45,106 nucleotides of DNA from Nitrospirota bacterium (GTDB lineage Bacteria; Nitrospirota; Thermodesulfovibrionia; UBA6902): the NCBI GenBank assembly GCA_016215115.1, contig JACRLN010000038.1, positions 1 through 45,106 on the forward strand, written 5' to 3'. The notes under the pieces were generated by a model. The model was not told the DNA's origin. It was given only the letters and a program-made list of their open reading frames with translations, and did not search any database. The position numbers and the translations under genes were made by a program. Within the stretch, counting starts at the first letter, position 1. Every line of letters starts with the position of its first letter. Shown in pieces: positions 1 through 45,106 of this stretch.

Positions 1-132
1 ATCAAGAAGCTTGGCGATTACAGAATTAAGGTGTACAAACAAGGTTACACTTTTGACTGTAACACCAGTGGCAACCCAATAGACATAACTATGGGAGCCA
101 GTGCGTCAGTGACTTGTACTCACACACCGTAA
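1..132 (+). CDS. C-terminal end of an unknown protein (partial)
   Basis: An open frame runs from the first base to a TAA stop and gives 43 residues ending in SVTCTHTP. The gene starts before the window. The remnant has alternating short polar and aromatic residues (GDYRIKVYKQGYTFDC) like the last strands of a small beta-sandwich domain, and two cysteines that could form a disulfide in an exported protein. No family can be named from so little sequence. A good terminator follows at once, which supports this being a real gene end. Confidence 0.6.
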   Translation: MKKLGDYRIKVYKQGYTFDCNTSGNPIDITMGASASVTCTHTP

Positions 133-152
133 CGTAACTTGTTTTACCTTTA

Positions 153-185
153 AAAGGCAGGTGGGCAACCGCCTGCCTTTTTTTT
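153..185 (+). terminator. Rho-independent terminator
   Basis: The stem AAAGGCAGG (153-161) pairs with CCTGCCTTT (172-180) and runs into eight T residues. It lies 20 bases after the stop of the partial gene and should end that transcript. Confidence 0.85.
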
Positions 186-237
186 ATTTAAAAACACTTA
201 ACAGGTTGTTGAAAAACTATTTTTCGTCCCTTTTGCC

Positions 238-344
238 GTCATTCCCGTGAAGACGGGAATCCAGAAGCCTGCCCTCGAAGGTCTTAATCGGGGGTCTTTG
301 GTTTTAAAGAATACTGGATTCCCGATATAGACCTCGGGAATGAC
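238..344. repeat. Dispersed inverted repeat, copy A
   Basis: Begins GTCATTCCCG, has an internal hairpin ending GGGAATCCAG, and closes with the mirror image CTGGATTCCCG...CGGGAATGAC. The same end sequences occur at 20230, 32736, 41605 and 43113. The element is non-coding, carries no transposase and looks like a miniature palindromic element. This copy is the longest (107 bp), because of a larger centre. Confidence 0.85.
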
Positions 345-397
345 AGGAATTACATATACCATTTCTTTTTTTTCTGAGACGATTCGGTAATTTCACG

Positions 398-427
398 CCC
401 CGGATTGGAGATTTCACCAATCCGGGG
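398..427. other. Perfect 11-bp inverted repeat upstream of the cytochrome promoter
   Basis: CCCCGGATTGG (398-408) and CCAATCCGGGG (417-427) are exact reverse complements around an 8-base loop. There is no following T run, so it is a poor intrinsic terminator. It lies about 175 bp upstream of the expected start of the sigma-54-type promoter, within the range where activator sites are found, but it could equally be a dispersed RNA hairpin. Confidence 0.55.
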
Positions 428-513
428 TAGTAATCAGGAGTAAGGGTATGGATGTAAGGAGCCGGGAATCGATAGTCGGGAGTCAGATAAAATGCTTATA
501 AATCCTTGTGTTT

Positions 514-556
514 TGCATTCTGAATTCTGCATTCTGAATTCTGAGTTCTGAATTCT
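514..556. repeat. Low-complexity TTCTGAATTC-type word repeat
   Basis: The words TGCATTCTGAATTC, TGCATTCTGAATTC and TGAGTTCTGAATTC follow each other almost in tandem. Similar word repeats of other composition occur at 6659, 7851 and 20113. Function is unknown. Confidence 0.7.
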
Positions 557-562
557 TACTCT

Positions 563-578
563 TGGCATATAAATTGCT
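563..578 (+). promoter_or_regulatory. Sigma-54-type (-24/-12) promoter
   Basis: TGGCATATAAATTGCT has the invariant GG and GC exactly 12 bases apart, as sigma-54 requires. It sits about 120 bp before the first cytochrome gene. An NtrC-type activator that could serve it is encoded at 10742-12133. The link between the two is inference. Confidence 0.65.
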
Positions 579-700
579 TTTAATATTTCGATTAGAAAAT
601 ATGTCTGCCATTAGTTTTGGCCTTTCGAAGATGCGGGGGTGTCGAGAAAGGTAAAATGTCCCGTCATTGACAGGAACAAAAAACTTGGAGGAAAATTAGT

Positions 701-1465
701 ATGAAAAAACACATATCATTACTGCTTTTAATACTTGGGATTCTTGTCATGTCCTCTACTATGGTCATGGCAGGCGCTGATCCCGGAACAGGTATCAAAG
801 CCACATCACATGACTTAAGCACAGCAACAGGAAGAGGCGGCGCCTGGAATGCAGGTGTTGCAGCAGACCCGACTCTTGACAGAATCTGTATTTACTGCCA
901 TGCACCGCACCACACGATAAAGGCTGCGGACGCAGCATCAGCCGGCTTGACTTATTACCCGCTCTGGAACCACGATCCTTCAACAACCGCAACTTGGTCG
1001 CTGTATGACAACGGCCTCGATGATTCGAACTTTGAATCGCAGCGGCTCCAGGCCGTTTTGACAGATCCCGGAAGCGTCTCAAAGCTTTGCCTGAGCTGTC
1101 ATGACGGTTCAGCAGCGGTAAGCTCCTATGGAAACTACAATTCCGGAATCGCCGGCTCAAAACATACCGGCACAAAGTTTATAGACGGCAGGTTTGGCAT
1201 CGGCCTTGGCGGTGACCTTTCGAACCATCATCCGATCGGGTTCGATTACGAATTTGTTGCAAGCATTGACGATGAGATCAGGGATTCAAGTAATGCCCTG
1301 CTCGGCGACAACCCCTACGGTATTACGATCAGAGAGCTTCTTTTCGGCGACAAGATGGAGTGTGCAACATGTCATGATGTTCACAACACAAAGAACACAG
1401 GCACCAAGTTCACATGGGTTGCTGACACAAACAGTAATCTTTGCTTAAGCTGTCACGCAAAGTAA
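701..1465 (+). CDS. Exported tetraheme c-type cytochrome
   Basis: The 254-residue protein has a clear signal peptide (MKK, a hydrophobic run to about residue 22, then MAGA) and four CxxCH heme-attachment motifs at residues 63-67, 130-134, 221-225 and 248-252. Extra histidines beside the motifs (HAPHH, DVHN) could be distal heme ligands. The motif types CxxCHAPH and CLSCHDG recur in the large cytochrome at 7748, so the two probably belong to one family of doubled-CxxCH secreted cytochromes. The start has a good ribosome site (GGAGG about 9 bases upstream). A sigma-54-type promoter precedes it and a perfect terminator follows, so it is at least partly its own transcription unit. It probably carries electrons in the periplasm or at the cell surface; the partner is unknown. 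Confidence 0.88.
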   Translation: MKKHISLLLLILGILVMSSTMVMAGADPGTGIKATSHDLSTATGRGGAWNAGVAADPTLDRICIYCHAPHHTIKAADAASAGLTYYPLWNHDPSTTATWSLYDNGLDDSNFESQRLQAVLTDPGSVSKLCLSCHDGSAAVSSYGNYNSGIAGSKHTGTKFIDGRFGIGLGGDLSNHHPIGFDYEFVASIDDEIRDSSNALLGDNPYGITIRELLFGDKMECATCHDVHNTKNTGTKFTWVADTNSNLCLSCHAK

Positions 1466-1485
1466 GTTATTTGATTACATGCACA

Positions 1486-1518
1486 AAAAGGGGAATGGAA
1501 TCCATTCCCCTTTTTTTT
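1486..1518 (+). terminator. Rho-independent terminator
   Basis: A 14-bp perfect stem, AAAAGGGGAATGGA (1486-1499) with TCCATTCCCCTTTT (1501-1514), runs into a T tract ending at 1518. It separates the tetraheme cytochrome from the next genes. Confidence 0.92.
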
Positions 1519-1730
1519 ATGCAGCCGTCCTTTTCTATGGCAAAAGACCCACTGTATCAATCTTCAGGAAGTTTACAATATAACGATAAAAAATGTAGAA
1601 TATGCCTCAATAAATTAAATTCCATATTGTTGTTCAGGATTGAACGAATAGCCCCCGTTTTCATAGGAAGAAGGGAAGGTATGCAAACGTCCAACGTCAA
1701 TGGGATAAAACTTTGAGAGGGAGATTTCAG

Positions 1731-2909
1731 ATGAGGTATTTATTTATTTGTCTCACGGCGCTTAGTTTAATAGTTGGGGGATGTGCAGCTCCCCAGAAAG
1801 TTGAGAAACCCATTGCTGTGTTTTACCCCGACCCCCCTGGTCTCCCACGGCTCCAGTTCCTCACCTCCTTTACCGGCGCAAAGGACATAGAAGCGACTAA
1901 ATCGGAATTTGAGTCCTTTGTCACAGGAATAAAGGAAAGCGAGAAGAGGCTCAATAAACCTTACGGTATAGCGGTCTACAACGGGAAGATCTATGTCTGC
2001 GACACCAATGATACGGTGATTGTTTTCGACCTTGAGAAAAGGACGTACGAGCCGCTTCATGGAGCGCAGGGTATGGGGAAACTCCTTCAACCCTTCAATA
2101 TAAGCATTGATGCAGAGGGCAACAAATATGTAACTGATACCGTAAGAAGGCAGGTTATCGTCTTCGACAAAAACGATTTTTATACCAAGACCTTCGGTAT
2201 GCCGGAGACCTGGAAACCTGTTGATGCCGTTCCCTTTGAGGACAAGCTGTATGTTGCCGATATAAAGGGAGGGGAAATCCTGGTACTCGACAAGGACACC
2301 GGAAACATCCTGAAGAAGTTCGGGAGTCAGGGAGAGCCTGCCGAAAGGCTTTACCTCCCGTCGAACCTCGTTTTTGATAAAGACGGCATACTTTATGTCT
2401 CAGACGGGGGGAAATTCCAGATCGTCAAGTTTGACAGGGACGGACATTTCAGGGGCGCCATCGGACGGCTCGGGGGTGAGCCCGGAGCCTTTGCCCGTCC
2501 GAAGGGTTTGGCAATAGACAGGGAAAACCATCTATTTGCCGTCGACGCCGCCTTCGACAATGTCCAGGTATTCACACGCGAGGGTCAATTGCTTTTCTTC
2601 TTCGGAAAGGCGGGCAGAGGGCCCGGATCAATGTACCTCCCGGCAAAGGTGGCGATCGATTACGAGAGCAGGAAATACTTCGTGAAATATCTGGAGCCTA
2701 ACTTCGAGGCCGAATACCTTGTCTTCGTGACGAATCAGTTTGGTGACAGGATGATCAACATTTACGCCTTCGGGAAGGAAAAGGGGAAGCAATATCCTTC
2801 TGATGAGGAGCTGTTGAAAAAGCTCAAGGAGAAAATACAGAAAGAGCTGGAGAAACTGGAAAAGACAGGGGAACCGCAGCAACCTTCGAACGAGCCAACA
2901 GGTAAATGA
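1731..2909 (+). CDS. NHL-repeat beta-propeller lipoprotein
   Basis: The protein begins MRYLFICLTALSLIVGGCAA, a lipoprotein signal with lipobox GGC. I chose ATG 1731 because GAGAGGGAG sits just upstream; an in-frame TTG at 1713 would only add six residues. The mature part has repeated blocks of the form GIAVY-x-GKIYVCDT, KGLAIDRENHLFAVD and LVFDKDGILYVSD, the blades of a six-bladed NHL propeller. The tail (about residues 345-392) is charged and rich in Lys and Glu, probably helical. NHL propellers bind other proteins or glycans and have no catalytic residues here. Its stop overlaps the start of the next cytochrome (ATGA), so they are translationally coupled. A second NHL lipoprotein lies at 6720. 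Likely a periplasmic scaffold of the porin-cytochrome complex (inference). Confidence 0.85.
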   Translation: MRYLFICLTALSLIVGGCAAPQKVEKPIAVFYPDPPGLPRLQFLTSFTGAKDIEATKSEFESFVTGIKESEKRLNKPYGIAVYNGKIYVCDTNDTVIVFDLEKRTYEPLHGAQGMGKLLQPFNISIDAEGNKYVTDTVRRQVIVFDKNDFYTKTFGMPETWKPVDAVPFEDKLYVADIKGGEILVLDKDTGNILKKFGSQGEPAERLYLPSNLVFDKDGILYVSDGGKFQIVKFDRDGHFRGAIGRLGGEPGAFARPKGLAIDRENHLFAVDAAFDNVQVFTREGQLLFFFGKAGRGPGSMYLPAKVAIDYESRKYFVKYLEPNFEAEYLVFVTNQFGDRMINIYAFGKEKGKQYPSDEELLKKLKEKIQKELEKLEKTGEPQQPSNEPTGK

Positions 2910-3445
2910 AGAAATGGACAATATTATTGACTGCTTCCATGGTAATGGCGCTGTTATACGGTTGTGAAGCAACGACGCGATACAAGGTCCTCAGTTTCTT
3001 CTTCGACGGAGTGCCTGAACCGGGCACGGAGACCCGTGAGACCTCTGTCAGGGCATCCAGAAAAGAGGGCACGACGGTCACAAAAGAAGCAGGGAGCAAG
3101 TATAAGGAACATGGCCCTTATGCTGCCAGGCTGTGTGAGGGATGTCATATGAGGGCTACCAACGCGCTGGTCCTGCCGATTGAGGAACTCTGCTTCAAAT
3201 GCCATTCTATCAACTTAAGCAGGAAATACATTCACGGACCTCTTGCATCTGGCGGCTGCAAGATTTGCCATGAGCCCCACGGCTCCATCTATCCCTTTTT
3301 GCTCGTCTCGGAAGCTAAAAATTTTTGCATTCACTGCCACGAAAAGGCTGCGATAGAGAAAAGTGAGGTACATACAGGGACGGAAGCACAGTGCACATAT
3401 TGCCATGACGCCCATAGTTCCAACTATAAGTATCTGCTTAAATGA
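2906..3445 (+). CDS. Pentaheme c-type cytochrome lipoprotein
   Basis: The 179-residue protein starts MKKWTILLTASMVMALLYGC, a lipoprotein signal with Cys20 as the lipidation site. Five CxxCH motifs lie at residues 77-81, 96-100, 118-122, 141-145 and 163-167, several with a following PH or AH (CHEPH, CHDAH) typical of cytochrome c3/c7-like heme packing. The stretch YKVLSFFFDGVP after the lipobox occurs in cytochromes of outer-membrane electron conduits. It overlaps the propeller gene by four bases and precedes a beta-barrel gene, so it is a good candidate for the periplasmic or barrel-inserted cytochrome of the conduit. Heme number is read directly; function is inferred. Confidence 0.88.
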   Translation: MKKWTILLTASMVMALLYGCEATTRYKVLSFFFDGVPEPGTETRETSVRASRKEGTTVTKEAGSKYKEHGPYAARLCEGCHMRATNALVLPIEELCFKCHSINLSRKYIHGPLASGGCKICHEPHGSIYPFLLVSEAKNFCIHCHEKAAIEKSEVHTGTEAQCTYCHDAHSSNYKYLLK

Positions 3446-3454
3446 AAATAAGGC

Positions 3455-3512
3455 ACCCTTCTACAAGCTCAGGGTGACACAATGCCTGTCATGGTGAGCT
3501 TGTCGAGCCATG
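3455..3512. repeat. Dispersed inverted repeat (ACAAGCTCA / TGAGCTTGT)
   Basis: ACAAGCTCA (3463-3471) and TGAGCTTGT (3495-3503) are exact reverse complements within a stretch of the CTTCTACAAGCTCAGGGTGA...GTCATGGTGAGCTTGTCGAG type, a word found in intergenic repeats of several bacterial groups. It ends where the longest reading of the beta-barrel gene would begin, which argues for a later start for that gene. Confidence 0.6.
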
Positions 3513-3560
3513 AGGATGGCAGGTTGCAAACTTGAAATGGGAAAGAACCAAAAATATGTT

Positions 3561-5591
3561 ATGCGAATTATCGCAAGGCTTATTTTCATCATTGCGCTCT
3601 CCTTTTTGATGGCTCCTGCTGTCGCGCTCGGTGATATGCGGCGGTTTATCCCGCGGATCTACAGCACTGAGGGCGAGCTGGAAGTCAATATGAGCCATGA
3701 GGAGAGGGAGAACCTCATAGCGGAAACCGGTTTAAAGACCTCCGATACGTTTTTCTCCGAAAAGATAGTCCTCACTGCCAACGGATTTGTCTACCATCCG
3801 AGATTCATACTTTTTCTCGGGAAGCTGGGCGGAGGATCCAGCCAGGAAAAGTTCAAGAGCAACAGCTCTGCCGAAGCAGATGAGGGTTCATGGAATAATA
3901 TGTTTATAAAGGAATATGAATTCAGAACGCTCATATTGCCCGAACATCCTTATAATCTTGAGCTTTTTGCCAGGCGCTATAACCCCTTCATCATTGGAAG
4001 GGCCGCACCGGGACTAAAGGCGGTATCCCTGTCTGAAGGGGCGTTATTCACCTACAAAAAGCGGCCGGTTACGTTCAAACTTAACTATACCTTCACCAAT
4101 ACAGAATCTAACAAATCCACTACTGACACGAAACATCTCAATACCTACGCCAATTATTTTAAAGAGAACTTCTCCCTGGCTGGAGGATTCTCGCGATCGG
4201 ACTCCAGGAACTCAACTGGCTGGACAGGTTCGAAGTTTAAATTCGATAGCTATTCCATCGAGAACCAGATCAGGCTTTTTCAAAGGAAGGTATATCTTAC
4301 CTCCATTGCAAGCCAGGTTGTTTCCAGGCAAAAGACTATTGCTATATCCATCACCGGCAACAGATTCTCATGGACAGAGCAATTGAATATGTATCTTCCA
4401 TGGAACTTCAATACCCTCCTCACATACAACTACTTCAAAACTACCGAGAAGACGCGTGACCTTGGAACGTATGCTGAAAGAATACTCACCTCGAAGTCCA
4501 ACGGTGCAGGACTGTCTATCACTCACACCCTCTATAATAGTCTGAATACAGCATACAACTTCAACTATAATTCATCTTCGACCTCTACAGGTGATTCCAT
4601 GTCGACGATGCATTTTCTTAACAGCGCTTACACAAAAAAAATACCGTGGGGTACTTTAATGGCGAGCATCCAGTTGTCGAACTCCATCCTGGACAGAAGA
4701 GGGGCGCCCACAGTAACGGACGAAAACGCTAACGCTCCGATTTTCGGCGAATTTACACTCCGCCAGAGCGATGTCGACGCAGCCTCGATCCGTGTCAGTG
4801 TTATAGACCCCGTGCTCGGCCCCATTGAGCTTACGAAGGATATACACTACAGCCTCATCCCTTTTGGCAATACCTTCACAATCTTTGTCAAAGATATTCC
4901 GGCAGCAGCTAAAAACCCCGACCCGTTGTTTGTTTACGAATTCAGGGTTGCATACTCTTTCACTGTCGGCTCCTTCGAACTCGAGAAATCGGGCTTCGGG
5001 TATACTATCAAGCTGGCGCTCTTCGATAGTCTTGTCAATCCGTATTATGGTTACAGCCACGAAACCCAGAAATTACTTTCCGGCACACTCCCGGGAGGTC
5101 CCGATGAAGTGACGTCCCAAACAGTGGGTCTCTTAATCCAAAAACGGCCCTACTCACTATTGATGGAATATCAGGATTACGAGTCGAGGTTTAATCCATC
5201 GAAGCGATACCGGGCGGAGACAAGCTACCGGCAAAATTTTGCGTTAACTACGAACCTCGATGCACGCGTCTACTATAAGCATGTTGAAAACCTTGAAAGT
5301 CCTTTCAATCCGAATAGCACCACAGTGACAAGCACGGGGATAGACTTGAAGATTGGCAAGAGATTTCCTCGCAAAAATCTCACAGTGTCCGCCGTTGGCT
5401 CATACAGCAACATAAAACATAATTTCGAAACAAATACATATTCATTCGGCACAACTGTTTCGTGGAGCATAGCGAAACTCGATCTCAGCTTAGGAGCGAA
5501 TGTGTCCCATACGGAAACCGCACTCGATACTGGGAAACAGGAGATAATGAACCAGTTCTACTATCTGACGATGAAGAGAAAGCTCTTTTGA
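3561..5591 (+). CDS. Outer-membrane beta-barrel protein, probable electron-conduit porin
   Basis: From ATG 3561 the protein is 676 residues with a signal peptide (MRIIARLIFIIALSFLMAP...ALG). An upstream ATG at 3510 in the same frame would add 17 residues, encoded partly by a repeat, and would spoil the signal. The mature part is rich in alternating aromatic and polar residues (for example YNLELFARRYNPF and LLTYNYFKTTEKTRD) over its whole length, with no long hydrophobic helix. It ends YYLTMKRKLF, with the C-terminal aromatic residue used by the BAM machinery. Size and company (two cytochromes, a PpiC-like chaperone) fit the porin of a porin-cytochrome complex. Sequence identity to MtrB or OmbB cannot be judged by eye, so the family name is left open. 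Confidence 0.75.
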   Translation: MRIIARLIFIIALSFLMAPAVALGDMRRFIPRIYSTEGELEVNMSHEERENLIAETGLKTSDTFFSEKIVLTANGFVYHPRFILFLGKLGGGSSQEKFKSNSSAEADEGSWNNMFIKEYEFRTLILPEHPYNLELFARRYNPFIIGRAAPGLKAVSLSEGALFTYKKRPVTFKLNYTFTNTESNKSTTDTKHLNTYANYFKENFSLAGGFSRSDSRNSTGWTGSKFKFDSYSIENQIRLFQRKVYLTSIASQVVSRQKTIAISITGNRFSWTEQLNMYLPWNFNTLLTYNYFKTTEKTRDLGTYAERILTSKSNGAGLSITHTLYNSLNTAYNFNYNSSSTSTGDSMSTMHFLNSAYTKKIPWGTLMASIQLSNSILDRRGAPTVTDENANAPIFGEFTLRQSDVDAASIRVSVIDPVLGPIELTKDIHYSLIPFGNTFTIFVKDIPAAAKNPDPLFVYEFRVAYSFTVGSFELEKSGFGYTIKLALFDSLVNPYYGYSHETQKLLSGTLPGGPDEVTSQTVGLLIQKRPYSLLMEYQDYESRFNPSKRYRAETSYRQNFALTTNLDARVYYKHVENLESPFNPNSTTVTSTGIDLKIGKRFPRKNLTVSAVGSYSNIKHNFETNTYSFGTTVSWSIAKLDLSLGANVSHTETALDTGKQEIMNQFYYLTMKRKLF

Positions 5592-5652
5592 TGAAAAATG
5601 TTAATGATATCGGTATGATTAAAATAAAATGTCAAAACTTTGGAGGATAATA

Positions 5653-6666
5653 ATGAGAAACGTTTTGCTCGTTGCCGCGCTCATATCCGTTATTTTTTTT
5701 CACACGGGGGTCGCACCCGCCGATGAAGGGAATCCGCAGTCTTTATCATCGGGAGGGGCGGAAAGACAGGAGACGGATGGAAAAGGTCATGGAAAAATTG
5801 TCGTTGCGCTTGTTAACGGCGTCGAGATAACAATGGAATCATTAGAAATAATGATGAAGAGCCTCGGAACGGGAAAGGGACCGGGGACTGCATTACCGGA
5901 AAATATCGGGGCGGTAAAAAAGGAAGCCCTGAATCAATTAATACTGCAGGAACTCGCGTACCAGAAGGCAAAGTCTGAAGGTTTGACTGTGGAACAAGAA
6001 GATATCGACAAGGCAATAGCCGACATGAAGAGAAAATTGGGAGACGAGTCAAAATACAGGGAATTCCTCGATAAGGAAGGAATCTCGGAGGATGAATTGC
6101 GGCAGCGTATCCAAAAAAATCTCATCCTCAAGCGCATCTTCACAAGGGAGATCCTCGACAAGAAAGCGATCCCGGAAGAAGAATTGAAGAAGGAGTACGA
6201 ACAGGACAAAGAGATATATACGAAGCCCGAAAAGATAGTCGTTGTCGACGTCGTTTTTTTTCTGAGAATTGATGATGCGGATTCTTTAAAAAAGGCGGAA
6301 GAGATTCTGGAAAAGATCCATGCTGACAAAGAAAAGAACCCCTGGAATCTCGTCCTCGACGGCACATTCGTCGTAAGGGACCTGGAGATCAAAGAGGGTG
6401 GTCAGGAAAAAGAGATCTACGGGGAAGCAAAGAAGCTTAAGGCTGGGGAGCTTTCGGGCGTATTCCCTTCGTCCGGAACCTTCCATATCATCAAGCTGAA
6501 GGAATATGCACCCTTTAAACAATTCACCTTTGAAGAGGTAAAAAGCGGGGTCGAGAGAAAGTACAGGGCGCAGGCCCAGAAAAAGCGCTTGCTGGAATGG
6601 GAAGCCGAATTGAAAAAGAACGCAAAGATTGAGATAATTGAAACAGGAGACAAGAAAAGTAAGTAG
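5653..6666 (+). CDS. SurA/PpiC-like periplasmic peptidyl-prolyl isomerase or chaperone
   Basis: I chose ATG 5653 (337 residues) because GGAGGA lies seven bases upstream and the signal peptide MRNVLLVAALISVIFFHTG starts there; an in-frame ATG at 5629 adds eight residues. After the signal comes a SurA N-terminal type helical domain (VVALVNGVEITMESLE, LNQLILQELAYQKAKSEGL, then ISEDELRQRIQKNLILKRIF). A parvulin-like region follows (YTKPEKIVVVDVVFFLRID ... GELSGVFPSSGTFHIIKL), then a C-terminal helix rich in Arg and Lys. Parvulin active-site residues are not clearly conserved, so it may act mainly as a chaperone. Placed between the barrel and cytochrome genes, it probably helps fold or deliver the barrel. 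Confidence 0.82.
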   Translation: MRNVLLVAALISVIFFHTGVAPADEGNPQSLSSGGAERQETDGKGHGKIVVALVNGVEITMESLEIMMKSLGTGKGPGTALPENIGAVKKEALNQLILQELAYQKAKSEGLTVEQEDIDKAIADMKRKLGDESKYREFLDKEGISEDELRQRIQKNLILKRIFTREILDKKAIPEEELKKEYEQDKEIYTKPEKIVVVDVVFFLRIDDADSLKKAEEILEKIHADKEKNPWNLVLDGTFVVRDLEIKEGGQEKEIYGEAKKLKAGELSGVFPSSGTFHIIKLKEYAPFKQFTFEEVKSGVERKYRAQAQKKRLLEWEAELKKNAKIEIIETGDKKSK

Positions 6667-6719
6667 TAAGCAGTAAGGGGTAAGCAGGAAACAGCAAGAA
6701 ATAGACGAAAGAGAGGAAC

Positions 6720-7751
6720 TTGGAAAAATTGAACAAAAAGCTGCTTGCATTAGTCTGTCTTATAGCCCTCATTGCTTCGGGCTGTGCTCAAAAGTGGGCC
6801 CTCGATGCGCAATCTACGGAGGCGCAGCTTGCATGGCCGCATCCGCCCGAGAAGCAGAGGATCCGTCACATCATGACAATACGGGGGTTCAAAGAGAAGG
6901 GCGACAACCTGAAGGGGTTTTTCTTCGGGAAAGGCGAAAACAGGCTCATAAAGCCGGTTGCCGTCGCAACGGGACGTGACGGTAGAATCGCTATAGCAGA
7001 TACGGGCACGAAGAGCGTCCATCTTTACATCCCAAAAGAAGAATTATATATTGACGTCTTCAGCTTTGATGACGGAGAGATGATGATCTCACCCGTGAGC
7101 GTCGCCTTTGATGACGATTTAAGGCTCTATGTCTCAGATTCGTTTTATGAAAAGATCGCGGTCTTTGACAGTCGGGGGAAATACCTTTATCCGATCACCA
7201 GGATGGCTGTAGGCGACCTGAAACGGCCGACCGGGCTTGCCTATGACCCCGGCGAGAAGAGGGTGTTTGCCGTCGACACGCTGTCGCACAAGATTCATGT
7301 TTTCACTACAAAGGGAGAGCATCTCTTTTCATTCGGTGCAAGGGGAAGCGGTGACGGCCAATTTAATTTTCCGACACACATATTCTGGTCGCCGGCCGGG
7401 CTGATCTATGTGACCGATTCGATGAACTACAGGGTGGAGATTTTTGACAGCTCAGGGAAATTCCACGCTGCTTTCGGTCATCACGGTGACGGCTCGGGAG
7501 ATTTTGCAATGCCCAAAGGCGTGGCTGTTGATAGAGAGGGCGTTGTTTACGTCGTCGACAGTCTTTTCGATAACATCCAGCTCTTCGACGAAAGAGGACA
7601 GTTCCTTCTGACCCTCGGAAGCAGGGGAATCAATCAAGGAGAGTTCTGGCTGCCGTCTGGCATCTACATTGATGAAAGTGATAAATTATATATATGCGAT
7701 ACTTACAATCAGAGGATTCAGATCTTCGAAATTATTAATAATAACAGATGA
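6720..7751 (+). CDS. Second NHL-repeat beta-propeller lipoprotein
   Basis: The 343-residue protein starts at TTG 6720, a few bases after GAGAGGAA, and has a lipoprotein signal ending LIASGC. At least six NHL blades can be read: KPVAVATGRDGRIAIADT, VSVAFDDDLRLYVSDS, TGLAYDPGEKRVFAVDT, THIFWSPAGLIYVTDS, KGVAVDREGVVYVVDS and SGIYIDESDKLYICDT. This fills a six-bladed propeller with little else. It resembles the protein at 1731 in fold and lipobox but lacks its charged tail. The upstream gap holds a GTAAGCAGTAAGGGG-type word repeat. Its stop overlaps the next start (ATGA), so it is coupled to the large cytochrome. Probably a lipid-anchored scaffold; no enzymatic role is evident. Confidence 0.86.
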   Translation: MEKLNKKLLALVCLIALIASGCAQKWALDAQSTEAQLAWPHPPEKQRIRHIMTIRGFKEKGDNLKGFFFGKGENRLIKPVAVATGRDGRIAIADTGTKSVHLYIPKEELYIDVFSFDDGEMMISPVSVAFDDDLRLYVSDSFYEKIAVFDSRGKYLYPITRMAVGDLKRPTGLAYDPGEKRVFAVDTLSHKIHVFTTKGEHLFSFGARGSGDGQFNFPTHIFWSPAGLIYVTDSMNYRVEIFDSSGKFHAAFGHHGDGSGDFAMPKGVAVDREGVVYVVDSLFDNIQLFDERGQFLLTLGSRGINQGEFWLPSGIYIDESDKLYICDTYNQRIQIFEIINNNR

Positions 7752-9592
7752 AGATAACTATATTCAGACAGGAGGCATCAGTCAGCCGCCTCGTTCAACG
7801 CGGGGAAGCTGACCGGACACGAGCCCGTGCAGAGAGTCGGGAGTTGGTACTTCTGTCTTCCGTCTTCTGTCTTCTGTCTTCTGTTTTCTGTCTTCTGTTT
7901 TTCGTTTGTCAGGCAGCCGCAGATTCAAAGGTGGGGATTATAAATTCAAAGCATAACTTATCCATTACGGGGCCAGGTGAACTGAAGGCGCTGACCGAGA
8001 CCGGTATCTGTATTTTTTGCCATACGCCGCATAACGCCACTCCGCAAACCCCCCTGTGGAATAAATCCATAGAACCTGTAAATTATATTCTATACACGAG
8101 CACAACCCAGAGTGTAGTGCCTTCCCCTCCAAGCGGCCCTTCAAGGCTTTGCCTCAGTTGTCACGACGGCACTCTCGCACTCGGCGCCGTGTTGCAGCCG
8201 TCAAGCGGGATCGCGACAACCGGACAGATCACGGTGGGTAAACCATCGTACATCGGGGTTATCCTGTCCGACGACCACCCCTTCTCATTTTCGTATCTCG
8301 ATGCATTGCCGAACCCTTACGCCGGACTTAATCCGGTCCTTCTCCCGTCAGACCTCCCTTTTTACGGAGGCAGCAGCATGTTTATCGAATGCTCCACGTG
8401 TCATGATGCGCATGAGGACTCCTACAGGACGCCGGATAAGAACGGTCAGCTCACGGGAAAATTTCTTGTGATGGATAACCGGGCCTCGGCATTATGCATC
8501 AGATGTCACAGCAATATCGACGGCTGGGCCCTAACGACTCACAGGACTTCGACAAGCTCCACAGGTTCCGTATTGCCTCTATCGCCGAGGTCGTGGCCTA
8601 CCTGGTCGATTGTTTCTGATTGGGCCTGCGAGGGCTGTCATACTTCACATTCAGCGGGCGGACCTGAGCGGCTGCTCAACAATCTTAATGAAGAAGACAA
8701 CTGCTACACATGCCATAACGGCGTTGTGGCGGAAAAGAATATCTTTTTAAATTTTCAGAAACCTTCGAGGCATCCCGTGGAGTCATTCACGGGCGACCAT
8801 GACCCGACGGAATTGCCAACGTTCATTACTAAACGCCACGTAGAATGTGCAGACTGTCATAATCCACATGCCTCGAACAGCCGGATTGCCTCAGCTCCCT
8901 ACGTATCGGGAAGACTCGAGAAGGTAACCGGAATGACCATCGAGAGGGCCGCGGTTAATCCTGCCAATTACGAATATGAGATTTGTTTTAAGTGCCATGC
9001 GGAACTGTTCCAGCGGACGCCTTTTATCCCGAGAGTCCTTGACAATACAAACACCCAGGAGACTTTTTCTCTTGTAAACCCGTCTTACCACCCGGTCGTC
9101 GGAACAGGTAAGAATCCGAATGTCCCGAGCATCCCATCATCCTTCGAGCCGGCCCTCACCGCATCGAGCATCATCTATTGCACCGACTGCCACAGTGATG
9201 ATTCAGGTTCGAAAGGTCCGCATGGTTCCTCATTTGCTCCTATCTTGAGGGAGCAATACGAGACAACGGACAATACCCCGGAGAGTTACCAGGATTATGC
9301 ACTCTGCTACAGGTGTCACGACAGAACGAGTATACTGAACGATGAGAGCTTCAGGAAGCACAAAAAGCACATTGTCGATGAAAGTACGCCCTGTTCCGTG
9401 TGTCACGATCCCCACGGAATAGCGGACAACGGATTTTCCGGAAGTCATACACACCTGATAAACTTCGATATAAGGATCGTTGCGCCGAAATCCGGAAATC
9501 CATTTCCCGTCTTTACCGACAACGGCACTTTTTCAGGGAGCTGCACCCTTGTCTGCCACGGGAAAGTACATGACAACGAGAGCTATCCGTAA
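7748..9592 (+). CDS. Large secreted multiheme c-type cytochrome (11 CxxCH plus one CX3CH)
   Basis: The 614-residue protein has CxxCH motifs beginning at residues 88, 135, 215, 250, 294, 319, 367, 413, 478, 520 and 549, and a CX3CH (CTLVCH) at 599-604. That makes up to twelve hemes. Its first two motifs (CIFCHTPH, CLSCHDG) match the pattern of the tetraheme cytochrome at 701. The ATG overlaps the upstream stop. The N-region is unusually long, and the hydrophobic core (residues about 33-52, LVLLSSVFCLLSSVFCLLFF) is encoded by an intergenic-type word repeat. TTG 7844 is a possible later start that gives a shorter signal peptide. The protein is probably periplasmic, or exposed on the cell surface beyond the barrel encoded at 3561. 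The acceptor is unknown. Confidence 0.87.
   Translation: MKITIFRQEASVSRLVQRGEADRTRARAESRELVLLSSVFCLLSSVFCLLFFVCQAAADSKVGIINSKHNLSITGPGELKALTETGICIFCHTPHNATPQTPLWNKSIEPVNYILYTSTTQSVVPSPPSGPSRLCLSCHDGTLALGAVLQPSSGIATTGQITVGKPSYIGVILSDDHPFSFSYLDALPNPYAGLNPVLLPSDLPFYGGSSMFIECSTCHDAHEDSYRTPDKNGQLTGKFLVMDNRASALCIRCHSNIDGWALTTHRTSTSSTGSVLPLSPRSWPTWSIVSDWACEGCHTSHSAGGPERLLNNLNEEDNCYTCHNGVVAEKNIFLNFQKPSRHPVESFTGDHDPTELPTFITKRHVECADCHNPHASNSRIASAPYVSGRLEKVTGMTIERAAVNPANYEYEICFKCHAELFQRTPFIPRVLDNTNTQETFSLVNPSYHPVVGTGKNPNVPSIPSSFEPALTASSIIYCTDCHSDDSGSKGPHGSSFAPILREQYETTDNTPESYQDYALCYRCHDRTSILNDESFRKHKKHIVDESTPCSVCHDPHGIADNGFSGSHTHLINFDIRIVAPKSGNPFPVFTDNGTFSGSCTLVCHGKVHDNESYP
7851..7900. repeat. CTTCTGTCTTCTGTC-type tandem word repeat inside a signal peptide
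   Basis: TTCTGTCTTCCGTC, TTCTGTC, TTCTGTC, TTCTG and so on repeat for about 50 bases. Word repeats of this kind are otherwise seen in non-coding gaps here (its reverse complement GACAGAAGACAG at about 20125). In frame it codes for LLSSVFCLLSSVFCLLF. Confidence 0.8.
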
Positions 9593-9784
9593 GACTCTGA
9601 GGCGCTGTGGCACTTCCCAACTTCCACGCTTCAGATCTTAATGCTCCGTGTCTCTATGTTGATTTACAAGGTGTTCAACTTTTTTACGAATGAACCAAAA
9701 CAATCAGATTTGTGTTTCTCTCCGATTTGGGAAAACCACCAGTTTTTTTCTGGGTATTTTACCAAAAATTGATTTTCCTGAAGG

Positions 9785-9809
9785 ATAGTTTCACGACCTC
9801 AGAAACTAT
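9785..9809. promoter_or_regulatory. Inverted repeat, candidate upstream activator site
   Basis: ATAGTTTC (9785-9792) and GAAACTAT (9802-9809) are exact reverse complements with a 9-base gap. The centre lies about 100 bp upstream of the start expected from the sigma-54-type promoter at 9872, the usual distance for an NtrC-family activator site. Which protein binds is not shown. Confidence 0.45.
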
Positions 9810-9871
9810 TATCTTTCATAATGCCTTGGGGAAACTGAGTTCTATAAGAATAAAAGACTTGTTAAAATAAT

Positions 9872-9887
9872 TGGTATAGAAATTGCT
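9872..9887 (+). promoter_or_regulatory. Sigma-54-type (-24/-12) promoter
   Basis: TGGTATAGAAATTGCT has GG and GC 12 bases apart. Its -12 half AATTGCT is identical to that of the promoter at 563-578, and both share TGGxATA in the -24 half. It should drive the receiver-PilZ regulator. Confidence 0.65.
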
Positions 9888-10013
9888 TAGATATTTATGT
9901 AAAGAAGCGCACACATCATCGACGATATGTGCAAAATATAAGTCGGTCTATGTCGAGAGTGCTACTTCCTATACAGTATTGAATTAACATGAAATGGTAA
10001 TTACGCATATTAT

Positions 10014-10685
10014 ATGAAGCGAATAATGATAGTTGATGACGATAGCCTGATTCGATGGGGGTTGTCAAAGCAAATTCCCGAGTTATGTGATTTCCCCATA
10101 GAAATTAAAAGCATTGATAACGGCACGGATGCTGCCCATGAAATATCTTCCAATTTTTATGATGTCTGTTTTCTGGATGTCAACCTGCCCGATACAAACG
10201 GCATAAAAGTCATGCAAAAAATAAAGGAAGTTTCACCGAAGACTGAGGTCATTATCATGACAGCTGAAGAACTGGATGATGAGTGTAAGATAAAGGTGGA
10301 AGAGATGGCCTATCAATTTATATCCAAGCCTTTTGATCTCTATCAGGTCAAATTTATTCTGAAACATGCACTGGAGAGAAACGGATCGTCCGGAGTATCA
10401 ATGAATATGGAAAAGAGAAGGGGTAAGAGAAGGCATGAGAGGCGGCCTTTCAGAGGAACCTTTGATTATTCCATAAAAGCCTCCGAACTTGAAGAAGCAA
10501 AGATATTGAACCTGAAGGGTAATATGGTTGATATCAGTGATGGAGGGATGGGTGTCATGACAGATTACTCACTTCATGCCGGCCAGATGATCGAAATCGA
10601 AGGGATGGATCAAAAGGCAGGCATTGTTAAATGGATTTCAATGATTGACAGCAATGCATTCAGGGCAGGGATTGAATTCGTGTAA
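10014..10685 (+). CDS. Receiver-PilZ response regulator
   Basis: The 223-residue protein has an N-terminal CheY-like receiver (residues 1-120) with the acidic pair in IVDDD, the phospho-acceptor Asp55 in FLDVNLPD, Thr83 and Lys105 in ISKPFD. A basic linker leads to a C-terminal PilZ domain (about 135-223) with both c-di-GMP contact motifs, RRHERR (139-144) and DISDGGMG (173-180). So it can in principle be phosphorylated and bind c-di-GMP. There is no DNA-binding domain, so output is probably by protein contact. No dedicated kinase is adjacent in the same direction; the kinase of the convergent operon is a candidate partner. The start lacks a strong ribosome site. Confidence 0.88.
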   Translation: MKRIMIVDDDSLIRWGLSKQIPELCDFPIEIKSIDNGTDAAHEISSNFYDVCFLDVNLPDTNGIKVMQKIKEVSPKTEVIIMTAEELDDECKIKVEEMAYQFISKPFDLYQVKFILKHALERNGSSGVSMNMEKRRGKRRHERRPFRGTFDYSIKASELEEAKILNLKGNMVDISDGGMGVMTDYSLHAGQMIEIEGMDQKAGIVKWISMIDSNAFRAGIEFV

Positions 10686-10690
10686 GCCTC

Positions 10691-10745
10691 GTAGGGGCGA
10701 TTCATGAATCGCCTTGCGTACGGGCGTATTGCCATACGCCCCTAC
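10691..10745. repeat. Inverted repeat between convergent genes, possible bidirectional terminator
   Basis: GTAGGGGCG (10691-10699) mirrors CGCCCCTAC (10737-10745). Two inner hairpins (GGCGATTCATGAATCGCC and GGGCGTATTGCCATACGCCC) lie between. It separates convergent genes and overlaps the stop codon of the minus-strand regulator. There is no T tract, so termination would be atypical. Confidence 0.55.
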
Positions 10746-12133
10746 TTCAACCCATACTTTTTAATACCGTATCTGAGAGAATCATAACTGATATTAAGGA
10801 GCTTTGCCGCAACAACCTTGTTATAATCTGCCTTTTTGAGCGCCTGCATAAAAAGGTCTTTCTCTATGTCGTCTAAAGAAATACCTTCTTCAGGAAGGGT
10901 AAATTTTTTATCGGGAAGATGGGTTTCGGGTATTGAAGCGCCTGACAGCCAGTGCGGCAGATGCACTGGAAGTATCTCTTCAACATTTTCAAGCACCACA
11001 AGCCGTTCTACGAGATTTTTAAGCTCCCTGATGTTACCGGGCCAGTTATAAGAAGTCATAAGTTTTTCGGCTTCTGGAGAAAAGCCTTTAATTGTCTTTT
11101 TGTTATATTGCATAGAATAATACGACAGGAAGTGTCTGGTAAGTATCGGGATATCCGCACTTCTTTCTCTCAGCGGCGGTATGTGAAAATAGAAGTTGCT
11201 CAACCTGAAAAATAAATCCGATCTGAAATCTCCCACTTTGACAGCCTCCGAGAGATTCTTGTTAGTGGTGGCTATTACCGTTACATCCACCGGCATATCC
11301 CATCTCCCGCCGATCCGCCGTACCGTCCTTTCCTCAAGGACTCTCAATAATTTACTCTGAAGACCGGGTTTCATTTCCCCTATCTCGTCGAGGAGTATAG
11401 AACCACCGTTTGCCAGTTCAAAGACTCCTTTCTTTTCCGTTTTTGCATCGGTGAATGAGCCCTTTTCATGTCCGAACAACTCGCTCTCCATTAAATGCTC
11501 CGGTAACGCAGCGCAATTAATTGCGACAAAGGGTTTACTCCTGGATTTGCTGTCACCATACATTAAGCGATGGATGTACCTGGAAAAGAGTTCCTTGCCC
11601 GTTCCGCTCTCCCCTGTGATTAAAATACTTGAAACATGTGCATCAGCTATCTTTTTTATTTTTGTTTTCAGTTCTCCTATAACACTTGATGTTCCGATGA
11701 TATTTTCATCAAGATACTCACTGCTGATTCTCCGAAGGAAATCAACCTCCTGTTTAAGCGCTTTTTTCTCAATGATATTACTAATGACAATCTTCATTTC
11801 CTCTATATTGAAAGGTTTGGTCAAATAATCTGCAGCGCCGAGTTTCATCGCCTTCACAGCCGTCTCTGCGGTGTCGTCAGCCGTCAGCATAATGACCGGC
11901 GCATCTATTCCGCTTTCCTTTATCTCTTTCAGGATATCCAACCCGCTTATCCCGGAAAGTTTATTATCAAGTAACACCGCATCAGGGAAATAAGCTCCGA
12001 TTTTATCGGTAATATTTTGGAATGTAATGGTCTCGGCAAGCACCTCATATCCTTCAATTTGTAATGCCTTGCTTAATATAGTGACGATAAACTCATCATC
12101 GTCTATAATAAAAACTTTTCTTTTGCCTGTCAT
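10742..12133 (-). CDS. NtrC-family sigma-54-dependent response regulator
   Basis: The 463-residue protein has three domains. The receiver has FIIDDDE, phospho-acceptor Asp56 and Lys106. The AAA+ domain (about 145-370) has Walker A GESGTGKE at 174-181, the sigma-54 contact loop as GSFTDA at 225-230, Walker B LLDE at 247-250 and the WPGNIREL motif. The last part is a Fis-type helix-turn-helix (about 422-463, KVVAAKLLNISYDSLRYGIKKYG). It activates sigma-54 promoters when phosphorylated. Its start overlaps the kinase stop by four bases, so the kinase is its cognate partner. Natural targets may be the two sigma-54-type promoters at 563 and 9872. The contact loop has Ser and Asp where the consensus is GAFTGA, a substitution found in other family members. 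Confidence 0.94.
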   Translation of the reverse strand: MTGKRKVFIIDDDEFIVTILSKALQIEGYEVLAETITFQNITDKIGAYFPDAVLLDNKLSGISGLDILKEIKESGIDAPVIMLTADDTAETAVKAMKLGAADYLTKPFNIEEMKIVISNIIEKKALKQEVDFLRRISSEYLDENIIGTSSVIGELKTKIKKIADAHVSSILITGESGTGKELFSRYIHRLMYGDSKSRSKPFVAINCAALPEHLMESELFGHEKGSFTDAKTEKKGVFELANGGSILLDEIGEMKPGLQSKLLRVLEERTVRRIGGRWDMPVDVTVIATTNKNLSEAVKVGDFRSDLFFRLSNFYFHIPPLRERSADIPILTRHFLSYYSMQYNKKTIKGFSPEAEKLMTSYNWPGNIRELKNLVERLVVLENVEEILPVHLPHWLSGASIPETHLPDKKFTLPEEGISLDDIEKDLFMQALKKADYNKVVAAKLLNISYDSLRYGIKKYGLK

Positions 12134-13971
12134 GCCAATTGCACCTTTTCCTTTTGTTTAACAGGGAGATTAATAATAAAAGTTGCTCCTCCATCCGGAT
12201 TATTTTCAAAAGTTAAGACACCGTTATGTTGTTCTATAAGTCGTTTGGAAATGGATAATCCAAGCCCTGTGCCTTTAGGTTTAGTAGTAAAGAAAGGATT
12301 AAAGATTTGATCGATTAAGCTTTTTTCTACGCCCTTACCTGTATCTGATATGCTTATCAATATTGAATTTCCTGTGGGATTATATAAGGTCTTTACGGTT
12401 AATATACCGCCATCTCTCATAGCCTCGACTGCATTGAGAAACAGGTTAAGGAATATCTGACTCAACTGCATAGGGTCAGCTATGATTTCAGGAAGATGAC
12501 TGTCAAGATCCTTTATAATCTGTATTGTTGTCTTTGAATTTTGGGCAGAAGATGCAGGTTTAAGTGAGAAAATTAGAGCTGTATCAAGGATATTGTTTAC
12601 ATCTACAGCAATAAAGTTGGGTTTAGGCGGCCTGGCAAAATTAAGAATCCCTTTCAGCAAGGATTCAATTCGTCTTATTTCACCGATAATCTTTTGTAAA
12701 ATGTCTTTTTCTTCCTCTGAAAGCGTGGATACTGTAGAGAATAATTCTATTGACGCCTTAATGCCTGCGAGGGGATTTTTAATTTCATGGGCCAGTCCGG
12801 TTGTTACCTCTCCGCACACTACCATTTGTTCGGTGCGGAGAAATTGCTCCTCCGCCTGTTTGCGTTCGGTGATATCCCTGTCAAAGGCGAGGATATATTT
12901 ATGATCTGAAAGTTCGAGCAGCCCGGCGCTTATTTCAACCGGGAAAGCAGTGCCGTCTTTTTTGAGATGTGTAATCTCTGCTTTTATTCGCTCCCCATTT
13001 AATATCTTTTTAATATTATTCGGCACTTCGTTGGCAGCATCAGGCGTATCAAGATCCTTTATGTTTAATGTTAACAGTTCATCCACGGTATAACCGTGCA
13101 TTTCTGCCGCCGCCTTGTTGGCGGCAACGATCCGGCCCGCTTTTTTTCCTTCAGCTTCGAGAATAAAAATTGCCTCCTCTGCTCCCTCAAAGAGCATTCT
13201 GTAACGCTTCTCGCTTTCTTCTATTTTGTTTATATTTTTCTGCAATGTCAACGCCATCTTATTGAAAGACAACGCCAGTTCTCCGAATTCGGTCTTATCC
13301 TGATAGGATATTTTGTAACCGAGGTTTCCTGATTCAATTTCCCTCACTGCCTTAACAAGTTCGTACACCGGCTTTGTAGTCTTTTTCGTCAAAGTTATAG
13401 CGATTATAATGCTGATGAAAAAGGTGATCAGAAGGGTTGTTAAGAGTATAAATCTCGATTTGTTGATTTCCTCGATAGAAGCCATTGTCTTGTTAGTAAG
13501 GTTTTTGTCTGCTATAAAGGCCATCTCCTGCGTCTTTGAAAGCAGGGAATCCCCTATGCCTACAGCTACTATCTTTAGCCTCTCTACCCTGTCGGGGTTC
13601 GCTGTTGTTGTGATGAGATAGCTTATTGCATCCTCGTATTGCTCAATTAAATTACCCACTTCCACGAGTCTTGCCGTCATCTCTTTGCTATGATGACAGC
13701 CGGTGCAACTATGAATGGAATTGTTCATAGCAGTGACATTTTCAACTATCACATCCAGTTCTTTTCCGAAAACAGTGCCGGCAGTATAGAGATTGCCCTG
13801 TACACTCTGGAGGTTTATAACAAGGTCCTTGCGTATTAGCTCTATCCTGTGAAGAGCTATGACAGATTCAAGATTTTTAGTCACTCTGTATGTATGAAAA
13901 ACGGTCAACGCCGCTCCTATCGAAAAGAACACAAATAAGAGTGTAAGTGAAAATATAAGCCTATTCTTCAT
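12130..13971 (-). CDS. Membrane histidine kinase with a CxxCH heme motif in its sensor domain
   Basis: The 613-residue protein has TM1 (about 7-27), an extracytoplasmic domain (28-173), TM2 (174-194), HAMP (195-247), PAS (about 255-375), HisKA with His395 in GLAHEIKNPLAGI, and an HATPase domain (N box FLNAVEAM, DTGKGV at 543-548, TKPKGTGLGL). The sensor domain contains SCTGCHHSKEM with CxxCH at 89-93, a canonical covalent heme c site outside the membrane. This suggests it senses redox state or a heme ligand such as O2, NO or an electron carrier. It lies in one operon with an MtrA/MtrB-like pair and is coupled by ATGA overlaps to PhnD-like and NtrC genes. Heme attachment is inferred from the motif. 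Confidence 0.92.
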   Translation of the reverse strand: MKNRLIFSLTLLFVFFSIGAALTVFHTYRVTKNLESVIALHRIELIRKDLVINLQSVQGNLYTAGTVFGKELDVIVENVTAMNNSIHSCTGCHHSKEMTARLVEVGNLIEQYEDAISYLITTTANPDRVERLKIVAVGIGDSLLSKTQEMAFIADKNLTNKTMASIEEINKSRFILLTTLLITFFISIIIAITLTKKTTKPVYELVKAVREIESGNLGYKISYQDKTEFGELALSFNKMALTLQKNINKIEESEKRYRMLFEGAEEAIFILEAEGKKAGRIVAANKAAAEMHGYTVDELLTLNIKDLDTPDAANEVPNNIKKILNGERIKAEITHLKKDGTAFPVEISAGLLELSDHKYILAFDRDITERKQAEEQFLRTEQMVVCGEVTTGLAHEIKNPLAGIKASIELFSTVSTLSEEEKDILQKIIGEIRRIESLLKGILNFARPPKPNFIAVDVNNILDTALIFSLKPASSAQNSKTTIQIIKDLDSHLPEIIADPMQLSQIFLNLFLNAVEAMRDGGILTVKTLYNPTGNSILISISDTGKGVEKSLIDQIFNPFFTTKPKGTGLGLSISKRLIEQHNGVLTFENNPDGGATFIINLPVKQKEKVQLA

Positions 13972-14846
13972 TTATATATATAACTCTTTATATTAATACC
14001 CGCTTTATTCGCTAAATCAAAAAAGTGGAGGAAATCTTTTTTATCTGCCTCGATAAATTTCGAGGCCTCCAGTTTCTTAAGCACCTCTATCCCCTCAGCA
14101 TCCCGGTCCATGGCTAAAAGAATGGACTTTATCTTTGTCTTTATTTCGACGGGCAGGTCTTTCCTCAGACAGAGAGTAATATCAGGGAAGTTACCGGATT
14201 CTGCTATAATTATAAGCTCGTCCTTTATGGACGGATCTTTCTCAATCATCCTTTTATAAACCTTGCTCTCTGCCGCGCCTATATCAGCCCTGTTGTCCAG
14301 GACAGAGTAAATAGCAGAGTCGTGGCTTCCGGTAAAATAATATTCTTTAAAATAGTTGTCTATATTCATTACCCCCTTCTCCCTGAAAAAAGCGACGGCA
14401 AAGAGATAGCTTACTGTCGCCCTGTCGACAAATGCCATTCTCTTGCCCTTCATATCAGTGACCGTCTTTATGCCGCTGTCCTTTCTCACAAAAATATAAT
14501 TCTTTATAGATGTGGTCCCGTCGAGATTTACAGGCCGTGCTACCGGTTCAACACCTAATTTTTCCGCGGCAAGGACCCCCGTCAGGGCGCTGAAAAAAGC
14601 GCCATCCATCTTCCTCGTTGCGAATCTATCGATAATATCCCCATACCTGCTAAGGATTGTTAACCTGACATTCATGCCGAGCCTGGAAGACAAATATGCT
14701 GCAAGAGGTCTGTGCCTGTCCATCTGTTTAAAGATATTTTCTTCCGGGATAAGCCCTATGAGCAGATCTTCCTGGCCGGCCGCCTTAAAAGGAAGAAAAG
14801 AGATTATAAGTAAGAAAATAATAATCCCTGATACCTTTATTTTCAT
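13968..14846 (-). CDS. PhnD-like periplasmic solute-binding protein
   Basis: The 292-residue protein has a signal peptide (MKIKVSGIIIFLLIISFLPF) and a type II periplasmic binding fold of the PhnD/phosphonate family. Readable blocks are LLIGLIPEENIFKQMDRHRP near the N-terminus, DGAFFSALTGVLAAEKLGVE, then a VTDMKGKRMAFVDRATVSYL hinge and SGNFPDITLCLRKDLP. No permease or ATPase gene is beside it, so it probably does not serve transport. Overlaps of four bases with both the next binding protein and the kinase gene suggest it presents a ligand or redox signal to the kinase. Binding proteins of this type occur fused to, or beside, histidine kinases. The ligand is unknown. Confidence 0.85.
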   Translation of the reverse strand: MKIKVSGIIIFLLIISFLPFKAAGQEDLLIGLIPEENIFKQMDRHRPLAAYLSSRLGMNVRLTILSRYGDIIDRFATRKMDGAFFSALTGVLAAEKLGVEPVARPVNLDGTTSIKNYIFVRKDSGIKTVTDMKGKRMAFVDRATVSYLFAVAFFREKGVMNIDNYFKEYYFTGSHDSAIYSVLDNRADIGAAESKVYKRMIEKDPSIKDELIIIAESGNFPDITLCLRKDLPVEIKTKIKSILLAMDRDAEGIEVLKKLEASKFIEADKKDFLHFFDLANKAGINIKSYIYK

Positions 14847-15796
14847 TGGATCAGTCTCGTAGCCTCCGTAACAAGTTCCATGGGTATCTTTAACCCCATG
14901 GAATTTGCTTCCTTCAGATTAAAGATAAGTTCGGTTTCACTCGAAGTATCAACCTTAATCTTATCAGGGGGGATGCCCTCAAAAATACTTATGACCTTTT
15001 CTGCCGCCTTTTCCCCCTGCTCTTTAGAGGCCGGGGAGAGTGTAATGGTAGCGTATTGGTTTTTGCCGGAGAGAAAAGTTGCGGTAGGTATCTTGTTCTC
15101 CAACGAGAAGGATAATATAGCAGGAAATGCTCTGCCTGACGTCGTACTGTTCGTAATAAAAAGCGCATCCATCTTCTTTGCCGAGAGCATTTGTTTTAAA
15201 TCCTTTGGATTCTTAAGGTTTATCCCCTCGATCTTAAAGCCGAACTGGTTCGAAAACCTGTTTAACTCCAGGCCCTGCTGCAGGGAGTCTGCCTCGTCTG
15301 AATTGTATATGACTCCAAGTGTAGAAATGGCAGTTATGGCTCTCAGATACCGCAGAAGGCTGGAGACATGAGTCTTGGAACAGGTCCCTGTGACATTCCT
15401 GGGTTGCTTAAAATTGCACGGCTCGTATACACAGCTATAAACAATTGGTATTTCTGTCTGCTCTCTCAGGACCGCATCAGTCGCAGGCGCTCCGTAGGTG
15501 ACAATCACATCTACATCAATGGCTATGAGTTTCCTTGCTGCATTGCTTAAGGAAATAGGGTCCGGATAGGGTTTCTGGATTAATATTTCTACTTTCTCTG
15601 CATAACCTTTCCTGACAAGCCTTGCCGTAAATGCATCATGAACATCCGAATAGTAAGAAATATCCCCGGTCATTATCACGCCGATAATCTTATCTGCGGC
15701 AACGGCATTGCAGGTAAAGAGGAACAGGAGAAGCAGGGTAAAAAATGCAGCTTTCAACTTCGAATTTTGGACCTTAAACTTATCCTTCACTACCAC
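14843..15796 (-). CDS. ABC-type substrate-binding protein of the TrpX/PF04392 type
   Basis: The 317-residue protein has an N-terminal signal (hydrophobic AAFFTLLLLFLFTCNAVAA) and a type I periplasmic binding fold. Markers are KIIGVIMTGDISYYSDVHDA, VDVIVTYGAPATDAV, EIPIVYSCVYEP, NVTGTCSKTHVSS, TLGVIYNSDEADSL and LFITNSTTSG. This is the pattern of orphan substrate-binding proteins in the tryptophan/amino-acid type family. The stretch before the signal (KFKVQNSKLK) is encoded by AAGGTCCAAAATTCGAAGTTGAA, which looks like repeat-derived DNA, so the real start may be an internal codon nearer residue 15. It overlaps its neighbours on both sides. With no transporter genes it is more likely a sensor partner. 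Confidence 0.83.
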   Translation of the reverse strand: MVVKDKFKVQNSKLKAAFFTLLLLFLFTCNAVAADKIIGVIMTGDISYYSDVHDAFTARLVRKGYAEKVEILIQKPYPDPISLSNAARKLIAIDVDVIVTYGAPATDAVLREQTEIPIVYSCVYEPCNFKQPRNVTGTCSKTHVSSLLRYLRAITAISTLGVIYNSDEADSLQQGLELNRFSNQFGFKIEGINLKNPKDLKQMLSAKKMDALFITNSTTSGRAFPAILSFSLENKIPTATFLSGKNQYATITLSPASKEQGEKAAEKVISIFEGIPPDKIKVDTSSETELIFNLKEANSMGLKIPMELVTEATRLIQ

Positions 15797-17763
15797 CTCT
15801 TTGAGATGGTCAGCAAAACGACATGGACTTTACCATCTTTTATGTCATCGTGAGGATTCCCTGTAACTTCGTTTAAATCCGTATATCTATATTTAAGCCC
15901 TGTTATATAGCCCGGTCCAAAGCTATACTCTCCGCCGGCAGAATAAACGGTCTCTTTTGCTTTAAACTCAGAGAAGGTGGCAACTGATGCGGGCTCGAGG
16001 AGATCCTGATTTGAAGGATAGAATATTCCCCTGATTATGGCGTGGCTAATGCCTGCATCAAAACTCATGTTGTCCTTTGGTGCATAACTAAGGCTGACTG
16101 AGTAGTCAGTGGCTCCGTCTTTATAAGGAACTGACGAATCGGCCAGGAAACTGTCAGGTGTTATACCTGACCTGTAATGTATATCCTGATTTGTCTTATT
16201 ACGCATATAAAGATAACTTGCCGTAAGAGAAAGGTCTTTCGATACATGGGATGTAATGCTTCCCAATAACCTATCCTTCCTCACATCCCTGTCTTTTGCG
16301 CTGATATTATCATTAAAATGGAGATCGTCCCGCATCTCCCTCGATATGCTGTAGCTCAGTAAGGAAGAAACCCTTGATCCATATATCCATGAGACCGAAA
16401 ATCTTGCTTCATCGGAGCGGTTGGCTTCGGTATTATAAGCAGGATTTTCTTTCTCTTTATGCATATAATTTGCTTTAAAATTCATGCCCTTCAGGATTCT
16501 CAAATCAGCGGCTAAAGAAACGGCGCTGCTTTTTGTGGACCCGGGCAGTTCCCATCTATCGGAATGTTCACGCTCGATCTCCTCGTAAGAATATTCTGTT
16601 CTGAGGATTATCCCCTTGACAGGCCGATATCGCACAGTTCCGGATACAGTGTCTGTAATTGAAGACAGGGGAGATTTTATTGTGCAGGAGTAGTTGTTTC
16701 CAACATTATTTAAAGGGCTGCATACATCCGGTATGGCAACTGTGCCGGTGTCTTCTATATCCTTTTCCTTATGTTTGTACTTAAGGAAGAAGGTTAACTT
16801 CGGCATGGGCATCCATACAAGATTACCTGCTGCCATGACATAGTCAGCCCTTGCATTGCTGTCCATGTTTTCTCTATTTGTATTAGCGAAGGTTGCAGAC
16901 GCAACGAGGCTGCCTGTGTAAGAAGTATGGATATTAATTGTGTTAGTCGATCCTTTTAATTCAGGGATTAAATTGTGTGGGAATATGCCCCCGCTTCTTA
17001 TGGAATCGGCATCCCCGTAGGAATCATAAAGCACATGGTCCCCGTGTATATCCAGTCTCTTTTCTTCGTGAGAGATATCCATCTCAATTGTGCCCAGATG
17101 GCTGTTAAATCCGACAATGATATTTTTTGTCTGCCGGTCGATATCCCTGCTCAGCGAAGTCCTTACAATGTTGTTGAAGTATCCGGAACCTGAAAGACTC
17201 TTCTGTTGTTGATCTCCTTCCTTTTCGAGAATGCTGCCTCCTATATAAATATGAGAGGGAAAGTCAGGGGTCTTGAGCCTCAGGAAGAAACTCGTAAGGC
17301 CTGACTGCGTCTCGTATCTTTTATCTGCATCTCTAACATCAACACCAGGTGATGACGTGACTGTATCAAGGTCTAAAAGCCTGATGTTGTCGAGGTTATG
17401 GGTTAGCGTCCTGTTTATCCCCCTGAAATAGAGGATATCTTTATATGCATACCTGAGTTCTCCGAAATAATCCTTTTTGTTTTTTAAATCTGCGTCGACG
17501 TGTAATCTGTGAGGAAAGGAGAATACCCTTAATTCCCCGCCTAAGGAAATAGAATTATGCAGGTATTCGTACTCGCCTGCCTTCTCAGAGCCGCTGTAGT
17601 CAACAAATCTGTAACCTCCGGCTAAAGATATTCCCGGTTCTATATAAGGGTATTCATATTCGGTATATTCTATTTCAGAAGCAGGAGATACACCGGTAGT
17701 GACAAGCAAAAAAAGAATAGCTATATACGATGCAGTTGTAAAAAACCTATAGATTCTTCTCAT
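15790..17763 (-). CDS. MtrB-like outer-membrane beta-barrel
   Basis: The 657-residue protein has a signal peptide (MRRIYRFFTTASYIAILFLLVTTGVSPAS). A long series of amphipathic strands follows, such as SLGGELRVFSFPHRLHVDAD, FFLRLKTPDFPSHIYIGGS and LTASYLYMRNKTNQDIHYRS. It ends in LLTISKRW with a terminal aromatic residue. The length and its place 14 bases downstream of a 10-heme MtrA/DmsE-like gene match the MtrB/PioB class of porins that wrap a decaheme cytochrome. An MtrB-type CxxC near the N-terminus is not seen. The assignment rests on architecture and gene order, not measured similarity. Confidence 0.77.
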   Translation of the reverse strand: MRRIYRFFTTASYIAILFLLVTTGVSPASEIEYTEYEYPYIEPGISLAGGYRFVDYSGSEKAGEYEYLHNSISLGGELRVFSFPHRLHVDADLKNKKDYFGELRYAYKDILYFRGINRTLTHNLDNIRLLDLDTVTSSPGVDVRDADKRYETQSGLTSFFLRLKTPDFPSHIYIGGSILEKEGDQQQKSLSGSGYFNNIVRTSLSRDIDRQTKNIIVGFNSHLGTIEMDISHEEKRLDIHGDHVLYDSYGDADSIRSGGIFPHNLIPELKGSTNTINIHTSYTGSLVASATFANTNRENMDSNARADYVMAAGNLVWMPMPKLTFFLKYKHKEKDIEDTGTVAIPDVCSPLNNVGNNYSCTIKSPLSSITDTVSGTVRYRPVKGIILRTEYSYEEIEREHSDRWELPGSTKSSAVSLAADLRILKGMNFKANYMHKEKENPAYNTEANRSDEARFSVSWIYGSRVSSLLSYSISREMRDDLHFNDNISAKDRDVRKDRLLGSITSHVSKDLSLTASYLYMRNKTNQDIHYRSGITPDSFLADSSVPYKDGATDYSVSLSYAPKDNMSFDAGISHAIIRGIFYPSNQDLLEPASVATFSEFKAKETVYSAGGEYSFGPGYITGLKYRYTDLNEVTGNPHDDIKDGKVHVVLLTISKRW

Positions 17764-17777
17764 TCCATTACCCTGTT

Positions 17778-18800
17778 TTATTGAGTAAACCTGCCCCTTC
17801 CGCTTGCTGAAGGGATATCTGTACCATGGATTTGTGAATGGCAGTCAGTGCATCTTGTATAAAAAGCGCCCTTTGCTTCTAATGTGGAAGAACTCGATGT
17901 GAGATGTCCTGAATGGCACTGGAGGCACAGTAAAGGCTCCCTGAGCAAAAGGAGATTGTTATTTACAGAACCATGGGGGCTATGGCAGGTCCGGCAGTCC
18001 TCTGTGAGGTCGGCATGTTCGAAGGCAAAAGGCCCCTCTTTTTCTGCATGGCAATAAGAACATAACTCTTTTACGGTTGTCTTTCTTAATAATTTATCAT
18101 TAGTAGTTCCGTGCGGGTCATGACAATCTGTACAGAAAATCCTCTTCTCAGGGACAGGGTGGCGGCTCGGTAGAGAAAACTCCGCCATAATCTCCTGATG
18201 GCACTTATAGCACATCTCAGATGTATCTCTGGGTCTGACTGTAAGGTCGGGGCTGCCTTTTTTGAAGGCTTTACAGATGTTGTGGCAGTCTATACAGGAA
18301 ACATCGTTTACAGCATGGGCGCCTGTGTTCCAGTTATGGAGATTGAATGTTGCATTTGCAGTATGGCATTTAAGGCATATAAGGGACTGTGCCTGAGGAG
18401 GGATATTTTTTATATCGATAAAGGTCCCATAATTGCATGCAGTCTGCTTTCCTTCTTTTGCATCCTGTTCGACCTTCTCCGGAGTAATTCCTTCTATGGC
18501 AAGACTCCCGGGGCCGTGACATGATTCGCAGTTAACTAAAGGAAGGCAAGCCTTCCTTGTAAGCTGGACCCCCATTGTGCTTGCTTCAAAATTATTTTTT
18601 ATCTTGTCGTGATAATGGCAGGCAAAAAGACAATTATGTGTCCCTACATACTGGGCGTCGAGGCGGCCCACAATCATTTTCTCATATTCCCTGATAGGAA
18701 TAATCGGCTTAGAGGTCGTGAGGGTTTCGCATCCTGCTAAAATTATTATTAACAGGATCAGAAAAAAAAAGATGTTTCTGAATGAAACTGTCATTTTCAT
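17778..18800 (-). CDS. Decaheme-class MtrA/DmsE-like cytochrome lipoprotein
   Basis: The 340-residue protein has a lipoprotein signal (IILAGC, Cys24) and nine CxxCH motifs starting at residues 91, 142, 169, 197, 223, 247, 269, 292 and 317. A CX3CH (CLFACH, 57-62) takes the place of the first heme site, giving ten in total. The order YVGTHNCLFACH, NCESCHGPGS, SCIDCHN, RHPVPEKRIFCTDCHDPHG and LTEDCRTCHSPHGS is typical of the DmsE/MtrA family, including the paired His-Pro-His segments. MtrA-type proteins thread a porin and pass electrons from periplasm to cell exterior; the next gene is a large barrel. Lipidation differs from classical soluble MtrA. The start could also be Met3. Confidence 0.9.
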   Translation of the reverse strand: MKMTVSFRNIFFFLILLIIILAGCETLTTSKPIIPIREYEKMIVGRLDAQYVGTHNCLFACHYHDKIKNNFEASTMGVQLTRKACLPLVNCESCHGPGSLAIEGITPEKVEQDAKEGKQTACNYGTFIDIKNIPPQAQSLICLKCHTANATFNLHNWNTGAHAVNDVSCIDCHNICKAFKKGSPDLTVRPRDTSEMCYKCHQEIMAEFSLPSRHPVPEKRIFCTDCHDPHGTTNDKLLRKTTVKELCSYCHAEKEGPFAFEHADLTEDCRTCHSPHGSVNNNLLLLREPLLCLQCHSGHLTSSSSTLEAKGAFYTRCTDCHSQIHGTDIPSASGRGRFTQ

Positions 18801-18808
18801 AAGTTAAT

Positions 18809-18838
18809 ATTTTACTTATTACTATCTTCACTTGTAAA
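18809..18838 (-). promoter_or_regulatory. Possible sigma-70-type promoter for the minus-strand conduit operon
   Basis: Read on the minus strand, TTTACA (18838-18833) and TAAAAT (18814-18809) are 18 bases apart. Initiation would fall almost at the cytochrome start codon, implying a very short leader. The gap has no sigma-54-type GG-N10-GC on this strand. Confidence 0.35.
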
Positions 18839-18990
18839 GCACGGGTTGCGTCATGGTAATGCACCCAACCTTTATTTATAAGACCATTAATAAGCCTTAT
18901 AATTTCACAAAACTCGCAAAAACATCTTTCAGACAATAAAATAACAGGCAATTTCACAATTTCTTCAAGAAAAAAGTTTATACTGCAGAC

Positions 18991-20112
18991 ATGAAAAAAA
19001 CTATCATTGTTTTTTCAATTATAGTATTAACAGGGATACTGTTTATGGCAACAATCAGAGGCAATGACAGAAAGGACACTCACAACCCGGCTGGAAGACT
19101 CGAAAAGGCGACCTTCGCCGGAGGATGCTTCTGGTGCATGCAGCCTCCCTACGATAAACTCAAAGGGGTAGTCTCTACAAGAGCCGGTTACATCGGCGGT
19201 CACAAGAATAACCCTACATATGAAGAGGTTAGCTCAGGAACAACGGGACATGCCGAAGCGGTCGAAATTCTCTATGACCCGGTTCAGACCGGTTATGAAG
19301 AACTGCTTGATATCTTCTGGCACAACATTGACCCGACGACACTGAACATGCAGTTTTCTGACAAAGGCACACAATACCGGACCGCGATCTTCTATCATAA
19401 TGAAGAACAGAAGCGCCTTGCGCTTGCCTCAAAGGAGACCCTTGAGAAGTCGGGAAAATTTTCAAAACCCATCGTTACCGAAATCGTCCCGGCTTCGGAG
19501 TTCTATCCTGCAGAAGATTACCACCAAAAGTACTATGAGAAAAGCCCCGCTAACTACAATCTCTACAAGCTCGGCTCCGGCAGGAAGTCATTTATTGAAA
19601 AGTTATGGGGAGATTCAGCACAATTGAAAAGCACAAAGAGCGTCGATGAGCCGAAAAAAGAAGGAGAAAAATATGTAAAGCCATCGAAGGAAGAATTGAA
19701 GAAAAAACTTACTCCGCTTCAGTATAAGGTCACGCAGGAAGAAGCAACTGAAAAGGCTTTTGATAATGAGTACTGGGAAAATCATCGTGACGGCATATAT
19801 GTGGATATCGTGAGCGGTGAACCGCTCTTCAGCTCCATTGACAAGTTCGAGTCCGGCACCGGCTGGCCGAGCTTCGCGCAGCCTCTTGAAGCTGACAATG
19901 TAATTGAGCGGGAAGACAGGGGCTTTTTTTCAAAGAGAACAGAAGTCAGGAGCAAACACGGTAACTCCCACCTTGGGCATGTCTTTGACGACGGGCCGAA
20001 ACCCACGGGGCTTCGTTATTGCATGAATTCAGCAGCTCTCAGATTTATCCCGAAAGAGGACCTGGATAAAGAAGGCTACGGGGAGTACAAGAAGCTGTTT
20101 GAAAAGAAATAA
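18991..20112 (+). CDS. msrAB: Periplasmic MsrA-MsrB fusion, methionine sulfoxide reductase
   Basis: The 373-residue protein begins with a signal or anchor ([20 protein letters not shown]). The MsrA domain (about 38-200) has GCFWC at 45-49 with catalytic Cys46, RAGYIGG and TGHAEAVEI. After a Lys/Glu-rich linker, the MsrB domain (about 236-365) has [16 protein letters not shown] and catalytic Cys344 in [11 protein letters not shown]. It reduces both S and R methionine sulfoxide in exported proteins. Zinc-binding CxxC pairs are absent from the MsrB half, as in many fused forms. The electron donor (thioredoxin-like or DsbD/CcdA type) is not encoded nearby. No ribosome site is visible before ATG 18991, and a TATACT box lies only six bases upstream, so a leaderless transcript is possible. 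It diverges from the cytochrome operon. Confidence 0.94.
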
Positions 20113-20229
20113 CAGTAAGCAGAGGACAGAAGACAGTAAGGGGTATGCGGTAAGCAGTACGATATAATGGAATTTATGTCTGTTTATAAATGACCGGTTT
20201 GTCATTGACCCGAAAATGTTTTTAAAGTT

Positions 20230-20305
20230 GTCATTCCGGCAGTCTTTAAGCCGGAATCCAGTTCCTTGTAAAAAGACTCTGGATTCCCACTTTCGTGGGA
20301 ATGAC
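20230..20305. repeat. Dispersed inverted repeat, copy B
   Basis: GTCATTCCGGC...GCCGGAATCCAG followed by CTGGATTCCCAC...GTGGGAATGAC. The outer ends match copies A, C, D and E while the inner hairpins have different but self-complementary arms, so pairing is kept although sequence drifts. Confidence 0.85.
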
Positions 20306-20363
20306 ATTTTCATTCCCGTTTGTAAGACCTTTGGCTCATAAGGATTTGGGGGTAACCAGAAAA

Positions 20364-20394
20364 TTGAAAAGATATTTTTTAAAAAGATTATAAT
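20364..20394 (+). promoter_or_regulatory. Possible sigma-70-type promoter for hyp genes
   Basis: TTGAAA (20364-20369) and a perfect TATAAT (20389-20394) are 19 bases apart, slightly long. It lies 80 bp before hypC. Confidence 0.35.
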
Positions 20395-20423
20395 ATCACA
20401 TTGCGAGCGAAGCAATCTTTTTT

Positions 20424-20460
20424 TAGCTATTAGCTGATAGCTGTAAGCTTTCAGCTTTTA
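20424..20460. repeat. AGCTATTAGCT-type palindromic word repeat, copy 1
   Basis: TAGCTATTAGCTGATAGCTG followed by TAAGCTTTCAGCTTTTA. A second copy of the same word pattern is at 22899-22936, before hypD. Confidence 0.7.
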
Positions 20461-20473
20461 ACGGAGGCTTGAG

Positions 20474-20746
20474 ATGTGTGTCGGGGTTCCCATGCAAATC
20501 GTTGAAATAAACTACCCTTCAGGGATAGTTGAAGCTAAAGGTGTGAAAAGGGGAATAGGCCTGCAGCTTTTGCCTGAAGACCAGGTTAAAATCGGAGACC
20601 ACGTTATCGTTCATGTAGGGTTTGCAATAGAAAAGGTAGACAAAAAACAGGCTGATGAGATATGGGAGACATTGGATGAAATCCTCAGGGTAATGGATGA
20701 GGAGGAGAAAGATGCACGAGGTTTCAATAGCGCTGGGCATGATTGA
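20474..20746 (+). CDS. hypC: HypC-family hydrogenase maturation chaperone
   Basis: The 90-residue protein begins MCVGVPMQIVEI, with the Cys2 that HypC uses to hold the Fe(CN)2CO unit and to bind the hydrogenase large-subunit precursor. The body VGFAIEKVDKKQADEIWETL is also typical. It carries iron-cofactor intermediates between HypD and the large subunit in the cytoplasm. The last residues (GFNSAGHD) overlap the start of hypA by 35 bases, so the tail beyond about residue 78 may be dispensable. GGAGG lies upstream. It heads a hypCABED run. Confidence 0.95.
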   Translation: MCVGVPMQIVEINYPSGIVEAKGVKRGIGLQLLPEDQVKIGDHVIVHVGFAIEKVDKKQADEIWETLDEILRVMDEEEKDARGFNSAGHD

Positions 20747-21062
20747 AGAGCTTAAAAAAATAGCACGTGAAAATAATGCAAAGAAAGTTACATGCGTGAA
20801 ATTGAAGATCGGGATAATGTCAGGCATCGTAACAGATTCATTGGTTTTTGCCTTTGATGCTGTAAAGCTTGAACACCCGATCCTCTATTCCGCAACAATC
20901 TCGATTCAAGAAGTTCCTTTGGTTTATGAGTGTAATCAATGCCGCGAATCATTTGAAACGGATAGTATTGCTTTTCCATCATGCCCGTTTTGCGAATCAC
21001 ATAGTCTCAAACTCATCTCAGGTGAAGAGCAGCATATAGAGAATGTGGAGTTGGAAGTTTAA
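20712..21062 (+). CDS. hypA: HypA nickel-insertion protein
   Basis: I chose ATG 20712 (116 residues, MHEVSIALGMIEEL) because HypA must start Met-His-Glu to bind nickel and GAGGAGGAGA sits just upstream; a longer reading from 20697 would bury that motif. The structural zinc site is CxxC at 74-77 and CxxC at 91-94 (CNQC, CPFC). It delivers Ni to the hydrogenase large subunit with HypB. It overlaps hypC and abuts hypB with no gap, so the three are co-translated. Confidence 0.96.
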   Translation: MHEVSIALGMIEELKKIARENNAKKVTCVKLKIGIMSGIVTDSLVFAFDAVKLEHPILYSATISIQEVPLVYECNQCRESFETDSIAFPSCPFCESHSLKLISGEEQHIENVELEV

Positions 21063-21845
21063 ATGTGCGACGTATGCGGATGTGACCACAGCCATGATGC
21101 AAAATCCCCCCAACCCCCCCTTGACAAAGGGGGGCAAGGGGGGATTTTTGAAACCAAAACAATCGATGTCAATCAGAGTTTACTGAAATCAAACGAAGAG
21201 GCTGCTCTCAACAACAAAAAACATTTTGACGAGGAAAACATCCTTGCGATAAACATTATAAGCTCGCCCGGTTCAGGTAAAACCACACTGCTTGAGAAGA
21301 CTATCGATGCACTGAAAAATGATATAGGCATCGGGGTGCTTGAAGGCGATATTGAAACAGAACTGGATGCTGAAAGGATCAGGAAGAAAGGCGTCCCTGC
21401 CGTACAGCTCACTACAGGAGGCTCATGTCATCTGGATTCCGTGCTTGTACACAAAGGATTCCATTCACTGCAACATCATTTAAACGGCAAGAGACTGGAT
21501 ATTCTGTTTATTGAAAATGTAGGTAATTTAGTCTGCCCCTCATTTTTTGACCTTGGGGAACATATTCGGGTGGTTCTGATATCTGTTCCTGAAGGACACG
21601 ATAAGCCGTTGAAATATCCAAAGGCGATCAGGACGTCTCAAGTGCTCATTATCTCAAAATCAGACCTTGTGCCTCATTTTGATTTTGATATGGAAAAGAT
21701 TAAAAAAGATGCGTTGTCGCTGAATCCGTCTTTGAAAATTCTTGTTACCTCCACTAAAACAGGAGAAGGGCTGGATGAGTGGGTTGAGTTTTTAAAAAAA
21801 ATATTAACCACAGAGAGCACAGAGGCACGGAGAAAGATCGATTAA
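21063..21845 (+). CDS. hypB: HypB nickel-insertion GTPase with a repeat-derived insert
   Basis: The 260-residue protein has the N-terminal nickel site CDVCGCDHSHD, a G domain with Walker A SSPGSGKTT (about 68-76), EGDIETELDAERI and the SKSD specificity motif. Residues about 14-28 (KSPQPPLDKGGQGGI) come from a GC-rich palindromic element inserted in frame just after the metal site, where HypB length normally varies. The last dozen residues (TTESTEARRKID) run into another dispersed repeat, so the native C-terminus was probably altered. Neither insert touches the GTPase core, so the protein is likely active. ATG follows the hypA stop directly. Confidence 0.95.
   Translation: MCDVCGCDHSHDAKSPQPPLDKGGQGGIFETKTIDVNQSLLKSNEEAALNNKKHFDEENILAINIISSPGSGKTTLLEKTIDALKNDIGIGVLEGDIETELDAERIRKKGVPAVQLTTGGSCHLDSVLVHKGFHSLQHHLNGKRLDILFIENVGNLVCPSFFDLGEHIRVVLISVPEGHDKPLKYPKAIRTSQVLIISKSDLVPHFDFDMEKIKKDALSLNPSLKILVTSTKTGEGLDEWVEFLKKILTTESTEARRKID
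21101..21148. repeat. Palindromic element inside hypB
   Basis: AAAATCCCCCC (21101-21111) and GGGGGGATTTT (21138-21148) are reverse complements, with inner CCCCCCC and GGGGGGC arms around TTGACAAA. In frame it reads PQPPLDKGGQGG, a peptide known from repeat-derived insertions in proteins of many bacteria. Confidence 0.85.
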
Positions 21846-21880
21846 AGAATCCTCTGTGAACTCTGTGTTCTCTGTGGTTT
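21806..21880. repeat. AACCACAGAG palindromic repeat spanning the hypB stop
   Basis: AACCACAGAGAGCACAGAGG at 21806 mirrors CCTCTGTGAACTCTGTG...CTCTGTGGTTT ending at 21880. It codes for the end of HypB and fills the gap before hypE. The transcribed RNA could fold into a long hairpin. Confidence 0.8.
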
Positions 21881-21886
21881 AAATTT

Positions 21887-22891
21887 ATGAGAAATAGCAA
21901 TTCAAAAATCGAAATCGGTCATGGCAGCGGCGGGAAGCTTACACGGGATTTAATAGAGAAGGTGTTCCTGAAATATTTAAACTCGGAAGAATTAAAACCG
22001 CTTGAAGATGCCGCCTATATCAATCTCAAAAATCAGCATACAGCCATAACCACAGATTCATATGTTGTGCGCCCCCTGTTCTTCCCCGGAGGCAATATAG
22101 GCAAACTCTCTATCTGCGGTACAGTCAACGACCTTGCGGTCAGCGGAGCTAAACCCAGATACCTTTCAATCGGTTTCATATTAGAAGAAGGATTCCCCAT
22201 CGAGAGCCTTGAGGATATCGTAAAAAGTATCAGTGAAACCTCCAAGAATGCCGGCGTAAGCATAGTAACAGGAGACACCAAGGTTGTTGAGAAAAATAAA
22301 TGTGACGGCGTATATATCAATACAACCGGCGTCGGCGAGATAATCAAGCCGTTGTCTTTGAATAATATTTCAGCAGGTGATGCAGTGATCATAACAGGTA
22401 CAATAGGGGACCACGGAACAGCCATTGCTCTCGCAAGGAATGAGTTTGATATTAAGGCGCCTGTAGTGAGCGATTGCGCGCCGCTGACTGATCTGATAAT
22501 GCCTGTTTTTGAAATAGACGGATTAAAGTGGATGAGGGATCCGACACGTGGAGGAGTTTCAACCGTATTAGCTGAACTTTCAGACATTACCGGATTGGGA
22601 GTAGAAATATTCGAGGCCCAGGTCCCTGTGAGAGACGATGTCCGTTTCATCTCGGATATGCTCGGATATGATCCGCTCTATCTTGCAAATGAAGGCAAGG
22701 CGATTATTATTGCATCGAGTGAGAGCGCTGATACAATTGTCAGTATACTGAAAAAACATCCCTTGGGGAAGAATGCAGCAATTATTGGAAATATCTCTTC
22801 AGAGTTCAGAAGAGCAAGATTAAAAACAACAATAGGCGGAGAACGTTTACTGGATATGCTTGAAGAAGACATGCTTCCGAGGATATGCTGA
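21887..22891 (+). CDS. hypE: HypE, thiocyanate-forming hydrogenase maturation protein
   Basis: The 334-residue protein has an AIR-synthase-like ATP-binding fold: IEIGHGSGGKLTRDLIEKVF at the start, ITTDSYVVRPLFFPGG, GTVNDLAVSGAKP, TGDTKVVEK and RDPTRGGVSTVL. It ends MLPRIC with the C-terminal cysteine that receives the carbamoyl group from HypF and is dehydrated to thiocyanate. All key parts are intact. It lies between two dispersed palindromes that separate it from hypB and hypD, and no strong ribosome site is seen. Confidence 0.96.
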   Translation: MRNSNSKIEIGHGSGGKLTRDLIEKVFLKYLNSEELKPLEDAAYINLKNQHTAITTDSYVVRPLFFPGGNIGKLSICGTVNDLAVSGAKPRYLSIGFILEEGFPIESLEDIVKSISETSKNAGVSIVTGDTKVVEKNKCDGVYINTTGVGEIIKPLSLNNISAGDAVIITGTIGDHGTAIALARNEFDIKAPVVSDCAPLTDLIMPVFEIDGLKWMRDPTRGGVSTVLAELSDITGLGVEIFEAQVPVRDDVRFISDMLGYDPLYLANEGKAIIIASSESADTIVSILKKHPLGKNAAIIGNISSEFRRARLKTTIGGERLLDMLEEDMLPRIC

Positions 22892-22898
22892 AAAAGGC

Positions 22899-22936
22899 AG
22901 CTATTAGCTTATAGCTATAAGCTGACAGCTAATAAC
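22899..22936. repeat. AGCTATTAGCT-type palindromic word repeat, copy 2
   Basis: AGCTATTAGCTTATAGCTAT followed by AAGCTGACAGCTAATAAC fills the whole hypE-hypD gap and ends immediately before the hypD ATG, replacing a normal ribosome site. Same pattern as 20424-20460. Confidence 0.75.
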
Positions 22937-23977
22937 ATGGACAAAGTAAAAGGCATCATTAAACTCATCCACTCACTTGTGCCTGATAATAAAAATATCC
23001 GGATAATGAACGTTTGCGGATCGCATGAGCACACGATTGCTTTTTCAGGAATGAGAAGCCTGATGCCTGAAAATCTTGAAATCATTCCCGGTCCCGGTTG
23101 TCCTGTGTGTGTATGCCCTGAGAGCGATATTATTAACGCGATAAATCTTTCAAAAAGAGAAGACGTAATTCTTGTTACCTACGGCGATATGCTGAGAGTA
23201 CCCACTCAAAAAGGCTCCATCAGGACTGAGGGAAAAAACTTCCGTATGATCACTTCTCCCTTTGAAGCGATAAATATTGCAAAATCAAATACTGACAGGA
23301 AGATCATATTTTTTTCCATCGGCTTTGAAACCACAACAGCGCCTACCGCCGGGATTCTTGAAATGGGAGTTCCTGAAAACCTGTTTATCCTAAGTTCACA
23401 CAGGTTAACACCGACAATAATGGAAATCCTGGTTAAGGATGCGGAAATCGGGATTGACGGATTTATTGCGCCGGGTCATGTTTCAGCAATTGTAGGTACA
23501 AATGCATGGAATGTGTTTTCTGAAAAATACGGAATACCCACCGTCGTTGCCGGATTTGAAGCAGGTAACCTTTTGTTGGGCATTCTGGAAATACTGCGGC
23601 AGTTGAAGAATGGGAAAGCGGAAACATCCAATGTCTATAAAGGCGTGGTTAAACCTGAAGGCAATATGCAGGCGCAGAAGCTCATGGATAAATATTTCGA
23701 GGTTGCGAATGTAAACTGGAGGGGCATCGGATATATCCCCGGTTCCGGTCTCGAATTAAGAGAAAAATATTCATGGAAAGACGCAAGAATTGTTTTTGAA
23801 CTTGAAGAAGTAAAAGAGACTAAAATACCAGGCTGCATTTGCGGAACGATAGTTTTAGGAAAGGCATATCCATCTGCGTGTAAATTATTCAGGAAGGCAT
23901 GCACACCAAAAACACCAAAAGGTCCGTGTATGGTATCGATGGAAGGGTCGTGCAATATCTGGTATAAGACACTCTAA
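22937..23977 (+). CDS. hypD: HypD, Fe(CN)2CO assembly scaffold
   Basis: The 346-residue protein has IMNVCGSHEHTIAFSGMRSL, the redox pair in GPGCPVCVCPESD, FFSIGFETTTAPTA, PGHVSAIVG and the C-terminal iron-sulfur region with cysteines in CICG, SACKLFRKACTPK, GPCMVSMEGSC. All these are signature parts of HypD, which with HypC and HypE builds the iron cyanide unit. It is the last hyp gene here; hypF is missing from the window. Translation starts right after a dispersed repeat with no obvious ribosome site. Confidence 0.96.
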   Translation: MDKVKGIIKLIHSLVPDNKNIRIMNVCGSHEHTIAFSGMRSLMPENLEIIPGPGCPVCVCPESDIINAINLSKREDVILVTYGDMLRVPTQKGSIRTEGKNFRMITSPFEAINIAKSNTDRKIIFFSIGFETTTAPTAGILEMGVPENLFILSSHRLTPTIMEILVKDAEIGIDGFIAPGHVSAIVGTNAWNVFSEKYGIPTVVAGFEAGNLLLGILEILRQLKNGKAETSNVYKGVVKPEGNMQAQKLMDKYFEVANVNWRGIGYIPGSGLELREKYSWKDARIVFELEEVKETKIPGCICGTIVLGKAYPSACKLFRKACTPKTPKGPCMVSMEGSCNIWYKTL

Positions 23978-24263
23978 ACCACAAAATCCAACTGCCGCAT
24001 CGTCTAAAACATTCATCGTCAAAATTTATTGAGGTTGGTTGACAAGTCCGGCTATTTGTGATATTTATATATTTAATTATAAACAATATTTTTACAAAAA
24101 AAGAAATGCTGAAAAAATTCAGATCTCATATTTGAATAGAATAAATATCACAATTACTTAAAAGGTCAGGAAGCAATGAATGGCGATAATAGTTAATGTT
24201 ATCTATATAACTTATGATGTGGAATCAAGGGGGAATGAACTTAAAAATAAATTGACAAAAAAC

Positions 24264-24292
24264 TTGACAATATAGAATATAAACTGTAATAT
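24264..24292 (+). promoter_or_regulatory. Sigma-70-type promoter of the polysaccharide locus
   Basis: TTGACA (24264-24269) and TAATAT (24287-24292) are exactly 17 bases apart. The predicted start near 24299 gives a leader of about 400 nt before the Wza-like gene, which is unusually long and suggests RNA-level control. Confidence 0.6.
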
Positions 24293-24330
24293 CTTTATAT
24301 AGTCAATGGATTTAAGAACAACAGAAAAAT

Positions 24331-24410
24331 GCCAAACGCTTTGTAAAAAAGGGGCGGAAAGCAGCGGACATTACAAATTGTCAATAATTGGAGATGGCCG
24401 ATTTGCCGAG
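24331..24410 (+). promoter_or_regulatory. Candidate degenerate c-di-GMP-I (GEMM-I) riboswitch
   Basis: The leader has, in the right order, CCAAACG (24332-24338, consensus GCAAACC), GGGGCGGAAAGC (24351-24362, consensus GGGACGCAAAGC, 10 of 12 bases) and GATGGCCGATTTGCC (24393-24407, consensus GATAGCCGGGTTGCC). GCCAAA can pair with TTTGCC to close the fold with one mismatch, and CGCTTT can pair with GGGGCG in the inner hairpin. Several normally conserved positions differ, so the call is tentative. Polysaccharide export genes are a known target class for this riboswitch. Confidence 0.4.
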
Positions 24411-24697
24411 GTTTAAACTTTGGTAAGTTTTGCCATCATTTTTATTCTGTATGAAGTTTATTGTAATAGCTAACAACCTTATTATAAAATAGACTGTTAT
24501 TCCTGGTTTAAAGAAAAGACATTTAGCATCTTATCATGCCAAAAAAACAACGCTTGGTTACAGGTCATGTAACTGAAAAGGCGGAGCAGTGTTTGTTGAA
24601 GGTTTTTAAGCCATAATTCCCTAATCAGATTTAATTTTGGCAATTGAAGAAATTGCAAGATATTCATTAATATTTTAAGTATGTCAAGGAGTTTTAA

Positions 24698-25708
24698 ATG
24701 AATAAAGTTACACCTATTTCACTGAGTGTCTTTTTAAGATATTTCAGCCTTTGCTTCATTGTTATCAGCGCTGTTGCATGCAGTAATAAAGACACAATAA
24801 AACCAAGTTCGGATACTTTCAATACTATTAAAGCTGTTTCTGAGAATGAAAAAAGAAATACATTACTTTTAGAGCAGGCCATCAAAGCCTCCCCTCAAGA
24901 TGATTATGTTCTTGGTCCTGAAGATGTTATTGATATTGATGTTTATGAGGTGGAGGACTTGAAGCGGACTGTGAGAGTCAGTCCCGCCGGCTTTATTAAA
25001 TTGCCTCTTGTTAACAACATAAAGGCAGCAGGCTTAACTGTAGCTGAACTTGAAACGGAGATAGGTAAAAAGCTTCAGCAGTATCTTCAGGAGCCTGCGG
25101 TCACTATTTTTATAAAGGAATACAGGAGTCAGAGGATAACTGTTCTGGGAGCTGTCAAAAACCCCCAGGTTCAAATTGTAACACGCCAGAAGTTTTTACT
25201 TGATCTGCTGTCACTTTCAGGCGGGCTTGCCGAAGATGCCGGGGATATATGTTATGTGCAGAGGGGCGGCGGAACCGTAATTATAAATTTAAACGAATTA
25301 TTGATGAAAGGAAATACAACGTTAAACATTCCGGTTTTTTCTGAAGATGTTATCCATGTCCCCAAAGGCGGGGTTGTATTTGTTGACGGAGCCGTGAAGA
25401 ATCCCGGCTCCTTTGTAATGAAGGGAACGGTTACATTATCACAGGTTATTGCAATGGCAAAGGGTTTTAATGATGATGCAATAAAAGATCAACTTAAAGT
25501 ATATAGAAATTCAGGAACGGATGCGATGGAAATTATAGATGTCGATTATGCTAAAATTTTGGCTGAAAATGGTTCAGACTTTGTTTTAAAGGACAAAGAT
25601 GTTGTGATTATACCTAAAAGTAGCGCTAAGGCATTCTGGTATGGTTTTGTTAATACACTCAGGGGCGCAATATCCTTTGGGGGTGTCTCTTTCGGAGCAG
25701 GACTATAG
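24698..25708 (+). CDS. Wza-like polysaccharide export outer-membrane lipoprotein
   Basis: The 336-residue protein has a lipoprotein signal ending VISAVAC and the polysaccharide export domain (YVLGPEDVIDIDVYEVEDLKR ... GFIKLPLVNNIKAAGLTVAE ... EPAVTIFIKEYRSQRITVLG). SLBB-like repeats follow (PQVQIVTRQKFLLDLLSLSGG and VFVDGAVKNPGSFVMKGTVT). The end (FWYGFVNTLRGAISFGGVSF) could form the amphipathic outer-membrane helix. GGAG lies eight bases upstream of the start. It forms the export channel for a surface polysaccharide and is followed 93 bp later by its Wzc-type partner. Confidence 0.93.
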   Translation: MNKVTPISLSVFLRYFSLCFIVISAVACSNKDTIKPSSDTFNTIKAVSENEKRNTLLLEQAIKASPQDDYVLGPEDVIDIDVYEVEDLKRTVRVSPAGFIKLPLVNNIKAAGLTVAELETEIGKKLQQYLQEPAVTIFIKEYRSQRITVLGAVKNPQVQIVTRQKFLLDLLSLSGGLAEDAGDICYVQRGGGTVIINLNELLMKGNTTLNIPVFSEDVIHVPKGGVVFVDGAVKNPGSFVMKGTVTLSQVIAMAKGFNDDAIKDQLKVYRNSGTDAMEIIDVDYAKILAENGSDFVLKDKDVVIIPKSSAKAFWYGFVNTLRGAISFGGVSFGAGL

Positions 25709-25801
25709 TGAAAACTTATATTACAGGAGAAAAAAAGAGGCATCGAATTACTTGCTGCTTTAAGGAGCATTTAAAATTAAAATTTTCAGGGAGAAGTTAG
25801 T

Positions 25802-28003
25802 ATGAGTAAAATTGAGGACAGCATTGAGAGGGCTGTAAAATTGCGAGATGGACGAACGCCTGCAATAATAAGAGAGGCGTCGTTACCGGCGTCAAATTTA
25901 AGGTGGGATTCTGAAAAAGAAGACATACAACCACATTTAAGGGACTATCTTGATATTTTGTTAAAAAGGAAATGGATTGTGATTGCCTTTTTGGTCCCGG
26001 TCGTTATAACTGTTACACTTGTATCGTTTATAATGAAACCGTTATATCAATCATCGGTAACCATTCAATTAGCAGCGGAAAAACCGACAGTTCTGACTTT
26101 CAAGAACATATATGGGGAAACCCAGAGCCCGGAGTATTACGAGACACAATTCAATATTCTCAAGAGCAATGCCCTTGCAAAAAGAGTAGTGGAGAGATTT
26201 CCGGAAGGAATCGAAAAAGAATTTATTGCATCCAAAAATACTTTTTTCCCTCCACTCTGGTCCTCAAATGATGATAAAGCTAATCATCGGAAATGGATTA
26301 GCGCTGAGGCCCGAGAGAAAGCTTTAACTAACTTTCTCGTCAATAAGATAGAGGTTGTACCTATAAAGAAATCACAGCTTGTAAATGTCAATTTTCTATC
26401 ATACGATCCGGCATTAGGTACAAATGTTGCAAATACAATCGCCGATGAATATGTAAAGTTTACGCTTGAGAGCAGAATTGAACCTACCCAACAGGCAAAA
26501 AACAGGCTCGAAAAAGAAGTCGAAGATATGAAAATCAAGCTCGAAAATTCAGAAGAGCAATTTAATGAATATATGAAAAGGAACAATCTCTTCTTTTTTA
26601 ATAAGGAACAAAATTATGAGAGCGTTCTGACTCAGAAACTTTCGATAATCTCTAAAGAATTGAATCAGGCTACAGCCGAAAGGCTTTCAAAGGAAGCGCT
26701 TTATCAGGAAGTCAGGAAACCCGGGAATTATTATAATATTATCCTTTCAAATCCTCTGATACAGACTCTGACGAAGGAATATATAACTCAGGAAACAGAG
26801 TATATTAAACTCTTGAATATACATAAGCCGGATTACCCGAAGATGCTTAGACTCAAAGAACAGATAGAAACGATCAAGAGCAATATTGAGACAGAGGAAC
26901 AGAAGATTATTAATGCATTAGATTCTGATTACAAAATAGCTGTAAAGAAAGAAGGGTATCTGGCTTCTGCTATTGATGGGCTTCATAAGGAGGTCACTTC
27001 AATACAGGATAAAATGGGGCAGTTTCAGATTTTACAGAGAGGGGTTGAGACCAACAGGGTACTTTATGACTCTCTTCTGCAGAGGCTTAAAGAAGTCGGC
27101 GTAAGCACAGCGCTCACTGAAAGCAATATACAGATCCTTGACAGGGCGGAAGTACCGGGCGCCCCTTTTAAACCCAACAAGCCTTTTAATATAGCGCTGT
27201 CAGTGATCTTCGGACTTTTTGGCGGAGTTATGCTGGCCTTCTTTGTTGAGTATTTTGACCGCACCATAAAGACCCCTGATGATGTGGAAAAGGGCTCCCC
27301 CATTCCACTGCTCGGCATGGTGCCCCTATCAGAAGAAATCCCGGAAAAACTTATCTATGTTAACTCAAATAACAATGAAGCCTTCACAGAAGCTTTCAGA
27401 TCTCTTAGCACATATATCCAGTTTGCAAATATCTCAAGACCTCCAAAACAAATATTGATCACAAGCCCTCTGCAGGGAGAAGGTAAAACCTTATTATCAG
27501 TCAATGCTGCTATGAGTCTTGTAAGTTTTCTCGGCAGGGGAATAATTATTGATGCCGACTTCAGAAGACCAAAAGTGCATACCTTTTTTGGTCTTGATAA
27601 TTCTAAAGGGCTTTCCTCTTTGCTCAACGGTGTTACTGACTTTGATGGAACAGTAAAAAAATCTCCTCACCCCGGACTTGATGTTATAACCAGCGGTTCC
27701 ATGCCGTCCAATCCGGCTCAACTTTTAAATTCTCCTCGTATGAGAGAGCTTATTAAGGTTCTTTCTGCCAAATATGATTATGTGATAATTGATTCAGCAC
27801 CGGTGCTTGGCATGTCTGACAGTCTGATCCTTTCTGTTTTGGTTGAATCTGTGATCCTGGTAGTTAAATCAGGCAGTACGCCGGCGGATGCTTTAACCCA
27901 GACATATAAACTTTTGAACAATGTGAATGCAAAAATACTGGGTGTTGTTGTTAATGGAGTGGGCCAGAAGACAAAATACGGGTATTCGTCAAATTATGCA
28001 TAA
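25802..28003 (+). CDS. Wzc-like chain-length determinant and tyrosine autokinase
   Basis: The 733-residue protein has a Wzz domain with TM1 (about 57-80, WIVIAFLVPVVITVTLVSF), a long periplasmic coiled-coil region, TM2 (about 462-485, FNIALSVIFGLFGGVMLAFF) and a cytoplasmic BY-kinase. The kinase has Walker A SPLQGEGKTLLS, Walker A-prime GIIIDADFRRP and Walker B YVIIDSAPV. The C-terminal tyrosine cluster is short (KYGYSSNYA, three Tyr). It controls polymer length and export by cycles of autophosphorylation and works with the Wza-like lipoprotein. The N-terminal MSKIEDSIERAVKLR is the usual start of EpsG/ExoP-type kinases. Confidence 0.94.
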   Translation: MSKIEDSIERAVKLRDGRTPAIIREASLPASNLRWDSEKEDIQPHLRDYLDILLKRKWIVIAFLVPVVITVTLVSFIMKPLYQSSVTIQLAAEKPTVLTFKNIYGETQSPEYYETQFNILKSNALAKRVVERFPEGIEKEFIASKNTFFPPLWSSNDDKANHRKWISAEAREKALTNFLVNKIEVVPIKKSQLVNVNFLSYDPALGTNVANTIADEYVKFTLESRIEPTQQAKNRLEKEVEDMKIKLENSEEQFNEYMKRNNLFFFNKEQNYESVLTQKLSIISKELNQATAERLSKEALYQEVRKPGNYYNIILSNPLIQTLTKEYITQETEYIKLLNIHKPDYPKMLRLKEQIETIKSNIETEEQKIINALDSDYKIAVKKEGYLASAIDGLHKEVTSIQDKMGQFQILQRGVETNRVLYDSLLQRLKEVGVSTALTESNIQILDRAEVPGAPFKPNKPFNIALSVIFGLFGGVMLAFFVEYFDRTIKTPDDVEKGSPIPLLGMVPLSEEIPEKLIYVNSNNNEAFTEAFRSLSTYIQFANISRPPKQILITSPLQGEGKTLLSVNAAMSLVSFLGRGIIIDADFRRPKVHTFFGLDNSKGLSSLLNGVTDFDGTVKKSPHPGLDVITSGSMPSNPAQLLNSPRMRELIKVLSAKYDYVIIDSAPVLGMSDSLILSVLVESVILVVKSGSTPADALTQTYKLLNNVNAKILGVVVNGVGQKTKYGYSSNYA

Positions 28004-28338
28004 TGGGAACAGCATAAAGAGAAAAAATACTCTAAAGAATTAAGTTTAAAGCAACCATGAATATAAAAAGCCTTCCTTATAGAATCTGTGATAAAATCAC
28101 TGTCGAAAAACTACACGCAGAAGGACGCATAAAATTTTATTTTTGCAAGTTTGCATTCTCCTGCGCCCGCACAGTAACATCCTTTATAAGGGATGTTTCA
28201 GTAAAACATGAATTAACCCGCCTGATTCGTAGATTGTATTTAAGAAACTATTTATTGAATTCGGGTTAGATAAAAGAATATTAAAATCTTTTACACCCTG
28301 AAACCAGCCCTTCAGGTTGAGAGAGATTGTAAAGGCTT
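28004..28338. other. 335-bp gap with no convincing gene
   Basis: A 70-codon frame at 28057-28269 has no recognisable features and is probably chance. The region has a small hairpin ACATCC...GGATGT near 28176-28197. A short open stretch just before 28371 (reading LREIVKAYEKFAKSRK) looks like the tail of a lost gene. No promoter could be assigned. Confidence 0.5.
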
Positions 28339-28476
28339 ATGAAAAATTTGCAAAAAGCCGTAAGTAACCTTATGATTAACAATCAGGAAAAATTTATTGG
28401 TCCCATGGGCCTTGGCTATTGGGGAAAGAATAACCTCCGTAATCTCTATGAGATGGGAGTTCTTCATTACGTATGA
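28339..28476 (+). pseudogene. Remnant of a Gfo/Idh/MocA-type sugar oxidoreductase (N-terminal piece)
   Basis: A 45-codon frame contains MGLGYWGKNNLRNLYEMGVL, the N-terminal Rossmann signature of Gfo/Idh/MocA oxidoreductases in sugar clusters (normally VGLGYWGxNLLRN). The rest of the gene is missing. Its TGA overlaps the ATG of the next gene (ATGA), so the fragment may still be translated and couple ribosomes into that gene. It could be a small real leader peptide, but the match to the family start is too clear for chance. Confidence 0.55.
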
Positions 28477-30560
28477 ATAATATTACATACAGTATCTTTC
28501 AGTTCTTAAGAGACGTTGCTATCAGGAACAGGCGCGTTATCGTCATCACTACTCATCTTATTCAAACGGTGCTGGCAAATTACCTGGCATTCATGATCAG
28601 GTTTGAGCTAATAATTGCGCCGGAGTATCTCAAAATTCTGTTGTACAATCTCCCCCTTCTCTTAATTATACGTTTATTTTTTTATGTTCAGGCAGGTCTT
28701 TATAAAGACATATGGAGTTATTCAAGCATAAGCGACTTGCTTAAAATCATAAAATCCGTAACGTTGGGGAGTGTAACATTCTTTATTGCAATCAGATATC
28801 TGACCGGCAACACATCATATCCCCTGTCAATATATATTATTGACTGGTTATTGTTCATAATTATCTCAAGCGGCAGCAGACTTTTTATACGCATCCTCAA
28901 TGAATATACACACAATCAGTATACAGGGAAAAAAATACTTATTGTCGGTGCAGGTGACGCAGGTGAGAAGATTTTAAGAGACATAAGAAATAGCCACAAA
29001 TTATCTTATAAGCCAATAGGTTTTATTGATGACAATCCTTACAAGAAGGGGCTAATGATACACGGGGTTCCCATCCTGGGACCTATCGACATAATCCCTA
29101 ATATTATTAAAAAGAACAAAATAGATGAAATTTTAGTCACCATTTCTTTAAACAATAATGATACCATCAGAAAGATTTACGAATTATGCAAGCCTTCCAA
29201 TATACTGATCAAGAAACTGCCCGGAATAGACGATATCCTTGATGGTAATATTGCCATGGCTACAAAACTCGGCCAGTGTCTGGTTGATGCCAATCTGGTC
29301 ACTGAAGATAAGGTGCAGCAGGCCCTGGCGCTGCAAAAACAGGAGGGGGGCCGGCTTGGTTCAAAACTTGTAAAACTCGGGTATATCACCGAGGACAAGC
29401 TCGTCTCTTTTCTAAATAATACATACGGTATTTCACATATGAAGCCTATCTCGCTCGAGGACCTTCTGCAGAGAGAACCTGTCAAGACAAATATTGAATC
29501 AGTAAAAAAATATATCAGGAATAAATCCGTGTTAGTGACAGGCGCAGGGGGCTCGATAGGGTCGGAGCTATGCAGACAGATAATTAATTATCATCCATCT
29601 AACCTTATACTGTTTGACCGGTATGAAAACAGCCTTTTTAAGATAGACATTGAATTGTCGTATGAAAACGGGAAAGATAACGGGACCCCTCAAGGCAATA
29701 TTATTCCAATAGTTGGAGATGTTGTGGACCCTGCAACGATGGAGCATGTATTTTCAAAGTTTAAACCCCAGATTGTTTTTCATGCTGCAGCATACAAGCA
29801 TGTGCCTCTTATGGAATATAATCCGATAGAGGCTGTAAAGAATAATATCCTCGGGACAAAAAACCTCATTGATATTGCAGCAAATCATAATGTAGAGAGT
29901 TTTGTAATGATTTCAACTGACAAGGCCGTAAACCCCACAAGTATTATGGGGGCCACAAAGCGTGTGGCAGAGTTTTTAACTATTACAAAGAACTCTAAAA
30001 CCGCCACTAAATTTACGACTGTCAGGTTTGGGAATGTCCTTGGAAGCAATGGAAGCGTGATCCCTACATTTAAGGAACAGATAAAAAAAGGCGGTCCAAT
30101 AACAGTTACGCATCGCGATATGAAGAGGTTCTTTATGCTCATTCCGGAAGCTGTTCATCTTGTGCTGTTAGCCGCTTCATCCGGAAACGGAGGCGAGATA
30201 TTTGTGCTTGATATGGGTGAGCAAGTAAAGATCGGCGACCTTGCAGAAAACCTTATAAGGCTTTCAGGATTTATTCCTCACAAGGAGATCAAGATAATGT
30301 ATACAGGTTTAAGACCCGGGGAAAAGATGTTTGAAGAACTTTTCGATGCATCTGAAAAAATAATCCCGACCTTTAATAATAAACTCAGGATAGCAGTTCC
30401 CGCCCTGCCTCCAGTCAATACCCTCAATAAATATGTTGCAGAATTTGAAGACATTGTTAACAATTATGACGTAGAGCGCATAATCCCCACAATTCAGAAA
30501 GTGGTGCCGAATTTTCAAAATGGCAAGTTGTTAAATGTCATGCAGCATATCGAAAAGTGA
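28473..30560 (+). CDS. FlaA1/CapD-type nucleotide-sugar dehydratase with inserted MshEN-like domain
   Basis: The 695-residue membrane protein has four transmembrane segments (about 25-125), a first Rossmann domain (KKILIVGAGDAGEKILRD at 153) and a C-terminal SDR catalytic domain (NKSVLVTGAGGSIGSELCRQI at 350, DKAVNP, FGNVLGSNGSVIP, EGRPGEKM-like GLRPGEKMFEELFD). This is the WbpM/PglF family that makes 4-keto-6-deoxy UDP-sugars. Residues 265-317, between the two domains, carry a tandem motif of MshEN domains that normally belongs to type II secretion or pilus ATPases and can bind c-di-GMP. In the plain family this point is only a short loop before LEDLLxREPV. So the enzyme may be gated by c-di-GMP. 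Confidence 0.93.
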   Translation: MNNITYSIFQFLRDVAIRNRRVIVITTHLIQTVLANYLAFMIRFELIIAPEYLKILLYNLPLLLIIRLFFYVQAGLYKDIWSYSSISDLLKIIKSVTLGSVTFFIAIRYLTGNTSYPLSIYIIDWLLFIIISSGSRLFIRILNEYTHNQYTGKKILIVGAGDAGEKILRDIRNSHKLSYKPIGFIDDNPYKKGLMIHGVPILGPIDIIPNIIKKNKIDEILVTISLNNNDTIRKIYELCKPSNILIKKLPGIDDILDGNIAMATKLGQCLVDANLVTEDKVQQALALQKQEGGRLGSKLVKLGYITEDKLVSFLNNTYGISHMKPISLEDLLQREPVKTNIESVKKYIRNKSVLVTGAGGSIGSELCRQIINYHPSNLILFDRYENSLFKIDIELSYENGKDNGTPQGNIIPIVGDVVDPATMEHVFSKFKPQIVFHAAAYKHVPLMEYNPIEAVKNNILGTKNLIDIAANHNVESFVMISTDKAVNPTSIMGATKRVAEFLTITKNSKTATKFTTVRFGNVLGSNGSVIPTFKEQIKKGGPITVTHRDMKRFFMLIPEAVHLVLLAASSGNGGEIFVLDMGEQVKIGDLAENLIRLSGFIPHKEIKIMYTGLRPGEKMFEELFDASEKIIPTFNNKLRIAVPALPPVNTLNKYVAEFEDIVNNYDVERIIPTIQKVVPNFQNGKLLNVMQHIEK
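29265..29423 (+). other. MshEN-like tandem motif encoded within the dehydratase gene
   Basis: Residues 265-288 read KLGQCLVDANLV then TEDKVQQALALQ, and residues 294-317 read RLGSKLVKLGYI then TEDKLVSFLNNT, joined by the five-residue spacer KQEGG. The known c-di-GMP-binding MshEN motif is RLGxx, two aliphatic, xxG, two aliphatic, xxxxLxxxLxxQ, twice, with a five-residue spacer. Length and register fit exactly. Deviations: Lys for Arg and Asn for Gly in the first copy, Tyr for an aliphatic residue and Thr for the final Gln in the second. Confidence 0.8.
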
Positions 30561-30688
30561 TCTTCACATAACAAGCGCAAAGCTTGTTGTCCCTGAAATC
30601 TGTCAATTACCGCTCGTTTCTCTCATTAAGTTTTTAACATGGCAGGTTCATTTCAAAAAATATCAGCATCCTTACAAAGGGAGGAAGT

Positions 30689-31462
30689 ATGAAAGCAGTA
30701 ATTCTTGCCGGTGGATATGGCACTCGTATTTCTGAAGAAACCACTGTAAGACCTAAGCCTATGGTAGAAATTGGCGGAAAGCCAATTCTCTGGCATATCA
30801 TGAAAATCTATTCAGCTTATGATATTACCGACTTTATTATTTGCTGTGGCTATAAAGGATATATGATCAAAGAATACTTTTCCAGGTATTTTCTTCATAT
30901 GTCGGATGTTACCATAGACTTAAAGAATAACAGTATGAAAGTCCATCAAAATGGTGTAGAACCATGGAAAGTTACATTAGTTGATACCGGCGAGAAAACA
31001 ATGACCGGAGGGCGTCTTAAAAGAGTGGGAGATTATATCGGGAAGGAAACCTTCTGTTTTACTTACGGGGATGGGGTGAGTGACATCAATATACAAAAAT
31101 TAATTGAGTTTCATAAGTCTCAAAAAACAATGGCTACGTTAACAGCGGTTCAACCGCCGGGAAGATTTGGCATTATAAACATCAGTGATGAGCATGCCAG
31201 GATTTTAAGCTTTAAGGAAAAACCTGCCGGTGACGGCACATGGATAAATGCAGGTTTCTTCGTAATGGAACCTGACGTGCTGGAATATATCTCTGATGAT
31301 GCGACTGTATGGGAACAGGAACCGATGCAGAATTTAGCGCATGATGGGAATTTGTCGGCTTATAAATATCGAGGCTTCTGGCACGCAATGGATACTTTAC
31401 AGGACAAACATATTCTTGAAGAACTATGGAAATCAGGCAAAGCACCCTGGAAGGTATGGTAA
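30689..31462 (+). CDS. rfbF: Glucose-1-phosphate cytidylyltransferase
   Basis: The 257-residue protein has the nucleotidyltransferase signature [20 protein letters not shown], the catalytic-site TYGDGVSDI, and the family ending [18 protein letters not shown]. It couples CTP and glucose-1-phosphate to CDP-glucose, the first step to CDP-6-deoxy sugars. GGGAGG precedes the ATG. The matching dehydratase rfbG lies further on at 33500, separated from it by an oxidase and by broken genes; a C-terminal remnant of a second rfbF sits directly before rfbG. Confidence 0.95.
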
Positions 31463-31466
31463 TTAG

Positions 31467-32666
31467 ATGATTTATTCTGATTTTCTTGTAATAGGCGGTG
31501 GAATAGTTGGAATCAATACAGCAAGAGAATTAAAAAAAATGTTTTCCGACTCAAAAGTCATTTTGATAGAAAAAGAAAATGATTGCGGGCTGCATGCCAG
31601 CGGCCGTAATAGCGGCGTTCTGCATGCAGGCTTCTATTATTCTCCTGACAGCCTGAAAGCAAAATTTACGCGGCTTGGAAATAAGTTATTAACAGAATAT
31701 TGTGAAATCAATAAAATTGCAATTAATAAATGTGGGAAACTTGTTGTAGCAAAAGATTCAAGTGACCTGATGTATCTTGATGAATTGCTGAAAAGAGGGA
31801 GAAATAACGGTATTCAAGTTGAAGAAATAACAGAAGATGAAGCTAAAAAAATAGAACCAAGGGCAAAGACACACAGGAGAGCCCTCTTTTCACCTACGAC
31901 GTCGACGGTAGACCCGGTTAAAGTAGTACAGGCTATGAAGCTGGATGCAATTGATGAGGGTACGGAGATTCATTCCGGTGTTAGTTTTATGAAAAAAACG
32001 GCAAAAGGAATATTGACTTCAGCAGGGGTTTATCATACAGGTTATATAGTAAACTGCTCAGGTTTATATGCGGATAGAATTGCTTTAGAATATGGCTTTT
32101 CAGAAAGATATAGAATTCTTCCTTTTAAAGGGTTGTATTTATATTCGGATGAGCCGGCGGGTGCAATTCGTACAAATATTTATCCAGTCCCGGATTTAAG
32201 AAATCCATTTCTGGGGGTTCATTTTACAGTCAGAGTTGATGGGAAAATCGAGATAGGCCCGACAGCCATTCCTGCATTCTGGCGGGAACAATATGGAATG
32301 TTTGAAAATTTTAAAATTGCGGAACTATTTGAAATCCTGAGAAGAGAAATGGGACTTCTTGTAAACTCCAATTTTGAATTTACGCGGCTTGCATTTGAAG
32401 AAATCAGAAAATATTCCCGTCAGCACATGGTTTCACTGGCATCACACCTCGCGGAAGGAATTAAAACAGAAAATTATCGTAAATGGGGCAAACCCGGAAT
32501 TCGTGCCCAATTGCTGGATATAAAAGAAAAGAAACTGGAAATGGACTTTGTTCTTGAAGGGGATGATAAATCCATGCATGTATTGAATGCAGTATCCCCT
32601 GCATTCACATGTTCCATTCCGTTTTCACAATATATTTGTAAGGAAATACAGTCCCGATTGAATTAA
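31467..32666 (+). CDS. FAD-dependent oxidoreductase of the L-2-hydroxyglutarate oxidase type
   Basis: The 399-residue protein has the FAD-binding GGGIVGINTAREL at about residues 9-21, then HASGRNSGVLHAGFYY, which is characteristic of LhgO/L-2-hydroxyglutarate dehydrogenases, and KPGIRAQLLD and PAFTCSIPFSQYI near the end. LhgO oxidises L-2-hydroxyglutarate to 2-oxoglutarate. Relatives are found in surface-sugar clusters, where the true substrate may be a sugar or its by-product. It begins four bases after rfbF, so it is in the same operon. Confidence 0.85.
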   Translation: MIYSDFLVIGGGIVGINTARELKKMFSDSKVILIEKENDCGLHASGRNSGVLHAGFYYSPDSLKAKFTRLGNKLLTEYCEINKIAINKCGKLVVAKDSSDLMYLDELLKRGRNNGIQVEEITEDEAKKIEPRAKTHRRALFSPTTSTVDPVKVVQAMKLDAIDEGTEIHSGVSFMKKTAKGILTSAGVYHTGYIVNCSGLYADRIALEYGFSERYRILPFKGLYLYSDEPAGAIRTNIYPVPDLRNPFLGVHFTVRVDGKIEIGPTAIPAFWREQYGMFENFKIAELFEILRREMGLLVNSNFEFTRLAFEEIRKYSRQHMVSLASHLAEGIKTENYRKWGKPGIRAQLLDIKEKKLEMDFVLEGDDKSMHVLNAVSPAFTCSIPFSQYICKEIQSRLN

Positions 32667-32735
32667 AAAGATGCCTTTGTTGAAAAGATGAATAACATAA
32701 AATTGGTTCTTCCGGGAATTGTGTTGGTAAACGCT

Positions 32736-32841
32736 GTCATTCCCGCAGTCCGTTGAGCGGGAATCCAGACGTCGTCCCCGTGAAAACGGGGAACTATAAT
32801 ATAAAAGAACTGGATTCCCGCTAAAGACATGCGGGAATGAC
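32736..32841. repeat. Dispersed inverted repeat, copy C
   Basis: GTCATTCCCGCAGTCCGTTGAGCGGGAATCCAG to CTGGATTCCCGCTAAAGACATGCGGGAATGAC, with a 40-base centre containing its own CCCCGTGAAAACGGGG hairpin. Same family as copies A, B, D and E; almost identical to D at its left arm. Confidence 0.88.
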
Positions 32842-32925
32842 GTCTTAAGGTTGAGTTTTTAAACAGACTCTAACTATATACCCACAGGAATGTCTGAAGA
32901 ATTAAAAAATGAAGCAGGAGAAATT

Positions 32926-33204
32926 ATGAAAATACTGATTACAGGGAATATAGGTTATATCGGACCGTGTGTAGTGCAAAGGTTGAGGACCTCTTTCCCG
33001 GGCGCAGTTCTGGTCGGACTTGACATGGGATATTTTGCAAATTGCCTGACAAATGCAGAGATTCTTCCTGAATGCAGGGTTGACATGCAGTATTTTGCAG
33101 ATGTGAGAAAGCTTCAGACGGATTTGCTCAGGGGCGTGGATGCAATAGTGCACCTTGCAGCCATATCAAACGACCCTATGACATTAATCATCTGGCAAGT
33201 ATAG
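32926..33204 (+). pseudogene. Truncated NAD-dependent sugar epimerase (N-terminal fragment)
   Basis: From ATG 32926 (GGAG upstream) the frame reads MKILITGNIGYIGPCVVQRL, the Rossmann start of an SDR sugar epimerase, and continues through VDAIVHLAAISNDPM. It then loses homology (TLIIWQV) and stops at 92 codons. A full enzyme would have over 300. It is a broken gene with an intact start, next to another broken gene. Confidence 0.8.
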
Positions 33205-33231
33205 ATTTGCATTATTAATATTCATGAGTAA

Positions 33232-33500
33232 CATACCAAGATTACAAGCTTTAAAGAAAAACCCGATGGAGATAGGGGTATGATGAACGGTGGTTTTTGG
33301 TTTTGGAATCAGGTAGTGTTGATTACATACGAGATGACTTCACTATATCGGAAAATGAATCGATGGAGAAGCTGTCACATGATAGTATGTTGTCCGCGTA
33401 CAGACATCATGGATTCTGGGTGCCTATGGATATATTGAGTGATAGAATGTATCTTGAAGAATTATGGAATTTCGGAAAAGCTCTGTTGAAGGTGTGGTAG
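33232..33500 (+). pseudogene. C-terminal remnant of a second rfbF, frameshifted
   Basis: One frame reads KITSFKEKPDGDRGMMNGGF; after the T run at 33294-33298 the next frame continues VLESGSVDYIRDDF to HHGFWVPMDILSDRMYLEELW. Both parts match the end of the intact RfbF ([30 protein letters not shown]). One T lost from the run explains the shift. Only the last third of the gene is left, and its TAG overlaps the GTG of rfbG, as an ancestral rfbF-rfbG junction would. Confidence 0.82.
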
Positions 33501-34573
33501 TGAATAAGAACTTTTGGAAAGATAAAAAAGTTTTAATAACAGGACACACTGGATTCAAGGGAAGCTGGCTGTCTTTATGGCTTCAGAGCTTGGGTTCTCA
33601 GGTCATAGGATATGCTCTGGATCCATCCGGGAAACCAAATTTGTTCGAGGACGCAAATGTTGCAGGAGAAATGGTTTCTATATTTGGAGATGTTCGCAAT
33701 CTGGAATTGCTCCAGTCGGTGCTTGAAAAGCATAAGCCGGAAATCATTTTTCACATGGCTGCCCAGTCTTTGGTGCGATATTCTTATTATCATCCTGTAG
33801 AGACATATACAAGCAATATCATGGGCACAGTGAATATCCTTGAGGCTGTTAGACGTACCGATAATGTACGTGTTGTGGTTAATATTACAAGCGATAAGTG
33901 TTATGAAAATAAAGAGTGGGCATGGGGATATAGGGAGATTGAACCAATGGGTGGGCATGACCCCTATTCAAGCAGTAAGGGGTGTGCTGAGCTTGTCACC
34001 GCAGCCTATCGTAATTCCTACTTTTCAAATGAGGATATTGACCGCCAGTCTGTCGCGGTAGCGACCGCAAGAGCCGGTAATGTGATCGGGGGAGGGGACT
34101 GGTCTGAGGACCGTCTCGTGCCTGATATAATGAGGTCGTTTATTAAGAACCGGCCGGTTGTTATCAGGAACCCAAATGCCATACGCCCCTGGCAGCACGT
34201 ACTTGAACCGCTTTCAGGGTATTTGCTCCTCGCGGAGAAATTGTGGGACGATGGACCGCGGTTCTCCGAAGCATGGAATTTTGGTCCCGCCGATGACGAT
34301 GCAAAGCCGGTATCATGGATCGTGGAAAATTTAGTACGGGCGTGGGGTGAAGGAGCGAGCTGGCGAACAGATACAACCCTGCAGCCACACGAAGCGCTTT
34401 TTCTGAAACTGGACTGTTCAAAGACCAAGCACCTGCTGGGATGGTCACATAGGCTGAGTTTGGCTGTGGCCCTGGAGTGGACGGCAGATTTCTACCGGCT
34501 TTATAAACGAAAAGGAAATTTTAGTCAACTTATCAGAGATCAGATACTGAGCTATGAGAGAATGACAGCATAA
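33500..34573 (+). CDS. rfbG: CDP-glucose 4,6-dehydratase
   Basis: I chose GTG 33500 (357 residues) because it overlaps the stop of the rfbF remnant and places VLITGHTGFKGSWLSLWLQS at the N-terminus; the frame can be extended upstream only into the rfbF remnant. The SDR signature YxxxK is seen in DPYSSSKGCAEL, and RAGNVIGGGDW and RPWQHVLEPLSGYL are typical of RfbG. It turns CDP-glucose into CDP-4-keto-6-deoxyglucose. The dehydratase for 3-deoxy sugars (rfbH) is not present, so the end product probably keeps the 3-oxygen or is methylated at C3. Confidence 0.94.
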   Translation: MNKNFWKDKKVLITGHTGFKGSWLSLWLQSLGSQVIGYALDPSGKPNLFEDANVAGEMVSIFGDVRNLELLQSVLEKHKPEIIFHMAAQSLVRYSYYHPVETYTSNIMGTVNILEAVRRTDNVRVVVNITSDKCYENKEWAWGYREIEPMGGHDPYSSSKGCAELVTAAYRNSYFSNEDIDRQSVAVATARAGNVIGGGDWSEDRLVPDIMRSFIKNRPVVIRNPNAIRPWQHVLEPLSGYLLLAEKLWDDGPRFSEAWNFGPADDDAKPVSWIVENLVRAWGEGASWRTDTTLQPHEALFLKLDCSKTKHLLGWSHRLSLAVALEWTADFYRLYKRKGNFSQLIRDQILSYERMTA

Positions 34574-34690
34574 TGATCTTCGAGGAAACAAAACTGAAAG
34601 GGGTCTTTATCATTCGGCTGGAGCGCGTATCGGATGCCCGCGAGTTTTAAACGAAGATTTCGGCTGGATGGACCAAAATAATATTGGGAC
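34573..34690 (+). pseudogene. Truncated rfbC-like 3,5-epimerase start
   Basis: A frame overlapping the rfbG stop reads MIFEETKLKGVFIIRLERVS, closely like the intact epimerase at 36867 (MIFRETKLKGAFIIEPERFE). It stops after 25 codons. In a shifted frame the DNA continues LNEDFGWMD, where the family has a Phe-Phe region. The rest is gone. It marks a deletion or duplication next to rfbG. Confidence 0.78.
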
Positions 34691-34706
34691 AAGATAGGAG
34701 GCGAAA

Positions 34707-35621
34707 GTGATACAACTGCAAAAACCGAAGTTTGTTTATATGGGAGGAAAGCTTCGGCCCTGGGATGAAGCGATGCTCCACATTGGATGTGAGGCTGTCA
34801 CCCGTGGTCTTAACGTGTTTGAAGGGGTTAAGGGTTACTGGCAGCCTGATGGACGCTTCGGGATCGTAAGACTTCATCAGCATTATGAACGGCTTTGTCG
34901 GTCCGCCCGGTTGCTTCACATTCCGTTTGACCGGACATATGACGAGTACATGAGAGCGATCTTCGATCTGATCGGAACTCTGCTGGAGCCGGAACGGGAC
35001 ATGTGGGCCCGCACAACCCTCTTCGTTACCGAGGGATATTGGGGTGAAAACACAGTTGCTGACCTGGTTGTCACTGCTTATCACCAGAATAAGCAAATAC
35101 CTCAACCTATTAATCTCGGCGTAAGCACGTGGCAGCGAAGCGCCGATGTTTCGCTTCCTGCCAGAATCAAGACAAGCACCAACTACCAGGTGGGACGTCT
35201 CGCAAGGATCGAAGGCCGGGTGCAGGGCTGTCAGGATATGGTTCTCCTTAATCAGTGGGGCAGCGTTGCCGAAGCAACCGGTTCTTGTGTGCTCATCGTC
35301 CGGGAAGGAGTTGTTTATACGCCTTCTGCAACAGAGGGGGCGCTGGAAAGCATTACCCTGGACATAGTCGAAGCGCTGGCGCATTCGATGGAAATCAAGT
35401 TTGTCCGCCGGCCGATTGACAGAACTGAACTGCTTGTAGCAGATGAGATTGCCATTTGCGGGACCCTTGCAGAGATTACATTAGTTAAATCGATCGAAGG
35501 GCTGTCACTTGCTAAAGAGGCCCCAATCCTAAGGGCGCTTCAAGACCGCTATTTTCAGGCTGTCAGAGGCATCCATCCTCATCCTTTTGTGGAACTGGAG
35601 TGCTTAGGAAAAGGAGTTTAA
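34707..35621 (+). CDS. Class IV PLP-dependent aminotransferase (IlvE-like)
   Basis: The 304-residue protein starts at GTG 34707 after a GGAGG. Fold-type IV markers are GLNVFEGVKGYW and RLHQHYERLCRSARLL, the PLP lysine in RIKTSTNYQ, LLNQWGSVAEATGSCVLIV, and AICGTLAEIT for phosphate binding. Such enzymes transfer amino groups from branched-chain amino acids or form or cleave D-amino acids. Here it sits in a sugar cluster where a class I or DegT aminotransferase would be expected, so it may make an acyl or amino-acid substituent for the glycan. The substrate is not known. Confidence 0.87.
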   Translation: MIQLQKPKFVYMGGKLRPWDEAMLHIGCEAVTRGLNVFEGVKGYWQPDGRFGIVRLHQHYERLCRSARLLHIPFDRTYDEYMRAIFDLIGTLLEPERDMWARTTLFVTEGYWGENTVADLVVTAYHQNKQIPQPINLGVSTWQRSADVSLPARIKTSTNYQVGRLARIEGRVQGCQDMVLLNQWGSVAEATGSCVLIVREGVVYTPSATEGALESITLDIVEALAHSMEIKFVRRPIDRTELLVADEIAICGTLAEITLVKSIEGLSLAKEAPILRALQDRYFQAVRGIHPHPFVELECLGKGV

Positions 35622-35624
35622 GAG

Positions 35625-36866
35625 ATGAATATAGCGCGCAACAGATGTCGTTTTTGTGAGACCCCTTTGCAGCACAGTTTTGTGGACCTGGGCATGTCGC
35701 CGATGGCGAATTCGTATTTGAAAGCGGAACAGCTCAAGAAGATGGAGCCCTTTTATCCGCTTCATACCTATGTCTGCGGGAATTGTTATCTTGTGCAATT
35801 ACCGGAATTCGAGTCTCCGGAACATATATTCAGTGATTACGCCTATTTCTCTTCCTATTCCGATTCGTGGCTTAAACACGCCAGGGACTACACTGATATG
35901 ATGATCCGGAGATTTCGTTTCGACAGTCAAAGCCGGGTTATCGAGATTGCGAGCAATGACGGATATCTTCTCCAATACTTTAAAGAAAAACAGGTCCCGG
36001 TGCTGGGGATAGAGCCGGCAGGAAACGTGGCTGAGGCGGCACTTGCAAAACAGATTCCGACCATAGTGAAATTTTTCGGGACAAAGACTGCAAAGGAACT
36101 AACTGCTGAAAGCAGACATGCAGACCTCCTTATTGGAAACAATGTGCTGGCGCATGTGCCGGACCTGAACGATTTTGTCAGCGGATTAAAGATCCTTTTA
36201 AAACCGCAGGGGATCATCACCATGGAATTTCCTCACTTGATGAGATTGATAGACGAGAACCAGTTCGATACCATTTATCATGAACATTTTTCATATTTTT
36301 CATTTATTACAGTGAATAAAGTTTTTGCTTCGCATGGTCTTAAAATATTTGATGTGGACGAATTACCGACACACGGCGGGTCCCTGAGGATTTATGCCTG
36401 TCATGAGGAGAATGCCTCGAGGCCGGTCGACGGAAGAGCGCTGAATCTGATTGATAAAGAAGAAAGAAGCGGATTCAGAGATATGAAATTTTATTTGACC
36501 TTCGGAGAGAAGGTAAAGGAAACCAAAAGAGCGGTTCTGGATTTTATGATAAGGGATAAGAGGCACGGCAAATCCATTGCGGCTTACGGTGCGCCTGCAA
36601 AAGGGAATACCCTCCTGAACTATTGCGGGATAAGGACCGATTTTATCGACTATACAGTCGACCGGAGTCCGCACAAGCAGGGTCTTTTTTTACCGGGAGT
36701 GCACATCCCGATTTATGGGCCTGACAAGATAAATGAGACAAGGCCGGATTATCTGGTTATTCTTCCCTGGAATCTTAAGGATGAGATTATGGAGCAGATG
36801 TCTCATATACGTGATTGGGGCGGCAAGTTCGTAGTGCTTATTCCTGAAGTGCAGGTAATTGACTAA
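35625..36866 (+). CDS. SAM-dependent sugar C-methyltransferase
   Basis: The 413-residue protein has an N-terminal zinc-binding domain with CRFC (8-11) and CGNC (51-54), then a Rossmann methyltransferase domain with VIEIASNDGYLLQYF at 105-119 and GIITMEFPHLM. A C-terminal domain has SIAAYGAPAKGNTLLNYCGI. This three-part order is that of TylC3/EvaC-type NDP-4-keto sugar 3-C-methyltransferases (Methyltransf_13, 23 and 14). With rfbG upstream and an epimerase directly after, it likely methylates C3 of the CDP-4-keto-6-deoxy sugar. The exact product is inference. Confidence 0.9.
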   Translation: MNIARNRCRFCETPLQHSFVDLGMSPMANSYLKAEQLKKMEPFYPLHTYVCGNCYLVQLPEFESPEHIFSDYAYFSSYSDSWLKHARDYTDMMIRRFRFDSQSRVIEIASNDGYLLQYFKEKQVPVLGIEPAGNVAEAALAKQIPTIVKFFGTKTAKELTAESRHADLLIGNNVLAHVPDLNDFVSGLKILLKPQGIITMEFPHLMRLIDENQFDTIYHEHFSYFSFITVNKVFASHGLKIFDVDELPTHGGSLRIYACHEENASRPVDGRALNLIDKEERSGFRDMKFYLTFGEKVKETKRAVLDFMIRDKRHGKSIAAYGAPAKGNTLLNYCGIRTDFIDYTVDRSPHKQGLFLPGVHIPIYGPDKINETRPDYLVILPWNLKDEIMEQMSHIRDWGGKFVVLIPEVQVID

Positions 36867-37397
36867 GTGATCTTCAGGGAAACGAAATTAAAGGGAGCGT
36901 TCATAATCGAGCCGGAAAGGTTCGAGGATGAACGCGGATTTTTTTCCCGGACCTGGTGCAGGAAGGAATTCGGGAATCACGGGTTGAATCCGGCGCTGGT
37001 GCAGTGCAATATATCATTTAATAAGAAGAAAGGTACTTTAAGGGGAATGCATTATCAGACTGCTCCTCATGCTGAAGTTAAGCTGGTTAGATGCACCCTT
37101 GGATCTATCTATGATGTAATTATTGATCTAAGACCGGATTCAGAAACCTACAAAGACTGGTTTGGAGTTGAGTTGAACAGGGATAATCATAAAATGCTCT
37201 ATATACCTGAAAATTTCGCACACGGTTTTCTCACATTGGAAGATAATACCGAAGTGTTCTATCAAATGTCCGAGTTTTATTATTCGGAATGTGCGAGAGG
37301 GGTCCGGTGGAATGATCCGGCATTTTCTATTCAATGGCCGATTGAATTGAGCATCATATCGAATCGGGATCGGGATTGCCCGGACTATACGTCATGA
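36867..37397 (+). CDS. NDP-4-keto-6-deoxy sugar 3,5-epimerase (RfbC family)
   Basis: The 176-residue protein starts at GTG directly after the methyltransferase stop. It has the cupin core of RfbC: FEDERGFFSRTW, LRGMHYQTAPHAEVKLVRC (catalytic His in LRGMHYQ), DVIIDLRPDSETYKDW, PENFAHGFLTLED and the final GVRWNDPAFSIQWP. RfbC epimerises C3 and/or C5 of the 4-keto sugar. Given its CDP-sugar neighbours it probably acts on a CDP derivative and not on dTDP-rhamnose. A truncated relative lies at 34573. Confidence 0.9.
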   Translation: MIFRETKLKGAFIIEPERFEDERGFFSRTWCRKEFGNHGLNPALVQCNISFNKKKGTLRGMHYQTAPHAEVKLVRCTLGSIYDVIIDLRPDSETYKDWFGVELNRDNHKMLYIPENFAHGFLTLEDNTEVFYQMSEFYYSECARGVRWNDPAFSIQWPIELSIISNRDRDCPDYTS

Positions 37398-37410
37398 AAA
37401 CAGACCAGGT

Positions 37411-38727
37411 ATGGAAATAGGCGATCTCAAAAAGACGATTGATCTGAAGAAGGCTGCTCAGGAAATGTATGAGCTTATGTATAAACTGTATCCTATCTGC
37501 CGGAGTATTACAGGGGATGGATTTCGGGAAACATTGAGAATTATTCAGGATTATATTCCACTCACAATGCATGAGATACCCACCGGGACCAGGGTTTTTG
37601 ACTGGACAGTTCCTGAAGAGTGGAATATTAAAGATGCATATGTCAAGAATTCAAAAGGTGAGAGAGTAATAGATTTTAAAGAATCAAACCTGCATGTTGT
37701 GGGATATAGTGTCCCTGTTCATACCCGGATGCCTTTGTCTGAACTGAAAAAACATCTCCACACATTACCCGGGCATCCGGACTGGATACCTTATCGAACT
37801 TCGTACTACAAAGAAAATTGGGGGTTTTGCCTGAGTCATAATAAATTTTTGGAGCTTCAGGAAGACACCTACGAGGTATATATTGATTCCACGCTTAAAG
37901 AAGGGTATCTTACTTATGGCGAATATTTTATTAAAGGCCGGGTTTCAGAAGAGGTATTGTTGTCGTGTCATGCCTGTCACCCATCTCTGTGCAACGACAA
38001 TGTCTCCGGGATTGTGCTGACGTCTTTATTAGGCAGATATTTAAGCTCCTTGTCTCTGCGATATTCATACCGCATACTCTTCATCCCTGGAACTGTCGGC
38101 TCTATTACATGGCTTTCCCTTAACGAAGCCGGCGTCTCAAAAATTAAACACGGCCTGGTTGTTACGTGTGTCGGTGATCCCGGTATATCTACATATAAGA
38201 GAAGCCGTATTGGCAAAGCTGAGATAGATGTCGCTGTTGAACATGTGCTGAAACATTCCGGAGACTCTTACAAGGTAGTCGATTTTTCACCATATGGTTA
38301 CGATGAAAGACAATACTGTTCTCCGGGCTTCAATCTGCCTGTCGGATGCCTGCAGAGAACGCCTCACGGAGAGTATCCTGAATATCATACGTCAGCAGAC
38401 AATTGTGATTTTGTGAAACCTGAGTATCTGGCAGATTCATTTTTTAAGTATCTTTCCGTTCTCAATATCCTTGAAAACAACAAAACCTATCTAAATACAA
38501 ATCCAAAATGTGAACCGCAATTGGGTAAAAGGGGACTCTATACCTCAACAGGCGGCCAAAGTCATGCTGTGGTCGATCAGATGGCGTTGTTGTGGGCGCT
38601 TAATTTCTCAGATGGTCAGCATACCTTGCTGGACATTGCAGAGAAATCGGGAGTCCGGTTTGATGAAATTTACGAAGCGTCCTGTGCTCTGCTCAGGACC
38701 GGTTTATTAGAGGAACAGAGCCTGTGA
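37411..38727 (+). CDS. DUF4910/M28-like aminopeptidase-type protein
   Basis: The 438-residue protein has YPICRSITGDGFRETLRII and PTGTRVFDWTVPEEWNI near the start, a metal-site region SCHACHPSLCNDNVSG at about 185-200, and a winged-helix-like tail (LLWALNFSDGQHTLLDIAEK). This is the DUF4910 family with a zinc-peptidase (M28-like) core, common in surface-glycan clusters of diverse bacteria. It has no signal peptide. Activity in glycan pathways is unproven; hydrolysis or formation of an amide is possible. It is coupled by overlap to the next two genes (nucleotidyltransferase, SGNH hydrolase). Confidence 0.85.
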   Translation: MEIGDLKKTIDLKKAAQEMYELMYKLYPICRSITGDGFRETLRIIQDYIPLTMHEIPTGTRVFDWTVPEEWNIKDAYVKNSKGERVIDFKESNLHVVGYSVPVHTRMPLSELKKHLHTLPGHPDWIPYRTSYYKENWGFCLSHNKFLELQEDTYEVYIDSTLKEGYLTYGEYFIKGRVSEEVLLSCHACHPSLCNDNVSGIVLTSLLGRYLSSLSLRYSYRILFIPGTVGSITWLSLNEAGVSKIKHGLVVTCVGDPGISTYKRSRIGKAEIDVAVEHVLKHSGDSYKVVDFSPYGYDERQYCSPGFNLPVGCLQRTPHGEYPEYHTSADNCDFVKPEYLADSFFKYLSVLNILENNKTYLNTNPKCEPQLGKRGLYTSTGGQSHAVVDQMALLWALNFSDGQHTLLDIAEKSGVRFDEIYEASCALLRTGLLEEQSL

Positions 38728-39515
38728 AGGAAGTAATCGGTTTAATCCCAGCCGCAGGCACGGCATCGCGAATAGCGCCCTTGCCGTGCAGTAAGGAACT
38801 GTATCCTGTAGGATTCCGTTCTGTGGATTCTGATGGCAGCATGCGTCCCAAGGTTGTAAGCCACTATCTGCTGGAGAAAATGCGGCTGGCAGATATCACA
38901 AAGGCGTTCATCATACTGCGTGACGGGAAATGGGATATCCCTGCATATTTCGGTGACGGGAAAGGACTGGATATGAACCTTGCCTACCTGATGATGGATT
39001 TGCCCTACGGAGTGCCTTTTACACTGGATCAGGCATATCCGTTTGTACAGGATGCTCTTGTTGCACTGGGATTCCCTGACATAATGATTGAACCTGACGA
39101 TGTGTATAGAAAATTATTGTTAAAACAGTCTGAAACAAATGCCGACATAGTACTGGGACTCTTTCCTGCCGGTAATCCTCATAAGACCGACATGGTAGAA
39201 CTCGATGACAAGGGCCGGATCCGTGCGCTTCACATAAAACCTGAACAAACTCAACTGACTTATACATGGCAGATTGCTGTATGGACGCCGGTTTTCACAC
39301 GCTACATGCATGATTATCTGTCAGCCAAAAAAATAGTTGATACTCTACATCAGAATGAACTATTCGTCGGTGATGTTATCTACGCAGCAATCCAGTCAGA
39401 TATGCACATAGAATCTGTGCTTTTTCAGGACGGCAAATGTCTTGATATTGGTACTCCTGAAGATTTATTTAAAGCCCTCAGGACAACATGCCAAAAAAAT
39501 TGGACTAATAAATGA
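38724..39515 (+). CDS. Sugar-nucleotidyltransferase-like protein
   Basis: The 263-residue protein starts at GTG in a GTGA overlap with the upstream stop. It has a diverged RmlA/GalU-like signature (GLIPAAGTASRIAPLPCSKE) and PDDVYRKLLLKQSE, DIVLGLFPAGNP, FLQDGKCLDIGTPEDL-like LFQDGKCLDIGTPEDL at the end. It lacks the usual GxGTRLxPxTxxxPK, having AGTASRI and CSKEL, but keeps the Gly-rich loop and lysine. It probably activates a glycan substituent or unusual sugar with a nucleotide. Coupling to the DUF4910 and SGNH genes suggests one small pathway. Confidence 0.8.
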   Translation: MKEVIGLIPAAGTASRIAPLPCSKELYPVGFRSVDSDGSMRPKVVSHYLLEKMRLADITKAFIILRDGKWDIPAYFGDGKGLDMNLAYLMMDLPYGVPFTLDQAYPFVQDALVALGFPDIMIEPDDVYRKLLLKQSETNADIVLGLFPAGNPHKTDMVELDDKGRIRALHIKPEQTQLTYTWQIAVWTPVFTRYMHDYLSAKKIVDTLHQNELFVGDVIYAAIQSDMHIESVLFQDGKCLDIGTPEDLFKALRTTCQKNWTNK

Positions 39516-40636
39516 ACGAATATAGCTGGAAGAAGAAATTATTTTTTTTCTTTATTCTTGTATCAATAACTATTTTCATTGCTATATTGTCTTTCGAAAT
39601 ATATGCACGTATTTTTAAAAAATATGATACGCCGGCAATAATAAAGGAAAAATCTCTTAAATATGAAGTATCTGTATTTTCGAAGAGCATTCTCAAAAGA
39701 GAGCAAAAAGCGAAAATATGGGATGATAAAAAGAAACAATGGGTAGAATACTATGTTAGCAAAAAGGGATACAGAGGACATGATTTCAATTGGAATAAAC
39801 CCGTTGGAACCATAAGAATCATTATTTATGGTGGTTCACAAGTGTTTGACATATATAGTCCCGAGGAGAAAGATTGGCCGCATCAAGTAGAGTATATTCT
39901 CAAAAATAATGGTTTCCCTAACGTAGAAGTAATAAACGCAGGCATTCCAGGTCATGCCTCTTTTGATTCGTTCGGTAAACTTTTTGCAGAAGGGCATCTT
40001 TTAAGGCCTGATTATGTGATTATTGATAATGCCTGGAATGATTTTCAAATGTTACGATATAACCAATCTCTTCTTAGAGAACGCAAACCGTCACAAATAT
40101 TAGACGACCCTCGCATAAATTACCAGGGTGTAATTGATCGTATGTTGTGTGAGACCTCCCAGTTATATTTAAGATTACGATCGAGGTATATTGATTGGAA
40201 ATTCAATATAGACAATGAAGGTGCTATTCCAGAAGGTGAATATTGGAACATGATTAGCGAGATCGGGCTTAAACAATATAAGCTGGACATGGAAATGTTT
40301 GTTGATCTTGCTCGAAACATAGGAGCCGTTCCGATATTGATGACCCAGCCTCGTCACATATCATTTAACAACACTGATGAAGAAAAAAAGAGTTTTGAGA
40401 AATCGTACCAGTTTAAGAAAATGGATCATCAAACGATTTGCACTGTATTTGATAAAACTGATGAAATTATTAAAAGTGTCGCCAAATCCAAAAATGCTTT
40501 GATGATAGATGCTTCACAAAGTCTAACAGGGAAACACGAGTTCTTTTTTGATGTTATCCATACAAACGATAAGGGTTCTAATTATCTTGCAAGTATAACT
40601 GCAGAGTACTTAATGGATTTGCTTAAAGAGAAATAA
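39512..40636 (+). CDS. Membrane-anchored SGNH/GDSL-type hydrolase or esterase
   Basis: The 374-residue protein has one N-terminal transmembrane helix (LFFFFILVSITIFIAILSFE) and then a SGNH domain. The nucleophile is in IIIYGGSQVFD (block I with Ser), block III Asn is in IDNAWNDFQM, and the catalytic Asp-His pair is in FFDVIHTNDKGS. Such enzymes add or remove acyl groups on surface glycans. The catalytic domain should face the periplasm. ATG overlaps the upstream stop. The region is more AT-rich than its neighbours, which may mean separate origin. Confidence 0.85.
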   Translation: MNEYSWKKKLFFFFILVSITIFIAILSFEIYARIFKKYDTPAIIKEKSLKYEVSVFSKSILKREQKAKIWDDKKKQWVEYYVSKKGYRGHDFNWNKPVGTIRIIIYGGSQVFDIYSPEEKDWPHQVEYILKNNGFPNVEVINAGIPGHASFDSFGKLFAEGHLLRPDYVIIDNAWNDFQMLRYNQSLLRERKPSQILDDPRINYQGVIDRMLCETSQLYLRLRSRYIDWKFNIDNEGAIPEGEYWNMISEIGLKQYKLDMEMFVDLARNIGAVPILMTQPRHISFNNTDEEKKSFEKSYQFKKMDHQTICTVFDKTDEIIKSVAKSKNALMIDASQSLTGKHEFFFDVIHTNDKGSNYLASITAEYLMDLLKEK

Positions 40637-40727
40637 AGTATAATTGAACCAAAGTGTATGTCGTCTTTGTTACAGAAGGTCAATAAAAATCTTGTAACAT
40701 ACATTTAACTTTAGGAAATTAGAAAAT

Positions 40728-41561
40728 ATGTTTAACGCAAATAATGACTCCCTGACTGTTATCAAACCGCGATCCGGCTGGCAGATAATAGATTTCAAAG
40801 AGCTTGTAGAATATCGTGATTTGTTTTTCTCAATGGTCACGCGACAGGTCAAGGCCTTATATGCACAGACTATATTGGGGTTTTCATGGGCTATATTCAA
40901 ACCCCTTTTTCAGATTGTGGTTTTCACCTTCATATTCGGAAAAGTTGCCAGGGTATCAACAGAAGGCATTCCTTATTTCTTGTTTTCAAGTGTTGCCATA
41001 ATCCCATGGACCTATATGTCACAGACCATGTCGGAATCCAGTGAGAGCCTTGTTAGCGGACAGGGGATGCTTGGAAAGATATATTTTCCAAGATTAGTAT
41101 TTCCGCTGACCCCGGTTTTTTCCAGACTGGTTGATTTCGGGATTTCGGTCCTTATCATATTAGGTATACTTTTTTATTATCGTGTTTTGCCTACGTGGAA
41201 CCTGCTTTTCTTCCCGCTGTTTTTATTAATGATGATGATAATTCCTGCCGGCATCGGTTTGTGGTTATCAACTCTTGCAATCCGGTTTCGCGATGTAAAA
41301 CACGCAATGCCTTTTGTACTGCAAATGCTGATTTATACAGCGCCGATAGTCTATTCCGCATCATCAATACCGGAAAAATACCGGCTCCTTTATTCACTGA
41401 ACCCTATTGTGGGTGTGATAGAAGGATACAGGGCCTGTCTGCTCGGGACCCCCATTCCCTGGATTTATATAGGACCCGGGATCATCACGGCGGTCATTCT
41501 TATGATAAGCGGCGCATTCTATTTCAGGAGGATGGAACGGATCATCGTTGATGTGATCTAA
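40728..41561 (+). CDS. wzm: ABC-2 type polysaccharide exporter permease (Wzm-like)
   Basis: The 277-residue protein has the N-terminal ELVEYRDLFFSMVTRQVKALYAQTILGFSWAIFKPL pattern of Wzm/TagG permeases (read here in overlapping pieces) and six hydrophobic segments. The last hydrophobic run (IYIGPGIITAVILMISGAFY) ends with FRRMERIIVDVI. It exports lipid-linked polysaccharide from the cytoplasm with the ATPase at 41727. A repeat copy separates the two genes but the operon order is conserved. Confidence 0.94.
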   Translation: MFNANNDSLTVIKPRSGWQIIDFKELVEYRDLFFSMVTRQVKALYAQTILGFSWAIFKPLFQIVVFTFIFGKVARVSTEGIPYFLFSSVAIIPWTYMSQTMSESSESLVSGQGMLGKIYFPRLVFPLTPVFSRLVDFGISVLIILGILFYYRVLPTWNLLFFPLFLLMMMIIPAGIGLWLSTLAIRFRDVKHAMPFVLQMLIYTAPIVYSASSIPEKYRLLYSLNPIVGVIEGYRACLLGTPIPWIYIGPGIITAVILMISGAFYFRRMERIIVDVI

Positions 41562-41604
41562 AATGGAAAATTACTACGGAGTTCATAAGTAAGGATACAT
41601 AAGC

Positions 41605-41676
41605 GTCATTCCCGCAGTCTGTTGAGCGGGAATCCAGAAAGGCACTGGATACCCGCTTACTACCTGCGGGCATGAC
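41605..41676. repeat. Dispersed inverted repeat, copy D
   Basis: GTCATTCCCGCAGTCTGTTG, then AGCGGGAATCCAG, then CTGGATACCCGC...GCGGGCATGAC. A short centre (72 bp in all). It lies between wzm and wzt. Confidence 0.88.
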
Positions 41677-41726
41677 AAACGTGTCGGCATACTAATGAAC
41701 TTATTAGTAATTCTCAAAATAGTGAA

Positions 41727-43091
41727 ATGGCAGACACAAATATAGCAATTAAAGTTGAAAATCTGAGCAAATGCTATCGTATAGGATTGAAGGAAGAAAT
41801 GCACGACAGCTTTGTAAAAAGCATGTTCAGTTTTATAAAAAGCCCCATAAAAAATTACCGGAAGCACCGCTCGCTTTATAAATTTGACGATACTGATATT
41901 GACAGTCATTCTCCTGACATCATATGGGCTTTGCGAGATGTATCTTTCAACGTAAAAGAGGGCGAAATTGTCGGTATCATCGGAGTGAACGGTGCGGGGA
42001 AGTCTACACTCCTTAAAATACTGTCAAGAATTACGGACCCGACGCACGGGCAAGCTGTAATCCGTGGGAAAATTTCAAGCTTACTCGAAGTTGGTACAGG
42101 GTTCCATCCAGAACTTTCTGGCAGGGAAAACGTCTATCTTAATGGCACAATCCTCGGTATGAGAAAAAAGGAGTTAGATCAAAAATTTGATGAAATTGTG
42201 GACTTTTCCGGAGTAGAGAAGTTTATCGATACTCCTGTCAAGCGTTATTCCAGCGGCATGAAAGTCCGCCTTGCTTTTGCCGTAGCGGCATATCTGGAAC
42301 CGGAAATATTGCTTGTTGATGAAGTACTGGCTGTAGGAGACGCAGAATTTCAGAAAAAATGTCTATATAAAATGGAAGATGTAAGCCAGCATGGACGCAC
42401 GGTCCTCTTTGTATCACACAATATGCCGGCAGTTACACGACTGTGTCCGAGGACGGTTCTACTTAATGGCGGCAGGGTAATAGCAGATGGCCCCTCACAT
42501 AAAATTGTAAGTGTCTATATGAATTCTGAAAGAGCCACTAAGGCAGAACGTAAATGGCCCAGTTTGACAGAAGCGCCAGGTGATGAAGTGGTTCGCTTAA
42601 ACACCATTCGTGTCCGGACAGAAGAAGGTCAGGTTACAGATGCTGTTGATATCCGCAAACCAATTGGTATTGAGATGGAATATGAGGTACTGCAGCCCGG
42701 TCATATATTTATGATCTACTTTCATGTGGTTAACGAGGAAGGCATAGAGGTTTTCACATCAATGGACAATGATCATACGTGGCGTAAGCGCCCTCGTCCC
42801 GCCGGAGGATATGTGAGCACCATATGGATTCCCGGTAATTTACTGTCAGAAGGAATTTTTTTTATTACACCCGGTATAAGAACTCTGAATCCAAATGTTC
42901 GTCATCTGCGCGTAGATGATGCGGTTGCATTTCAGGTAATTGACAGCCTTGATGGTGACTCGGCTCGCGCTGATTTTACCGGGAATATGACCGGAATAGT
43001 GAGACCTCTTTTAAAATGGGAAACTCAATTTAATCCGAAGAGAACTAATACTAATGTAATAGCCTCTTGTGAAGATACAAATAGTTTATAA
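41727..43091 (+). CDS. wzt: Polysaccharide exporter ATPase with C-terminal carbohydrate-binding domain (Wzt-like)
   Basis: The 454-residue protein has an ABC ATPase domain with Walker A GVNGAGKS at 86-93, the Q-loop region [22 protein letters not shown], signature [12 protein letters not shown] and Walker [16 protein letters not shown]-terminal domain (about 275-454) is a beta-sandwich of the Wzt_C type that recognises the modified end of the glycan. This means export is probably tied to terminal capping. A methyltransferase, an SGNH esterase and a downstream APH-fold kinase are capping candidates. Its N-terminus contains an insertion with basic residues ([19 protein letters not shown]). Confidence 0.95.
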
Positions 43092-43112
43092 TTAATGACA
43101 CATAAAGTAGTC

Positions 43113-43183
43113 GTCATGCCCGAAATTCTTAATCGGGCATCCATGGTTCGAATGGATTCCCGCTTACTGACTGCGGGAATGAC
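43113..43183. repeat. Dispersed inverted repeat, copy E
   Basis: GTCATGCCCGAAATTCTTAATCGGGCATCCA, then TGGATTCCCGCTTACTGACTGCGGGAATGAC. The left arm pairs with itself although diverged (GCCCGA/TCGGGC), a compensated change that argues for selection or recent fold-based amplification. Confidence 0.85.
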
Positions 43184-43286
43184 AAGCTATGTAGCCTTCC
43201 TTATGAACTCCTTAGTTAATTAAATCGTTATCAGTTCAATATTGGTTTTAGCATTAGAACTAAAGCTTCCTTTGTGAAATTAGATT

Positions 43287-44495
43287 ATGGAATGTAGATA
43301 CCAATATGTAAAAATTCGGGGGGAAGAAAATCGTTATTTTTGCATACAGCAAAATCCTTTTGTCCTGGCCTGGTTACTATTTTTCAAAAAAAACACTTTA
43401 CTTCCAATGACTATCGGAGATGGCACGGGGAAATGGTCACTACAATGGATCAAGAGCGAGATTTGGCATTATTATTCCTTTTCCAGAACTAATATTAATA
43501 AGCTCATCAGGTTTATGAAATATAAATTTCATCTTCAAAGTCTGGATTCCCTGCTTGAATTGCCATGTTATGGACAAATATGTGTACTCGTAAACAAGGG
43601 GCATAAAATTTTTGATCTTCGCCGCGGAGTCGTGATAAAGGTATACAGGAATGATGTCGATATGACTTCAATCACAAACGAAATGGAGCGGTTACAAAAA
43701 GGATCTCTCTTTGATTTTGGCCCCTCTATAAGAAGAAAGAATATTAAAGAACGATGGTATGAAGAAGATTATATTGACGGGGTTCGCGACTATTCAGCCA
43801 AGCCGCGGAATTCATCAGATTTGCTGAAAAAATTTCATGAAGAAATTGTTCCATGTCTTGAAAGGTTGATATTACATCAGTCTCCGATGACGAAAAATGC
43901 AATAGATTATGTTGATGAAATTAGTTGTATTATGGCGTCTGATAATTTTATGAGGGAAGGATTAAATGTGCAACAAGTTGAAAAGATCATGGCTTTTTTT
44001 GATTCAATTACTGAGCGGTTGCATTCCAAAGGGAATTTACCCGTTTATCTTGTGCTTACACATGGAGATTTCTGCCCTGCCAATATGCTGAACACGAGAC
44101 ATGGATTAAGGGTTATTGATTGGGAAAGTGCAACCTATCGGAGCGCCTTATTTGATTTTTACAGTTATTTTTTTTATCGGGCAGTTCATCAGAAACTTCC
44201 CCTTGATAAATTAAGTTCAGAGATTAAGGCGGCCCTTCCATATTTTACAGATAAATTAGATTCGATAACTCCTGACATTTCCAACAGCTTGAAATCTTTT
44301 GAAAAAGTATACCGCTGGCTTTATTATATTGAGCGGGTTTATATGCTGTTAGAACGTGAGAGGCATGATACAAAGTTCAATATCATGGATGTTATTCTGA
44401 GAGTTATTGAAGTATTTAATGCTTACGAGGAGATATCCACAGATTCTACTAAAAGGCTGGTAATTATTGAGAGAGATGACATCCTTAGATACTGA
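43287..44495 (+). CDS. APH-fold phosphotransferase, possible glycan or lipid-headgroup kinase
   Basis: The 402-residue protein has a kinase-like phosphotransferase fold. VVIKVYRNDVDM supplies the ATP-binding Lys, LTHGDFCPANML at about 256-267 is Brenner's motif, and LRVIDWESATYRSALFDF holds the metal-binding Asp. An extra N-terminal region of about 110 residues precedes the kinase core. Antibiotic kinases share the fold, but the glycan-locus setting points to phosphorylation of a sugar or lipid, possibly chain capping. No ribosome site stands out at 43287; a later start is possible. Confidence 0.8.
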   Translation: MECRYQYVKIRGEENRYFCIQQNPFVLAWLLFFKKNTLLPMTIGDGTGKWSLQWIKSEIWHYYSFSRTNINKLIRFMKYKFHLQSLDSLLELPCYGQICVLVNKGHKIFDLRRGVVIKVYRNDVDMTSITNEMERLQKGSLFDFGPSIRRKNIKERWYEEDYIDGVRDYSAKPRNSSDLLKKFHEEIVPCLERLILHQSPMTKNAIDYVDEISCIMASDNFMREGLNVQQVEKIMAFFDSITERLHSKGNLPVYLVLTHGDFCPANMLNTRHGLRVIDWESATYRSALFDFYSYFFYRAVHQKLPLDKLSSEIKAALPYFTDKLDSITPDISNSLKSFEKVYRWLYYIERVYMLLERERHDTKFNIMDVILRVIEVFNAYEEISTDSTKRLVIIERDDILRY

Positions 44496-45106
44496 AAGAT
44501 TATTGTACCGTTCCCAGTTTATTTTGGGACCATATTTTATTGAAAAGTTCATATCCTGGAAAAGAATAAAAATTGGTAACGCAATACATTTAACCGTTCA
44601 TCCTGAACTGAACACATGCCAGATTAATAATAATGGAAAATCTATAACATTGCTTGGATATATTTTAGATCCGAATAATCCGGGAGATAGTGATTCTGAC
44701 ATAGTAAATAAATTGTCTCATAAGATATTTAATAATGGGGCAAATTGTTTTGAACAGACTTATGATTTTGGCGGCAGATGGATACTCATTGTGGACGATG
44801 GGAAAGAGACAAGATTATTTACTGATCCTGCAGGGGCGCGGCAGGTTATGTATACTGACAAAAATTATACGAAGGATCTCTGGTGCGCATCTCAATCAGG
44901 AACTATTGCGGAAATCCTGAATTTGGGAATGGATAATGAGGCAGTCAATTTTATCCATTCATTTAAGAAAAAAAATAAGCAATATTACTGGCCCGGCGGC
45001 AGTTCGCCGTATAAGGAAATAAAACGCCTTTTGCCAAACCACTTCCTGGGTCTGAATGAAGGGAAGTGTCATAGATATTGGCCTGATAAAGCTTTGGAAA
45101 AAATTA
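44476..45106 (+). CDS. Asparagine-synthase-like protein, N-terminal part (runs off the window)
   Basis: From ATG 44476, overlapping the kinase gene by 20 bases, a frame is open for 210 codons to the window end (MTSLDTERLLYRSQFILGPY). It contains GGRWILIVDDGKETRLFTDPAG, and near the end RLLPNHFLGLNEGKCHRYWP. These blocks are typical of the region between the glutaminase-like and synthase domains of asparagine-synthase relatives found in surface-glycan clusters (usual form PNHYLDLxxGxxxRFWP). No catalytic N-terminal Cys is visible, so glutaminase activity is unlikely. It may amidate a glycan; the rest is beyond the window. Confidence 0.8.
   Translation, partial: MTSLDTERLLYRSQFILGPYFIEKFISWKRIKIGNAIHLTVHPELNTCQINNNGKSITLLGYILDPNNPGDSDSDIVNKLSHKIFNNGANCFEQTYDFGGRWILIVDDGKETRLFTDPAGARQVMYTDKNYTKDLWCASQSGTIAEILNLGMDNEAVNFIHSFKKKNKQYYWPGGSSPYKEIKRLLPNHFLGLNEGKCHRYWPDKALEKI

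Follow-up and report, generated by a model that had tools for sequence, protein, structure and literature searches.

c-di-GMP activates polysaccharide polymerases. Among described systems, the MshEN_N subdomains of the traffic ATPases MshE, PilB and PilF stand at the N-terminus of their proteins (5htl, 8pdk; PMC5013675, PMC11731258), and fusions of MshEN to diverse domains have been noted (PMC5013675). In E. coli, the c-di-GMP-controlled glycosyltransferase NfrB carries a C-terminal MshEN (PMC8669469). WbpM of P. aeruginosa and PglF of C. jejuni (5bju) have a membrane N-terminal half and the catalytic signature TDKxnMx3K, and the soluble WbpM catalytic domain is active without its N-terminal half (PMC8987622).

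The window analysed here, a 45,106-nucleotide stretch of Nitrospirota DNA, encodes a protein of 695 aa that reads as a WbpM/PglF-type UDP-GlcNAc 4,6-dehydratase with an inserted MshEN_N (28473-30560, plus strand, as are all window features given below; ORF and Pfam evidence). It shares with MshE, PilB and PilF the two motifs, their spacer, the predicted four-helix fold and most of the contacts, but it has neither MshEN_C nor an ATPase, its domain is internal to an enzyme rather than N-terminal, and the Gln of motif 2 is a Thr in the window copy. Like NfrB, it is a membrane enzyme involved in polysaccharide synthesis to which an MshEN has been joined. NfrB, however, polymerises sugar through a GT2 glycosyltransferase domain, none of which was detected in a Pfam scan of the window protein, whereas the window protein is an upstream nucleotide-sugar dehydratase with the domain lying internally. 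Compared with WbpM and PglF, it has gained a predicted c-di-GMP module of 58 residues, while insert-less relatives of the same class show a direct junction. The original prediction, which spoke of a new kind of control point in polysaccharide synthesis, is thus too broad, as control by MshEN already has a precedent in NfrB (PMC8669469); the insertion into a nucleotide-sugar dehydratase looks new. No MshEN in such an enzyme was found in the literature searched, although the supplementary architecture tables of PMC5013675, which lie outside that search, may list one. In this literature, MshEN and dehydratase were mentioned together only in work on V. cholerae diguanylate cyclases. As to the type of enzyme, which had been called both FlaA1/CapD-type and WbpM-type, the relationship to WbpM/PglF is retained (Mx3K) and that to FlaA1 proper (Yx3K) is not.

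The N-terminal part of the protein (aa 1-246, 28473-29210) comprises membrane segments and a CoA_binding_3 Rossmann domain (PF13727, aa 81-246, E=5e-17). Hydrophobic segments lie near aa 22, 46-74, 89-107 and 114-139, and helices are also present there in the full-length model. The catalytic SDR domain (Polysacc_synt_2, aa 353-636, 29529-30380, E=4e-118) has C. jejuni PglF (5bju/5bjw, 45% identity over the catalytic domain) as its nearest solved structure. Its catalytic residues T482, D483 and K484, followed by M492-x3-K496 (29916-29960), reproduce the TDKxnMx3K signature (PMC8987622) and are invariant in two family alignments. Taken together, these features identify a long, membrane-anchored UDP-GlcNAc 4,6-dehydratase, for which we infer both the substrate and the 4-keto-6-deoxy product.

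When aligned with 26 same-class relatives that lack it, the protein shows an insertion of 58 residues (aa 262-319, 29256-29429). It contains motif 1 (aa 265-288, KLGQCLVDANLVTEDKVQQALALQ, 29265-29336), the five-residue spacer KQEGG (aa 289-293, 29337-29351) and motif 2 (aa 294-317, RLGSKLVKLGYITEDKLVSFLNNT, the last Q being replaced by T317; 29352-29423), in the MshEN register published in PMC5013675. Motif 1 was read against the consensus of that study, and both motifs are covered by the NCBIfam model of a cyclic di-GMP-binding domain related to MshE, NF053729, which matches aa 265-315 with 59.3 bits (E=2.4e-16), well above its cut-off of 38 bits. A PDB sequence search with the insert segment retrieved the N-domains of MshE, PilB and PilF (E=3.5e-8 to 4e-15). 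Given these two kinds of match and the presence of co-linear inserts in another 29 genomes from the same class, the resemblance to the MshEN register is far beyond chance.

The Pfam MshEN model, PF05157, gave no match anywhere in the 695 aa of the window protein. In related ATPases, the PF05157 match (aa 58-95 onwards) begins only C-terminal to the segment with the two motifs; the model therefore describes mainly MshEN_C, which explains why Pfam misses an insert made of MshEN_N only. By the same token, the MshEN_C subdomain with its Asp contact is absent from the window protein, and the insert is just the MshEN_N half, the part with nearly all c-di-GMP contacts. The original prediction had placed two 24-residue motifs at these positions, exactly five residues apart, and had supposed a short loop before LEDLLxREPV in plain dehydratases. 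Both points are borne out, the former in the ORF itself and the latter in the same-class relatives, which have only a few residues at the insert site. Its assignment to an MshEN domain holds for MshEN_N, in view of the NF053729 score, the fit of the modelled fold to c-di-GMP-bound MshE and the recurrence of the insertion among relatives (see below), though not for MshEN_C, with PF05157 unmatched. TIGR03029, a model of the EpsG chain-length tyrosine kinase, also matched aa 264-316 through its positions 3-55 (E=1.4e-5). This match at the N-terminus of the model suggests that some EPS tyrosine kinases may likewise have an MshEN_N.

To examine the putative ligand site, the key contacts R/K/L1, L2, G3, L17, L21 and Q24 were compared in both motifs (12 positions). 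The window copy departs from the consensus in motif 1 by R1 to K, G10 to N and L17 to V, and in motif 2 by Q24 to T, so that 10 of the 12 contacts are identical or carry the accepted K, the exceptions being the V at position 17 of motif 1 and the T at position 24 of motif 2. Across 29 full fusion sequences, Gly3 of both motifs and Gln24 of motif 1 are invariant, Gln24 of motif 2 is retained in 21, and the two glycines of the spacer are conserved in 29/29 and 28/29. The most conserved positions of the insert are the ligand contacts, with a mean entropy of 0.60 bits against 1.49 bits for positions that are neither contact nor core (n=29 fusions; permutation p=0.001).

Known receptors bear on the substitutions of the window copy. 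In PilF GSPII-B, a Lys at motif position 1 (K167) accompanies an affinity of 6 nM for c-di-GMP, and a single Gln to Glu change in motif 2 of PilF is compatible with an affinity of 460 nM (PMC11731258); that change is harsher than the Gln to Thr seen at the same site here. A GSPII N-subdomain whose motifs had been restored binds with an affinity of about 0.7 uM in isolation from its C-subdomain (PMC12002112). Two non-binders are also on record, PilF GSPII-A, which is similar in sequence (PMC12002112), and XpsE, which lost many contacts together (G11V, R38G, G40L, Q61V and more; PMC5013675). On these comparisons, binding of c-di-GMP by the insert is very probable, and the affinity of the window copy may be lower than that of its relatives, given its motif-2 T and an N where the consensus has a turn Gly.

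An AlphaFold2 model of the isolated insert comprises four helices (aa 255-272, 278-291, 295-301 and 307-317) with an overall pLDDT of 87, rising to 95-98 in the core. Its closest PDB match is c-di-GMP-bound MshE (5htl_B; rmsd 0.9 A over 53 columns, 42% identity), and the top 13 Foldseek matches are exclusively N-domains of MshE, PilF and PilB, the weak E-value of 0.02 reflecting the very small size of the domain. In this model, helix alpha-1 starts well upstream of K265 and is continuous with the linker that comes from the N-terminal half. The full-length model is moderately confident (mean pLDDT 72, insert 54-78, flanks below 50) and gives no reliable domain arrangement.

The fusion was sought in 230 Thermodesulfovibrionia (Nitrospirota) genomes with a query spanning the insert-dehydratase junction, and matches to insert and junction were found in 30 of them, with scores well apart from those of single-domain matches. 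A second genome collection, partly overlapping the first, yielded 25 fusion loci in a scan with two narrow peptide patterns, which may overlook independent fusions in other phyla if their junctions differ in sequence. All fusion records belong to Nitrospirota/Thermodesulfovibrionia except one from Candidatus Scalindua, and none was found outside the class among 396 sampled genomes of the phylum. Within the phylum of Scalindua (294 genomes), the fusion occurs only in that single genome. Its gene is isolated there, flanked by a DEAD-box helicase and an ABC-F ATPase, and this copy looks like a horizontal transfer or a mis-binning. The same record (G459) contains eleven MshEN_N matches, and several of the frames, of 492-880 aa, need not be ATPases.

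The 26 insert-less relatives include the close sister L023 as well as paralogues from genomes that also have the fusion. When 33 proteins were scanned with NF053729, the 23 matches equalled the number of fusions among them, and 0/10 insert-less members matched. When the insert was taken out before tree building, the fusions grouped in a single clade (SH-like support 0.95), next to which L023 was placed (0.72). The closest inserts outside the fusions are the N-domains of same-phylum T2SSE ATPases (64-68% identity), and the insert of the window gene has a G+C content of 48.8%, against 36-41% for the rest of the gene. MshEN_N was probably acquired once, in an ancestor within Thermodesulfovibrionia; the most likely donor would be a type II secretion or type IV pilus ATPase of the same class, and the simplest scenario is that such an ATPase supplied its N-subdomain.

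The dehydratase gene lies in a polysaccharide cluster. Upstream are genes for a polysaccharide export protein (Poly_export/SLBB, 24698-25708; Pfam, NCBIfam) and a Wzz-type chain-length protein with a tyrosine autokinase domain (25802-28003; TIGR01007 above cut-off, Pfam Wzz/GNVR/AAA_31). Downstream are the CDP-sugar genes, coding for a glucose-1-phosphate cytidylyltransferase (30689-31462; TIGR02623 above cut-off) and a CDP-glucose 4,6-dehydratase (33464-34573; TIGR02622 above cut-off), and the cluster also includes an ABC exporter. A short epimerase-like fragment of 104 aa at 32890-33204 is possibly a gene remnant. Among 60 ORFs neighbouring related fusion loci were found 13 DegT aminotransferases, 9 bacterial sugar transferases and 11 sigma-54 response regulators, the latter often encoded by a gene of about 450 aa directly downstream of the fusion. 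The adjacency or fusion of an initiating sugar transferase connects the enzyme with the beginning of a glycan pathway. In L067 and L070 (family f17), a single chain contains a bacterial sugar transferase, CoA_binding_3, the MshEN_N insert and Polysacc_synt_2; chains of this family measure 900-940 aa, and L068, L069, L071 and L074 would belong to it by length. Such proteins may unite sugar synthesis, c-di-GMP sensing and initiating transfer. The insert-less relative L024:1063-3762 (G040:C53) has an N-terminal sugar transferase and a C-terminal response-regulator receiver domain, so that a further signal input seems to be joined to this type of dehydratase.

We propose that c-di-GMP would bind between the two 24-residue motifs and that binding would require unwinding of the N-terminal turns of helix alpha-1. 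Since alpha-1 is continuous with the N-terminal membrane/Rossmann half, the ligand should reshape the link between the two halves of the enzyme. The altered link might switch dehydratase activity, oligomerisation or the hand-over of product to the initiating sugar-phosphate transferase, and thereby the supply of 4-keto-6-deoxy-GlcNAc for polysaccharide initiation. We regard as probable, but some way short of certain, this general course in which binding to the insert changes the coupling of the membrane and catalytic halves and so switches supply or hand-over. The stricter proposal, that c-di-GMP within the dehydratase allosterically switches 4-keto-6-deoxy-GlcNAc production and thus forms a second-messenger gate on nucleotide-sugar synthesis, seems to us evenly poised between right and wrong. 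Judged by the identity of the domain, an effect of c-di-GMP on enzyme activity is plausible, and by analogy with NfrB and MshE, activation at high c-di-GMP would be the more likely sign. In other receptors, MshEN_C moves on ligand binding and may help to transmit the signal; that it is missing here counts against the gating explanation. Furthermore, as the soluble WbpM region works alone, coupling of the insert to catalysis is not self-evident, and this independence of the catalytic region would suit an insert that binds c-di-GMP but governs location or the choice of partner, such as the initiating transferase or the chain-length kinase, instead of catalysis. The position of the insert in the linker between domains agrees with such a role, as do the initiating transferases adjacent or fused in many members; we consider it rather unlikely, yet deserving of weight.

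It is a good deal less probable that the insert is a degenerate MshEN_N that does not bind and has been kept as a structural spacer or dimerisation element. The Q to T of motif 2 and the G to N of motif 1 in the window copy, the missing MshEN_C and the existence of sequence-similar non-binders such as XpsE (PMC5013675) and PilF GSPII-A (PMC12002112) would speak for it. However, the ligand contacts are the best-conserved residues of the insert, and whereas XpsE lost many contacts, both Gly3, the motif-1 Gln24 and the Leu contacts are retained here. That the fusion would be an artefact of assembly or binning, or a chance resemblance, has next to no likelihood. The genome of the window is a draft in 57 contigs, but the co-linear fusion recurs in 30/230 genomes of the class and at 25 loci of a partly overlapping collection, in continuous open frames that form one clade in the tree; these independent recurrences rule out an assembly artefact. 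Should c-di-GMP indeed control the dehydratase through the coupling of its two halves, biofilm signalling would govern the supply of the precursor in addition to polymerisation or export. A receptor located in the precursor-making enzyme would shift c-di-GMP control to the start of the pathway, and the minimal MshEN_N half of 53 residues would be a portable switch, capable of insertion into an unrelated enzyme.

The signalling capacity of the window genome was also considered. It encodes 20 GGDEF domains and six other MshEN_N matches, of which five fall in frames of the length typical of the ATPases (528-595 aa); from this it is very likely that c-di-GMP is made in this organism. At G000:C57:41384-42443, an MshEN frame of ATPase size adjoins a GGDEF gene on the same strand. 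Additionally, an ORF of 85 aa (L172:1462-1719, minus strand, G000:C31) consists nearly entirely of MshEN_N (45 bits) and possibly encodes a small, stand-alone c-di-GMP-binding protein.
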